Source: Lactobacillus sp. 0.1XD8-4 (lineage in GTDB: Bacteria; Bacillota; Bacilli; Lactobacillales; Lactobacillaceae). Taken from it: a DNA stretch of 56,997 bases. The translations under genes were made by a program, and so were the position numbers. The stretch's first letter is position 1. The number at the start of each line of letters is the position of its first letter. The notes under the pieces are model-generated. The model worked only from the letters and a program-made list of their open reading frames with translations. It was not told the DNA's origin and did not search any database. The stretch spans positions 1 to 56,997 of the forward strand of contig NZ_RDBR01000005.1 in assembly GCF_009663775.1 (NCBI RefSeq), written 5' to 3'. Shown piece by piece: positions 1-56,997 of this stretch.

Positions 1-101
1 AATCTAGTTGCCTAGAAAAATATTTATTCAATTTTAAAGCAAGAACATACAGGTTCCAACTTTAAGGGTACACGTCATGGAGCAAAATCCAATCTCTTTT
101 T

Positions 102-686
102 TTATAGATTATCAATCAATGGTTGCATAAAATCATTGTTAATATGGGTAAATTGATGATGGGTGCCGAGGTTTAGTTCATATGCAATCCGCTCGGGGTC
201 ATTTTTTTCATTAACTTCAATGATACCTCGCTTACGAAAATTAAAGTTTTCCGCAATATGCTGCATTGCTTTGTTGTTACGATGTGTATCAAGACGAAAA
301 TTTTTAATTCCTTGCATTTGACCAACTGTTAGTAAATTGGAGAAAAGAATTTTACTTAATCCTTGTCCTTGATATTCATTGCTGATTGCAACCCGATGAA
401 TGGTAGCATAGGGATCATTTGGCTGGCTCCATTGACCATTGGTAATGATCCGGTAAGTTGGTTCAGGAGTCAGCTGGAGGGTAGCAGTTGCAACGACTTG
501 GTGGTCGTCGACTAGTACCCAGTTAGTCTGCATTGCAATGTCTTGAGCAAATGTCTCACGATTAGGATAGCCATCTTGCCATTGGGGACTACCATTTTCC
601 TTTAACAATGACTTTGCATTCTTGATAATCTTCATAATTGCATCTAAATCTGGTGCTTGGGCTCGCCTTAAGTATATTTCGGCCAT
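102..686 (-). CDS. GNAT family N-acetyltransferase
   Basis: Predicted acetyl-CoA-dependent N-acetyltransferase of about 194 residues. The family core is visible: an acetyl-CoA loop of Q/R-x-x-G-x-G type (EYQGQGLSKIL) follows the strand TIHRVAIS, and a C-terminal segment (LDTHRNNKAMQHIAENFNF) is typical of the RimI-like fold. The start at 686 is preferred because a strong AGGGGAGG ribosome site sits about eight bases upstream, and the protein then begins MAEIYLRRAQ at the first beta strand. An 11-residue upstream extension to 719 has no ribosome site. The gene is convergent with unseen sequence on the left and divergent from the cardiolipin synthase gene. The substrate cannot be told from sequence. 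GNAT assignment is secure, specificity unknown. Confidence 0.85.
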   Translation of the reverse strand: MAEIYLRRAQAPDLDAIMKIIKNAKSLLKENGSPQWQDGYPNRETFAQDIAMQTNWVLVDDHQVVATATLQLTPEPTYRIITNGQWSQPNDPYATIHRVAISNEYQGQGLSKILFSNLLTVGQMQGIKNFRLDTHRNNKAMQHIAENFNFRKRGIIEVNEKNDPERIAYELNLGTHHQFTHINNDFMQPLIDNL

Positions 687-829
687 TTTATGAACCTCCC
701 CTAAGATAATTAATTCCATTGTAAGGCAATTACGGAAAAATGTCGGTAAATTTTAATAATGATTGTATTTCAGAAAAGATCTGATTGCGTTAGAATGAAC
801 ATCAGTAACCTAAACGGGGAGGGTAAGTG

Positions 830-2293
830 ATGGCATTAACATGGACAATTATTCGGTGGTTTTTGCTACTAGTTATCCTCGTTAACGAAATAGCAGCGAT
901 TTTTACTGTGTTTCGTGAAAAACGTGATATTGCAGCGACATGGGCGTGGCTACTGGTTCTAACCTTAATTCCCGTGTTTGGATTTATACTATATGCCTTC
1001 TTTGGTCGGAAACTCCCCCATAAAAGGTTGGAATTAATTAAATCACAAACACAACTTAAGTTAAAACAGGCGCTTGAACAGCAAAAACAGCAATTTATTA
1101 ATATGCCCAAACCTAAAGATCAGACTGTTCAAATTTATCGGCGGACGATTATGCTTTTTCAGAGTATTGATGACTCGTTTTTGACCCGCCATAATAATGT
1201 GGATATTTTTACAGAGGGAAATGCCCTTTTCCAAAAAATGTTTAATGATATTGCCGCAGCGAAAAATAGCGTCCATATTGAATTTTATACTATTTACAAT
1301 GATAAGATTGGTAATGAGTTACGGACACTATTAGAACAAAAGGCAGCAGAAGGCGTAGAGGTTCGCGTCCTCTATGATTCATGGGGATCGATGGGGGTTC
1401 GTCCTAGTTTTTATGACCACTTGCGAGAGGTAGGCGGTTATGCCGCACCTTTCTTAATGGCGCGAAGTAATTTCTTTGATTTTCGGATAAATTATCGTGA
1501 CCACCGTAAAATTGTCGTCATTGATGGTGAGATTGGCTATGTCGGTGGATTTAACGTAGGGGACCAGTACCTTGGTCGGGTGCCTAAATTTGGTCCTTGG
1601 CGAGATACGCATCTCCGTATCGTGGGTGGCGGCGTATATAGTTTACAACGGCGGTTTATTGGTGATTGGAACGCTTCAATGAAAAAGAAAACTGATAAGA
1701 TTTTTCACTACCATCCATATTTCCAACCAATCAGAGTTCGCGGTAACGTAGCGTTGCAAAGTGTTTCGAGTGGACCAGAAGCGCCATTAGAAAAAATTAA
1801 AATGGGTTATTTACGCCTAATTAACGCTGCGCAGGATCATATTTGGATTCAAACGCCCTACCTGATTCCAGATGATAGTATTCTTGATGCGTTGCGGGTA
1901 GCTGCGCATTCGGGGATCGATGTCCGCATTATGATTCCGTCCATGCCTGATCATGCCTTTGTTTACCGAGCAACGCAGTATTATGCACACGATCTTGCTA
2001 ACCATGGAGTTACAATTTATTACTATGAGAAAGGTTTTCTCCATTCTAAAACAATGATGATTGATGGGCGAATGGCTTCAGTAGGGTCAGCTAACCTTGA
2101 TTTTCGTAGCTTTAAGCTAAATTTCGAGATTAATGCTTTTATTTATAGTCAGACCACAGTTGATGAATTAGAAAAAATATTTGTAAATGATATTAGGAAT
2201 TCGCGGGTAATAACGCCGCAGATGTTTGCTAATCAATCACGATGGTTAAGATTTAAACAGACAGCATCACGGTTACTGTCGCCAATTTTATAA
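830..2293 (+). CDS. cls: Cardiolipin synthase (phospholipase D family)
   Basis: Membrane enzyme that joins two phosphatidylglycerol molecules into cardiolipin plus glycerol. It is 487 residues, the usual length for bacterial Cls. Two N-terminal hydrophobic helices (about residues 5-60) are followed by two PLDc domains, each with an HKD motif: HRKIVVID at H225 and HSKTMMID at H405, both followed by the expected GG/GS and N residues. The start is ATG 830 with GGGGAGGG upstream; a GTG at 827 in the same frame is a near-equal alternative. The gene is single, ending in its own terminator. Confidence 0.95.
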   Translation: MALTWTIIRWFLLLVILVNEIAAIFTVFREKRDIAATWAWLLVLTLIPVFGFILYAFFGRKLPHKRLELIKSQTQLKLKQALEQQKQQFINMPKPKDQTVQIYRRTIMLFQSIDDSFLTRHNNVDIFTEGNALFQKMFNDIAAAKNSVHIEFYTIYNDKIGNELRTLLEQKAAEGVEVRVLYDSWGSMGVRPSFYDHLREVGGYAAPFLMARSNFFDFRINYRDHRKIVVIDGEIGYVGGFNVGDQYLGRVPKFGPWRDTHLRIVGGGVYSLQRRFIGDWNASMKKKTDKIFHYHPYFQPIRVRGNVALQSVSSGPEAPLEKIKMGYLRLINAAQDHIWIQTPYLIPDDSILDALRVAAHSGIDVRIMIPSMPDHAFVYRATQYYAHDLANHGVTIYYYEKGFLHSKTMMIDGRMASVGSANLDFRSFKLNFEINAFIYSQTTVDELEKIFVNDIRNSRVITPQMFANQSRWLRFKQTASRLLSPIL

Positions 2294-2334
2294 AGGATTG
2301 TGAATAGAAATATCGCAGTCCTTTTATTATTTTA
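2292..2334 (+). terminator. Rho-independent terminator after cls
   Basis: An 11-bp stem (AAAGGATTGTG pairing with CGCAGTCCTTT, two G-T pairs) is followed by TTTTATTATTTT. It begins at the cls stop codon. Confidence 0.8.
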
Positions 2335-2420
2335 AAATCATGGCGGTTAATGGCTAGAATCCTGTTCCGTCCGGTTAGCGACTTTGTGGGGTAAGAAGAT
2401 TTTATGTTTAGTTTTTATAA

Positions 2421-2448
2421 AGAATATATGTTCGTTTTATGATAAAAT
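2421..2448 (+). promoter_or_regulatory. rexBA promoter with LexA-like box
   Basis: AGAATATATGTTCG at 2421-2434 matches 8 of the 10 fixed bases of the Gram-positive LexA (DinR) operator CGAAC-N4-GTTCG, with one perfect half. It lies just before a likely -10 (TATGAT 2438-2443 or TAAAAT 2443-2448); no good -35 is visible. A LexA site here would make rexBA damage-inducible. This is an inference from a single imperfect site. Confidence 0.4.
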
Positions 2449-2487
2449 AGTAGGAGCAATTTCAACGAATAGAAAGGATTAAAGTAT

Positions 2488-5400
2488 ATGGGAACACTGG
2501 GTTTTGTTTTAGGAACAGCAGCGATGGATCATGAACAAGTATTAATTGATCAGCTAGCGGATCAAATAAAAATGTCATCCGCTGAAGATACTTTTTATTA
2601 TTTAGTCCCTAACCATATTAAGTTTGAAACAGAAATTAATGTTTTGGCTGGGCTCCGTAAGCGCCAGGGGTTAACAGGAACTGACCGGTTTGCATCGTCA
2701 CGTGTGCAAGTTCTGTCTTTTAGTCGTTTGGCATGGTACTTATTGCGTGATACACCAGCATTCCAAACTCCGCGTATTTCAAAGATTGGGATGGCGATGC
2801 TGACATCACAAGTAGTTCAAGAGCAGGTGGCCGATTTGCGGCTATACGCGAGTGAAGCTAAACAACCGGGCTTTATCCAAAAGATGACGGCCCAATTAGA
2901 AGAATTAAAAAGCGCTAATATCACTGCAGATGACCTAACTAATATTATTTCCCAGGTAAAGTCAGCAAATGACCCCGCTGCTAATCAGGCGTGGCTTGCT
3001 AAAATGCATGACGTTGAAATTATATATCACGCTTATGAAAAGCGATTACAGGACCGCTTTTTAGGAAATAGTGAATTATATCAACAGCTAATAGCATATT
3101 TAAGGAAATCGCCAACAACCGCAAAAATGCACTTTTTCATTGATCGCTTTGCTCAATTCACTGCCAATGAACAGCAGGTTGTTGATGCATTGATTACTAA
3201 TGCTGCTTCAACGACAATTTCCCTAACCTTAGATCGTGGTTATCCAGATCAAAACCATCCAAATCCAAGTGAAATTCCACCTAAAAATAACCTTTTTTAT
3301 TCCTCAGCAATGCAGTTCCATCGTTTATGGAAATTTGCACAAGCGCATCCGCAAAATGTAAGGGTGCTTAAAAACGTTACGTTTGCCACAAGTCCTCGCG
3401 TAAGTCCTACTCTTCAGCAAGTCGATACATATTTCAAGCGGTATGCGCGGGAACCGATTAGTCCAAATGAGCGACAAGAACTTTCTCGTTCACAAGACTT
3501 GCAATTTATGTTAACAACAAATCGGATGACCGAGTTAAATAATATAGCAACGCGGATTCGGCAATTAGTTGCTAGCGGAAAGTATCGCTATCGGGATTTT
3601 TTGATTCTTAGTCGTCACCTTGTTGGGTATCAAACGATGATTGATTCTGTTTTCGCCGCGCACCAGATTCCGATTTTTAACGACCATGAACGATTAATGG
3701 ACAACCATCCCTTAGTAACGCTTTTAACAACCTTGCTTGAAATTCCGCAACGTGGCTTTCGCACAGCGGATATTATGCAGCTCCTAAAGACTTGGCTACT
3801 TGTTCCCCGCGATAATACTGGTGATTTAATGAGTATTAGTCAGTTTCAGACAGCCGTTTTCACAACTGAAAATTGGTGTTTGAAGCAGGCGATTGAAGGA
3901 AAAAATGCGTGGGTAACCAAAGATAATGAAAAAATAAAGCAACTATGGCAAGCGCCTGGAACAAACCCTGATGATCCTAAATATGCGCAATCACGTTTAA
4001 AAAAATTAAATGACCAGTTAACGTTGGTTAAAGACTATGTGGCACAACAAATTATGCCGTTTTTTGATCAACTTAAACAGGCGCAGACTGGACAAGAATT
4101 AGCAACAATCCTTTATCAATTTTTATCTGGGATCGGAGTCACGGAGCGTTTATATGCTTGGCAGCAATACCAGAGCAATCGCAACCTTGACTTGGCGCGG
4201 CAACCTCAGCAAGTATGGTCAACCTTTTGTCAAATTCTTCAAGAATATGTCGAGATTCTTGGACAACAAGAGATTCGTGACGATGATAATGCTGTTTTAA
4301 TGTTTAGCGAATTACTGCAGGCTGGATTCGGTGCTGCTCAGTACTCACAAATCCCAGCAACGCTCGATCAAGTTGTTATCTCAGAAACTGGAATTGTCCA
4401 GAGTCAGAGTCGTAAAGTAGTTTTCATGATTGGTTCGACTGATGATGTAATGCCGGAAATGCAAGAAAGTGAGAGCTTATTAACAGACCAAGATAAGGAT
4501 ATCTTAAGTGCTTATCTTGATCAGGATTTACAGTATTTGCCAGGGACATCGATTGATCAGTTAATTGATGAGCCTTTTATACATTACACAGGATTTATGA
4601 ACGCCAAAGAGCGCTTGATTTTTTCTGCCCCCCGTACTGATAGTGATGATAAGGAACTAGGAGCTTCACCATATATGCGTGATATGGCCCGTTACTTTGC
4701 GCAACCATGTCATGAATATCCGCTTGTAACAAGTAAAGAAGGTCAAGAACATGCAGGAGCGTTTGTTAGCGCCCCATTTGCAACGATAAACCGACTAGTT
4801 GAAGTAGGACGTCAGATTCGTGATGATCAAGGGATAGGAGTTGATCGCCAACCAGTGCTTCCTACAGGTTGGCAAGATGTAGCCCAATTATTAGTTGAGA
4901 CTGCTAAACAATGGCAAAACAGCCCTGATTTACGGCTTCGGGCTGAAGGAGTTGCATTAGGCCAGCGGCTTGCGCTAGTTGCGGCAGGTTTTCATTATCA
5001 AAATAAGGTTGATTCCCTGGGAAATAAATTAGCGCAAGCACTTTATTTGCGAACGGTACCAGAGAAAAATGAGGGGCAGGTTTTATATGCCTCTATTTCT
5101 CAGTTGCAAGACTTTTACATCAACCAGTATGAATACTTCCTTAAATATGGTTTGCGTTTACAGAAACGTGATGAACTGATATTATCAACTGATCGGATTG
5201 GGACATTTTTCCATAAGGCAATGGAAAGCTTTGTCACAACAGTTAGAGCATCGGGATTATCTTTTGCTGATTTGGCAAAAGAAATAAATCAAGATCGGCG
5301 AAACCAGTTAATTGACCATGCCTTAGTCACAGCCCAAGAGAATCAGCCAACATTATTACGGTTAATCAGTTCATCAGCACAGGCACAATTCCAATACCAA

Positions 5401-6264
5401 CAATTAACTTCGATTGTAAAAACGATGTTAGTAACGCTCTGTCGTCAAGCTGAATACACGGGTTCCCAACCTTTAAGGACCGAAGTTCAGTTTGGTCGAA
5501 TCGGGAGTCGGCAGCCTGATGATTTAGGATCGCTTGATTACCCGTTAAAAGATAGCCATCATATCTATCTTCGTGGACGAATTGATCGGATTGATAACCT
5601 TAAGCAAGGCAACCGAGACTTCTTAACAGTTGTGGACTACAAATCTAGTAATCATTTGTTTGATCTTACGTCTGCTTACTATGGAATCTCACTCCAGCTT
5701 TTGACATATTTAAATGGCCTCCAAGCAAATCTGCGAGAACTTGATACAAATGATCCGCAATTAGCGGGCGCCCTCTACCTGCGTCTAAATAATCCAACAA
5801 TTAAAGCTGCTCAATTAAAGAAGGATTCACTGGATGACTTAAGGTTAAAAGAACACCAATACAAGGGGATTCTCCTTAATGATCCAAAATTACTGCGGGA
5901 ACTAGATAAGAGTCTTGATAAACAAGCCTTCTTATACCCGCTTAAAGAATTTAAAAACGGCAAGATTAAAGCAAATAAAGAAGCGTTATTAGTCACACCA
6001 CAACAATTACAGTGGTTACAAGAAATGAATAAAAATCTGGTGATTAATGCCGGTAACCAAATTTTAAGCGGCGATTTAAAGCTAAATCCGTATCGGTTGC
6101 TTAATGGAAGCAGTCGCCGAACAGGACTTGATTTCAGTGACTTTTTGGATGTATTCCAGTTTGATAATATGCTAGACCAACAAAATTATCGGGATCTTAA
6201 TCCAAACTTAGCAAAAGAAGCATTTGAAAACGCAATTCAAGATGATGAGGAGGACGAAGAATAA
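2488..6264 (+). CDS. rexB: ATP-dependent helicase/exonuclease subunit B (RexB/AddB)
   Basis: Second subunit of the RexAB (AddAB-type) double-strand break repair complex, which unwinds and resects DNA ends for RecA. At 1258 residues it has family length. The N-terminus [16 protein letters not shown] takes the place of the degenerate Walker region. The C-terminal RecB-type nuclease domain carries RGRIDRID and the catalytic VVDYKSS (D1050, K1052). The cysteines that hold an Fe-S cluster in Bacillus AddB are absent: the region aligning to its C-x2-C-x5-C reads [15 protein letters not shown]. The stop codon overlaps the rexA start (TAATG), so translation is coupled. RexB lacks its own working helicase motifs, as is usual in lactic acid bacteria. 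Confidence 0.95.
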
Positions 6265-9200
6265 TGGCAGGATTTAAACCAACCCCTGCGCAGCACAAAG
6301 CGATTACTGACCGCAATACGAATATTCTTGTGTCAGCTTCAGCAGGTTCAGGTAAGACGGCGGTATTAGTTAACCGAACGATTGAATTAATTAAAGAAGG
6401 TCAAAGCATCGATCGAATGCTCCTTGTGACTTTTACGGATGCTGCGGCAAAGAATATGCGCGATAAGATTAGGGCAGCTTTACAAAAAATAGTACAAGAT
6501 TCATCTCAGCCTAAAGACCTTCGTGATCGAATGGGTAACCAAATTAATCGGCTGGCTGCAGCTGATATTAGTACCATTCACGCTTTTTGCTTAAAATTGA
6601 TAAAAAGGTATTACTACTTAATTGATCTTGATCCACAATTTCGGCTTCTAACTGATGATACGGAACGATTGTTGTTACAAGAAGATGTATGGCATGAGGT
6701 TAGTGAACAGCTATATAAGAATTCAGAAGAAAAAGCAACTGGCAGGTCATCATTTGGCGAGTTAGTGCTTAATTTCTCTAGTGATCGTGATGATCAAGGG
6801 CTTGACGACTTGATTTTGCGATTATATGACATTGCTAATGCTCAACCAGACCCCGAAAAATGGCTGCAAAAGCTTCCTGATAATTATGACCTTGGTGATG
6901 GTGATTTATTACAATCTACATTTTATCAAGACCAGTTGCGGCCATTAGTAACAGAAAAGCTCCAACAATTTATTCAAGATTATCGTGAATTAGCGGTACG
7001 CGCAGCCGATAATGGCCTAGATAAGGCAGCCGCAATTTTAAAAACAGACCAAGAATTAATGCGTCAATTACTTTCAGCATTGACTGGAATTGATATGAAT
7101 AATGTCTGCCAAATAATGACCCAGCAGAAGTTTGGTAGTTTTCGTGGTCGGCCAGCAGCTAATGATCCACGGCTAGATGCGTTTAAGGCACTTCAAAAGC
7201 AACGAAACGGTTTGAAAAAACAATGGGAGCAGACTGTAAGCGAGTCGTTGGCATTAGTTGAAAATGGGGAAGCAGTTAAAGAAAAAGTAGCGACAGACGT
7301 TACCAAGTTACGGGATGATTTTGTTGAATTAATAAAAACCGCAAGTGCTAATGAATTAGACCCCAAAACGCTTGCTTCCTTGCAAAAAGATCAGCAAATG
7401 ATGCAGGATATTTTAGATTTGCTTCAACCACCAACATGGGATGCGATCCGTGATTTATTTACAAATGCCAAATTTGCGCGGATGAGTGGTAAGCCAAAAG
7501 ATGATGACTTAGCAGAGGAAGTATACAAAGCAATCGGAAGTACGCGAACTGGAATCAAGAAACAATTTGATCAATTAGTGGAGCGGTTCTTTGCTTATCG
7601 TGAAGAACAATTTCGGGCAATTTCAATTCATGCTCAAGAACTGTTGCGCGAGTTAAGTGTAGTTACAATTAAATTTCGGCAACAGTACCAGCAGACAAAG
7701 TTGAACCGGCATGTCTTGGAATTTAGTGACCTTGAACATTATGCTTATGAGATTTTAACTCCTCCTGATGATCAGCCGAACTGGCAGGCACTTGTTCAAG
7801 ATCTACAAAAACATTATCAAGAAATTATGATCGATGAGTATCAGGATACAAACCGACTTCAGGAAAGTATCTTGATGAAACTAACATCGTCTGACCGTAA
7901 AAATCTTTTTATGGTTGGAGATGTGAAGCAGTCAATCTACCGATTCCGTGAAGCTGATCCAACATTATTTCTCGGGAAATATCAAGATTATCGTAGTGGT
8001 GGCAACGGTGAGGCAATTGTCCTTGGCGAAAATTTCCGTTCAATGACTAATGTGACAAGCTTTACTAATACTTTATTTGAACAGTTAATGGATAAAGAAG
8101 TCGGCGAAATTGAGTACGATGAAGATGCTCATTTAAAGTATGCTGCTACGTATTATGAAGATAATGAAACGAATCAAGCAACACCGACTGAAGTATTGCT
8201 ATATGATGCTAATGCGGTTAGCAGTGATCAGCAGGATGCCGATCATGAGGATGATAAGCTTGCTGGAGAATTTCGAATGATTGCGATGCGGATTAAGCAA
8301 ATGGTGGAAGGACATGAAATGATTTTCCATCCGGATGATGGGCAAATGCATCCTATCCAGTATGGGGATATTGTCTTGCTTGAACGGACAAAAGCAATTA
8401 ACAATACGTTGATGGAAGAATTTAATAAGCTTAATATTCCATTGACTGTTCATGATGTTGAGAGTTATTTTCAGGCAACCGAAGTACGGGTAATGATGTC
8501 TATACTTAAGTTAATTGATAACCCGCAACAAGATATTCCGTTGGCAGCGGTTTTAAGATCACCGATTGTTGGATTGACTAATCAGGAATTAGCGTTTATT
8601 AGACTACAAAATCGGTCAGTTGATTATTACACAGCTCTCCAATCATTTATCCTTAATTATGAGCAAAAGACGCTCCGTCACCAGTCGCTTTTTACTGCGG
8701 AACAAGCATCTCAGCTTTATGAAAAAGTAGTCCATTTTATGGAGATGCTAAATACTTTTCGCCAAACCGCCCAGCAACAGACACTTGTTGACCTAATCTG
8801 GCAAATTTATGATCAAACTGGTTACCTTGATTACGTAGGAGCAATGCCGGGGGGCCACCAACGACAAGCGAATCTTCATGCATTGTATCAGCGTGCTCAC
8901 ACTTACGAGCAGAGTAGCTTTAAGGGGTTATATCAATTCATTCGGTTTATCGAAAAAATGCAGGAACATGATAAGGACTTAGGGGTAGCACCAACTCAAT
9001 TAACTGCCGATACGGTTAATGTTATGACGATTCATGGTAGTAAAGGATTGCAGTTTCCGGTTGTTTTCCTAATTGATGCTACGCACGGTTTTAATAAGGG
9101 TGCGGCACGGGAAAATGCAGTTGTAGATGCGGTAGCTGGCGTTGGCATTCGTTATATGGATACACAGCGGGTGATTTACGATACGCCGCAACGACAAGCG

Positions 9201-10439
9201 GTAATTGAGGAAGTGCAACGTGGAGAACGGGCTGAAGATTTGCGGGTACTTTATGTTGCATTGACACGTGCAGAGCAGCGTTTAATAATCACTGGGTCTT
9301 TTAACGAAGAAATGAGAACGCAGAGTCTCGAAAGTTCGTGGCAACGATGGCAAAAAGCCTTTCAAAGCAACCGCTTATTAATTGGTCCACAACCACGGAT
9401 TAATGCAAATTCGTTCATGGATTGGATTGGATTAGCATTAGCCCGCTATCCTGAATTTAATGCACAACAACTAAGTGCTGGTGAAGTAACCTTGGAAGAG
9501 AGTACGCTTGCCAGTTCTAAAACCGCAAAATTAAATTCAGCCCCTAACTTCATTGCAAAAACATATACGCTAACAGATGTAAAAGATGAGTTAGCTAAAA
9601 TAGGACAAAGTGCGAGTGCAGACACAATCGTAGCTAATAGCATGCCAGTTGATGATGTATCGCGGGAAAAAATTGCCAAGATTTTACGTTACCGTTATCC
9701 TAATGTTGTGGCAACGCAAACGACTGCATACCAATCTGTGACAGATGTTAAACGAGTATTTGAAGACCCGGATACCCGTAATATGGCACGGTGGGATTAT
9801 GATCAGCAACGAAAAATTAAAACGCAGGGAATGTATTTGAACAATAAATTTGATGTTCCGCCATTTATCCAGCAGAATAATAGTCAACCAGCACCAACAG
9901 ATATTGGGACCGCAACGCACCTGGTTTTCCAGAAATTGCCGTTAGATGAGAGCGTCCTTGATATCCAACAGGTGGACCAAGAGATTAAGCAATTAGTCGC
10001 TGAAAAATTAATCAGCCCCCAAGTAGCAGCTCGGATAAATCGTGAAGGGATTGTAGCTTTTTATCATACGCCAGTAGGTAAAGAAATACTTAAACACCCA
10101 ACTGATTATCATCGCGAAGTACCATTTTCAATGATTATGAATGGTCATGAATTATTTAAGGGTGTTAATGCTAGTGATGATGAACGAATCTTGATTCACG
10201 GGATTATTGATGGTTATCTCAGAACGGATAAGGGGATAATCCTTGTTGATTATAAGACTGATCATATTAATGTTAATTACCGTGAGTTCGACTTAGCACG
10301 ACTAAAAGACCGCTATCGAGGACAGCTTGAGCTATATAAAGAAGCCCTTAACATAATGGAAAGGGTTCCAGTTGTTCAAATGGGTCTCTACCTGTTAGAA
10401 TTAGGAGAGTTTGTGTTATTTACAAAAGAAGGTGATTAG
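6264..10439 (+). CDS. rexA: ATP-dependent helicase/nuclease subunit A (RexA/AddA)
   Basis: Helicase and nuclease subunit of RexAB, 1391 residues, slightly longer than typical AddA (about 1230). It contains UvrD/Rep superfamily 1 helicase motifs: the ATP-binding loop [13 protein letters not shown] near residue 27, motif Ia [15 protein letters not shown], motif [12 protein letters not shown], motif [15 protein letters not shown], motif [18 protein letters not shown] and motif [17 protein letters not shown]. The C-terminal RecB-type nuclease has ILVDYKTD (D1329, K1331). The start codon overlaps the rexB stop by one base, and a GAGGAGG ribosome site lies within the end of rexB. The stop codon is directly followed by the TTG start of the next gene. 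Confidence 0.96.
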
Positions 10440-11375
10440 TTGGCAACCATTAAGGATATTGCACAGCAAGCAGGGGTTTCGGTTTCGACTGCGTCTCGTG
10501 CGCTAAATCATAATCCACGCATTAGTGAAAAGACTCGTCAACGGATAGAAGATATTGCAAACCAATTAGGCTATCAGCCAAATTATAATGCTCAAAATCT
10601 GACACGCGGGGAATCAAACATGGTTGGAATTGTATTTCCAGTAACGAGTGATACCGCGCCAGCAAACCCGTTTCATATTGACTTGATGAGAGGGATCAGT
10701 GTAGCTCTAAAGCCAATCCATTATGAAATGGTTGTAGCAATTTCGCCAACAGCGGCAGATTTATTACAGAGTGTAAAATCGATGGTTGAACAATCAAAGG
10801 TTCATAATTTTCTCGTATTTTATACAGAAAAAAATGATCCCATTACTGCCTATTTACGCGAAAAGGATCTAAATTTTGTCGTTATTGGACATCCTGACCA
10901 TCCGCAAGATCGTTTTGTTGATAACAATAATGTGGCTGCAGGAAAGGTGGCAACGGATTATCTGATGGAACACCATCATGTTGAGGTGCCAGCTTTTATA
11001 CAGTCTGCTAGTGATTGGGTTTATGAGCAGGATCGAAATCATGGTTACCAACAGAGTATGTATAATCACAATACCGTGCCGCTGACTTGGCGGTTCGCAG
11101 TTGACGGGACGACAATCACAGAGTTTATTAAACATCATCCACAAATAGATTCGATTGTTTGTGCTGATGATTTGTTGTTGGTACGCTTGGTAAGGCAGCT
11201 TCAAAAATTTAATTTACCAACAATTTGTTTTAATAATAGTCGGTTAATGGGGATGTTGCTTAACCAAGAAGATAAGGTTGATCTACAGCCACGAAAATTA
11301 GGTCAGCAAGCGGTTGAATTGCTTTTTCAACCGCAAGAAAGATACCGGATTGTCGATTTTAAAATTAGTGATTAG
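10440..11375 (+). CDS. LacI-family transcriptional regulator, MalR-like
   Basis: DNA-binding repressor of 311 residues. The LacI-type helix-turn-helix is at residues 3-22 (TIKDIAQQAGVSVSTASRAL), followed by the hinge YNAQNLTRG and a periplasmic-binding-protein-like sensor domain. From memory, the sensor resembles streptococcal MalR (NPFHIDLMRGIS, DNNNVAAG, HPQIDSIVCADD), so maltose control is likely. The start is TTG 10440, immediately after the rexA stop, with AAGAAGGTG as ribosome site; no ATG fits the domain start. It is therefore the third gene of the rexBA unit by position, although its likely targets are the maltose genes from 12.8 kb on. Sensor ligand unproven. Confidence 0.85.
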   Translation: MATIKDIAQQAGVSVSTASRALNHNPRISEKTRQRIEDIANQLGYQPNYNAQNLTRGESNMVGIVFPVTSDTAPANPFHIDLMRGISVALKPIHYEMVVAISPTAADLLQSVKSMVEQSKVHNFLVFYTEKNDPITAYLREKDLNFVVIGHPDHPQDRFVDNNNVAAGKVATDYLMEHHHVEVPAFIQSASDWVYEQDRNHGYQQSMYNHNTVPLTWRFAVDGTTITEFIKHHPQIDSIVCADDLLLVRLVRQLQKFNLPTICFNNSRLMGMLLNQEDKVDLQPRKLGQQAVELLFQPQERYRIVDFKISD

Positions 11376-11384
11376 TTTTTGGAT

Positions 11385-11421
11385 AGGACCAAGGGATTTT
11401 ACCCCGGTCCTCTCTTATTTT
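11385..11421 (+). terminator. Terminator after the MalR-like gene
   Basis: AGGACC pairs with GGTCCT and GGG pairs with CCC inside, followed by CTCTTATTTT. It separates the rexBA-lacI unit from the thiolase gene. Confidence 0.85.
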
Positions 11422-11440
11422 GTAATGGAGGGAATCGTTA

Positions 11441-12622
11441 ATGGAGAAGGTTTATATTGTTGCTGCTCAGCGGACACCAATTGGTAAGTTTAATGGCCAG
11501 TTGGCATCTAAATCGGCAGTTGAATTAGGGGCAATTGCAATTAAAGCTGCTGTTGAAAAAGCCATGTTAACCGGGGACGATATTGACCAAGTATTGATGG
11601 GAAATGTTATTCAAGCGGGAACAGGACAAAACCCAGCACGGCAAGCATCGATGGCTGCTGGATTAGGGGAAAAAGTTCCAGCAATTACCATTAATGATGT
11701 TTGTGCGTCAGGAATGTCCAGCATTGATTTGGCTGCAAGCTTGATTCGAGCAGGGCAGGCGCAAGTAATTGTGGCAGGTGGGATGGAAAGCATGTCACAG
11801 GCTCCGTATGTTCTTCCTCAAGCGCGACATGGTTATCGTTTTGGCAATGGCACTTTGCTTGATGCAATGCAAAGCGATGCCTTAAATGACGTTTATGGCA
11901 ATTATCCAATGGGGATTACTGCTGAAAATATCAATGATAAATACCATATAACACGTCAACAGCAAGACGAATTTGCGCTTATCAGTCATCAGCGAGCAGT
12001 AAAAGTGCAAAATGCCGGCTACTTTAAATCAGAAATTGTTCCCGTTGAAGTTAAAAAGAAACGATCAACGGTTATTGTTGATACTGATGAGGCACCGCGA
12101 CCAGATACGACCATGGAGGCATTGAGTAAACTTAAACCAGCTTTTAAGGCTGATGGTAGTGTTACTGCTGGAAATGCATCTGGAATTAATGATGGTGGCG
12201 CAGCCCTTGTCCTTGCTTCGGCACGTGCAGTTGAGCGGCTCGGCCTAACACCATTAGCCGAATGGTGTGCGTCATCGATTGTTGGCTTAAATCCAGCATT
12301 AATGGGTCTGGGACCTTACTATGCGATCAAGAAATTACTAGCAGATCAGCAATTAGCAATTGATGATGTTGCAACTTATGAAATTAATGAAGCCTTTGCG
12401 ACTCAGGCATTGGTTTGTCAAAACTTGCTACGCCTTGACCCAGCGACCGTCAATCCATGGGGTGGCGCGATTGCGTTGGGTCATCCTGTTGGCTGCTCAG
12501 GCGCCCGCATTATTGTGACGATGATTAATGAAATGAACCGCGATAATCATAAATTAGGAATTGCTTCTTTATGTGTCGGTGGCGGCATGGGTGAGGCTGT
12601 TCTTATAAAAAATATTAATTAG
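11441..12622 (+). CDS. Acetyl-CoA C-acetyltransferase (thiolase)
   Basis: Condenses two acetyl-CoA into acetoacetyl-CoA (or the reverse). In lactobacilli this is the first step of the mevalonate route to isoprenoids. The 393-residue length is standard. All thiolase signatures are present: nucleophile C88 in NDVCASGMSS, NEAF near residue 317, H348 in GHPVGCSGARI and C378 in CVGGGMGEA. The ribosome site is TGGAGGG before ATG 11441. It has its own short leader and no gene partner on either side. The symbol could be thl, atoB or mvaC depending on convention. Confidence 0.95.
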   Translation: MEKVYIVAAQRTPIGKFNGQLASKSAVELGAIAIKAAVEKAMLTGDDIDQVLMGNVIQAGTGQNPARQASMAAGLGEKVPAITINDVCASGMSSIDLAASLIRAGQAQVIVAGGMESMSQAPYVLPQARHGYRFGNGTLLDAMQSDALNDVYGNYPMGITAENINDKYHITRQQQDEFALISHQRAVKVQNAGYFKSEIVPVEVKKKRSTVIVDTDEAPRPDTTMEALSKLKPAFKADGSVTAGNASGINDGGAALVLASARAVERLGLTPLAEWCASSIVGLNPALMGLGPYYAIKKLLADQQLAIDDVATYEINEAFATQALVCQNLLRLDPATVNPWGGAIALGHPVGCSGARIIVTMINEMNRDNHKLGIASLCVGGGMGEAVLIKNIN

Positions 12623-12685
12623 CGGGATTTTACTTAAGATTATTAAGTGACACTAATAGACAAATGTTGCTTTATATTATAAAAA

Positions 12686-12780
12686 AGCAAACGTTTATAA
12701 AAAATATTGCGCAAACGGTTGCACAATATTTTTTTATTTGCTATTATTAATATTGCAAAAAATCATGAAGCGCTTACAAT
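12686..12780 (+). promoter_or_regulatory. MFS/mapA promoter with MalR-like operator and cre-like sites
   Basis: An imperfect palindrome centred on GCAAACGGTTGC (12711-12722), extended by AATATT arms, overlaps the -35 box TTGCAC (12719-12724). A 17-bp spacer leads to TATTAT (12742-12747). A second possible promoter is TTGCAA (12753-12758) with TACAAT (12775-12780). A cre-like site lies at 12686-12700 and another at 12765-12779; each differs by one base from WTGNAANCGNWNNCW when read on the minus strand. The AT-rich arms could also form a terminator-like hairpin for the thiolase transcript. The same plan recurs at 48651-48707. Binding by MalR and CcpA is inferred. Confidence 0.6.
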
Positions 12781-12830
12781 TATTATAAGTGTCTTTTAGA
12801 ACTATTTTAGAAGTTAAGGAGTTGTTAGCA

Positions 12831-14180
12831 ATGAGTCAAGAAAAGTCCGCTGGGGCTGGATTACCTACTCTCTCAAAGAGTACAATCTGGATGATCAACT
12901 TTGGGTTCCTTGGTGTTCAGACAGCATTTACTCTGCAGAGTTCTCAAATGAGTCGGATCTTCCAAACTATTGGGGCCGACCCTAACAACCTTGGCTGGTT
13001 CTTCATCTTACCACCATTAGCTGGTTTGATTGTTCAACCAATCATTGGTTATTATTCAGACCGTACATGGGCGCCAAAATTAGGTGGTCGGCGGTTACCA
13101 TACTTACTATTGGGGATGATCGTCGCAGTTATTGTTATGATCTTATTACCAAATTCAGGAAGCTTTGGATTTGGGTATGGTTCACTGGCTGCCCTTTGGT
13201 TCGGTGCGATTACAGTTGCTTTGCTTGACCTTTCATCAAACGTGGCAATGCAGCCATTCAAGATGATGGTCGGTGATATGGTTAACGATGATCAAAAGAG
13301 TTATGCATATGGGATTCAAAGTTTCTTATCAAACACTGGTGCTGTTTTAGCTGCCGTTTTCCCATTCATCTTAACTGCTTGGTTCGGTGTACGGAACACT
13401 GCTAAGCGTGGGGTTGTTCCAGATTCAGTTATTATTGCCTTCTACGTTGGGGCAGCATTATTAGTTATTACTAGTTTGTTTACTGTTTTCCGGGTTCATG
13501 AATATGACCCAGCAACTTATGCTAAGTACCATGGTATTTCTGAAGACGACAACAAAGAGGGTGGAAACTGGTTTACACTCTTAAAGCACGCTCCAAAGGC
13601 ATTCTGGACAGTTACCCTAGTTCAATTCTTCTGCTGGTTCGCATTCCAGTACCTCTGGACATACTCAGCCGGGGCTATTGCTAAGAACGTTTGGAACACT
13701 GTTGATGCTACTTCTGCAGGTTACCAAGCTGCTGGTAACTGGTACGGTGTGCTTGCTGCGGTTCAATCGATTGCTGCTGTTATCTGGTCATATGTTTTAG
13801 CTAAAGTACCAAACAAGTACCACAAGTTAGGATACGGTGGTAGTTTGCTTCTTGGTGCTCTTGGATTTATCTCAGTATTCTTTGTTCATGACCAATGGAC
13901 ATTGATTGTTTCATACACCCTAGTAGGTATTGCATGGGCTGCTATGAACACTTACCCATTAACAATCGTTACTAATGCATTGACTGGTAAGCACATGGGG
14001 ACGTACCTTGGATTATTCAATGGTTCAATTTGTTTGCCACAAATTGTTGCTTCATTATTAAGTTTTGCTTTATTCCCATTATTTGGACACTCACAAGTTC
14101 ACATGTTCATCCTTGCAGGAATTGTAATGGCACTTGGTGCTTTCTCAGTTGCAACTATTAAGGAAACATACGCTGAATAA
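12831..14180 (+). CDS. Maltose-type MFS sugar transporter (GPH/SLC45-like)
   Basis: Integral membrane sugar:cation symporter, 449 residues with about 12 membrane helices. Characteristic stretches are TIWMINFGFLGVQTAFTLQ near the N-terminus, the loop YYSDRTW before GGRRLPYL (the MFS D-R-x-x-R-R type signature) and NTYPLTIVTNAL near the C-terminus. The start at ATG 12831 follows AAGGAG; an upstream in-frame GTG at 12789 has no ribosome site. It heads the transporter-mapA-pgmB set, so maltose is the probable substrate (the role of malT in other lactobacilli). It is very similar to the transporter at 47231-48601 and more distantly to that at 44788-46173. It is rich in AAC, TAC and GGT codons, as expected of a highly expressed gene. 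Confidence 0.88.
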   Translation: MSQEKSAGAGLPTLSKSTIWMINFGFLGVQTAFTLQSSQMSRIFQTIGADPNNLGWFFILPPLAGLIVQPIIGYYSDRTWAPKLGGRRLPYLLLGMIVAVIVMILLPNSGSFGFGYGSLAALWFGAITVALLDLSSNVAMQPFKMMVGDMVNDDQKSYAYGIQSFLSNTGAVLAAVFPFILTAWFGVRNTAKRGVVPDSVIIAFYVGAALLVITSLFTVFRVHEYDPATYAKYHGISEDDNKEGGNWFTLLKHAPKAFWTVTLVQFFCWFAFQYLWTYSAGAIAKNVWNTVDATSAGYQAAGNWYGVLAAVQSIAAVIWSYVLAKVPNKYHKLGYGGSLLLGALGFISVFFVHDQWTLIVSYTLVGIAWAAMNTYPLTIVTNALTGKHMGTYLGLFNGSICLPQIVASLLSFALFPLFGHSQVHMFILAGIVMALGAFSVATIKETYAE

Positions 14181-14214
14181 AGAGTTATTTCATAAAAAAT
14201 AAAATAATTAAGGT

Positions 14215-14250
14215 TATAATAAAGGCGGGTTTAAAACTACCTTTATTTTC
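14215..14250 (+). terminator. Intercistronic hairpin, possibly with internal promoter, before mapA
   Basis: AATAAAGG (14218-14225) pairs with CCTTTATT (14240-14247), with an inner GTTT/AAAC pairing, followed by TTC. A perfect TATAAT (14215-14220) overlaps its left arm. The hairpin could partly end the transporter transcript or protect the mapA end, and the TATAAT could give mapA its own transcript. No convincing -35 is visible. Confidence 0.45.
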
Positions 14251-14273
14251 TGATGAAAGGAATTGAGATTTCA

Positions 14274-16526
14274 ATGAAACGTACATTTGATATTGCCCCT
14301 TGGCATGTTGCTACTCGTAAGTGGGATCCACAAGACAAGCGTTTGCAAGAATCAATGACTAGTTTAGCAAACGAAAACCTTGGTATGCGTGGCTTCTTTG
14401 AAGAAGGTTACAGTGGTGACCACATGGAAGGTGTATACCTTGGCGGTGTTTGGTTCCCTGACAAGACTCGTGTTGGTTGGTGGAAGATTGGTTATCCTAA
14501 GTACTTTGGTAAGATGATCAATGCTGTTAACTTCATGAAGTTAGTTATTAAGGTTAACGGTGAACAACTAGACTTAGCTAAGCAAACACCAAAAGACTTC
14601 AAGCTTGATCTTGACATGAAGCGTGGGGTTCTTGAACGTGAATTTACTGTTGAAATTGGTGGCACTGAAATGTACTTTAACTTTGAACGTTTCGTAAGTG
14701 CTACGCAAAAGGAATTAGTTGGCCAACGTCTTTACATTAAGAACCGTGGCAATGATGATGCTAAGGTTGAAATTACAAGCATGATCGATGCTGATGTTTA
14801 CAACGAAGACGCTAACTACGATGAACAATTCTGGAATGTTTTAGGCAAGTCTGCTAATGGTGAACATGCCGAATTAACTTCCATGACAAAGAAGAATGAC
14901 TTCGGTACACCACAATTTATTGTTGGAATGAAGACTACTTCTAAGACTAACCTTGACCACGTTAGCGATGGCACTGATGAAAAGCATGCTTACAACACCT
15001 TTGAAGGTACTGTAGCTGCCGGTAAGGAAGTTAACTTTGAAAAACGGAGTATCGTAATGACTTCACGGGATTACGACACTCAAGAAGAAATCGAAAAGAA
15101 CCTTGATGAATTAAGCGCAAAACTTGATATTCAAAGCTTTGATGACTTACTTGACCCTCACATTAACGAATGGGCCGATCGTTGGGTTAAGTCTGATGTT
15201 GAAATTGAAGGTGATGAAGGAGCTCAACAGGGTATCCGCTTTAACCTCTTCCAATTATTCTCAACTTACTACGGTAATGATTACCGGCTTAACATTAGTC
15301 CTAAGGGATTCACTGGTGAAAAGTACGGTGGTGCTACTTACTGGGATACTGAAGCTTACTGTATTCCTGTTTACCTTGGTGTTGCCAACCCAGAAGTTGC
15401 CCGTAACTTATTAATGTACCGTTACAAGCAATTAGATGGTGCTTTTGTTAACGCTAAGGAACAACACTTGAAGGGTGCATTATTCCCAATGGTTACTTTC
15501 AATGGTATTGAATGTCACAACGAATGGGAAATCACTTTTGAAGAAATTCACCGTAACGGAGATATTGCTTTTGCTATTTACCTTTACACTAAGTACACTG
15601 GCGACAAGTCATATGTTCTTAATGAAGGGGCAGAAGTTCTTACTGAAATTTCTCGTTTCTGGGCTGACCGGGTTCATTACTCACAACGCAAGAACAAGTA
15701 CATGCTTCATGCAGTAACTGGTCCAGATGAATACGATAACAACGTAAACAACGACTGGTACACTAACTTACTTTGTCGTTGGACTCTCCAATACACATTA
15801 GAAATCTTAGATGAAGTTGACAGTGACGTTGCTAAGAAGCTTAACGTTTCTGAAGATGAAAAGCGTCAATGGAAGTCAATCGTTGATAACATGTACCTGC
15901 CATACGATAAGGAACGTGATATCTTCCCAGAAAACGATGGCTTTATGGACAAGGATCTTAAGCCAGTTGCTGATATCCCAAGTGACCAATTGCCAATCAA
16001 CCAACACTGGTCATGGGATCGGATCTTACGTTCACCATACGTAAAGCAAGGTGACGTTATCCAAGGTCTTTGGGACTTCATCGATGACTTTACAAAGGAA
16101 CAAAAGAAGAATAACTTCGACTTCTACGAACAATTTACTGTTCACGAATCAAGTCTTTCTGCTTCAGTTTACTCAATCATTGCTGCTGATATTGGTTACG
16201 AAGACAAGGCCGTTGAATTGTATGAACGTTCAGCACGTCTTGATCTTGACAACTACAACAATGATACTTCTGATGGTTTGCACATCACTTCAATGACTGG
16301 TAGTTGGCTTGATATCGTTCAAGGATTTGCCGGTATGCGGGTTCGTGGTGACGAATTACACTATGCACCATTCCTTCCTAAGAAGTGGGATTCATACCAA
16401 TTCCGTCAAATGTTCCGTGGCCGGATCTTGAAGGTTAAGGTTGACAAGCATGGTACTAAGATTGACTTAGTATCAGGTGACCCAATCACAATCGATCTTG
16501 ACGGCAAGAAGCTTGAATTAAAGTAG
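14274..16526 (+). CDS. mapA: Maltose phosphorylase (GH65)
   Basis: Splits maltose with phosphate into glucose and beta-D-glucose 1-phosphate in the cytoplasm, saving ATP. It is 750 residues, the length of lactobacillal MapA. GH65 features are visible: an N-terminal beta-sandwich domain, the linker, and an (alpha/alpha)6 barrel with GATYWDTEAY, and the general acid E486 in TGPDEYDNNVNND, then the C-terminal HITSMTGSWLDIVQGFAG, where phosphate is bound. ATG 14274 (MKRTFDIAPWHV) is preferred over ATG 14253, which lacks a ribosome site; an AAAGGA lies 13 bases upstream. pgmB follows after 18 bases. Its codons are strongly biased (AAC, GAC, TAC, CGT), unlike most of the window. Kojibiose or trehalose phosphorylase is less likely given the gene neighbours. 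Confidence 0.95.
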   Translation: MKRTFDIAPWHVATRKWDPQDKRLQESMTSLANENLGMRGFFEEGYSGDHMEGVYLGGVWFPDKTRVGWWKIGYPKYFGKMINAVNFMKLVIKVNGEQLDLAKQTPKDFKLDLDMKRGVLEREFTVEIGGTEMYFNFERFVSATQKELVGQRLYIKNRGNDDAKVEITSMIDADVYNEDANYDEQFWNVLGKSANGEHAELTSMTKKNDFGTPQFIVGMKTTSKTNLDHVSDGTDEKHAYNTFEGTVAAGKEVNFEKRSIVMTSRDYDTQEEIEKNLDELSAKLDIQSFDDLLDPHINEWADRWVKSDVEIEGDEGAQQGIRFNLFQLFSTYYGNDYRLNISPKGFTGEKYGGATYWDTEAYCIPVYLGVANPEVARNLLMYRYKQLDGAFVNAKEQHLKGALFPMVTFNGIECHNEWEITFEEIHRNGDIAFAIYLYTKYTGDKSYVLNEGAEVLTEISRFWADRVHYSQRKNKYMLHAVTGPDEYDNNVNNDWYTNLLCRWTLQYTLEILDEVDSDVAKKLNVSEDEKRQWKSIVDNMYLPYDKERDIFPENDGFMDKDLKPVADIPSDQLPINQHWSWDRILRSPYVKQGDVIQGLWDFIDDFTKEQKKNNFDFYEQFTVHESSLSASVYSIIAADIGYEDKAVELYERSARLDLDNYNNDTSDGLHITSMTGSWLDIVQGFAGMRVRGDELHYAPFLPKKWDSYQFRQMFRGRILKVKVDKHGTKIDLVSGDPITIDLDGKKLELK

Positions 16527-16544
16527 TTGTTGGAGGCATTTGAG

Positions 16545-17207
16545 ATGAAGTTTGAAGATTTGAAAGGTTTTGCATTTGACCTTGATGGTGTTATTGCTGA
16601 CACCGCTCGTTTTCACGGTCAAGCATGGCATCAATTAGCTGATAAGGTGGGGACAACATGGACCCCTGAATTAGCAGACGCATTGAAGGGTGTTAGCCGG
16701 ATGGATTCATTGGAATTGATCTTAAAGGCTGGCGGTCACGAAAATGACTACACCCAAGAAGAAAAAGAAGCTTTGGCAACGGAAAAAAATGACAACTACA
16801 TTAAATTAGTTGAAACTTTAACCCCTGCTGATATTTTGCCAGGAATGAAGAATTTCTTGGATGAATTAAAGGCTAATGGTTACCACATTGTATTAGCTTC
16901 TGCTTCTAAAAATGCTCCTAAGGTCCTCAAGTACTTGCAATTAACTGATTACTTTGAAGGAATCGTTAATCCAGCAAACTTGAGCCATGGGAAGCCAGAT
17001 CCAGAAATTTACTTAGAAGCTGCAAAGTTGATGGATCTCCCTGCTGATCAAGTAGCTGGTCTAGAAGATGCTCAAGCTGGGATTGAGTCAATTAACCGTG
17101 CTGGTGAATTGTCAATCGGCTTTGGCGCTGACCTTGAGGATGCTGATGTTAAGTTCGCTAATACTAGCGATGTGTCATTAGCAGCAATTAAAGCTCAAAT
17201 GGACTAG
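16545..17207 (+). CDS. pgmB: Beta-phosphoglucomutase
   Basis: HAD-superfamily enzyme that turns beta-glucose 1-phosphate from MapA into glucose 6-phosphate for glycolysis or the phosphoketolase route. It is 220 residues. The nucleophile motif is FDLDGVIADTARFH (D12, D14), the cap domain follows, SASKNAP gives the motif II serine, the motif III lysine is in SHGKPDPE, and the acidic pair is in GLEDAQAGI. The start at ATG 16545 has TTGGAGG nine bases upstream; a TTG at 16527 directly after mapA is in frame but poorer. It is the last gene of the maltose set. Confidence 0.95.
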   Translation: MKFEDLKGFAFDLDGVIADTARFHGQAWHQLADKVGTTWTPELADALKGVSRMDSLELILKAGGHENDYTQEEKEALATEKNDNYIKLVETLTPADILPGMKNFLDELKANGYHIVLASASKNAPKVLKYLQLTDYFEGIVNPANLSHGKPDPEIYLEAAKLMDLPADQVAGLEDAQAGIESINRAGELSIGFGADLEDADVKFANTSDVSLAAIKAQMD

Positions 17208-17237
17208 CAAAAGCTACCTTTCCTAACAATCTGTAAA

Positions 17238-17281
17238 GGGGCGTAACAGAAGTCGTTTATGTCTTCGTTCCCACGCTCCCC
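17238..17281 (+). other. Structured stem-loop downstream of pgmB
   Basis: GGGGCGT pairs with ACGCTCCCC (two-base bulge), enclosing AACAGAAG pairing with CTTCGTT. No T-run follows, so it is not a plain terminator, but it lies right before the dispersed hairpin at 17286-17336 and both may shape the mRNA end. Confidence 0.4.
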
Positions 17282-17285
17282 AAGT

Positions 17286-17336
17286 GCAAATAGGGCTCCA
17301 GAGTTCGGATTTTACCGAGCTTTGGAGCCCGTTTGC
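17286..17336. repeat. Dispersed GGGCTCCA hairpin, copy 1 (inverted)
   Basis: An imperfect hairpin from GGGCTCCA (17293) to TGGAGCCC (17330), enclosed by GCAAA/TTTGC. Its reverse complement differs from copy 2 (23251-23288) at only two positions and is close to copy 3 (33372-33410). No strong T-run follows on the plus strand. The same internal mispairs occur in copies 1 and 2. Confidence 0.75.
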
Positions 17337-17395
17337 GTAGGTGCTATTTTAGGAAAACAAGTTTATGTCAAAAAATTTTTGATTGGTATGAGATG

Positions 17396-17887
17396 ATGAA
17401 AAAACGAATTTTAATTATTGTACTTATCTTTACTGTTTGCATCGCTATCGGGGCTGCTTTCTGGAATAGCCAGCAAAATAATGCTAGGGAGACGTACCAC
17501 ACCAGTAGTCAAGTCGAGAAGCGTTTAACTCCTGTGCTGACCGACCAACAGATAAGCATACTAGTCGGACTGGAGGTTTCTCCGAATTGGGTAAGGGAGC
17601 AGGTGCATAACAATAATTTGATTTATGGTGTTGTAAAGCCATCAGATACTGCCCCAGCTGGCGTTGAAAACTATAGTTATTTAGTAACAACGGATAAATC
17701 GGTATCACCAATAATCTTTTTCAAGGCAGATAGCAACCAATCGATTACAATCAAATACGCTGATCATGAAGGCGATCAACTCCATGTTAAAGAAGTGAAA
17801 GAAAGTAAGCTTATTCATAAATTTTACCGTACGAGCAACCAAAAGAAGCAAGTTAATAATGATGTTAGCTTATTACGGACTGAGTAA
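17396..17887 (+). CDS. Small secreted or membrane-anchored protein of unknown function
   Basis: About 163 residues. Residues 1-24 are a basic, hydrophobic export or anchor segment (MKKRILIIVLIFTVCIAIGAAFW). A cysteine lies within it, but there is no clear lipobox. The remainder is hydrophilic and has the look, from memory, of the Lreu_0056-type C-terminal domain of L. reuteri surface lipoproteins: LTDQQISILVGLE, then a Y-x-Y-L-V-T-T strand, then a C-terminal helix ending in LLRTE. The ribosome site is weak; ATG 17393 and ATG 17396 are both possible. An in-frame TTG at 17333 overlaps the hairpin repeat and is unlikely. Function unknown. Confidence 0.6.
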   Translation: MKKRILIIVLIFTVCIAIGAAFWNSQQNNARETYHTSSQVEKRLTPVLTDQQISILVGLEVSPNWVREQVHNNNLIYGVVKPSDTAPAGVENYSYLVTTDKSVSPIIFFKADSNQSITIKYADHEGDQLHVKEVKESKLIHKFYRTSNQKKQVNNDVSLLRTE

Positions 17888-17937
17888 GGAAACTTAAGAA
17901 AGAATAAAGTCGCATTTTCTAAAAACCCAGCGCCTGT

Positions 17938-17943
17938 TATAAT
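17938..17943 (+). promoter_or_regulatory. Promoter -10 for the alarmone/two-component operon
   Basis: TATAAT preceded by TGT (near-extended -10), 26 bases before the start at 17969. The -35 region is poor. It is the only evident promoter ahead of the four-gene run 17969-21711. Confidence 0.55.
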
Positions 17944-17968
17944 ATTCAAATTAAAGGAGGCAACCGCG

Positions 17969-18592
17969 ATGACAATCTATGGGCCATATGACCAGATTTT
18001 GCCAGAAATTTTATCACTGACAACTGAACGAATTAAGCAACTAAATCAACAAGCTGTTGATAATAGACAACCTAAACTGTATGAGCATTTAATTGCTCGG
18101 GTGAAGACTCCTGCAAGCATGGCAGAAAAATGTGAGCGTAAAGGTTATCCCGTTAATACAGAATCAGCCTTGCGTAAATGCCGGGATGCAGTTGGTGTAC
18201 GAATTGTCTGTAATTTTATTAGTGACATTGACCGGTGTCTTGACCAGTTACGGCAGGCCGATTGGTGCCAAATTATCAAAGAAAAAGATTATATAACAAA
18301 TGCTAAGCCGAATGGTTATCGTAGCTATCATGTAATTATTAATGAGACGGTCCCATATCGGGATGTTGATGGTAATGAGCCTGGCCATTTCTATGTCGAG
18401 ATCCAGTTGCGAACCATTGCAATGGACTCATGGGCAAGTCTTGAACATGAAATGAAATATAAGCATAATATTGCGGATCCCGAGCGGATTGGACGTGAAC
18501 TGAAACGATGTGCTGACCAGCTAGCATCATGTGATGTGCAGATGCAAACAATTCGTCAATTGATTAATTCAAGTACAGGAGAGGACGATTAA
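17969..18592 (+). CDS. relP: Small alarmone synthetase (RelP-like GTP pyrophosphokinase)
   Basis: Makes (p)ppGpp from ATP and GTP or GDP without ribosome control; 207 residues. Only the RelA/SpoT synthetase domain is present (no HD hydrolase, TGS or ACT). Key parts: ALRKCRDAVGVRIVCNFISD, the G-loop KPNGYRSYH and EIQLRTIAMDSWASLEHEMKYK. The wording KDYI..KPNGYRS and IAMDSWASLEH is nearer RelP (YwaC) than RelQ. Start at ATG 17969 after AAAGGAGG. The response regulator begins one base after the stop. Streptococcus mutans relP is likewise co-transcribed with a two-component pair (relRS), which supports the assignment. Confidence 0.85.
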   Translation: MTIYGPYDQILPEILSLTTERIKQLNQQAVDNRQPKLYEHLIARVKTPASMAEKCERKGYPVNTESALRKCRDAVGVRIVCNFISDIDRCLDQLRQADWCQIIKEKDYITNAKPNGYRSYHVIINETVPYRDVDGNEPGHFYVEIQLRTIAMDSWASLEHEMKYKHNIADPERIGRELKRCADQLASCDVQMQTIRQLINSSTGEDD

Positions 18593-18593
18593 A

Positions 18594-19259
18594 ATGCGAA
18601 TACTAGTGGCCGAAGATGAGCAGCAATTGGCAAAGGTCTTAAAAACCGCGATGATGGCCAGCGGGTACCAAGTTGATGTTGTAAATGACGGGCAAGCAGC
18701 AATTGATAGTGCAAAGAAAAATGCCTATGACGTAATTATTTTAGATATTATGATGCCTGTAAAGACAGGATTAGAGGCATTGAAAGAGATTCGAGCATCA
18801 GGAAATCGGACTTATGTGATGATGCTGACCGCCATGGGTGAAGAAGACGACCGTGTTAATGGTTTAGACACAGGAGCTGACGACTACTTAACAAAACCAT
18901 TCTCTCTTAAAGAATTATTAGCGCGGTTACGATCACGACAACGACGCGATGACAATTATGGGACCGATGTACTGGAATTTGGTGACCTAACCCTTAACGG
19001 TAATGATCAGTCATTGCAAAGTCATAATTCAATCAGTCTAACAAATAAGGAAAATCGATTATTACAGTATTTGATTTTGAATGCAGATAAAGAACTATCT
19101 GGCAGTGAGCTGCTGAGTCACGTATGGGATGAAGAAGAGCAAGCAGATCAAGAAGACCTATGGATTAATATTTGCTATTTACGGCAAAAACTGCAAGCAA
19201 TTCAATCGAAGGTCACCATTACAGGCAAAAAAGAAGGACCGTTTATGATTGCTCGTTAG
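18594..19259 (+). CDS. Response regulator, OmpR family (RelR-like by position)
   Basis: 221-residue DNA-binding response regulator. The receiver domain has acidic pair E7-D8, phospho-acceptor D51 in IILDIMMP, the conserved threonine in MLTAMGE and the lysine in DDYLTKPFS. The C-terminal winged helix spans about residues 125-221 with LTNKENRLLQYLI and DLWINICYLRQKL. It is probably the partner of the kinase gene 12 bases downstream. The upstream gene makes (p)ppGpp, so the pair may adjust alarmone output to an outside signal. Target sites unknown. Confidence 0.92.
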   Translation: MRILVAEDEQQLAKVLKTAMMASGYQVDVVNDGQAAIDSAKKNAYDVIILDIMMPVKTGLEALKEIRASGNRTYVMMLTAMGEEDDRVNGLDTGADDYLTKPFSLKELLARLRSRQRRDDNYGTDVLEFGDLTLNGNDQSLQSHNSISLTNKENRLLQYLILNADKELSGSELLSHVWDEEEQADQEDLWINICYLRQKLQAIQSKVTITGKKEGPFMIAR

Positions 19260-19271
19260 GAGGAACGCAAA

Positions 19272-20519
19272 ATGATACAACGTTTTCGTTATAAGTTTAT
19301 AGCTTTATCAACGACAGCATTAGTTTTCGTTATCTTAACAATTGTCGGCAGTCTGAGCGCTTTTACCTATTATCGGTCACACAAGGAAATTCAAAGCGTT
19401 TTAACAATTTTAGTTAATAATGATGGGCGAATTCCGCAAAAGGGCGTCCAGGCAGATGCTTTTAATCAATCCCAATTCTCACAAGAGGGATTACACCAAT
19501 ACCGCTATTTTACAGTCATAACTGACCAAGATAATAAAATTGCTGAAATCCAAGATGATCAAATTGCAACGATTAGTCCGCAAGATGCCCGGGTTATGAC
19601 TAATCGGGTTATGAAGAAGAAAATGAAAACAGGCCAAGTTTTTTATCGTGGCGTAACTTATGCATATAAGGCGCGACAGACAGATGGTCAACGAATTATT
19701 GTCTTTCTGGATGAGTCCCTATTAATGGCGCGGACGAGTTCATTAATGCATACGGGGTTGATTTTAGGCGTAGTAGTGCTGATTCTTTATACCATTGTCA
19801 TAACCCTTTATTCTCGCCGGGCAATTCAACCCATTGTTCAGGCAGAACAGCGTCAAAAAGAGTTTATTACTAATGCAAGCCATGAGTTAAAGACTCCGCT
19901 AACCGTAATTTCTGCCAACAATGAAATGCAAGAGATCCTTGGTGGTGAAAATGAATGGACGACCAGCACACGGCAACAGGTTGAGCGATTGACAAAATTA
20001 ATCAACCATCTTGTTTCGCTTGCTCGAATGCAGGAACGGCCATCTATAACAATGGTTCCGGTTGACGTTAGTAACATTGCGCGCGAGGCTGCTGGGAGTT
20101 TTAAGAGTGTAATCTCCGCTGACCGAAAGCAATTTAATGTCAAGATCAAAGATAATTTAATGGTCACTGCCGATGAAAATTACTTGCACGAATTGATTAA
20201 TATCCTATTAGACAATGCTAATAAATACTGTGACCCCAATGGTGAAGTTGATTTTACGGTTAACCAAGCCAACCGTGGACGGAAGGTAGTCATTAAGGTC
20301 GCTAATAGTTATCAAGATGGGCAAAAGGTTGACGTGAAGAAGCTATTTGATCGATTTTATCGGGTTGATGAGTCGCATACTCAAGGGAAAAAATCTGGCT
20401 TTGGAATTGGTTTATCAATGGCCCAATATATTGTCAAAATGTTTAAGGGTAAAATATCAGCTAAATACACTAACCAAAAAATAGTATTTATCGTCACGTT
20501 AAAAGAGGCAGGGAAGTAA
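19272..20519 (+). CDS. Sensor histidine kinase (RelS-like by position)
   Basis: 415-residue membrane kinase. One membrane helix at about residues 12-34, an extracytoplasmic loop of roughly 120 residues, a second helix at about 157-180, then HisKA with H204 in NASHELKTPL. The ATPase lobe shows an N box (ELINILLDNANKYC), a weak G1, and G2 (GFGIGLSMAQYIV). The ribosome site is AGGAGG, 12 bases after the response regulator. The stimulus is unknown; the outside loop has no cysteine or recognisable PAS motif. It is followed after one base by a ClC-type channel gene. Confidence 0.92.
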   Translation: MIQRFRYKFIALSTTALVFVILTIVGSLSAFTYYRSHKEIQSVLTILVNNDGRIPQKGVQADAFNQSQFSQEGLHQYRYFTVITDQDNKIAEIQDDQIATISPQDARVMTNRVMKKKMKTGQVFYRGVTYAYKARQTDGQRIIVFLDESLLMARTSSLMHTGLILGVVVLILYTIVITLYSRRAIQPIVQAEQRQKEFITNASHELKTPLTVISANNEMQEILGGENEWTTSTRQQVERLTKLINHLVSLARMQERPSITMVPVDVSNIAREAAGSFKSVISADRKQFNVKIKDNLMVTADENYLHELINILLDNANKYCDPNGEVDFTVNQANRGRKVVIKVANSYQDGQKVDVKKLFDRFYRVDESHTQGKKSGFGIGLSMAQYIVKMFKGKISAKYTNQKIVFIVTLKEAGK

Positions 20520-20520
20520 G

Positions 20521-21711
20521 ATGAAGTACCAGCGCGTTCAGCTAGGACTATATGCGGTAGTTGGAAGTTTAGTAATTGGAATGATAACGGCTGGGTATCT
20601 GAACTTAGTGAACTGGGTAATTAATTTTATTTGGGAAGACTATTTAAAGTATGCAGGAAATATAAAAGTTTGGTACCCGTTTGTAGTTTGTGTTCCGTTA
20701 GGTTTCTTGATTGGTTATTTAAATAAAAAGTGGGGCAATTATCCATTAACAATTGAAGAAGTCCTTACTAGTCTTCGGCTTAAGGGGAGCATCGACTATC
20801 ATCAATGGTGGAAATCTTTTCTATTAGGATTACTTGTTCTAGGGGCTGGAGGCAGCATCGGACCAGAAGCATCTACAACCGTTATAACCAGCGGGATGAT
20901 AAACTGGCTCGGTGATCGTTTGCGGTGGGCATCCACTGCAAATCAGGACAGCGCCGTTAATATTTGGCGAACTAGAATGAATCCTCAGCAACTAGCATCA
21001 GCGCCACGGTTTAGCGAATTATTTCGTAGTAAGCGCGAAAGAATACTAGTCATTTCGTTGCTCATTATTATAGGGATAATTGGAGCAGCGATTATTTTTA
21101 AGCTGTTTCCAGAAGAAGGTGTCTTTGGGATTCATCACCGTGAAATCTATTGGCAGTGGATTAATTTGCTGACAACAGTTCCGGCCCTTCTTGTTGGCTG
21201 CGTTTTTGGTTGGTTATTTATTCGTCTTGAGAATTGGTCTGCTCTGGTTATTAATATTAAGCTGGGGAAAGTTTGGCAAGGCGGTATCTTTGGTTTAGCG
21301 TTAGCACTTAGTTCATTATTGACTGGTGATATTCTTTTTTCTGGTGAATTTCGGATCGTTCCGTTTACCCATGAAGCATTTAAGCTTTCAATTTCGTTTT
21401 TATTGATGGTAGCCATAGTTAAATCTATTATGACGAACCTTGGTTTTGCGATGGGCTGGCGCGGCGGAACAATATTCCCAGCTATTTTTGCTAGTGTCGC
21501 CGTTGGAGTTGCTTGTGCAATGGTTCTTCCAGGTGATATGCATGTAAATGCGGCTGTTGTTTTAGCTGCTAGTTTAACCGTTATTCTCGAAAAGCCACTC
21601 TTAACAATTGTTCTTTTAACGTTATTAGTGGCGATTGAACTTGCACCAGTAGTAATTGTTATTTGTCTTTTAACAGGGTTTTTAATCAAAAAAATTCCAT
21701 CGATTGAATGA
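20521..21711 (+). CDS. ClC-type chloride channel/antiporter
   Basis: 396-residue polytopic membrane protein of the ClC family (Cl-/H+ exchange, acid resistance or fluoride export in relatives). Recognised by GAGGSIGPEAS (the G-K/R-E-G-P type ion-binding loop) and GWRGGTIFPAIFAS (the G-G-x-F-x-P loop). The first ClC signature, GSGIPE, is not clear, so it may be a divergent subfamily. It is the fourth gene of the alarmone-synthetase/two-component run, one base after the kinase stop, so it is probably co-transcribed with it. Ion specificity cannot be judged. Confidence 0.8.
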   Translation: MKYQRVQLGLYAVVGSLVIGMITAGYLNLVNWVINFIWEDYLKYAGNIKVWYPFVVCVPLGFLIGYLNKKWGNYPLTIEEVLTSLRLKGSIDYHQWWKSFLLGLLVLGAGGSIGPEASTTVITSGMINWLGDRLRWASTANQDSAVNIWRTRMNPQQLASAPRFSELFRSKRERILVISLLIIIGIIGAAIIFKLFPEEGVFGIHHREIYWQWINLLTTVPALLVGCVFGWLFIRLENWSALVINIKLGKVWQGGIFGLALALSSLLTGDILFSGEFRIVPFTHEAFKLSISFLLMVAIVKSIMTNLGFAMGWRGGTIFPAIFASVAVGVACAMVLPGDMHVNAAVVLAASLTVILEKPLLTIVLLTLLVAIELAPVVIVICLLTGFLIKKIPSIE

Positions 21712-21877
21712 GTTGTATTAATAATTTTTTGTTTTAAGGTCGTTTATTGACAGAAGATTGCCGTTAAAGTTATTTAAATTTCGTCTTTGTAATATTCAGT
21801 TGTTTATATGAGAAAATAACTGTATATTTATTAGAAAATAATTAGAGAAATGAGAATTTAAATAGGAGGCGAATAAG

Positions 21878-23218
21878 ATGTTTAGCCGAATTGGGCAATT
21901 AATCTTTGACAATGAAGCAGTCGCCAAGACTTCTGACTTTACAATGGGACTAGAAATTGAAATGCAACGGGTTGACGAAGATGGTAATTTGAGTCAAGAA
22001 CCGTATCCTTCTGCGATTGGGGATGAAAAGACCAATCCGTGGATTACCAATGACTTTCTTGAAACGATGGCTGAAATGGTAACTCCGTCTGCGCAGCATG
22101 CCCTTGACGCGATGCACTATCTATATGTTATCAATAATACTTTGCGTTCAGCATTAGCGCCTGGCGAATTGCTGTGGCCGATGTCGATGCCGCCACGCTT
22201 ACCCAAAGACAAGACCAAATTGCGTTTAGCGAAGATGGGGCCGAAAAAAGAAGCTTATTTAAAGGAATGGGCCAAGCGTCATGGATATTCTCAAGGGACG
22301 CCATGTGGAGCCCATATTAACCTTAGTATTGATACTCACGTGGTTGAAATGGTATTTAAGGCTTTTCCTGATAAGTTTAAGAATGAACGGGAAGTCCGTA
22401 ATTACCTTTATACGGTTTTAGCACAAGGTTTTGTCCGTTATCGCTGGTTATTGACGTATCTTTATGGGGCAAGTCCAATTGTGGAAGAAAACTACTTTGA
22501 GCCTGGTAAAGAGCTATCACACCCTGTTCGGAGCGTTCGCCAAAGTAAACATGGTTTTGGAACAAAATTTACTGGTGATTTTACCAACCTTGACCGCTAT
22601 ATCGCCCGAATTGAAGAAGGGGTCAAGGCGGGAATTTTAACGTCTGATTATGAATTTCATGGTCCGGTTCGTTTTAAGGGAAATTCAGACTTAAAGAAGC
22701 TCCCTGAACAAGGGATTGAATATCTCGAATTGCGGATGCTAGACCTTGATCCTAGTAGTTCAGTTGGTGTGCGGACTGGGACCTTGCGTTTTATTAGGTT
22801 ACTAGCAAGCTACTTTATTATGCACCCACCGTTGAAAGAAAATGAAGTCGAGGATATTTTATTAAATGCTGATAAGATGAATGAAGCAGTTGCTGAAGAA
22901 AACCCGCGGGAGGTATGCCGATATCAGGCAAAAGCACGGGCAATCCTTAAGAGTCTTGAGCGTTACGCCAATCAAATTCAACTTGGTCCAGAATATTCAG
23001 AAATTCTTGAAGACTTAGAAGACCGGGTTGAAAATCCATATACGACTCCTAGTGCAAAGCTGTTAAATTATGTTAAGGATGGTTCGTTAACTGAATACGC
23101 CTTGCGACGGGCTAAGCGGTATCAACGGGCTGCGCAAGAAATGATTCATCCATTTAAAGGCTTTGAAGATGGCCGTATTTATACTGCTGATGAGCTGCGT
23201 CAAGAATTAGCGCGGTAA
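21878..23218 (+). CDS. gshA: Glutamate-cysteine ligase
   Basis: ATP-dependent ligase that makes gamma-glutamylcysteine, a thiol antioxidant in lactobacilli that often lack glutathione synthetase. 446 residues, corresponding to the GshA half of GshAB without the ATP-grasp part. Visible are FTMGLEIEMQRVD at residues 22-34 (metal/ATP-binding glutamates), ETMAEMVTPS, LWPMSMPPRLP, GTPCGAHINLSI and YLELRMLDLDP. The ribosome site TAGGAGG lies before ATG 21878. The 166-bp gap upstream holds a TTGACA-like -35 and is AT-rich. The gene ends before hairpin repeat copy 2. Confidence 0.9.
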   Translation: MFSRIGQLIFDNEAVAKTSDFTMGLEIEMQRVDEDGNLSQEPYPSAIGDEKTNPWITNDFLETMAEMVTPSAQHALDAMHYLYVINNTLRSALAPGELLWPMSMPPRLPKDKTKLRLAKMGPKKEAYLKEWAKRHGYSQGTPCGAHINLSIDTHVVEMVFKAFPDKFKNEREVRNYLYTVLAQGFVRYRWLLTYLYGASPIVEENYFEPGKELSHPVRSVRQSKHGFGTKFTGDFTNLDRYIARIEEGVKAGILTSDYEFHGPVRFKGNSDLKKLPEQGIEYLELRMLDLDPSSSVGVRTGTLRFIRLLASYFIMHPPLKENEVEDILLNADKMNEAVAEENPREVCRYQAKARAILKSLERYANQIQLGPEYSEILEDLEDRVENPYTTPSAKLLNYVKDGSLTEYALRRAKRYQRAAQEMIHPFKGFEDGRIYTADELRQELAR

Positions 23219-23247
23219 TAAAAATATTTAAATAGCTACAGCATACA

Positions 23248-23294
23248 ACAGGGCTCCAAAGATCGGAAAAATCCGAACTCTGGAGCCCTGTTTT
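23248..23294 (+). repeat. Dispersed GGGCTCCA hairpin, copy 2 (terminator-like)
   Basis: ACAGGGCTCCAAAGATCGG pairs with the right arm ending TGGAGCCCTGT, followed by TTTT. It could end gshA transcription and, read from the other strand, that of the puuD-side genes. The sequence matches the reverse complement of copy 1 except at two positions. Confidence 0.75.
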
Positions 23295-23459
23295 CAACGA
23301 GGTCTATCAGCTTCAACTGTTTTAACAAATAATAGCAAGATAACGTGGTAAATAACCATAAGGATCAAGGCTAAGGACGCATGATAATCGGCTTGTGACG
23401 TGCTAATCATCGTGCTAGCTTAGCCAATCCCCTTGTCGAGAAAGTAATTTCCACTTTCA
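23294..23459 (-). pseudogene. Remnant of a membrane protein C-terminus (possibly ABC permease)
   Basis: Read on the minus strand directly after the C26 hydrolase stop: a frame coding GNYFLDKGIG, one in-frame TAA, ASTMISTSQADYHAS, a 17-residue hydrophobic run (LALILMVIYHVILLLFV) and KTVEADRPR, then a TGA. The last part from ATG 23410 could be a 38-residue peptide, but no ribosome site is evident. The pattern (GxG, then a helix, then a basic end) recalls the C-terminus of ABC transporter permeases. A decayed gene tail is the best reading; identity is uncertain. Confidence 0.35.
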
Positions 23460-24179
23460 TTATTTTGACGCCCGCGCAATTAAGTCAGCAAAAATTGCGC
23501 GTGAGTAATCATAATGCTTAAACATGTTTTCGGGATGCCATTGAACAGCTAAGATTTGATCTGAATCCGTAGTTTCAACTGCTTCAGGGATTTGATCGTC
23601 AGCCCAGGCAGTCACATGAAGAGGCGCGGCAATCTGGTTAAGTGCCTGATGGTGACGGGAATTAACATATGGCCGGGCACCAATAAGCTTAAATAGCCGA
23701 CTTTCCTGCTCTGTATTGACGTGGTGGGACGGAAAGTTACCGGGAGCGTCTTGAGAATGCTTGAGCGTCGGATGCAATTCTTCTGAGAGGTCTTGATAGA
23801 GGGTTCCGCCAAGGGCCACATTGAGTAGTTGCATACCGCGGCAAATTCCCATCATTGGCTTTCCAGCCTCAAATGCTGCCTTTGCCAGGCTGACTTCAAA
23901 TTGATCGCGTCTTAGATAGGTAGGCCCTAATTTTTGGTGTGGTTCTTCATTGAAAAAGGTCGGATCGACGTCGCTACCTCCCGCAAAAATAATACCATCA
24001 AAAAGATCAAGGTAATTTACCGCTAGTGTTGAGCTGACGCTAGGCAAAATTACTGGGAGACCTCCTGACTTAATTATTGCTTCAATTAAAGGACGGGGTG
24101 CAAAAGCTGCATTCCGTTCATTAATGATATTCGTTGCCTCTGTTAATGTATCTGCAGGAATAGCAATTCGTGGTCGCAT
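23460..24179 (-). CDS. Class I glutamine amidotransferase-like hydrolase (peptidase C26, PuuD-like)
   Basis: 239 residues of the gamma-glutamyl-GABA hydrolase family. The nucleophile elbow is MGICRGMQLLNVALGG, with the catalytic H and E in VQWHPEN. The family also has the segment FAGGSDVDPTFF and a late NSRHHQALN. Such enzymes cut gamma-glutamyl amides; the natural substrate here is unknown. The start at 24179 has AAGGAGG upstream. It is divergent from the aldo/keto reductase gene, sharing a 116-bp AT-rich promoter region. A second family member lies at 33962-34693. Confidence 0.85.
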   Translation of the reverse strand: MRPRIAIPADTLTEATNIINERNAAFAPRPLIEAIIKSGGLPVILPSVSSTLAVNYLDLFDGIIFAGGSDVDPTFFNEEPHQKLGPTYLRRDQFEVSLAKAAFEAGKPMMGICRGMQLLNVALGGTLYQDLSEELHPTLKHSQDAPGNFPSHHVNTEQESRLFKLIGARPYVNSRHHQALNQIAAPLHVTAWADDQIPEAVETTDSDQILAVQWHPENMFKHYDYSRAIFADLIARASK

Positions 24180-24295
24180 AGTTATCCTCCTTAGTTTATT
24201 TTAATGATATTATAATCAAATCATAATTTTGATAAAATAGCAAACTGAATTTTTAAAATAAAAAAGATATAATAGAATGTGAAAGAAGGGATATC

Positions 24296-25162
24296 ATGAT
24301 TGAATTAACTAACATTAACTCGACCTTTAATTTAAATAATGGGGTAAAGATTCCATGCGTTGGTTATGGAACTTTCCGTACGCCGGCAGACGTTGCTGAA
24401 AAAGCAGTCAAGGAGGCGATTGCCACTGGGTATCGGCATATCGATACAGCTGCTGTGTATGGAAATGAAGAAGCGGTTGGCAAGGGAATAAAGGATTCCG
24501 GAATCGACCGTCAAGACTTATTTGTTACGAGCAAGCTATGGAATACTAATCGTGGCTATGATCAGACGAAAAAGGCATTTCAGGAAACGCTTGACCGTTT
24601 ACAAATGGACTATCTTGACCTTTATTTAATTCACTGGCCTGCTAACCAGAAGCAATTTGGTGATGAAGCCGCGAAGATTAACGCAGAAACATGGCGCGCA
24701 ATGGAAGACCTCTATAACGAAGGGAAGATTCGGGCAATCGGGCTAAGCAACTTTATGCCTCATCATATTGTTGAATTAATGAAGACTGCTAAAGTGGCGC
24801 CAGCCGTTGATCAGATTGAAATTCATCCTGGTTGGCCACATACTGAAGAAATCAAGTATTTACAAGCGCATAATATTCTTGTTGAAGCTTGGGGACCATT
24901 GGGCGGTCAGGGAGCTCAAGTAATGACTAATCCAACGATTTTGCAAATTGCTGATAAGTACCAAAAGACGGCTGCTCAGGTATGTTTGCGGTGGATTTTA
25001 CAGCAAGGCGTCTTACCATTACCAAAATCAGTTCACAAAGAACGGATGGTAAGCAACCAACAGATCTTTGATTTTGCGTTAACGGACGAAGAAATGAGAA
25101 AGATTAGCTTGTTGCCAAATCTTGGTGGTCAATGTGCTGATCCTGACGATGTTGACTTTTAA
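24296..25162 (+). CDS. Aldo/keto reductase (2,5-diketo-gluconate reductase-like)
   Basis: NADPH-dependent carbonyl reductase of 288 residues with an (alpha/beta)8 barrel. The catalytic tetrad is complete: D50 and Y55 in DTAAVYGNEEAVG, K80 in TSKLWN and H113 in LIHWP. The cofactor end has LPKSVHKERM. Start at ATG 24296 after GAAGGGAT. It is a single gene with its own promoter region shared divergently with the C26 hydrolase. Substrate unknown; it could be methylglyoxal or sugar aldehydes. Confidence 0.93.
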   Translation: MIELTNINSTFNLNNGVKIPCVGYGTFRTPADVAEKAVKEAIATGYRHIDTAAVYGNEEAVGKGIKDSGIDRQDLFVTSKLWNTNRGYDQTKKAFQETLDRLQMDYLDLYLIHWPANQKQFGDEAAKINAETWRAMEDLYNEGKIRAIGLSNFMPHHIVELMKTAKVAPAVDQIEIHPGWPHTEEIKYLQAHNILVEAWGPLGGQGAQVMTNPTILQIADKYQKTAAQVCLRWILQQGVLPLPKSVHKERMVSNQQIFDFALTDEEMRKISLLPNLGGQCADPDDVDF

Positions 25163-25214
25163 CGGCTGATTTAAGGTATAATTTTCTTAACTAACTTTTT
25201 GAGGGAGTAAGAAA

Positions 25215-27002
25215 ATGAAAAATGCCTATCGGAGTTTTCGGCGATATTCACGTCAATTCAAACAAAATTGGCTTGAATATTTACTATTATTTGGTGGCCT
25301 CGACTTAGTAAACCAGTTTATGGTTATTCCGCTGTTTCGCTGGATTACCACCTTTGTTCTTCAAGCAGGGGAAATCCCATTCATTTCATATCAAAACGTT
25401 ATTTTAATTATGACTCATCACCCATTTGTGGTTGGGGGACTTTTAATTGAATTGATATGCTTGTTGGTAATTATTTATAGTGAATTTATGCTGCTGCTTA
25501 TTGGTTTTCGTTGGATTGGCATCGATGACTTTCGGTGGCGGCATATTTTTGTCCAGTTAACAGAAGCGTTGAGTTTACTTAATATCAGTTCATTGATTGT
25601 TTTGTTAGGATATTTTTTGCTGGTGATCCCGTTTGCTGATACGATCTTTCGAACCCCGTTACTGGCGAAAATTCAGGTACCGCAGTTTATTGTTGATTAC
25701 TTAACCCGTAGTCCGTGGATGATTGATAGCTTGGTAATTTTCTATATCATAATGACGGTTCTAGGCATTCGTCTGATTTTAACAATGCCGCTAATGGCGT
25801 ATCAACATTTGCATTTAATATTGGCGATGCGTCGCAGTTGGAAGATGACAGGGAAAATGCGGTGGGCGCGGCTGATTGGTCAGCTCATCTTTGCCACGGT
25901 TGTTATTGGACTAATGACGGGCATCTTTTATTTGGTGATTTACTTATTACAGGTCGGACTTGATTTATTACCCGGGAAATTACCATTATTTACCGCTATT
26001 TTTAATTTGTCGTTCCTTCAACTGGGTGGTGAGATACTGGCAGTGTGGGCTGGAACGGTTATTTTGTTAATTATTGTCAATCCGTTGACTGATGTTGTGA
26101 CACTTTCAACTGAACCGGAACACCCTTCACGTGGCCTTCTTAAGACAGTGACGTTAATCTTTTTGGTAATTGGCTTAACGACGGTTACTAATAATGCTTT
26201 TTACCTTGTTGGTAGTAATCTTCACCACCCAATAACGATTTCTCATCGGGGAGTAGCGGAAGAAAATGGGGTCCAAAATACGATCCCAGCGATGGACAAA
26301 ACGGTAAAGTTGAAACCAGATTATATTGAAATCGACTTGCACGAAACCAAAGATCATCAGTTTGTTGTGATGCATGATGAAAATCTGAAGAAACTTGCAG
26401 GGGTAAACAAGATCCCTCACGAATTAACTTTAAACCAATTAACAAATTTAACGGTCCGCGAAAATGGTCATCATGCTAAAATTGCTAGTTTTGACCAGTA
26501 CCTCAATGCAGCCGAAAAACGTCATCAAAAATTATTGGTCGAGATTAAAACGACGCCCCACGATTCTAAGCAAATGTTGCAAAATTTTAATGCTAAGTAT
26601 GGTAGTCGCTTGTTACGTGATCATGACCAAATCCACTCGCTTGATTATAGCGCAGTTGCGGGTTTGAAGAAGCTTAATCCCCGTCTAGCGGTTTTATATA
26701 TTCAGCCTTATAATTTTGGCTATCCACAAAGTGTTGCGGATGGTTATTCGATGGAATATTCCACGTTAAATCAAGATTTTATTACCCAAGCTCACTGGAA
26801 GCACCAGCCGGTATATGCCTGGACGGTTAATGAACCAGGCATTATGAAGCAAATGATATATGACCGTGCGGATGGTATCATTACTGATAATCTGGGTGAA
26901 TTAAACGCGGCAATTAATGATTTTATGGGAAAGCAAAGTTACGCTAACCGAATTTTGAATTATATTATTGTAGTGCCAACCAAAAATGGAATTGAACCAT
27001 AA
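25215..27002 (+). CDS. Membrane-anchored glycerophosphodiester phosphodiesterase
   Basis: 595 residues. Residues 1 to about 330 form an integral membrane domain with about eight helices, of the type seen in Gram-positive GDPDs. The C-terminal catalytic TIM barrel begins ITISHRGVAEENGVQNT (H-R catalytic pair), with EIDLHETKDHQFVVMHD (E-D and HD) and ends YAWTVN...GIITDNLGEL. It hydrolyses glycerophosphodiesters, perhaps from lipids or lipoteichoic acid, to glycerol 3-phosphate. Start at ATG 25215 after GAGGGAG. Single gene, sharing a bidirectional terminator with the ECF gene. Confidence 0.93.
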   Translation: MKNAYRSFRRYSRQFKQNWLEYLLLFGGLDLVNQFMVIPLFRWITTFVLQAGEIPFISYQNVILIMTHHPFVVGGLLIELICLLVIIYSEFMLLLIGFRWIGIDDFRWRHIFVQLTEALSLLNISSLIVLLGYFLLVIPFADTIFRTPLLAKIQVPQFIVDYLTRSPWMIDSLVIFYIIMTVLGIRLILTMPLMAYQHLHLILAMRRSWKMTGKMRWARLIGQLIFATVVIGLMTGIFYLVIYLLQVGLDLLPGKLPLFTAIFNLSFLQLGGEILAVWAGTVILLIIVNPLTDVVTLSTEPEHPSRGLLKTVTLIFLVIGLTTVTNNAFYLVGSNLHHPITISHRGVAEENGVQNTIPAMDKTVKLKPDYIEIDLHETKDHQFVVMHDENLKKLAGVNKIPHELTLNQLTNLTVRENGHHAKIASFDQYLNAAEKRHQKLLVEIKTTPHDSKQMLQNFNAKYGSRLLRDHDQIHSLDYSAVAGLKKLNPRLAVLYIQPYNFGYPQSVADGYSMEYSTLNQDFITQAHWKHQPVYAWTVNEPGIMKQMIYDRADGIITDNLGELNAAINDFMGKQSYANRILNYIIVVPTKNGIEP

Positions 27003-27007
27003 GAAAG

Positions 27008-27052
27008 AAAAACTTCAGCCTAGCTTAAAAATAGCTAAGTTGAAGTTTTTTG
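27008..27052. terminator. Bidirectional terminator
   Basis: AAAAACTTCAGC..TAGCT pairs with AGCTA..GTTGAAGTTTTTT. It works for the GDPD gene on plus and the ECF gene on minus. Confidence 0.9.
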
Positions 27053-27053
27053 T

Positions 27054-27557
27054 TTAAAAATTGAAATTGTGCTTTTGTAGTTGTTTAATCACGATTAATG
27101 CAACAATCCCCCCAATCATTCCTTGGATAAAGTTAGAACCGAGGCTTAGAAGACCAGTAATTACATGGTACATTACAGTATTACAAATAAAGTAAATTGC
27201 GATCATAATAATTGTTCCAGTAAGGATAGCGATCCACTTACCCCAGCTTGTATTACCGTATTTTTTATAAAGCCATCCGCTAATAAATCCTTCCAATCCA
27301 TGAGCAACAAAAGAAAAGAGTGCATCTTGAGGAAAGCCTGAAATAAGGTCAAGAAAAAGTCCCCCAAAACCGCCAACGATGCCGCCAGCGCCGGGACCCA
27401 GCAACATCGCTGCGATGAATACCCCGGCATCGCATAAATTAACATTCCCATGGGTCCATGGAATAGGAATGAGGAAAAAACGTCCGAGAACAATTGTTAG
27501 TGCAAGCAACATTGCAGCTACGACTGATCGTCGTAACTTAATGGTTGATGATTCCAT
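27054..27557 (-). CDS. ECF transporter S-component (substrate-binding membrane protein)
   Basis: 167-residue membrane protein with about five or six helices. The stretch GNVNLCDAGVFIAAMLLGPGAG followed by GGFGGLFLDLISG is typical of S-components of energy-coupling-factor transporters for vitamins, which use a shared EcfAAT module encoded elsewhere. The start at 27557 follows AAGGAG. The substrate cannot be called; no riboswitch was recognised in the 276-bp upstream gap, which is simply AT-rich. Confidence 0.75.
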   Translation of the reverse strand: MESSTIKLRRSVVAAMLLALTIVLGRFFLIPIPWTHGNVNLCDAGVFIAAMLLGPGAGGIVGGFGGLFLDLISGFPQDALFSFVAHGLEGFISGWLYKKYGNTSWGKWIAILTGTIIMIAIYFICNTVMYHVITGLLSLGSNFIQGMIGGIVALIVIKQLQKHNFNF

Positions 27558-27833
27558 ACAATAACTCCTTAAGTAAATTTTAATCTTTCTGTAATTTTAC
27601 AATATTTATCTAAATTTTTCAAAAAAATTTTAAGTGTTCATTTATCTATCGATATAAATAAAAGGCGAATGAAGATGTTGGGGTTATAACAAGTGGGTAC
27701 GTAATTAATGTAATAATAGCGATAAATAATTTATTGCTGATAGGCAATATTCCAATACGATATATTGAATATAAGAATATTATCAGTATAATTAATTGTG
27801 AAAACAAGAACATGATATGAGGTGTGTTTTATT

Positions 27834-29180
27834 ATGAAGGTAATAATCGTTGGTTGTACCCACGCAGGAACTATTACAGCTACTCAAATTTTACAAAACC
27901 ATCCAGAAACGGAAGTAACAATTTATGAACGAAATGATAATGTTTCTTTCCTTTCGTGTGGGATTGCAGTTTATTTAAGCGGTGATGTTGGCGACCCCGA
28001 TGCAATGTTCTATTCAAGTCCTGACCAGCTTGCAGCAATGGGTGCGACTGTGAACATGCAACATAATGTTACAAATATTGACCCAAAGACAAAAACAGTT
28101 ACGGTAACCAATCTTGTGACAGGTGAAGAAAAAACTGATCATTATGATAAGCTTGTTGATACGACAGGGTCTTGGCCGGTTATTCCGCCAATTGAAGGGG
28201 TGGATGGCCCCCATGTTTACTTGTGTAAAAACTATCATCATGCAAAGGAACTTTTTAATGTTGCTAAAGATGCCCAACGGATTGTTGTAATTGGCGGAGG
28301 TTATATTGGGGTTGAACTAGTTGAAGCATACACTCGTCAAAATAAGGATGTTACCTTAATTGATGGTTCGCCACGGATGCTTCATAAGTATTTTGATCAT
28401 GAATATACTGACCGGATTCAACAAGAATTTACTAACCATGGAGCGCACTTTGCCTTTGACCAGCGGGTGACGGGCTTTGAAAATCATGAGGACAGTGTGA
28501 CCGTCAATACAAATAAGGGAAGTTATGAAGCAGATATAGCGGTCCTTTGTGTCGGTTTCCGTCCTAACACTGATTTGTTAAAAGGAAAAGTTAAAATGCA
28601 TGATAACGGCGCAATTGTGACTAACGAATACATGCAATCATCTGATCCAGATATCTATGCTGCTGGGGATTCAACCGCGGTTCACTATAATCCAACTGGT
28701 ACGGATGCTTATATCCCGCTTGCCACCAATGCTATTCGGCAAGGAACGATTGTTGGGACTAATATCTTTGGCAACACCATGCGTGATATGGGAACGCAGT
28801 CTAGTTCGGGCTTGAATTTATATGGAATCACGATGGTTTCATCAGGTTTAACTCTTGAAAATGCTAAAGAGGCTGGTTTTGATGCTGCTGCCGTGACAAT
28901 TGAGGATAATTATCGTCCTGAATTTATGCCAACGACTACCCCCGTGCTGATGACATTAGTATGGGATAAAAAGACGCGCCAAATCCTCGGTGGTCAGTTT
29001 ATGAGCAAACACGATGTTTCTCAGTCCGCTAACATTATTTCATTATGTATTCAAGATAAGCATACGATTGATTACCTAGCATTTGTTGATATGCTTTTCC
29101 AACCGCACTTTGACCGGCCGTTTAATTACGTTAATATTCTTGGTCAAGCAGCAGTGAAAAAACAAGCAGAAATAAAATAG
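27834..29180 (+). CDS. nox: NADH oxidase (FAD, Cys-sulfenic type)
   Basis: 448-residue flavoprotein of the NADH oxidase/CoA-disulfide reductase family. The FAD site is IIVGCTHAGT at the N-terminus, redox-active C42 is in SFLSCGI, the NADH site is VVIGGGYIGVELVEAY, the FAD-pyrophosphate site is DIYAAGDSTAV, and there is a C-terminal dimer domain. It regenerates NAD+ by reducing oxygen, probably to water. ATG 27834 is preferred (GAGGTG upstream); an earlier in-frame start at 27822 would add MCFI before the FAD motif without a ribosome site. Confidence 0.92.
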   Translation: MKVIIVGCTHAGTITATQILQNHPETEVTIYERNDNVSFLSCGIAVYLSGDVGDPDAMFYSSPDQLAAMGATVNMQHNVTNIDPKTKTVTVTNLVTGEEKTDHYDKLVDTTGSWPVIPPIEGVDGPHVYLCKNYHHAKELFNVAKDAQRIVVIGGGYIGVELVEAYTRQNKDVTLIDGSPRMLHKYFDHEYTDRIQQEFTNHGAHFAFDQRVTGFENHEDSVTVNTNKGSYEADIAVLCVGFRPNTDLLKGKVKMHDNGAIVTNEYMQSSDPDIYAAGDSTAVHYNPTGTDAYIPLATNAIRQGTIVGTNIFGNTMRDMGTQSSSGLNLYGITMVSSGLTLENAKEAGFDAAAVTIEDNYRPEFMPTTTPVLMTLVWDKKTRQILGGQFMSKHDVSQSANIISLCIQDKHTIDYLAFVDMLFQPHFDRPFNYVNILGQAAVKKQAEIK

Positions 29181-29187
29181 GCTAATC

Positions 29188-29237
29188 TAAAAACGACTTG
29201 GGAGTAGAAAATAACCTACTCGACAAGCCGTTTTTTA
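29188..29237. terminator. Bidirectional terminator between nox and guaC
   Basis: AAAACG.CTTG.GAGTAG pairs with CTACTC.CAAG.CGTTTTTT, with T-runs in both directions. Confidence 0.9.
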
Positions 29238-29245
29238 GTTAATCT

Positions 29246-30220
29246 TTAGAAATCGCCATTCATAATTGAGTCTTTGACAATCATGTAATCAACTTTGCGG
29301 ATTGCTTCTAAGTCGCGTCCGCCTGCATAAGAAATCGATGATTGCAGATCTTCTTGCATTTCGATAAGAGTATCCTTGATTGAGCCACGGAATGGGACTA
29401 ACATTTGCTTTCCTTCCACGTTGCGGTAAGCCCCTTTTTGGACTTCTGATGCGGAACCCCAGTATTGCTTATAACGCTTGCCGTCAATCGTGATAATATG
29501 ACCTGGAGATTCAAGGTGACCAGCGAGCATAGAACCGATCATTACCATTGATGCACCGAAACGGACAGATTTAGCGATATCGCCATTATGCCGAATACCA
29601 CCGTCCGCAATAATCGGTTTCCGCGCAGCCTTTGCACACCACCTAATTGCTGAAAGCTGCCAACCGCCAGTCCCAAAACCGGTTTTTAACTTCGTGATGC
29701 AGGCCTTACCGGGACCGACACCGACCTTAGTAGCATCCGCGCCAGCATTTTCCAAATCACGAACAGCTTCCGGGGTTGCAACATTACCTGCCGTGACAAA
29801 AGTATCGGGGAGCTTATCTTTAATATATTCAATCATTTTGATGACAAAATCCGAATGACCATGAGCAACATCGATGGTAATGTATTCTGGTGTTAATTGT
29901 TCGGATTTTAATTGATCGATAAATTCATATTCACTATCCTTGATACCGACTGAAATAGATGCAAATAAGCCTTTATTATGCATCATTTTAATAAAATCGA
30001 GCCGTTTTGCAGGTTCAAAGCGGTGCATGACATAATAATATCCGTTTTGTGCTAGCCAAATAGCAAGTTCTTCATCAATAACACTTTCCATGTTAGCTGG
30101 TACAACGGGAATCTTGAATGTGTGGGGACCAAATTTGATGCTAGTATCAGCCTCTTTGCGGCTCTTGATTACACATTTATTTGGAACTAATTGAATATCA
30201 TCATAATCGAACGTTCTCAT
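29246..30220 (-). CDS. guaC: GMP reductase
   Basis: Converts GMP to IMP with NADPH in purine salvage; 324 residues, the length of Gram-positive GuaC. It has the IMPDH/GMPR barrel with [10 protein letters not shown], phosphate loop [18 protein letters not shown] (catalytic Cys in it), [15 protein letters not shown] and MIGSMLAGH. The start is ATG 30220 with AAAGGAG upstream; an in-frame start at 30241 adds seven residues without support. It is divergent from purA, so IMP made here can feed AMP synthesis by PurA. Confidence 0.94.
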
Positions 30221-30337
30221 TTGGGGAGCTCCTTTTTTCAAAAATTACCGTAAATTATTATGCGCTAAAATAGACGTTGCGTCAATGAAAATAGCGTACG
30301 TTTGAGGAATGTTAATAAAAAATAGTTCGAGAAACTG

Positions 30338-30366
30338 TTGACGGGGAATAAGGAATTCGGTAAAAT
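30338..30366 (+). promoter_or_regulatory. purA promoter
   Basis: TTGACG (30338-30343), 17-bp spacer, TAAAAT (30361-30366), about 50 bases before the purA start. No recognisable PurR box pair seen. Confidence 0.7.
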
Positions 30367-30416
30367 AGCGAAGTAAAAACGTTAATTTTAGAAAATAAAC
30401 GATGAGGTGAAAATGA

Positions 30417-31715
<1,299 letters not shown>

Positions 31716-31721
31716 CTGCTT

Positions 31722-31753
31722 AAAGGTTGGCGAAAAATTCACCAGCCTTTTTT
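31722..31753 (+). terminator. purA terminator
   Basis: AAAGG.TGG.GAA pairs with TTC.CCA.CCTTT, followed by a six-T run. Confidence 0.88.
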
Positions 31754-31862
31754 AGTATCAAACACAAAGTCTAGATACAAACGATAAATTAGTCTGCGCT
31801 GTGCTAATCATCATTCGAATACTGATGTGTTATAATCAGGAAAAAAGATCGGGGGCAAAAAG

Positions 31863-32642
31863 ATGAACCAACCAACGCTAACAGTAGAACGGCACTATCT
31901 TGAATGGCCGCTCAATCAGCCGCTTAACCAAGCAGAACTGATGCAGGAGCTGGGGGTCCACGCAGCAGATAGTAATGGTCAGGATCTGACGAGTAAAGTG
32001 GTTATTAATACCACCCAGGTTAATGTTGATCAGACTGGTGAATATCCGGTAATGCTAACGGTGATGGACAGTAACGGTCAGAGTACTCAGGTTAGCATTA
32101 CGCTGAATGTACGTCAGCTTCGTCCCCGTACCGGTAATGCTTCCACCGCTTCTCCCAAACCTAAGCGGGGCTGGCTATGGATTATTATCATCTTAGTAGT
32201 CATTATCTGTGCTTGGTGGGCAATTAGTGCACATAATCGCCAAGCGGCAAACCAAGCTGCGACTGATAGCCAGCAGAGTAGTCAGATTAGTAATAACTCA
32301 AGTAGTATTGACAAACTAAACAAAGATAACCAGCGCCTTGCTAATCAGGTCGCCCAACTAAAAGGAGCAACCCAGCAGTATCAAAAAGATCACGACCAGC
32401 AAGCCCTTCAAAATCGTCTTGATAAGATTGAAAATCAGAATCAACAATTGCAAAATCAAGTCCAAGACAATAGTGTTAAGGAAGACTTGAATCAAGTCAA
32501 TAATACGGTTAATGAAGTTCGTCAAAATCCAGATAATGGGACCCAAATTGTTAATAAGCTAAAGAACCAAGGCAACTTCAATGCAATTTGGAATAATGTT
32601 AGTCAACAAGTGCAAAAATGGTTAAACGAGTTTGGTAATTAG
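31863..32642 (+). CDS. Single-span membrane protein with Ig-like head and coiled-coil tail
   Basis: 259 residues, not recognised as a named family. Residues 1-88 look like a bacterial Ig-like beta domain (LTVERHYLEWPLNQPLNQAEL, then VNVDQTGEYPVMLTVMDSNG and STQVSITLNV). KPKRG precedes a single helix at about residues 101-121 (WLWIIIILVVIICAWWAIS). The remainder is Q/N-rich with a long predicted coiled coil (about 145-215). Positive charges before the helix suggest the N-terminus stays inside, which would put an Ig-like domain in the cytoplasm; the opposite topology is possible. The start has a GGGGG ribosome site and TGTTATAAT lies upstream. Function unknown. Confidence 0.7.
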   Translation: MNQPTLTVERHYLEWPLNQPLNQAELMQELGVHAADSNGQDLTSKVVINTTQVNVDQTGEYPVMLTVMDSNGQSTQVSITLNVRQLRPRTGNASTASPKPKRGWLWIIIILVVIICAWWAISAHNRQAANQAATDSQQSSQISNNSSSIDKLNKDNQRLANQVAQLKGATQQYQKDHDQQALQNRLDKIENQNQQLQNQVQDNSVKEDLNQVNNTVNEVRQNPDNGTQIVNKLKNQGNFNAIWNNVSQQVQKWLNEFGN

Positions 32643-32647
32643 GACAA

Positions 32648-33342
<695 letters not shown>

Positions 33343-33371
33343 ACTTGTGCTACCCGCAGTTAAATAATAGC

Positions 33372-33410
33372 AAGGCTCCAAAGCTCGGCAATCCGAACTT
33401 TGGGGCTTTT
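33372..33410. repeat. Dispersed GGCTCCA hairpin, copy 3 (terminator)
   Basis: AAGGCTCCAAAGCTCGG, a short loop, then CCGAACTTTGGGGCTTTT. Same sequence family and orientation as copy 2, with a shorter loop. It sits between pyrR and a convergent small gene whose stop codon it touches. Confidence 0.75.
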
Positions 33411-33796
33411 TACTTTATGTTTTTCCACCAATCAACGGTCGTGTGTTCACTAAATACGCGTGTCCCGAATTTCTGACGGAACCACCGTACCTGTTTAGGG
33501 GTATAGCCACGAAGGACCAACGGTAAAGTCGGCCAATGCTTGTAAATTGAAAATAGCATAAGAATATATTGCTGCTTCGTAATATCAGGGGTGGGAATCT
33601 CACTAACCATCATTGTGGAAATGCTTGAGCCGATGGCGGGGAAGGTATCAAGGCTCATCTTATAGGCTGAATGATCACCAAAATTCGTGGTAAACACAAA
33701 TAAGGCTTGTTTGACGTGCGGCTGGTAGTGTTGCTCAATTGTGCGATTAATTTTGCGTGCTATTTGCTTAGTTGGATTTAAAATTACGTTACGCAT
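33410..33796 (-). CDS. Small protein of unknown function, possibly DNA-damage regulated
   Basis: 128 residues starting MRNVILNPTKQI; not recognised. It is basic, probably cytoplasmic, without membrane helix or signal peptide, and shows SLDTFPAIGSSISTMMVSEIPTP and a basic aromatic end (RGYTPKQVRWFRQKFGTRVF). The start is ATG 33796 with GGGAGAG upstream; an in-frame start at 33811 is poorer. The promoter region holds two LexA-like boxes, which suggests SOS control. It shares the pyrR-side hairpin as terminator. Confidence 0.65.
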   Translation of the reverse strand: MRNVILNPTKQIARKINRTIEQHYQPHVKQALFVFTTNFGDHSAYKMSLDTFPAIGSSISTMMVSEIPTPDITKQQYILMLFSIYKHWPTLPLVLRGYTPKQVRWFRQKFGTRVFSEHTTVDWWKNIK

Positions 33797-33816
33797 AAAA
33801 CTCTCCCTCATTTAAA

Positions 33817-33860
33817 CGAACGTTTGTTTATATAATTGTAGCATGGGGTACGTGTGTTCG
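33817..33860 (-). promoter_or_regulatory. Two LexA-like boxes upstream of the 33410-33796 gene
   Basis: CGAACGTTTGTTTA (33817-33830) and GGTACGTGTGTTCG (33847-33860) each match 8 of 10 fixed bases of CGAAC-N4-GTTCG, each with one good half. Their centres are 30 bp apart, about three helical turns. A TACAAT or TATAAA -10 on the minus strand lies between them. Confidence 0.45.
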
Positions 33861-33961
33861 TAAACGGGGTTTAAAATGTCTAATCGAATGAATGTATTTA
33901 CTTATTTTTTATAAATGGTTATTATAAAACTTATGCATAATTTTAGAGGAGAGGAAATATA

Positions 33962-34693
33962 ATGGAAAAACCAATTATTGGGATCTCTGGATCACGAATT
34001 ATTGATCAAAACGGTCCTTTTCCAGGATACTATCGAAGCTATGTTAATGAAGATTATGTTGATTCTGTAATCCAAAACGGTGGTATTCCATATATCATTC
34101 CATTTAATGAGCAGCCTGATGTGACAGTTGCTCAAGTTGCGAATGTTGATGGATTAATCTTATCAGGCGGACATGATATCGATCCGCGGTTATACGGTGA
34201 AGAATCATTGCCTAAGATTGGCGATATTTGGCCGGATCGCGATTATTTTGATATGTTGTTGCTAAGAGAAGCGGAAAAACAACATAAACCAGTACTAGGA
34301 ATTTGTCGTGGGGCTCAGTTAATCAATGTTGCGCATGGTGGTTCGCTTTATCAAGATATTAGTTATCGCGATGGCCTGACTTTAAAACACAACCAAGGAC
34401 GGACGCCAGACATCGAGAGTCAATCAGTAACCCTTGAGACGACTAGTTATTTGGCAAAACTATTCGGCCGTGAAACCCTGAGCGTCAATACTTTTCACCA
34501 CCAGTTAATAAATAAGGTGGGGGCTGGTTTGTATGCAGTTGGTCATGCTGGTGATGGTGTCGTTGAAGCGCTAGAAAATGATGACGCGTCCGTAATTGGC
34601 GTACAGTGGCATCCAGAAATGCTCCATCGTAGTGATCGCGAGATGAATAAAGTCTTTAGCGATTTAATTAATAAGTCAATGAAAGAAGGCTAG
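33962..34693 (+). CDS. Gamma-glutamyl-gamma-aminobutyrate hydrolase family protein (peptidase C26)
   Basis: 243 residues. The amidotransferase-like fold has nucleophile Cys in LGICRGAQLINVAHGG, the early LSGGHDIDPRLYGEE loop, and catalytic His/Glu in VQWHPEM. It is followed after five bases by an APC-family amino acid permease, so it probably hydrolyses an imported gamma-glutamyl compound, or a product related to polyamine or GABA breakdown. The start follows AGAGGAG. It is a distant paralogue of the gene at 23460-24179. Confidence 0.87.
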   Translation: MEKPIIGISGSRIIDQNGPFPGYYRSYVNEDYVDSVIQNGGIPYIIPFNEQPDVTVAQVANVDGLILSGGHDIDPRLYGEESLPKIGDIWPDRDYFDMLLLREAEKQHKPVLGICRGAQLINVAHGGSLYQDISYRDGLTLKHNQGRTPDIESQSVTLETTSYLAKLFGRETLSVNTFHHQLINKVGAGLYAVGHAGDGVVEALENDDASVIGVQWHPEMLHRSDREMNKVFSDLINKSMKEG

Positions 34694-34698
34694 TACCT

Positions 34699-36084
34699 AT
34701 GACAAAAACAAAGTTAGGCTTTTGGTCAATTGTACTATTAGCAATTAATTCAATTATTGGTTCAGGGATTTTCTTAACTCCCGGCTCAGTTGTATCAATG
34801 GTTGGTACAAAAGCACCATTAGCTTATTTTCTTGCGGCGATTTTCGCTTCGATTTTAGCAATTACTTTTGCTTCAGCTGCTAAGTATGTCAATAAGAGCG
34901 GGGCAGCATACTCCTATGCTAAAGCTGCTTATGGTGAAAATATGGGCTTTTATATGGGAGTTGTCCGGTTCTTTTCTGCTTCGGTTGCGTGGGGAGTGAT
35001 GGCAGTTGGGGTTATTCGAACTACATTCTCAATTTTTGGTTGGGATCAATCATTTGGTAATATTACCTTAGGATTTATAGTTTTGATGTTAATAATCATG
35101 GCGATTAACATGATGGGGCGACGAATGTTCACCATTATCAATGATTTATCAACGATTGGAAAACTTGGGGCCCTGGCCCTAATTATTATTGCTGGTGTTA
35201 TCGTTCTTTTAAAAACCGGCACTAACCATTTTAACGAGTTAAATCAGATGACGAATAGTGCGGGTAAATCATTGATCCCGCCCCTGACGACATCTGGGTT
35301 TGTAATGGCAGTAATCTCAGCATTCTATGCATTTACCGGCTTTGAAGCAGTTGCAACTGGTTCAGAAGACATGAAAAAACCAGAAAAAAACTTACCACGA
35401 GCCATTCCGTTGGCAATACTGGTAATTGCGGTTGTTTATATTTGTACGATTGCAGTCGCGATGATGATTAATCCAGCAGCCATGGTAACTACTAAACAAG
35501 TAGTAGCGCTTGTAGCGATCTTTCATAATCAAGTATTGCAAAATGTAATTCTTGTCGGGGCGATTATCTCAATGTTTGGAATTAATGTTGCATCATCCTT
35601 CCATACGCCACGGGTCCTTGAAGCAATGGCAAATGAAAATCAAGTACCCCAGTTTATTGCCCGGCGTACGAAACGTAATTTTCCTCTGGTATCATTTGTG
35701 ATTACCCTAGTTTTAGCAATTGGTATTCCAATGGCATTTCAGTATAACTTACCGACAATTATTGTCATCAGTGCTACGGTTCGCTTCTTTGAGTTCATTG
35801 TGATTCCGTTGGGCGTTATTCGTTTTTACCGTGGAACGAATAAAGAAGAGATTTTACCAGCCCATAAGGATCTTTTTACTGATGTTGTTTTACCAGCCTT
35901 GTCAGTTGTGATTACTGCTTTTCTTTTGCTTCGTTATGACTGGGTAAGTGAGTTTAGCATTAAGCAGGCGGGACATCTTGTGCCGAATTGGTTTGCAATA
36001 TTTGGGATGTTCTTTGGCTTTGTGATTTTACCATTAATTTTATTTTGGCTAACCCGTCGAGAACGAGCAGAAAATATTAAATAA
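34699..36084 (+). CDS. APC-family amino acid permease
   Basis: 461-residue membrane transporter with about 12 helices. The N-terminal helix motif INSIIGSGIFLTPG is the APC substrate-binding GSGI loop; FYAFTGFEAVATGSEDMKKPEKNLPRAI is the family's central signature. It is co-transcribed with the C26 hydrolase five bases upstream and has its own terminator. Substrate not resolved; a glutamate derivative, GABA or polyamine would fit the partner gene. Confidence 0.9.
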   Translation: MTKTKLGFWSIVLLAINSIIGSGIFLTPGSVVSMVGTKAPLAYFLAAIFASILAITFASAAKYVNKSGAAYSYAKAAYGENMGFYMGVVRFFSASVAWGVMAVGVIRTTFSIFGWDQSFGNITLGFIVLMLIIMAINMMGRRMFTIINDLSTIGKLGALALIIIAGVIVLLKTGTNHFNELNQMTNSAGKSLIPPLTTSGFVMAVISAFYAFTGFEAVATGSEDMKKPEKNLPRAIPLAILVIAVVYICTIAVAMMINPAAMVTTKQVVALVAIFHNQVLQNVILVGAIISMFGINVASSFHTPRVLEAMANENQVPQFIARRTKRNFPLVSFVITLVLAIGIPMAFQYNLPTIIVISATVRFFEFIVIPLGVIRFYRGTNKEEILPAHKDLFTDVVLPALSVVITAFLLLRYDWVSEFSIKQAGHLVPNWFAIFGMFFGFVILPLILFWLTRRERAENIK

Positions 36085-36251
36085 CTAAAAAACGCTCAAC
36101 AAACTGCACAAATTGTTGAGTGTTTTTTATCTTGATTAATGATGTTTTTAGGGAATATAGGTAGTTGATACCGCACATTTATCTCCTACCAAAAAGAAAC
36201 ATCAGATTAATTGAAGCAGACACCTAAAAGACAATCGTGGCACCACCCGTG
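36077..36251 (-). pseudogene. Decayed T-box leader with an MCGI start fragment
   Basis: On the minus strand, CACGGGTGGTGCCACG (36251-36236) resembles the T-box core RGGTGGNACCRCG, with one change (A to G). About 60 bases further on, GGTAGGAG precedes an ATG at 36178 opening a 33-codon frame that begins MCGI and ends inside the permease terminator region. MCGI is the start of class II amidotransferases such as asparagine synthetase, whose genes are often T-box controlled. No clear terminator or stem I remains. Read as the cut-off front of a lost amino-acid gene; tentative. Confidence 0.35.
36087..36129 (+). terminator. Terminator after the APC permease
   Basis: AAAAAACGCTCAACAA pairs with TTGTTGAGTGTTTTTT, a long near-perfect stem. 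It begins the 470-bp gene-free stretch 36085-36555, which otherwise holds the T-box remnant and the palindrome at 36444. Confidence 0.92.
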
Positions 36252-36420
36252 AAGAAAAGCAAAAACCTTGATTGGGAGTTTATTGTACATTTTAATCCTT
36301 ATTAAAATGAGAAAAAGATAAGGAATTGAAAATATGTAAGGTATAGGTCAATTTCTTCGTAGATTGTTTTTGATGTTAAAACTTCAATTCGTCTGCAATT
36401 TTAACAGTTGATTTATCAGT

Positions 36421-36458
36421 TGTTAATAGTTTCTGGACATTATACACGATTCGTGTAA
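36421..36458 (+). promoter_or_regulatory. Promoter with TetR-type palindrome
   Basis: TACACGA-T-TCGTGTA (36444-36458) is a perfect 15-bp palindrome. It overlaps a likely -10 (TATACA 36443-36448) spaced 16 bp from TTGTTA (36421-36426), about 100 bases before the tetR-type gene. This is the expected layout for autorepression. Confidence 0.55.
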
Positions 36459-36555
36459 AACTGTTACTAAGGATATACTTTGTTTAATAAGAGTGTTATT
36501 TAATTAACTGATTGTAGTGACTTAAAATTAATTAGATTTAGTTAGGGGATAAAAG

Positions 36556-37197
36556 ATGGATATTCGTAAAATCAATACATTAAATCGAATAAAAGAAGGA
36601 TTTATTACCGTTCTAGATACTAAAAAATTATCAGAATGTACAACAAATGATATTGTAAATAGTGCGGAAGTCAGTAAGAAGACATTCTATAATTATTATC
36701 AAAATAAGCATGATCTTCTCCGAGAAATTGAAAATGATCTTTTAAGCGGGCTGCGCCAAGCCTTACAAGCAGATCGTGAGGAATTAAAAAATGTTGGTCA
36801 TTTACCTGATGCGAATGAGATTATCGATTTGGCTAGCGTTGCCTTTAATCAAACATTAGCATTTTGTAATGAAAATAAGCATTTTTTATCAAACCTGCTT
36901 TCGTCAAACAGGGATATGCAGTTTTATCAAATAATTGTTAAGGTCGCAAATGATGAATTTGACGCCCGATTGCCATATTTATTTGGCGACATTGACATTA
37001 AGAAAGCAAATGCTAAGTCGCCGATTCCATTTTCGTTTATTAAAACGCTTTATATTAATACGATTGTTAATTTATTGATGCTATGGGGTGAGGCTCCTGA
37101 TTCACTGAGTATCAATGAGATTAAGTCAATTGCCGGCTTGGTTCAAGCTAAATCGCCAATTGAGTTAATTCAAATTTATAAGACATATTTAGACTAG
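36556..37197 (+). CDS. TetR-family transcriptional regulator
   Basis: 213 residues with an N-terminal TetR helix-turn-helix (TTNDIVNSAEVSKKTFYNYYQNKHDLLREI, residues about 28-58). The C-terminal ligand domain is of the TetR_C type seen in Gram-positive regulators with an F-x-K-T-L-Y-I-N-T ending helix. Start at ATG 36556 after AGGGGAT. No target transporter lies next to it; the palindrome at 36444-36458 suggests self-control. Inducer unknown. Confidence 0.88.
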   Translation: MDIRKINTLNRIKEGFITVLDTKKLSECTTNDIVNSAEVSKKTFYNYYQNKHDLLREIENDLLSGLRQALQADREELKNVGHLPDANEIIDLASVAFNQTLAFCNENKHFLSNLLSSNRDMQFYQIIVKVANDEFDARLPYLFGDIDIKKANAKSPIPFSFIKTLYINTIVNLLMLWGEAPDSLSINEIKSIAGLVQAKSPIELIQIYKTYLD

Positions 37198-37216
37198 CAA
37201 TAGCGTTCTAAAATAC

Positions 37217-37261
37217 AAAATCGTCCAGCAAACATTTACTAATGTTCACTGGACGATTTTA
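37217..37261. terminator. Bidirectional terminator after tetR-type gene
   Basis: AAAATCGTCCAG, ACATT / AATGT, CTGGACGATTTTATTTT. It also serves the convergent gene at 37264. Confidence 0.9.
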
Positions 37262-37263
37262 TT

Positions 37264-37668
37264 TTATTCTTTCCAATACCGTGCCCTGGTCAGCAATTCA
37301 CGGGAACGCTGGTCAGCGGGGCGGTAACCCTTGTTAAATAAGTGGCGGAAGTACATCATATTGTAGAAAAAGCCGAAAAAGATTGACGGCCATGGAAATT
37401 GTAAGAGATTATTAAGCCCAAAAAACATCACAACTAGGGCATAATCAATGTCGAGGACAATCATTAATATAAAGTTGTAATAATCAGCACGAAATAGGGC
37501 TGGTAGCGGGCCAAACCAAAGAGTTGTCCATGAAAAACCGACTTTGGCTATTCGGATATCCCCCTGGTCATTAACGATTTTTGCGTAGTTTGGTGGGAGG
37601 GGGAGATTGTTTAAATTAAACGGATTTTGGTTATCATTATTATTGTTATTACCAAATGGGTTTTGCAT
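37264..37668 (-). CDS. DUF2628-like small membrane protein
   Basis: 134 residues. The N-terminus is asparagine-rich (NPFGNNNNNDNQNPFNLNN). KVGFSWTTLWFGPLPALFRADYYN matches the hallmark of DUF2628 membrane proteins, with about two or three helices between residues 45 and 108 and a basic C-terminal tail. Start at ATG 37668. Convergent with the TetR gene and divergent from the glycosyltransferases. Function unknown in the family. Confidence 0.75.
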   Translation of the reverse strand: MQNPFGNNNNNDNQNPFNLNNLPLPPNYAKIVNDQGDIRIAKVGFSWTTLWFGPLPALFRADYYNFILMIVLDIDYALVVMFFGLNNLLQFPWPSIFFGFFYNMMYFRHLFNKGYRPADQRSRELLTRARYWKE

Positions 37669-37805
37669 ATCTCGTCCACTTCTTTCTATTAAATATTAAT
37701 ATTAACACATTGCAGGAGTGATAGGAAACACTGGTCAAGCTTTCAAGGAATATTAACAAATATATGTTAAACTCAAATTGATAACCACGAAAGGGGACCT
37801 TGGGG

Positions 37806-39347
37806 ATGCTGTTTTTCTTAAACGATAATATCCAACGAAATAAATCAGGGATCGAACACGCGCAAATTAAACGCCTGCACCTGTTTGAAAAATATGACCA
37901 ACCAGCTAGAATTGTGACACGACAATATTCAAATGAACTACACCTTGTCACAGCTGAGGCAGGGATCGATGATAAAAATTTTATAAATTTATTTGATTAC
38001 TTTCAAAATGCCTGTAACGTCCCGCAAAAAGATATTCGAATCAAAGATATTCCGGTTAATCCACGGTGGGAGCGAAAAGCAGATGGTATTAACTATAATT
38101 ATTATCAAAACGGCAAGCGGATCCTCTATGTTCGTCGACGAAGCGATGCCGATCGGCGAGTGATCAATTTACAATACTTTGATCACTATGGCAAGCTATT
38201 AAAAGTTAGCTGGTTTGATAGCCGTGGCTTCATTTCTGTTGAGCAATTATACGACTGGGAAGGCAAGATGGCAACGGAAAATTATTACCGGCCAGATGGG
38301 TCGCTGGCAATTCAGCTTTCGCACCAACAAAATAAACGGGGCAAAGAAATCAAGACTTACCACCTCTTTAATTACCATGGTCACGATTATCACTTCAATG
38401 ATTTTGATCACTTAACCCGGTTCTTCTTAGATGAATTAGTAACTGACAAGCAGATTTGCGGATCAAGTCCAGTGGGGCTGGTAGTTGATCGGGTTTATGA
38501 GCTTGGTTGGGCGGTGTTACACATGGAACACCGCGTTTTCCGAGTATTACAGCTTCATAATGACCATGTTAATAACCCGACTGATATGCTGCATTCGCCG
38601 CTTAATTATAACTATGATTGGGGATTAAAACATCTGCACGACTGGGATGGCGTTATTACATTAACACCACAGCAGCAACAGGACGTTATTGAGCGGTTTG
38701 GCAAACTTGGTGTCAAGGTCTATCGGATTCCAGGACCAATTGTCCCTGCCAATGTTATTAATAAAAAACATGTCTCGTTTAAGAAGCGTTCGCCAAAGCA
38801 AGTGGTAATGGTTGCCCGGTTGTCACCGGAGAAACAGCAAGACCACTTGTTAAAGGCTTGGCCACAGGTTCTAGCAGCTGTTCCAGATGCTAAATTGGAT
38901 TTTTGGGGTTATGCTAATGATAATTTCGACAAAACGCTTAATAAAATGGTAAAAGATGAACAAATTAGCCACTCAGTTACATTTCATGGCTATACGGATG
39001 ATGTTAATTCCGTCTATGAAGACGCTCAATTGTTGATCTTGCCTAGCCGTGCGGAAGGATTACCATTATCATTAGTTGAGGCACAGTCGCATGGCTTACC
39101 GATTATTGCTAATGATATTAAGTATGGTCCGTCAGATGTAATCATTGACCAGCAGGACGGATTATTGACTCAAAATGGTGATATTGATGGCTTAGCACAA
39201 GCAATTATTAGTCTCTTAAACGATCAAGAACGGTTAGCGGAAATGAGCGCGCATGCATATGAAGACAGTAAGCGATATTCGGAGCCAAATGTGATGAAGC
39301 TGTGGGATGAGCTTATTGGTGACATGCAGGCTAAGGAGGAAGAGTAA
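37806..39347 (+). CDS. Glycosyltransferase, TagE/TarM-like (catalytic member of a pair)
   Basis: 513 residues. An N-terminal region (DUF1975-like beta-rich adaptor, residues about 1-300) precedes a GT4 domain with VVMVARLSPEKQQDHLL, FHGYTDDV and the catalytic E417-x7-E425 in SRAEGLPLSLVEA, then DIKYGPSDVI. This order is that of teichoic-acid alpha-glycosyltransferases TagE and TarM, also seen in GtfA/GtfB protein glycosylation pairs. ATG 37806 is chosen: AAGGGGA lies eight bases upstream; TTG at 37800 is less likely. The stop overlaps the paralogue start (TAATG). Acceptor unresolved: teichoic acid or protein. Confidence 0.82.
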   Translation: MLFFLNDNIQRNKSGIEHAQIKRLHLFEKYDQPARIVTRQYSNELHLVTAEAGIDDKNFINLFDYFQNACNVPQKDIRIKDIPVNPRWERKADGINYNYYQNGKRILYVRRRSDADRRVINLQYFDHYGKLLKVSWFDSRGFISVEQLYDWEGKMATENYYRPDGSLAIQLSHQQNKRGKEIKTYHLFNYHGHDYHFNDFDHLTRFFLDELVTDKQICGSSPVGLVVDRVYELGWAVLHMEHRVFRVLQLHNDHVNNPTDMLHSPLNYNYDWGLKHLHDWDGVITLTPQQQQDVIERFGKLGVKVYRIPGPIVPANVINKKHVSFKKRSPKQVVMVARLSPEKQQDHLLKAWPQVLAAVPDAKLDFWGYANDNFDKTLNKMVKDEQISHSVTFHGYTDDVNSVYEDAQLLILPSRAEGLPLSLVEAQSHGLPIIANDIKYGPSDVIIDQQDGLLTQNGDIDGLAQAIISLLNDQERLAEMSAHAYEDSKRYSEPNVMKLWDELIGDMQAKEEE

Positions 39348-40849
39348 TGTACTTTTTTGTAAATCAGTATTTACTAAGCAGCAATTCAAGTGTTGAGCAC
39401 GCTGAAATTAAGCGATTAGCGCTGTTTAAAAAATATGATGCCCCAGCAAAATTAGTGACTCGCGATTTTGACTTAGTGCTGCATGAAACGATAAAAAAAT
39501 TCAACTTGGATGACGACCAACTTGTTAATATGTATGATTTTTTTGCACAGACAACAGACTATCAAGGCAAAAAATTTCATACTGAAGATCTCGAGCTTCC
39601 GATTGACTATCAAGTTGGAACAGGAAATAATTATCGGGAAGTTAAAGATGGCGACCGTCTTGTCTGCGAAGTCCATTTTGCGGCGGGAACCGTTGGCCAG
39701 GTAAACCATGTTGACTACTTTGATATTGCGGGCAATATGACACTGCGTCAGAAATATGATATTCGCGGCTATAAAGCTGTTGATGAGTTCTTTGGCGAAG
39801 ATGGGCAGATGTATTATGCGCGTTACTATCGGCCAGATCAGCAAGTGTACCTTGAACGTTATTTTGTGAAGTCGGTGGAAAATACGCCGATTAACTCTTT
39901 GAATGTCCTTCGTAATTATAAAGGGAAAGATCGATTCTTTGATACACTTGAAGATCTCTTTACTTTCTTCCTTGATGAGCTGAATAAGGAAAATGGGGCC
40001 AATAACATCTTTATTGCTGACCGTCCGGCTGTTGCTATCAAACCAGTACAAGAGATGACGACTGCTGCTAAGAAATTTTTATGGCTGCCAATGAACCAAG
40101 TAAATGATGGTCAAAACTTGTTAAACGGTCCGCTAAATTCGATGCTAGTCGATCCGGTAACGACTGCTGTCGACAAGTGGGATGGGATTATTGTAATGAC
40201 CGCCAAGCAAGCAACAGTATTAAAACGCCAAATCAACAATGCATTGCCGATCTATGTTATCAATGGTATACCGCTAACAACTGAAGCGCAGCGGATCGCA
40301 ATGACTCAACGGACGCCGGGGCAGTTGATTTACGTTGGGCGGCTAGGTGAAGATAAGCAAATTAATCAACTAATTAATATCTTTGCCCAAGTTCACCAAC
40401 AGGTTCCAGTAAGTAAACTGACGTTATACGGGTATGGAACTGCCGAAGACGTTGATAATTATAAAAAGCAAGTTAAGAAGATGGGGTTAGAAGGTGTAGT
40501 TGATTTTGCTGGTTATCAAGTTCAATTGGCAGAAGCCTATGACCAGGCACAATTATTTGTTGATACGAGTCGGATAGACGCGCAGCCGTTGGCAATTGGA
40601 GAAGCATTGAACCATGGTGTGCCGGTAGTGTCATATGATTATCTTTATGGGCCAGCAGAAATGGTAACGTCTGGACAAAATGGGGAACTAATACCATTAA
40701 ATGACCAAAGCCGATTTATCCAGACAGTTATTCGATTGTTGCGTGATCAAAAGGAGTTGCAAGGTTTAAGTGACGGTGCTTATGAGCATCGTGACAAGTT
40801 ATCAGCGGAAAAAACTTGGCAACAATGGCAACAGTTATCATCTATTTAA
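39347..40849 (+). CDS. Glycosyltransferase-like paralogue with altered catalytic motif
   Basis: 500 residues, a tandem paralogue of the preceding gene (MYFFVNQYLLSSNSSVEHAE against MLFFLNDNIQRNKSGIEHAQ; both then IKRL.LF.KYD.PA). It keeps IYVGRLGEDKQ but the E-x7-E motif is D411-x7-E419 (TSRIDAQPLAIGEALNHG), and the DIKYGPSD motif has become DYLYGPAEM. This suggests a partner or substrate-holding subunit like GtfB, or changed specificity. Translation is coupled to the first gene by a one-base overlap, with AAGGAGG just upstream. Confidence 0.8.
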   Translation: MYFFVNQYLLSSNSSVEHAEIKRLALFKKYDAPAKLVTRDFDLVLHETIKKFNLDDDQLVNMYDFFAQTTDYQGKKFHTEDLELPIDYQVGTGNNYREVKDGDRLVCEVHFAAGTVGQVNHVDYFDIAGNMTLRQKYDIRGYKAVDEFFGEDGQMYYARYYRPDQQVYLERYFVKSVENTPINSLNVLRNYKGKDRFFDTLEDLFTFFLDELNKENGANNIFIADRPAVAIKPVQEMTTAAKKFLWLPMNQVNDGQNLLNGPLNSMLVDPVTTAVDKWDGIIVMTAKQATVLKRQINNALPIYVINGIPLTTEAQRIAMTQRTPGQLIYVGRLGEDKQINQLINIFAQVHQQVPVSKLTLYGYGTAEDVDNYKKQVKKMGLEGVVDFAGYQVQLAEAYDQAQLFVDTSRIDAQPLAIGEALNHGVPVVSYDYLYGPAEMVTSGQNGELIPLNDQSRFIQTVIRLLRDQKELQGLSDGAYEHRDKLSAEKTWQQWQQLSSI

Positions 40850-40861
40850 TTTAAATTTAGG

Positions 40862-40867
40862 TATAAT
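40862..40867 (+). promoter_or_regulatory. Likely -10 for the acidic MSCRAMM-like gene
   Basis: TATAAT preceded by TTAGG, about 97 bases before the start at 40964. No good -35. Suggests separate transcription in addition to read-through from the glycosyltransferase pair; no terminator separates them. Confidence 0.4.
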
Positions 40868-40963
40868 ATAAGAAAAAGGATACAAAATAAAGTGATTAAA
40901 TGGTTTTGAAGCCTTTAACGGTTATCTGATGATAATCAAAAGATGGAGAATGAGGGCAGAAAA

Positions 40964-42901
40964 ATGGACAATTATCAAGCAATGAATTTTTATTATGGAT
41001 TACTTAATTTGCGCGCTGGATTCTTTACTCCTAATTCATGCGCGGTATTAATGCTGGTTGCACAAAGCTTAGAGGAAACTGAAGAACCGGTTGAGACAGC
41101 ATACCACCAGGTTGAAGAGCGTGAGGAACGCCAAACAGCGTCAGTAACGCCACAAGAACAAGTTGAATTTGGCTCATTTTATGAAGATGGGCACATTTTG
41201 CATAATGTTAAGATTGACACCCAGTCAGATTTCTTCCTCGACCCAACACGTGGTGACACGGTTAAATGGCATGTTCGGTTTACTGTTGCTAAAGATGTTC
41301 GACCAGCTGACCAGTTTATCGTCCAGTTATCTCCTAATTTAATTATTGCTCCTAATGGTCACCCGCAAAAACCAATTGCGGATTTTGCGGATCAGGATGG
41401 GGTTGTAATCGCGATGGGCGAGTATCATCCTGCAAAGCACCAATTGGTATATACATTTACTAATTATGTCACGGAGCATCGCAAAATCACGGGTGAGATA
41501 AAGGGCGAACTAGCAATCGATCCGCAAACAACGCCGGAAAACGAATTTGGTTTGGCTTGCTTTATCAGCATCGATGATTATCGCAAAGATTTTACTATTG
41601 ATGTTGACTATCCAGACCTCGGTAATGATATGTTTTTAGGGATTTCTAGCCGAATGATGAGTTTCGACCAAGATCAGCATCTTTTTACTGATTTAATTTA
41701 TGTTAATACGGGGCAAAAAGAACTTAACCACGCTTATATTGTTTTTAATACAAGTGAGATGGTTGAAGAATTATCAAATGCAATCGTTAAGCCATCAACC
41801 ATGCGGATTGAGATTTATCAAAATTCACATGGGCTCAAGCTTCCACAATCGTATGGCGTTAATCTCCAACGATTGCGTGAAATTACGAACCGCTTTCCAG
41901 TCGTTGAAGGGGATCACCTTGTTGATACCCCGTTGACAATGTCGTTTGCGGATAACAAAATGCGTTTAAATTTTGCTGCTAAAAACACCAATGATTCCTA
42001 TATTATTAAGGTGATTGGTCAATATAACGATGAGCTCGATGGTGATGTTCGGTTGCGCGCACGGTTATTTGGGGTAGACCAACAAAATGTTTATATGAGT
42101 AATTCTACGGCTGCGATGGCAACGGGGGTTTCAATGACTGTTGAAGGTCAGGCGGTGCCTAAAGAAGGCTATGAGCAAACGTTTAGCGAGGTACATGAGG
42201 AACCAGAACAGAAAACCGCTGCTTCAATCGATGAAGCAGTAACTGAATCACCAGAAATGGCAGCCGTTGAAAATGAGAACCTCGATTTTACGGCAATGGA
42301 TGACTTTGCTCCGGATTCAGCAAATGCAGAAGCAACCCCTTCGGCCGGAAATGAGAGTGAAGAACCAGCTGTAACAGATGAGGACGAGATTGCGGATGAA
42401 ACGCCTGTTGAAGAGGAGCCAACGGCGGAAGAGCCTAATTCCTCAGCGTACATTGTTTCTTTTGATGAGTCGACAAATAAAGAAAACGAGCCGGAAGATA
42501 GCGGTGATGGGGGAGAAGAACCATCCCCAGCTTCAGAATCAGCAGAGCCGATTGGGGCGGATGACCTATCAATTTCCTTTGATATCCCAGTTAGCGAAGA
42601 GCAAGTAAGTGCAGAAGAAGAGACATCGGCAAATGAAGAGGAGCTAGCTGAGTTAGAATCACCGCAGGAAGATCGTCCAATCCCAACACCTCATTCTGCG
42701 GAAGAAGATCAATCGGAAGCGGTGGATTTGGAAGTTAAAGAGGTAACGGTTGAAGAAGAACCATCCCCGGTATCGAAATCCCCAGCAGAACCTGCGGGGG
42801 CGCCTTTGCCGAAACCAGCACGGCGACCACCACGGCGGCAAAATCGGTTCCAGTCTAATGGTCGGACTGGTCACACCATGCGCCACTTACGTCGATTTTA
42901 A
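40964..42901 (+). CDS. Large acidic protein with MSCRAMM-like beta domains, no export signal
   Basis: 645 residues, not a named family to me. Residues about 65-385 read like the N2-N3 Ig folds of Gram-positive MSCRAMM adhesins (NVKIDTQSDFFLDPTRGD, a VKWHVRFTV strand, LFTDLIYVNTGQKELNHAYI as in SdrG-type C-terminal domains). Residues 400-610 are highly acidic and repetitive (EEPSPASESAEP, EEPSPVSKSPAEP); the last 30 are strongly basic (RRPPRRQNRF). There is no signal peptide and no LPxTG or membrane helix. ATG 40964 is preferred, with GAGGG upstream; ATG 40943 adds seven residues. Position after the glycosyltransferase pair suggests it may be their substrate. Confidence 0.6.
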   Translation: MDNYQAMNFYYGLLNLRAGFFTPNSCAVLMLVAQSLEETEEPVETAYHQVEEREERQTASVTPQEQVEFGSFYEDGHILHNVKIDTQSDFFLDPTRGDTVKWHVRFTVAKDVRPADQFIVQLSPNLIIAPNGHPQKPIADFADQDGVVIAMGEYHPAKHQLVYTFTNYVTEHRKITGEIKGELAIDPQTTPENEFGLACFISIDDYRKDFTIDVDYPDLGNDMFLGISSRMMSFDQDQHLFTDLIYVNTGQKELNHAYIVFNTSEMVEELSNAIVKPSTMRIEIYQNSHGLKLPQSYGVNLQRLREITNRFPVVEGDHLVDTPLTMSFADNKMRLNFAAKNTNDSYIIKVIGQYNDELDGDVRLRARLFGVDQQNVYMSNSTAAMATGVSMTVEGQAVPKEGYEQTFSEVHEEPEQKTAASIDEAVTESPEMAAVENENLDFTAMDDFAPDSANAEATPSAGNESEEPAVTDEDEIADETPVEEEPTAEEPNSSAYIVSFDESTNKENEPEDSGDGGEEPSPASESAEPIGADDLSISFDIPVSEEQVSAEEETSANEEELAELESPQEDRPIPTPHSAEEDQSEAVDLEVKEVTVEEEPSPVSKSPAEPAGAPLPKPARRPPRRQNRFQSNGRTGHTMRHLRRF

Positions 42902-42906
42902 AAAAT

Positions 42907-42950
42907 AGCTTGGATCAACGCAGTTAGTGATGATCCAAGCTGTTTTATTT
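42907..42950 (+). terminator. Terminator after the acidic protein gene
   Basis: AGCTTGGATCA pairs perfectly with TGATCCAAGCT, followed by GTTTTATTTTA. Confidence 0.92.
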
Positions 42951-42957
42951 TACTAAA

Positions 42958-43036
42958 ATGTAATCGTTTACATAAAATTGTTGCAATTAAAAATAATGGT
43001 GTTAATATTTAAATGTATTTAAGTAAACGTTTACAT
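42958..43036 (+). promoter_or_regulatory. Alpha-glucosidase promoter with two cre-consensus sites
   Basis: ATGTAATCGTTTACA (42958-42972) and, on the minus strand, ATGTAAACGTTTACT (43036-43022) both fully match WTGNAANCGNWNNCW. The promoter between them is TTGCAA (42981-42986), 16 bp, TAATAT (43003-43008). The site centres are 63 bp apart, six helical turns, which would favour looping by CcpA or by a LacI-family repressor. Confidence 0.7.
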
Positions 43037-43087
43037 TTAAAAATTTAACTGAAAATTGTGTAATTTTATGGAGAGAGGTTTTGTTTT

Positions 43088-44770
43088 ATGGAAAATAATC
43101 ACTGGTGGAATAAGTCAGTCGTTTATCAAATTTACCCGAAGAGCTTTCAAGATACCAACCATGATGGAGTTGGAGACCTGCGCGGAATTATTAACCATCT
43201 TGATTACATTAAAAAGCTGGGAGTAGACGTCATCTGGCTAAACCCGATTTACGAATCGCCACAAGTTGATAATGGGTACGATATTAGCAATTATGAAGCA
43301 ATTAACCCCACACTAGGGAATATGGATGATTTTCAAGAATTGATTGATGGAATTCACAAACGCGGAATGAAGTTGGTCATGGATTTGGTTGTTAATCACA
43401 CTTCTGACCAGCACAATTGGTTTAAGGAATCACGAAAGGGCAAAGATAATCCATACCGTGATTATTATATTTGGCGCGACGGTAAAGATGGCAAAGAGCC
43501 TAATAACTGGGGATCTTACTTCTCAGGAGCAGCTTGGAAATACGATGATGAATCTGGGCAATATTACCTGCACCTTTTTGCGCCAGAGCAGCCGGACTTG
43601 AACTGGGAAAATCCACAGGTCCGTCATTCGGTTTACGATATGATGAATTGGTGGGCCGCCAAAGGAGTTGATGGCTTCCGAATGGACGTTATCAATTTGA
43701 TTTCTAAGCCGACGGGGTTGCCTGATGCTGAGAAGAGCGGTGATGAGAAATATGCCAATGTTGAACCATTAGTTTCTAATGGTCATCGAATCCACGAATT
43801 CTTACAAGAGATGAACCGCAACGTCATGAGCAAGCACAAGATGGTTACGGTTGGTGAGACTCCTGGTGCCACGCCAGCAGATGCCGAAAAATACGCTAGC
43901 CTGGATAACAAAGAATTGAACATGATTTTCCAGTTTGAACACATGGGTCTCGATGGCAATCCTAACCCAGCATTAGGTAAATGGGATGATCGGAAAACAA
44001 GCTTAAAGGACTTACGGGCTAACTTAACGAAATGGCAAGAAAAGCTATATGGTAAGGCTTGGAACTCTCTTTATTGGAACAACCATGACCAGCCACGGGT
44101 AGTATCCCGTTTTGGTAATGATAAGACAGAAGAATTTCGTGTCAAATCGGCAAAAATGCTGGCAACAATGACGCATATGATGCAAGGAACCCCATATATT
44201 TATGAGGGTGAAGAAATTGGGATGACTAATGCTTACTTCCCGAAGCTCGAAGATTATGTTGATCTCGAATCAATTAATGCTTACCATCAGCTGGTCGATG
44301 ATCAACACCTGCTTGATGGCGATACGATGATGAAGTATATTGCCATCCATTCTCGTGATAATGCCCGGACCCCGATGCAATGGGATGATAGTGAGTATGC
44401 TGGTTTTTCTGACCACACACCGTGGGAAAAGGTTAATCCTAATTACAAGCAAATCAATGTTAAGAATGCGTTGGCGGATAAAAACTCTATCTTCTATTAC
44501 TACCAAAAGTTAATTGAATTGCGGCACACGATGCCGGTTATCACTAATGGTAAATATGCGCTTGTAGCGGGTAATGAAGATGATGAACAAATCTTTGCTT
44601 ACACTCGGCAAAACGATGAAACAACGCTGCTTGTTATCTTAAACTACACTGATGAAACTGTTACCCGCCAATATGATGTTCCTAGTGATGCCAAACTGTT
44701 AATTAGTAATTATGAAGATGACCAACACGATACTATTCGTCCATATGAAGCAAAAGTTTATCAATTTTAG
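43088..44770 (+). CDS. GH13 alpha-1,6-glucosidase (oligo-1,6-glucosidase/dextran glucosidase type)
   Basis: Cytoplasmic glucosidase of 560 residues. GH13_31 signatures: YQIYPKSFQDTNHDGVGDL, DLVVNHTSDQH, nucleophile D200 in DGFRMDVIN, acid E257 in TVGETPG and D334 in NNHDQPR. Valine directly after the nucleophile (DV rather than DT) is the known mark of alpha-1,6 specificity, so isomaltose and short isomalto-oligosaccharides or panose are likely substrates. Names in use include malL and dexB. Start at ATG 43088 after GGAGAGAGG. An MFS transporter gene follows after 17 bases and probably imports the substrate. Confidence 0.93.
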   Translation: MENNHWWNKSVVYQIYPKSFQDTNHDGVGDLRGIINHLDYIKKLGVDVIWLNPIYESPQVDNGYDISNYEAINPTLGNMDDFQELIDGIHKRGMKLVMDLVVNHTSDQHNWFKESRKGKDNPYRDYYIWRDGKDGKEPNNWGSYFSGAAWKYDDESGQYYLHLFAPEQPDLNWENPQVRHSVYDMMNWWAAKGVDGFRMDVINLISKPTGLPDAEKSGDEKYANVEPLVSNGHRIHEFLQEMNRNVMSKHKMVTVGETPGATPADAEKYASLDNKELNMIFQFEHMGLDGNPNPALGKWDDRKTSLKDLRANLTKWQEKLYGKAWNSLYWNNHDQPRVVSRFGNDKTEEFRVKSAKMLATMTHMMQGTPYIYEGEEIGMTNAYFPKLEDYVDLESINAYHQLVDDQHLLDGDTMMKYIAIHSRDNARTPMQWDDSEYAGFSDHTPWEKVNPNYKQINVKNALADKNSIFYYYQKLIELRHTMPVITNGKYALVAGNEDDEQIFAYTRQNDETTLLVILNYTDETVTRQYDVPSDAKLLISNYEDDQHDTIRPYEAKVYQF

Positions 44771-44787
44771 AGTGGAGATGAACGGTG

Positions 44788-46173
44788 ATGGATAAACCAA
44801 TTTCAAAAACAAATCAAAAAGCAGAGACGAAACAAGTTGACCTTGATACGGGGATGCCAGACTTACCGAAGAAAGAACTATTTGCGATTACTTTTGCATT
44901 CTTAGGGATCAATATGGCATTTTCCCTCCAAAGCTCGCAAATGAGCCGAATTTGCCAAACCATCGGTGCTAATCCGAATAATCTTGGTTTCTTCTTTATC
45001 TTTCCGCCATTAATGGGGATGATTGTTCAGCCAATCATGGGAAAGATGTCAGACCGGACATGGAACCGTTTTGGTCGGCGATTACCCTATCTTCTCTTCG
45101 GGACGCCGATTGCCGCATTAGTTTTGATTATGCTGCCATTCTCTGGCTCCCTTGGCTTTGGTTATGGGTCAATGGCCGCAATGATCTACGCTGCGACTGC
45201 CGTTTGTTTAATGGACTTATTTAGTAATATTTGTATGCAGCCGTCACGGATGATCGTTGGGGATATGGTAAACAATAAGCAAAAGAACTTTGCGTGGTCC
45301 TGGCAACAAGTATTCTCCAACGGCGGAGGAATTTTAGCGACGATCTTACCATTCATTTTTACAATGTTTGGGATGTCGAATACAGCGAAAAGAGGGGTGG
45401 TGCCTAATACTGTTATCTGGTCATATCTCTGTGCGGCAGCTGTTTTATTATTTACTGGTTTATGGACGGTCTTTAACGTCAAAGAATATGACCCTGATAC
45501 TTATGCCAAGTACCACCATATCGATCCGGACGACCGTAAGAAGTCGGTTAGTCTTTGGAAGCTAGTTAAAACCGCGCCACGGGCATTCTGGGAAATTAAC
45601 CTTGTGCAATTATTCAGTTGGTTTGCCATTATGTATGTGTGGACTTACACGACCGGAACCTGTGCACGGAATATCTGGCATACTTCAGATGTCACCTCTG
45701 CAGGTTATCAAGCTGCGGGTAACTGGTACGGGATTTTGACCGCGGTTTACAGTATTGCCGGCATTATCTGGGGGTTAATTTATGCTCACGCTAAGGCTGG
45801 TTCTCGGAAGAAATGGTATACTTTTGGGATGATTATTGGTGGTCTGGGGCTGATCTGGATGACTTTTGTCACTACTAAGACAACCTCAATTATTGCCATG
45901 ATTATGTTTGGGATTGGTAACTTCAGTATCAACACGATTCCATTTACCCTGCTTACCTCATCATTAAATGGTAAAAACGAAGGGGCCTACTTGGGACTCT
46001 TCAATGTTGGTATCTGTGTCCCGCAAATCATTGCCTCCCTTTGCAGTTTCTTCCTCTTCCCGCTCGTTGGTCATAATCAACCAATGATGCTCTTACTTGG
46101 CGGGATTTCACTTTTAATCGGGGCTCTTGCCGTTCAAACGATTCACGAAGGGGTTACCGTAAAAGAAGGATAG
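44788..46173 (+). CDS. MFS alpha-glucoside transporter (GPH/SLC45-like)
   Basis: 461-residue 12-helix sugar symporter, paralogous to those at 12831 and 47231 (SLQSSQMSRICQTIGANPNNLG, MSDRTWNRFGRRLPYL, FSINTIPFTLLTSSLNG) but clearly more distant. It ends NQPMMLLLGGISLLIGALAVQTI. It lies in one unit with the alpha-1,6-glucosidase, so isomaltose-type sugars are the best guess. The start is ATG 44788 with GTGGAG upstream; a GTG at 44785 is next to it. Confidence 0.88.
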   Translation: MDKPISKTNQKAETKQVDLDTGMPDLPKKELFAITFAFLGINMAFSLQSSQMSRICQTIGANPNNLGFFFIFPPLMGMIVQPIMGKMSDRTWNRFGRRLPYLLFGTPIAALVLIMLPFSGSLGFGYGSMAAMIYAATAVCLMDLFSNICMQPSRMIVGDMVNNKQKNFAWSWQQVFSNGGGILATILPFIFTMFGMSNTAKRGVVPNTVIWSYLCAAAVLLFTGLWTVFNVKEYDPDTYAKYHHIDPDDRKKSVSLWKLVKTAPRAFWEINLVQLFSWFAIMYVWTYTTGTCARNIWHTSDVTSAGYQAAGNWYGILTAVYSIAGIIWGLIYAHAKAGSRKKWYTFGMIIGGLGLIWMTFVTTKTTSIIAMIMFGIGNFSINTIPFTLLTSSLNGKNEGAYLGLFNVGICVPQIIASLCSFFLFPLVGHNQPMMLLLGGISLLIGALAVQTIHEGVTVKEG

Positions 46174-46212
46174 TAGTCTAGTTGAATTTCTCCTTAAAAA
46201 ACATAAATATCG

Positions 46213-46265
46213 AAAAAAGCTACTCAATGGTTGCGATTAACCGCCGTGATTGAGTAGCTTTTTAA
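46213..46265. terminator. Bidirectional terminator
   Basis: AAAAAAGCTACTCAA pairs with TTGAGTAGCTTTTTAA, with an internal GGTT/AACC. Serves the transporter on plus and the DJ-1/PfpI gene on minus. Confidence 0.9.
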
Positions 46266-46307
46266 GTAAATGAAATGGCAAAAGAGATGCTTATCAAATC
46301 GGGAGCC

Positions 46308-47015
46308 TTATTTATCCTTCGTACCTGTTGTACTAGCTGGCTTGATTTCATGTAGTAGTTTTTCAGCTACCGCCTGCGCAGAAAAGGGGTTCTGCCCCGT
46401 GATTAGGCGACCGTCTTGGACGACAAAGCTGGAATAAGCGTGTTTTTTTACAAACTGTGCCCCGCGCTTCGTAGCCATCGGTTGGTTTAGGAAGGGAACT
46501 ACTTGATATTTTCCAGCGAGCATTTCTTCGGTCGTTGTAAATCCAGTGATTTGCCGGCCCTTGATTAAGAAATTTCCATTAGGCAATCGTAAATTAAATA
46601 ATCCTGCAATTCCATGACAGACTGAGCTAATATAGCCCCCATTACGATAAATTTTTTCGGCTAATTGTTGGAGCGGCTGGTTATTTACAAAGTCCCACAT
46701 CGCGCCGTGGCCGCCAGCATAGTAAATAGCATGATAATCCTCGGCAGTTAATTCGGCTGGATTATGGGTTTCGGCTAACGCACGACGTTCAAAGTCGCGG
46801 CTTTGATATAACCGGATACTTTCTTTATTAGCGTACTTTAAACTACGCGGATCAACCGGTACATAGCCGCCTTGGGGACTAACATAGTCAACTTGATATC
46901 CGGCCTCGTGCATTTTTAAAACAAATTCGGTCGTTTCACCTAGCCATAATCCTGTGGGCGTTGCTTTTTTCCCGTAAGTAGCTTGGTTGGTCTCAACAAC
47001 TAATATTTTTTGCAT
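46308..47015 (-). CDS. DJ-1/PfpI superfamily protein (Hsp31/HchA-like)
   Basis: 235 residues with the class I amidotransferase-like fold. The nucleophile elbow is SSVCHGIAGLFNL, the oxyanion-side motif is YYAGGHGAMWDFVNN, and the early Glu is in LGETTEFV, giving the C-H-E set of glyoxalase III/deglycase chaperones such as Hsp31. It may detoxify methylglyoxal or repair glycated molecules. The C-terminus (KPASTTGTKDK) is polar. The start follows GAAGG. It stands alone between two transporters. Confidence 0.83.
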   Translation of the reverse strand: MQKILVVETNQATYGKKATPTGLWLGETTEFVLKMHEAGYQVDYVSPQGGYVPVDPRSLKYANKESIRLYQSRDFERRALAETHNPAELTAEDYHAIYYAGGHGAMWDFVNNQPLQQLAEKIYRNGGYISSVCHGIAGLFNLRLPNGNFLIKGRQITGFTTTEEMLAGKYQVVPFLNQPMATKRGAQFVKKHAYSSFVVQDGRLITGQNPFSAQAVAEKLLHEIKPASTTGTKDK

Positions 47016-47157
47016 TATTACATCTTCCTTCTAACATTTTATGCGGTTCTTTACAGGGACTATCCGTGGAGACTTATGGACGTAATGTATCATAGCTGAA
47101 ATTGCTTGCCAATAATATTGCTTAAGTGGTTAGCGTGAATTTGAAAATTGATTATGA

Positions 47158-47214
47158 AATAAAAAGGCAGCGAGTGGACCAGAAAGCCATAAATGACTTC
47201 TGACACGCTCACTG
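47158..47214 (-). terminator. Terminator after the 47231-48601 transporter
   Basis: Read on minus: CAGTGAG pairs with CTCGCTG, an inner CAGAAG pairs with CTTTCTG, followed by CCTTTTTATTT. Confidence 0.75.
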
Positions 47215-47230
47215 TCCGATTGAAGATATT

Positions 47231-48601
47231 TTATTCAGCGTAAGTTTCCTTGATAAAGAGAACTGCAATGGCTCCCAGGAGAGCAGAGATTCCAGTGATA
47301 AGCATCATGTTTACTTGGGAACTGCCAAGTAAGGGGAATAAACCAAAACTAAGCAGGGAAGCAACCATTTGGGGAACACAGATTGAACCATTGAACAGTC
47401 CAAGATAAGTTCCCATGTGCTTACCAGAAAGGGCGTTGGTAACCATTGTTAATGGGTAGGTATTCATTGCAGCCCATGCAATCCCAATCAAGGTAAATGA
47501 GAAGATGAGGGCGTTTTGCGAATGAATGAAGAAAATTGAAGTATAACCGATGGCACCAAGTAATAAGCTAAGCGAATATCCAGCCTTATGGTGATCGTTT
47601 GGTACCTTGGCAAGGACATATGACCAAATAACAGCAGCAATTGATTGAACAGCAGTCATAACCCCGTACCAGTTACCCGCGGCTTGGTAGGCAGCCGAAG
47701 AAGCATCAGTCGTTACCCAGACGTTTTTAGCAATGGCACCAACAGCGTAGGTTGAGAGGTATTGGAATGAGAACCAGCAGAAGAATTGAACTAATGCTAC
47801 ATTCCAGAATACTTTCGGCGCGTGCTTCAAGAGGGTGAACCAGTTACCGCCTTCCTTATTATCAGCTTCAGAAATACCGTGATAACGAGCATAAGTTGCG
47901 GGATCGTATTCGTGAACCCGGAAGATGGTGAAGAGACAAGTAATAACTAAAATCACTGCACCCACATAGAAAGAAATGACAACCGATTGGGGAACGACAC
48001 CTTTCTTAGCAGTGTTTGAAACACCCCACCAAGTTAAGAGGAAGGGGAAAATCGCTGCTAAAACAGCGCCAGTGTTACAAATTAAACTCTGGATACCGTA
48101 TGCATAACTCTTTTGATCGTCATTAACCATGTCACCGACCATCATCTTAAATGGCTGCATGGCCATGTTAGATGAAAGGTCAAGGAAGGCCACGGTAATT
48201 GCCCCGAACAAGAGAGCCGCAAATGACCCATAGCCGAAGCCTAAACTACCAGAGTTTGGCAAGAGGATCATCACAATCACGGCGATAATCATCCCGATGA
48301 AAAGATATGGTAACCGCCGACCGCCGAGCTTTGGTGCCCAGGTACGGTCAGAATAATAACCGATGATTGGTTGAACAATCAAACCAGCAAGTGGTGGTAG
48401 TAAGAAGAACCATCCTAAGTTGTTGGGATTGGCACCAATCGTTTGGAAAATCCGGCTCATTTGTGAACCTTGCAACGTAAAGGCGATTTGGACCCCGAGG
48501 AAACCAAAGTTAATCATCCAAATTGTGCTCTTTGGAAGGATCGGCAGTCCACTCGTCGAAGTTTTGTCTTGATTAAGTACAACGGACTCGTCCTGACTCA
48601 T
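47231..48601 (-). CDS. Maltose-type MFS transporter, close paralogue of the mapA-linked one
   Basis: 456-residue 12-helix sugar symporter. It is nearly identical in long stretches to the gene at 12831-14180 (STIWMINFGFLGVQ, YYSDRTW before GGRRLPYL, AMNTYPLTMVTNAL), differing mostly in loops and the N-terminal tail. The start is ATG 48601 with TTAGGAG upstream; the in-frame TTG at 48610 is less likely. The promoter also matches that of the paralogue. A LacI-family gene lies directly upstream on the same strand with its own terminator. It probably carries maltose or longer maltodextrins; the duplicate may be tuned to another alpha-glucoside. Confidence 0.88.
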   Translation of the reverse strand: MSQDESVVLNQDKTSTSGLPILPKSTIWMINFGFLGVQIAFTLQGSQMSRIFQTIGANPNNLGWFFLLPPLAGLIVQPIIGYYSDRTWAPKLGGRRLPYLFIGMIIAVIVMILLPNSGSLGFGYGSFAALLFGAITVAFLDLSSNMAMQPFKMMVGDMVNDDQKSYAYGIQSLICNTGAVLAAIFPFLLTWWGVSNTAKKGVVPQSVVISFYVGAVILVITCLFTIFRVHEYDPATYARYHGISEADNKEGGNWFTLLKHAPKVFWNVALVQFFCWFSFQYLSTYAVGAIAKNVWVTTDASSAAYQAAGNWYGVMTAVQSIAAVIWSYVLAKVPNDHHKAGYSLSLLLGAIGYTSIFFIHSQNALIFSFTLIGIAWAAMNTYPLTMVTNALSGKHMGTYLGLFNGSICVPQMVASLLSFGLFPLLGSSQVNMMLITGISALLGAIAVLFIKETYAE

Positions 48602-48650
48602 TACAAACAACTCCTAACGAAAAAATAAATAATAATTGCTCTCGAGCTAA

Positions 48651-48707
48651 TGTAAGCTCTTACACGCATAATATAGCAGATAAAATTGAATTGTGCAACC
48701 GGTTGCA
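48651..48707 (-). promoter_or_regulatory. Transporter promoter with perfect LacI-type operator and cre-like site
   Basis: On minus: TTGCAC (-35, 48698-48693), 17 bp, TATATT (-10, 48675-48670). The perfect 14-bp palindrome TGCAACCGGTTGCA (48694-48707) covers the -35 box. TGTAAGAGCTTACA (48664-48651), a palindrome close to cre, sits at the likely transcription start. The plan matches 12711-12779. Confidence 0.75.
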
Positions 48708-48708
48708 A

Positions 48709-48745
48709 AAAATAAATAAAAAAGAGAGCTTGTGACATCAAGCTC
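48709..48745 (-). terminator. Terminator of the LacI-family gene
   Basis: On minus: GAGCTTG, six-base loop, CAAGCTC, then TCTTTTTTATTTATTT. It separates the regulator from the transporter promoter. Confidence 0.85.
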
Positions 48746-48818
48746 CTATATAGTTGAAAATTCTATTGCGCAGTATACAAAGGAAAGGGAGAAATAACTA
48801 ACTTGCCTCGTTTAGATA

Positions 48819-49823
48819 TTAGGGAATCTTGGTTGCAATTTTGCGGACGCTATCCCGGGGAGTTACTTGGATGGAAATAAATTCTGAACCACGGTCGTTA
48901 AGAAGACTTTTAACCGCGGCTAATCCCATTTGATAGAAGTTTTGGGTAATGCTAGTAATCGTTGGAATTGTAATATCACAGAGAAAAGTTCCGTCAATAC
49001 TAATTAATGAAAGATCGTCAGGAATACGAATATCCAGCAACCGTGCTTCTCTAATCACGCCAACTGCAACCATATCACTTGCCGTAATGATGGCATCAAG
49101 GTTCTGATCGTAGAGTGCTCCTAAGATATTTTGCTGGGGACCAAAGCTATAATCACCATATTTAACCCAGTCCTTTTGGGGGATTAATCCATACTCGCGC
49201 ATTGCCCGTTGATAGCCGTGTAGTCGCTGTTTACCAGTTGATGAATGGTCGATTCCAGCCAGCCCGATTCGCCGGTGTCCGCGTTCGATGAGGTATTTGG
49301 CGGCCAAGTAACCGATGCGCTCATTATCTGAACTAATAAATTTAAAATCGGTATAGCGCGGATCATCTTCATCATAGACTGAAATAAGGCGACAAGGGGT
49401 ACTGGTTTCCCTTAATGTCGTGGCGGCTTGGTCATCAAGGGAGGTAGCGACTAATAAAATGCCAGCAACATGTCGCTCAAGGGCAACGCTGATTGCTTGG
49501 TTGAGCAAGCGGGCATCGTGATTTCCAGCATAAAGAATAAACATCTGGTAGCCTGCCCTGTCGGTTTCGGCTTGGATAGCAGCAATGATGTCGTTCGAAA
49601 AATTCGTTTGAGTATTATTTAAAATAACCGCAATTAGCTTACTGCTATTAGCAGCAAGTTCAGCGGCGGCAAGATTCTTTTTATAACCTAGTTCCTTAGC
49701 AATCGCTTCAATTTTGGCCGCGGTTTCAGGCCGATAAGATTTTTCCTTCTTTGAAAGGACACGGGAAACAGTGGCCGTTGAAACGTTGGCCCGTTGAGCA
49801 ATATCTTTAATTGTTGGCTTCAT
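48819..49823 (-). CDS. LacI-family transcriptional regulator
   Basis: 334 residues, full family length. Helix-turn-helix at residues 3-22 (TIKDIAQRANVSTATVSRVL), hinge LAANSS, and a sugar-sensing domain with ITASDMVAVGVIREARLLDIRIPDDLSLISIDG near the C-terminus. It ends TPRDSVRK, a common end of sugar repressors. ATG 49823 is chosen (AGAGG eight bases upstream) over GTG 49841. It probably controls the neighbouring transporter and perhaps the glucosidase unit. A full cre-consensus site lies upstream at 49882-49896. Effector unknown. Confidence 0.9.
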   Translation of the reverse strand: MKPTIKDIAQRANVSTATVSRVLSKKEKSYRPETAAKIEAIAKELGYKKNLAAAELAANSSKLIAVILNNTQTNFSNDIIAAIQAETDRAGYQMFILYAGNHDARLLNQAISVALERHVAGILLVATSLDDQAATTLRETSTPCRLISVYDEDDPRYTDFKFISSDNERIGYLAAKYLIERGHRRIGLAGIDHSSTGKQRLHGYQRAMREYGLIPQKDWVKYGDYSFGPQQNILGALYDQNLDAIITASDMVAVGVIREARLLDIRIPDDLSLISIDGTFLCDITIPTITSITQNFYQMGLAAVKSLLNDRGSEFISIQVTPRDSVRKIATKIP

Positions 49824-49881
49824 AGCTTGGGCCTCTTTCACTAATTTATTGTTAATTCTATTATAAGGAACTTTTATTTAT

Positions 49882-49896
49882 ATGTAAACGTTTTCA
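49882..49896 (+). promoter_or_regulatory. cre-consensus site upstream of the LacI-family gene
   Basis: ATGTAAACGTTTTCA matches every fixed position of WTGNAANCGNWNNCW. It lies about 60 bases upstream of the LacI-type start at 49823 and may bind CcpA or the LacI protein itself. Confidence 0.65.
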
Positions 49897-49910
49897 ATAA
49901 CGAATAATCG

Positions 49911-50822
49911 TTAATTGTTATTAAGCTTTTCTAAAAATTGGCAGAAATTATGAAGACCGTTAATATTATTATCTGGACGATAGATTAATTGAATCGTATA
50001 ACTTTGAGATGAATGTTTAGCAGGGCTATTAAGGTGACGAAAAATCACCCAATCATTAGAAAATATAGGTAAACTTTCGGGATAAAATGCGATTGCCTGT
50101 TTTAGCGCTACAAGAGTTTGTAATTGTTCAATCGTTCCGATTCGCTGGATATTGTAGGAGTAATCATGAGGTAGTGTCGCAAGAAATGCTGATTGGAGGT
50201 AAGTTGAGTTTTCGTTACTGTAATACAAAATTGTTTGACCGATAAGATCCTCGGCTGAGAGTGACTTTTTAACGGCAAGCGGGTGATCTTTACTAATTCC
50301 CAAAACCATTTGACCTTCTGCAACCTTTAAACTATTCAAACCGGTATTTGCTAAATGTTCATGTGTTCCGTAGTCAAGAATATAAGCACAATCAAGAATA
50401 CCAAGAGTAACATCGGCGATTAAGTGTTCAATACTTGCTTCGCTAACATGGAAATTAATTGGTTGATCTACCATTGCCGTTTGATATTTTTTGATATTTG
50501 CTACTAATAACCGTCCCTCGAATGGTGAAAAGTATCCTACACGGAGATTTTGTAAATTGCTGTTAGTAATATCGTGTAATTTTACAACACTGTCATTTAA
50601 TTGATTGATGAGTTCGTTTACTTGTTGTGAAAAATAAATACCAGCATTAGTCAATGAAATTTTATTACTACCTCGAAAGAATAATTTTACTCCTAATTCG
50701 TTTTCTAAATTAACCATTTGCTTCGATACGGTTCGCTGAGAGATGAATTTTTGGTCAGCAACTTTTTGAAAACTACCAAGTTGCGCAACGGCTAAAAATG
50801 TTTTGAGCTGTTCAACTTCCAT
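49911..50822 (-). CDS. LysR-family transcriptional regulator
   Basis: 303 residues. Helix-turn-helix at residues 18-37 (FQKVADQKFISQRTVSKQMV) and a substrate-binding domain (LRVGYFSPFEG, then a PBP2-like fold). The start at 50822 follows AGGAGG. It is divergent from the FrdA-like flavoprotein gene with 113 bases between, the classic arrangement for LysR control of the neighbour. The neighbour's promoter has TATAAT (50898-50903) but a poor -35, as expected for an activated promoter. Effector unknown. Confidence 0.9.
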   Translation of the reverse strand: MEVEQLKTFLAVAQLGSFQKVADQKFISQRTVSKQMVNLENELGVKLFFRGSNKISLTNAGIYFSQQVNELINQLNDSVVKLHDITNSNLQNLRVGYFSPFEGRLLVANIKKYQTAMVDQPINFHVSEASIEHLIADVTLGILDCAYILDYGTHEHLANTGLNSLKVAEGQMVLGISKDHPLAVKKSLSAEDLIGQTILYYSNENSTYLQSAFLATLPHDYSYNIQRIGTIEQLQTLVALKQAIAFYPESLPIFSNDWVIFRHLNSPAKHSSQSYTIQLIYRPDNNINGLHNFCQFLEKLNNN

Positions 50823-50935
50823 TTAAATATCCTCCTACCCGCAAAAATAGTACGGCTACCAAACTTATTACTCATATTAACACTTTCACAAAGTAATTAT
50901 AATGAAATTACAACTAAAAGAAAAAGGTGAAATCG

Positions 50936-52390
50936 ATGAGAAGCAAGAAAAAATATTATGATGTCGTTGTTGTTGGAACTGGTGCAGCGGGAATGGCTGC
51001 TGGCCTCACCGCAGTTCAGGACAGGTATTCTGTGCTAATGCTTGAGAAAGGAAGAACTACGGGAGGCAGTACCAACTATACTGAGGGGTTATTTGCAATT
51101 AATTCATATTTACAAAAAGAAAAGGGAATTGATATTAAGGCTACTGATGTGCTTAGTGAAGAAGTGAACTACTCTAAATATAAGGCTGATTCTCGAATTT
51201 GGCGTAATTATATTAATAGTAGTGCCGAAAATGTGCAATGGCTTCATGATCAAGGAGTAGAATATGAAGGCGTTCAAGCGATGGGAGCAGGCGAGGCTAC
51301 ATGGCATATCTATAAAGGAATGGGCTTCAGCGTTATTCATGATGCCCTTCAACCACGATTTGAACAAGGCGGTGGGGAAGTTCTAACCCTTACTCGGGCA
51401 GTCAATCTAACTAAAAAAGCTGATGGCAATTTTGAAGTAATGCTTCGTGACAATCGAACTAAAGAACGGTATAAAGTAAACGCCCGTGCGGTTGTTTTAG
51501 CAACTGGTGGCTATTTAAATAATCAACACTTAATTCAAGAAGAGACTAGCTATGATGAACGTCGATTAGTTCCTGTGAATTCAGGAAAAGGAACTGGTGA
51601 TGGTCTTGAGATGGCTTGGCATCTTGGTGCCCAAAAGAGTGGGATGGGGATGGCAATGTTATTTGGTGGGTATCTAAAGGATGAAAAAGAGCCATCATAT
51701 AAGATGATGTCATCCCAAATGAATACAGCCGCTGGACAACAACCACTTTTATGGGTGAATGAAAATGGTGAACGATTTGTTAATGAAGAAGTTGTTTATA
51801 ATTTTTCGTTAGCAGGCAATGCTCTTTACACACAAGCACAAGTCTATAGTATCCTTGATCAGTCAATAATTGATAAAATGGCGAGTGAAGGGAATTTTAT
51901 GGGGTTAGGAATTTACGTTCGTCGTGGGCAAAAGATGGATAAGCTCCAAACAGAACTCGATCAAGCAGTGGCTGATAAAAAGTCATTTATTTTCAAAGCA
52001 GACACTATTGAAAAACTCGCAAGAAAAATGCATGTGCCAGTAGCTAATTTCCAACAAACAATTAACCAATATAATGAATTTGCTGATAAAGGAATTGATA
52101 GTGATTTCGGAAAAGATCCTCATTATTTACAAAGGGTTACAACTGGACCGTTCTATGGATTTAAACTGAATATCGGTGCTTTTTGTACTATGGGTGGGTT
52201 GAAAGTAACGCCTCAAAATGAAGTTCTAGATACAGATTACAAACCAATTACTGGACTATATGCAGCTGGAAATGATGCTTCTGGACTAGTCGGTGATACT
52301 TATGGACCAAATATGCCAGGAACGTGCGTTGGATATGCGTTTTATTCTGGTAGGAATGCTGCCCAAAATATTAATAACTATCTTAAATAA
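50936..52390 (+). CDS. FAD-dependent reductase, FrdA/flavocytochrome c-like, without FMN-binding domain
   Basis: 484 residues, cytoplasmic. FAD motifs: DVVVVGTGAAGMAAGL and, at the C-terminus, GLYAAGNDASGL. It keeps the capping-domain signature NENGERFVNE but differs from true fumarate reductases at the substrate site: where they have H-H-T-M-G-G this protein has F-C-T-M-G-G, and the H-G-A-N-R-L-G-G element reads V-G-D-T-Y-G-P-N. Fumarate is therefore doubtful; another unsaturated acid is possible. No FMN_bind or heme domain is present, so it needs an outside electron donor. The start is ATG 50936 (AAAGGTG upstream). Divergent LysR gene; the FMN reductase/ApbE operon lies 1.7 kb on. Confidence 0.82.
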   Translation: MRSKKKYYDVVVVGTGAAGMAAGLTAVQDRYSVLMLEKGRTTGGSTNYTEGLFAINSYLQKEKGIDIKATDVLSEEVNYSKYKADSRIWRNYINSSAENVQWLHDQGVEYEGVQAMGAGEATWHIYKGMGFSVIHDALQPRFEQGGGEVLTLTRAVNLTKKADGNFEVMLRDNRTKERYKVNARAVVLATGGYLNNQHLIQEETSYDERRLVPVNSGKGTGDGLEMAWHLGAQKSGMGMAMLFGGYLKDEKEPSYKMMSSQMNTAAGQQPLLWVNENGERFVNEEVVYNFSLAGNALYTQAQVYSILDQSIIDKMASEGNFMGLGIYVRRGQKMDKLQTELDQAVADKKSFIFKADTIEKLARKMHVPVANFQQTINQYNEFADKGIDSDFGKDPHYLQRVTTGPFYGFKLNIGAFCTMGGLKVTPQNEVLDTDYKPITGLYAAGNDASGLVGDTYGPNMPGTCVGYAFYSGRNAAQNINNYLK

Positions 52391-52392
52391 CT

Positions 52393-52427
52393 AAAAAAGG
52401 CTGAGCAATCAACTCAACCTTTTTTAT
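52393..52427. terminator. Bidirectional terminator
   Basis: AAAAAAGGCTGAG pairs with CTCAACCTTTTTT; lies between the FrdA-like gene and the convergent methyltransferase gene. Confidence 0.88.
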
Positions 52428-52458
52428 CTCAATATGGCATAGCGCAACGGCTAGCTAG

Positions 52459-53853
52459 TTATTTCCGCAATGATAATTTAACAACGGCCTCACAACGGGC
52501 TGTTTGTGGCATCATATCGATTGGCTGGATATAGTCAACGTGGTAGACGCTGGTTAGCCGTCGAAGGTTTCGTGCTAACGATGCCATGCCACAGGAAACA
52601 TAAGCGAATTTACGTGGCTTAACCTTTAAAATTTGTTTGATTAATTGATCATCAAGACCGGTTCGTGGCGGATCGACAACAAGAGCATCGAATTTTAGCC
52701 CTTCTTTTTGCCACTGGGGGAGGACTTCCTCTGCCTTGCCAACTTCATAGCGGGCATTAGTAATCCCGTTTAACTTAGCATTTTCATTTGCATCCGCGAC
52801 TGCTTCGGGGATAATTTCCATTCCGCGGACAGCCTGTACCCGTGGCGCTAGTGATAATCCAATTGTACCGATCCCAGCGTAAGCATCAATCAATGTATCG
52901 TTTTTATCCAGTTCGAGGGCATTTGCCGCTTCTTCATATAAGACTTCTGTTTGCTCGGGATTTAGTTGCAAGAATGATCGCGCGGAAAGTTTGAAGTCAA
53001 GACCCATCAGACTTTCAAGAATTGAATCTTTACCAGCGAGATGAATCATCTGCTCGCCCCACACAAGCGGGGTGTCACCAGGATTGACGTTTTGCATTAC
53101 TGACACAACTGCCGGTAGCTCTTTAGCGATCCGTGCGAGTAATTCGCGCTTGTGAGGAAGCTTAGCCGAATTAGTAATGAAAGTCAGCTGTACTTCACCC
53201 GTCGACCAAGATTCGCGGACAGCGAGGGTTTTAATAATGCCACTGTTGTGTTGCTCATCGTAGACAGGGATTTGCAGGTCCTCAATCATCTTAACGACTG
53301 CGCGGACAACCTCCATTGTTCGTGGCATCTGAACCGCGCACGTTTCCATATCAACAAGAGTGTGGCTATTGGGCTGGTATAAGCCAGCTGCAACTTTTCC
53401 GTTGACCATTCTTACTTGGAATTGAGCCTTATTCCGATAGCCGTATTGTTCAGGGGCCGCGATAGTAGGACGAACCTCATAGTTTCGGTAACCATATGGC
53501 TGAAATTTTTCAAGGCTGTCAAGAATGACCTGTCGCTTAAACTTTAATTGTTGCTGGTAAGCAAGGTTTTCCAGCTCGAAGCCACCAGCAATATCGGCAT
53601 ATTCGTCACGAGGAGTTACCCGGTAGCGACTCTTTTTCCGAATACGGTGGATTTTTGCTTCGAGATAGCGGGGGAGAACCCGCGTTACTTCAGCGACCAC
53701 AACTTCATTTGGCAAGGCACCGGGAACAAAGCAGACTTTGTGTTTATAGTAACCAATTCCATGCCCATTGACACCAAGCCGCCGAATAGTAAGCGGAAAT
53801 CTTTTGCCTACCCATACATCAACGTCTTGTTCACGTTGTTTTGATTGCGTCAT
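52459..53853 (-). CDS. rlmD: 23S rRNA (uracil-5-)-methyltransferase, RlmCD/RumA type
   Basis: 464-residue SAM-dependent RNA methyltransferase making m5U in 23S rRNA. It has an N-terminal TRAM domain (about residues 15-75), a central region, and a C-terminal Rossmann fold with IDAYAGIGTIGLSLAP, VDPPRTGLD and the catalytic Cys in YVSCGMASLARNL. The Fe-S cluster cysteines found in RumA (C-x5-C-x2-C before the helix) are absent: the segment reads RDEYADIAGGFELENLAYQQQL. The symbol is by family; it may methylate both RlmC and RlmD sites. Start at ATG 53853 after GGAGAA. Confidence 0.9.
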   Translation of the reverse strand: MTQSKQREQDVDVWVGKRFPLTIRRLGVNGHGIGYYKHKVCFVPGALPNEVVVAEVTRVLPRYLEAKIHRIRKKSRYRVTPRDEYADIAGGFELENLAYQQQLKFKRQVILDSLEKFQPYGYRNYEVRPTIAAPEQYGYRNKAQFQVRMVNGKVAAGLYQPNSHTLVDMETCAVQMPRTMEVVRAVVKMIEDLQIPVYDEQHNSGIIKTLAVRESWSTGEVQLTFITNSAKLPHKRELLARIAKELPAVVSVMQNVNPGDTPLVWGEQMIHLAGKDSILESLMGLDFKLSARSFLQLNPEQTEVLYEEAANALELDKNDTLIDAYAGIGTIGLSLAPRVQAVRGMEIIPEAVADANENAKLNGITNARYEVGKAEEVLPQWQKEGLKFDALVVDPPRTGLDDQLIKQILKVKPRKFAYVSCGMASLARNLRRLTSVYHVDYIQPIDMMPQTARCEAVVKLSLRK

Positions 53854-54129
53854 ATTATTTCTCCGTTCTTTAATAGTAATGTGGTTAATATTTTAACACA
53901 TCGATAATTAATACCGGATAAATATACAGATATGTCGGGTGCTATTTTCGATATTTGGAAAAAGATGAATTTATACTAAAGTTTTTAAAATAGTTCATTT
54001 TTATAATCAGATCTTATGAAAATATCTAATAAGTATGCATATTACTAATGATATGTTTTTTAATCGGTTAAAATATAGTAGAATAACAATGTGAAATGTT
54101 GCATAAATAACTTAAAGGAAGTGACACGT

Positions 54130-54705
54130 TTGAAAATTGCTGCAATTGCCGGGTCCAACGCAAATCATTCTTACAACCGGATGTTGCTAGAATTTATGGC
54201 CCGTCATTTTAGTGATGATGATATTGATGTGATCGATATTCGTCAAGTACCAATGTTTAATGAAAATTATAAGGGTAAGATTCCTGAGGTTGTTGCCGAT
54301 ATTGATCGTCGTGTTTCAAGCGCCGATGCTGTTATTATTGCCAGCCCAGAATACAACCATTCGATTACTTCGGCATTAAAGAGTGTGGTTGAATGGTTAT
54401 CTTATGAAGTCCACCCATTAGAGGATAAGCCAGTGATGATTATTGGGGCTTCTACTCATGACCAAGGATCATCCCGGTCGCAAGTACAATTACGGGATAT
54501 TTTGATTTCGCCCGGAGTTAATGCCTACATCTTCCAGAACGAAGAATTCTTTATGAGTGATGCTGCTAATATTATTGATGATAATGGTAATATTACCAAC
54601 GAGATGACGATTCATTTCTTAGAAAAGTGCGTGCGTGAGTTTAAGCGCTACGCCAAGGCAATTAACCAGATGGTTGCTGAAAAGAAGGAGGCGGGTAAGC
54701 AATGA
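54130..54705 (+). CDS. NAD(P)H-dependent FMN reductase
   Basis: 191-residue flavodoxin-like protein. The FMN phosphate loop is AAIAGSNANHSYNRML, and SPEYNHSITSALKSVVEWL is the NADPH-dependent FMN reductase signature. The start is TTG 54130: GGAAGTGAC lies just upstream and the protein then begins KIAAIAGSN at the first strand. A GTG at 54091 would add 13 residues with no ribosome site. The stop overlaps the start of the larger paralogue (ATGA), so translation is coupled. It lacks the PAS-like domain and tail of that paralogue. A 276-bp AT-rich gap lies upstream with TTAAAATATAGTAGAAT as a possible promoter. Confidence 0.88.
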   Translation: MKIAAIAGSNANHSYNRMLLEFMARHFSDDDIDVIDIRQVPMFNENYKGKIPEVVADIDRRVSSADAVIIASPEYNHSITSALKSVVEWLSYEVHPLEDKPVMIIGASTHDQGSSRSQVQLRDILISPGVNAYIFQNEEFFMSDAANIIDDNGNITNEMTIHFLEKCVREFKRYAKAINQMVAEKKEAGKQ

Positions 54706-55955
54706 AAATTCTCGCATTAGTCGGTACAAACGCAAAATTCTCCTACAATCGAATTTTACTGAAGTACATGAAAAAGCATTTTCGGCAAATGGCAGACATT
54801 GAGATTTACGAAATTAGTAAATTACCTCCTTTTAGTGTCGATGTTCCGCTTGCCGAACAAACAGAAGTGTGGAAACTAAAGCAAAAGGTGAAAGCCGCTG
54901 ACGGGGTCATCTTTTCCACGCCCGAATATGACCACGGAATTCCCGCAGCCTTAAAGAGTGCTGTTGAATGGCTTTCATACCACACGAATGTTTTATCTCA
55001 TAAGCCAACGATGGTCGTTGGGGTATCATACGGTCGCCAAGCATCTGCCCGTTCACAGGTTCAAATGCGCCAGATTTTGGTTTCACCCGATTGTGATACC
55101 AACCTCTTACCAGGAAATGAAGTCTTGATTGGAAATGCTAGTCACTCATTCTCAAAGGACGGCCGGTTACTCGACCCACAAATGCGTGACAACCTTGAAG
55201 ACTGCTTTACTCATTTTGTGGAATATATTCAAATCTTTGAAAAAGTTAATAAGGAGGGACTGGATATGTCCGTTAAACAACCAACGATCAGCGAAGCATA
55301 CATTAACTTCCCAACAGGTCGTTTGACATTAAAAGAAGTTCAACAAATCTTTAGTACGATTCCGTTTGAAATCGATTTAATCGATAGTACAGACCACTTT
55401 GCATGGTTCTCTGATAAGCCAAATCGGGAGCACGTACGTAATGTGGCTTCTCTTGGTGAAACTGTTCAAGAATGTCACCCACCAATGGCAGTACCAACTG
55501 TAATGAAGATCATCAACAGCTTCCGTAATGGTGAAAAGGACGTTGTTACCCGCCCATTGTGGATGAATGGTCACCGTTCATTGATCCAATACTATGCTTT
55601 GCGTGATATTAACGGTCACTACCTAGGAACGATTGAATTTACTGGTAGTGTCGAATATATCCTTAACCTCTTTGAAAATGGCGCATGGGGAACTGATGGC
55701 AACACCAGTGCGTCAAAGCATGATGAACCAGCTAATGATGGCGCGGAAGAAGAAAGCGTTGATGCTTCAACTGGCGCCTCTGAATCTAGTGATGACGGTA
55801 ACGCTGAGCCTACGAGTTCAACGGTTGCTACGCCAGCGCTAGCCCCAACTGTTGATGCCGCTGAATCAGACGCTACAACGGGGGCTTCTGATGCTGGTAG
55901 CGTTGATGCAAATGATGAAGAGGCCGATGCCACGACAGGAGCATCCGAAAACTAA
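54702..55955 (+). CDS. FMN reductase-PAS fusion with three flavinylation motifs
   Basis: 417 residues. Residues 1-185 are a second FMN reductase domain (LALVGTNAKFSYNRILL, TPEYDHGIPAALKSAVEWL). Residues about 197-325 are a PAS-like DUF438-type domain (PFEIDLIDSTDHFAWFSD, ECHPPMAVPTV, YALRDINGHYLGTIEF). Residues 326-417 are a disordered acidic, Ser/Thr/Ala-rich tail with D354-ASTGAS, D390-ATTGAS and D409-ATTGAS. These match the D-x-x-[ST]-G-A-[ST] motif to which ApbE attaches FMN, and apbE is the next gene, two bases after the stop. No export signal, so it is predicted to be a cytoplasmic, multiply flavinylated redox carrier. Flavinylation is inferred, not shown. Confidence 0.85.
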   Translation: MKILALVGTNAKFSYNRILLKYMKKHFRQMADIEIYEISKLPPFSVDVPLAEQTEVWKLKQKVKAADGVIFSTPEYDHGIPAALKSAVEWLSYHTNVLSHKPTMVVGVSYGRQASARSQVQMRQILVSPDCDTNLLPGNEVLIGNASHSFSKDGRLLDPQMRDNLEDCFTHFVEYIQIFEKVNKEGLDMSVKQPTISEAYINFPTGRLTLKEVQQIFSTIPFEIDLIDSTDHFAWFSDKPNREHVRNVASLGETVQECHPPMAVPTVMKIINSFRNGEKDVVTRPLWMNGHRSLIQYYALRDINGHYLGTIEFTGSVEYILNLFENGAWGTDGNTSASKHDEPANDGAEEESVDASTGASESSDDGNAEPTSSTVATPALAPTVDAAESDATTGASDAGSVDANDEEADATTGASEN

Positions 55956-55957
55956 TC

Positions 55958-56881
55958 ATGAATAAAGAATTGATGGCGCAACGTCACGTGATGACTCACC
56001 ACGCATTAGGAACACGGATAAATTTGACGATTTTTGGGAATGCCCATTTTGCTTTACTGAAAAAGTCGATGGATCTGATTGATCATTACGAAGACCAGCT
56101 GACGGTTAACCGTGATCAATCAGAAGTAATGTCGGTCAACCATGGTGCGGGGAAAACACCTAAAATGGTGTCGCAAACAACTTATGACCTAGTTGAAATG
56201 GCGGTAAAGTACAGTCGTGAAAACTTTGGCTTCAATGCATTGATTGGGCCGCTAGTTAAGCTTTGGAAGATTGGCTTTAATGGTGCGCGTGTTCCTAGTG
56301 ATAAGGAAATTAAGGAACGGTTGCGGTTAATTGACCCATATAAGGTGCTGCTCGATCGGGATGCACGGACGGTTTACCTCGAAGAACCGGGGATGGAGCT
56401 CGACCTTGGCGGTATTGCGAAGGGCTATATTGCTGATCGGATTCGTGACCTTTGGGTAGCAGAAGGGGTGCCGGCTGGGATTATTGATCTTGGCGGTAAC
56501 CTCCTCTTCGTTGGTAACTCACCACGGCGCGATGACGGACAGTGGATTATCGGTGTTCAAGATCCGCAGCTCCACCGGGGAGAGAACCTGGCAACAGTTC
56601 GCGAAGCAGCATGTTCCGCTGTTACGTCAGGAATTTATGAGCGCTTCTTGATAAAAAATGGTCGTCGTTATCACCACTTGCTTGATCCGCGGACCGGTTA
56701 CCCTCTTGATACCGATTTGAGTAGCGTAACGGTTTTTACTGATCAGTCAGTAATGGGTGAGGTTGAAGCTAAACGCTTATTCTTTAATGGTGCGCCGATC
56801 ACTGATTGGGCATCACGCTCAGGAAATCGTGGCGCTATCTTTATTCATAATGATGAATCAATGGAGAACATTGGTTTTTAA
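55958..56881 (+). CDS. apbE: FAD:protein FMN transferase (ApbE family)
   Basis: 307 residues. It moves FMN from FAD to a Thr or Ser in the target motif. Recognised by HHALGTRINLTIFG, NALIGPLVKLWKIG, MELDLGGIAKGYIADRI and SAVTSGIYERF...HHLLDPRTGYP. There is no lipoprotein signal peptide, so it should act in the cytoplasm, unlike many ApbE proteins. In the metal-site segment, where E. coli ApbE has A-D-G-L-A-T, this protein has G-E-V-E-A-K, so it is divergent there. It follows the flavinylation-tail protein by two bases, with a poor ribosome site and probable coupling. Confidence 0.88.
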   Translation: MNKELMAQRHVMTHHALGTRINLTIFGNAHFALLKKSMDLIDHYEDQLTVNRDQSEVMSVNHGAGKTPKMVSQTTYDLVEMAVKYSRENFGFNALIGPLVKLWKIGFNGARVPSDKEIKERLRLIDPYKVLLDRDARTVYLEEPGMELDLGGIAKGYIADRIRDLWVAEGVPAGIIDLGGNLLFVGNSPRRDDGQWIIGVQDPQLHRGENLATVREAACSAVTSGIYERFLIKNGRRYHHLLDPRTGYPLDTDLSSVTVFTDQSVMGEVEAKRLFFNGAPITDWASRSGNRGAIFIHNDESMENIGF

Positions 56882-56950
56882 TAGTCTTATAAATGAAAAT
56901 GGTCGTTAGTATCTCTTTTTAGGATATCTGTCAACTGGTATGGTTGACTA

Positions 56951-56989
56951 AAAATACTTCCTACAAAAATGTAGGGGGTATTTTTTTTA
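56951..56989 (+). terminator. Terminator after apbE
   Basis: AAAATAC..CCTACA, four-base loop, TGTAGG..GTATTTTTTTT. Ends the FMN reductase-apbE operon. Confidence 0.9.
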
Positions 56990-56997
56990 CGAAAAAA

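Follow-up and report, generated by a model that had tools for sequence, protein, structure and literature searches.

The window (the whole 56,997-nucleotide stretch of DNA from the gut bacterium Lactobacillus sp. 0.1XD8-4 analyzed here) encodes a multi-site, PAS-fused variant of the published class of flavinylated FMN_red proteins, with three ApbE-type motifs in its C-terminal tail. On balance we think it probable that this soluble NAD(P)H:FMN oxidoreductase has a flexible tail holding several FMNs, each tethered independently of the others, and that the same kind of tag is portable and present on other soluble proteins. The motifs are conserved and under selection, and we observe both linkage and co-occurrence of the components; flavinylation within the class and NADH oxidase activity of the Lactobacillus johnsonii reductase pair were shown by others. 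The features of the locus are as follows:

49911..50822, minus strand: LysR regulator, divergent from vprA (ORF position, profile match)
50927..52390, plus strand: vprA-type FAD_binding_2 reductase, a weak candidate acceptor (NCBIfam NF053717, 812 bits, cut-off 600)
52459-53853, minus strand: TRAM / uracil-5 RNA methyltransferase-type gene, between vprA and the reductase pair (Pfam)
54091..54705, plus strand: small NAD(P)H:FMN reductase, FRedA-like partner, untagged (Pfam FMN_red, 114 bits)
54702..55955, plus strand: FMN_red-PAS_10-tail protein, 417 aa (translation, Pfam)
54702..55139, plus strand: FMN_red domain, residues 1-146 (PF03358, 113 bits, cut-off 24)
55341..55640, plus strand: PAS_10 domain, residues 214-313 (PF13596, 56 bits, above the Pfam cut-off)
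55677..55952, plus strand: acidic linear tail, 92 aa, residues 326-417 (linkers poorly conserved, pN/pS 0.51)
55695..55715, plus strand: decayed fourth site, D332-GNTSAS (canonical in all 27 others of the 28 genus sequences)
55761..55781, plus strand: putative ApbE site D354-ASTGAS (canonical in 28/28 genus sequences)
55869..55889, plus strand: putative ApbE site D390-ATTGAS (canonical in 23/28 genus sequences)
55926..55946, plus strand: putative ApbE site D409-ATTGAS (canonical in 28/28 genus sequences)
55958..56881, plus strand: apbE, FAD:protein FMN transferase without a signal peptide (Pfam ApbE, 231 bits)

Two bases separate the FMN_red-PAS stop (55955) from the apbE start (55958), as a preliminary description of this DNA had stated; that description left out the small reductase gene (54091-54705), whose stop codon overlaps the FMN_red-PAS start by four bases. 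It also took the reductase to be soluble, and this agrees with the absence of an N-terminal membrane or signal stretch in either the FMN_red-PAS protein or ApbE (maximum mean 19-residue hydropathy of 0.65 and 0.96, respectively, over the first 30 starts); an exported system was rejected on the same scan of the N-termini. The FMN_red-PAS protein has no match to FMN_bind (PF04205) at E 0.01, and its AlphaFold model, made from a four-sequence alignment, has a pLDDT of 33 and is uninformative. In a profile search of the whole genome the window ApbE is the single ApbE match; its nearest solved chain is 7esa (E 3.6e-61), and TSGIYER and YHHxLDPxTGYP are common to both. Following apbE, at 56945-56992, there is an inverted repeat and then a T run, terminator-like by eye, and the contig ends there.

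Selection on the tail motifs

Translation confirms DASTGAS at residue 354 and DATTGAS at residues 390 and 409, all in the acidic tail, as originally described. Among 200,000 shuffles of the 92-residue tail, at least one motif arose in 3,272, at least two in 13, and three in none. We compared 28 Limosilactobacillus sequences (29 genus loci minus L027 and L033, plus the window), in which the fixed motif residues (D, [ST], G, A and S) have a pN of 0.011 and a pS of 0.637, giving a ratio of 0.018, as compared with 0.507 for the linkers, 0.140 for FMN_red and 0.089 for PAS. The pattern of substitution indicates that the tail motifs are under strong selection. The D and TGA positions are thus conserved in homologs of the tail, and among these sequences there is no case of a retained tail with lost motifs, the finding that the preliminary description had said would count against it.

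Module variants among relatives and comparison with known systems

The P0001 query matches in 169 of 194 relatives at E 0.001, many over FMN_red only, and a PAS profile built from the FMN_red-PAS family matches in 106 of the 194 at 1e-5, a count that takes in other PAS proteins. All 37 aligned FMN_red-PAS rows (the window, 34 genus, family and order loci chosen by ORF length, L. lactis and E. faecium) have two or more copies of D-x-x-[STA]-[GSA]-A-S after residue 300, and 12 further FMN_red-PAS loci also have at least two, by a slightly wider pattern. A second FMN_red gene adjoins FMN_red-PAS in 63 of 63 loci. The apbE gene is in the same stretch in 48 of these, including 29/29 close genus loci and 19/34 more distant ones; the 15 genomes without apbE near FMN_red-PAS each have an ApbE match elsewhere.

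Plasmids of Lactococcus lactis and Enterococcus faecium have the order apbE, small FMN_red, FMN_red-PAS. The L. lactis FMN_red-PAS protein (L051) has two DATSGAS copies and, as a motif-bearing FMN_red protein beside apbE, is probably the one described by Huang 2024 (WP_021723379.1), an identification made from these features. On the E. faecium plasmid (L053:6001-7221) each of the three tail copies has serine at the glycine position of the motif (DAVSSAS, DAVTSAS, DAVSSAS); this locus has its own apbE nearby, and copies of IS1216 on both flanks.

The tail is also found in other settings. It follows FMN_red alone, without PAS, in L307-L310, and PAS alone in L300-L304, and these split PAS-tail proteins have two to four motif-like sites. 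An 882-aa chain (L305:1000-3645) has one FMN_red domain, several PAS repeats (three places in the PAS profile search) and nine motif-like sites between and after the repeats; L311 has seven such sites. Four stand-alone PAS_10 proteins have a tag:

L290:903-1508: stand-alone PAS_10 protein with a single C-terminal tag, DASTGAS, directly beside apbE
L291:1242-1802: stand-alone PAS_10 protein with a single C-terminal tag, DATTGAS
L293:1032-1592: stand-alone PAS_10 protein with a single C-terminal tag, DATTGAS
L292:1151-1684: stand-alone PAS_10 protein with a variant tag, DAITSAS

The stand-alone PAS proteins of L297, L307 and the window genome itself (L003) have no tag. Ten large fusions have one motif each, located between the FMN_red and FAD parts in L280-L284 and elsewhere in L285-L289. 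Pfam searches with four of the ten found FMN_red, FMN_bind and FAD_binding_2 in all four, in the orders FMN_red-FMN_bind-FAD (L280, L283), FMN_red-FAD-FMN_bind (L285) and FMN_bind-FAD-FMN_red (L288), so that an NAD(P)H reductase, a covalent FMN and an FAD site do go together. The variation in copy number and carrier domain fits independent tethers.

The preliminary description knew of no system with this exact layout, a statement that finds no support, since both the FMN_red class of Huang 2024 (PMC11334425) and the reductase pair with PAS of Valladares 2015 (PMC4500961) were already published. Passages of the former describe apbE-linked FMN_red proteins, mostly in Firmicutes, whose unstructured C-terminal extension bears one or two motifs, and report flavinylation with alanine controls for two Lactococcus proteins. 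The window protein has in common with this class the FMN_red domain, the motif-bearing C-terminal extension and the nearby apbE, but it has three motifs, four ancestrally, and as many as nine motif-like sites are present in relatives. Neither PAS nor Fe-S is mentioned in the text of PMC11334425, and YneR-like and PAS tag carriers were not found in its passages. The available parts of Valladares 2015 describe L. johnsonii FRedA/FRedB, a reductase pair that together with a PAS protein is an NADH oxidase making H2O2, and record a PAS fusion in other lactobacilli. Two adjacent FMN reductases plus PAS_10 are common to that system and the window, although PAS is fused in the window and separate in L. 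johnsonii, and neither ApbE nor 'covalent' appears in the portion of PMC4500961 available.

Several other systems are similar in part. Klebsiella pneumoniae has a cytosolic ApbE without a signal peptide and a soluble target, as here, although according to passages of PMC12052999 that target is a fumarate reductase, as compared with FMN_red-PAS with a linear multi-site tail. The multi-flavinylated proteins in passages of Meheust 2021 (PMC8238504) resemble the window protein in having several ApbE sites per chain, but they are extracytosolic with FMN_bind domains, whereas the window protein has neither an FMN_bind match nor a signal peptide. In flavin-tag biotechnology, as described in parts of PMC12052999, the seven-residue motif is enough for ApbE and works best at a terminus; the tag is engineered there and apparently natural here.

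Tagged YneR/PdhI-like proteins

A motif scan of the window genome gave 15 DNA matches, as compared with six for a reversed control pattern. In open frames of at least 40 residues, three matches fall in the reductase and two in an adhesin-like repeat protein; others are in a 97-aa FMN_bind protein, in an 80-residue frame of doubtful status and at the C-terminal ends of two small soluble proteins:

C48:13041-13430 (L054): YneR/PdhI-like protein ending DASTGASRK (...KADASTGASRK), likely ApbE substrate
C51:10231-10569 (L040): YneR/PdhI-like protein ending DAATGASRKYEEYWE (longer end ...VDAATGASRKYEEYWE), likely ApbE substrate

The adhesin-like repeats with DKVTGAT (L035 and L036; named by eye) were discounted as products of an underlying DKVTG repeat. 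The 97-aa FMN_bind protein (contig C30, L050:1468-1761) has DGITGAS, is without an evident signal peptide, and is a possible cytosolic target of ApbE.

In a model of the L. reuteri copy the core of the small tagged protein has as its best Foldseek match chain B of 9a4q, 'Integrative model of ODPA-YNER' (E 1.2e-10, TM 0.88 by target; the matched chain has 95 residues), and residues 107-129 are below pLDDT 50. By this model the fold of the tagged small proteins is that of YneR/PdhI. According to passages of O'Reilly 2023 (PMC10090944), YneR of Bacillus subtilis was renamed PdhI as an inhibitor of pyruvate dehydrogenase E1; the fold is common to the tagged proteins, and the inhibition is known for the B. 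subtilis protein only. An IscA/HesB iron-sulfur carrier was considered and rejected, as copy A has no cysteine and the Fe-S_biosyn match of 13 bits is below the cut-off of 26.3.

Selection was tested with 21 of 24 copy-A loci and 11 of 14 copy-B loci, near-copies being excluded. For copy A the pN/pS is 0.014 in the tag, 0.229 in the linker and 0.205 in the core (21 sequences), and for copy B it is 0.071, 0.697 and 0.318, respectively (11 sequences). By a pattern broader than the canonical motif, a tag-like end is present on at least one copy in 46 of 47 genus genomes with a readable YneR-like copy; G009 has none. It is very probable that the window ApbE also modifies small YneR/PdhI-like proteins with the same terminal motif. 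Searches of open-licence PubMed Central found no publication on YneR and ApbE together and no description of the tag on YneR/PdhI-like or stand-alone PAS proteins, with HesB absent among the matches listed; flavinylation and a PAS domain occur together there in one paper, on engineered flavoproteins (PMC10722498). These further carriers are the unexpected element of the analysis; they are encoded outside the window, beyond what the preliminary description could see.

Outside the genus, a tagged YneR-like protein is present in 6 of the 26 genomes whose reductase or PAS gene bears a tail and in none of the 34 that have no such gene (Fisher p 0.0046; phylogeny not controlled). The table pools genomes from two rounds, the second being the best-scoring matches plus some with long ORFs, and omits one degenerate case (G257, DTTTGSS); module status derives from the PAS profile and four hand-read loci without PAS, so tail-only reductases may be missed. 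Two observations argue against a strict link: the YneR-like protein is untagged in 20 of the 26 module-bearing genomes outside the genus, and six genomes of the genus have the tag but show no module. Three of these six have ApbE (G019, G023 and G038; in G019 there is no FMN_red in the 8 kb read), and three are without it (G005, G015 and G017, which are 93%, 75% and 66% complete). A tree of 74 YneR-like cores, built from few columns by a quick method, has six tag changes, with gain and loss undistinguished, of which at least four are forced by starred branches. The motif flavor at positions 4-5 agrees between the FMN_red-PAS and YneR-like proteins of the same genome at 0.714 across 42 genomes, as compared with 0.511 when shuffled (0 of 5,000 as high); the figures are 0.414 and 0.179 (p 0.015) for nine hand-chosen representatives and 0.447 and 0.217 (p 0.011) for ten. 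Examples of matching flavors are FMN_red-PAS DTGASAS with DTVASAS in G049, and DADSGAS with DAQSGAS in G182.

Gene context differs among these genomes. One Limosilactobacillus locus (L234) has LysR, vprA, RNA methyltransferase, small FMN_red, FMN_red-PAS and apbE in an order identical to that of the window, and a tagged YneR-like gene comes after the LysR gene of the cluster. In L198, L233 and L239 a tagged YneR-like copy is ~2 kb or less from the small FMN_red, and neither vprA nor a YneR-like gene is present in the 12-14 kb read at L199-L203; vprA is thus absent from the wide genus loci L198-L203 as well as from L233 and L239. Within the 63 loci a VprA-like gene occurs in L179 and L185 only, and VprA as a general electron acceptor is unsupported, being hardly linked to the reductase loci. 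In a divergent Limosilactobacillus clade the tagged copy is directly upstream of both E1 subunit genes (G031 by Pfam, G019 by eye), and in G049 it is 1.7 kb from the E1 subunit genes (by eye). In L316 (1505-1921 and 2620-4697) and L317 the pyruvate dehydrogenase E1 genes are immediately preceded by a gene for a YneR-like protein that has DTVASAS close to its end. In the window genome the YneR-like copies are on contigs C48 and C51 and the E1 gene is on C11.

Proposed flavin tethering and its possible roles

We infer modification in Lactobacillus sp. 0.1XD8-4, the swinging of the tether and the acceptors as follows. Cytosolic ApbE would take FMN from FAD and attach it to the final serine of every DxxTGAS site, producing an oxidoreductase of small FMN_red and FMN_red-PAS with up to three covalent FMNs on its flexible tail. 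The tail would be a set of independent tethers, each FMN swinging to the reductase active site and taking electrons from NAD(P)H; once reduced, it may pass them to oxygen, an FAD reductase or another tagged protein. In this way a cofactor-substrate that this class of enzyme binds loosely would be kept nearby by the tethers and, the tag being portable, the same ApbE could load YneR/PdhI-like proteins. All of the window sites end in serine, and since ApbE modifies serine sites 10-55% less than threonine (passages of PMC12052999), loading may be partial. L. johnsonii FRedA/B can use free FMN (parts of PMC4500961), so tethering is unnecessary for catalysis. Against the favored explanation are the 15 of 34 more distant loci in which apbE is outside the fetched stretch, and the near absence of linkage to VprA.

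One alternative, possible although we consider it unlikely, is that a single tethered FMN permanently fills the FMN_red pocket, with the other sites as spares that raise the odds of loading. The sites in the L. lactis model are near conserved flavin pockets (passages of Huang 2024, PMC11334425), the L. johnsonii subunits were without flavin when purified separately (parts of PMC4500961), and spares would help if serine sites load less well (parts of PMC12052999); but motif-like copies number up to seven and nine, and the tag is also on YneR-like and PAS proteins with no FMN_red domain. The tail FMNs might instead mainly speed the conversion of oxygen to H2O2, with PAS tuning assembly. In L. 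johnsonii H2O2 is a product of the reductase pair and the PAS protein slows formation of the holo-complex, and the split PAS-tail proteins bear two to four motif-like sites, yet the available text of Valladares 2015 (PMC4500961) is without ApbE or 'covalent', and we regard this reading as improbable.

The flavin wire of the preliminary description, in which FMNs at set distances pass electrons along the tail, finds no support and is very unlikely. Several sites per chain are as it would predict, and extracellular multi-flavinylated FMN_bind proteins have been proposed to act so (passages of PMC8238504), but the linkers evolve fast (pN/pS 0.51) and a fixed wire does not fit a copy number (1-9), spacing and carrier domain that all vary. 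That the motifs are unmodified by-products of low complexity is hardly credible, even in a tail rich in D, S, T, A and G, given the absence of three motifs in any shuffle, the motif pN/pS of 0.018, and the flavinylation of the class demonstrated by others (passages of PMC11334425). We favor independent tethers on a soluble reductase.

ApbE flavinylation has been studied mostly as a means to hold flavins on exported proteins, and free FMN is at hand inside the cell. A soluble enzyme whose loose tail would hold several covalent FMNs thus raises the question of why a flavin should be tethered at all, and the same type of tag on other soluble proteins of relatives suggests that intracellular flavins may be tethered in this way more generally. 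More tentatively, lactic acid bacteria may have a cytosolic flavin-tagging system in which unrelated soluble proteins (FMN reductases, PAS and YneR/PdhI-like) share a portable C-terminal peptide that a single soluble ApbE loads with FMN, and the reductase complex charges the tethered flavins; the tagged PdhI-like protein would then be a new small flavin electron carrier, or the flavin redox state would govern pyruvate dehydrogenase. If true, tagged YneR/PdhI-like proteins would add a class of ApbE substrate in organisms that are used in food and as probiotics, and for the related protein of B. subtilis a metabolic target, pyruvate dehydrogenase, is already known.
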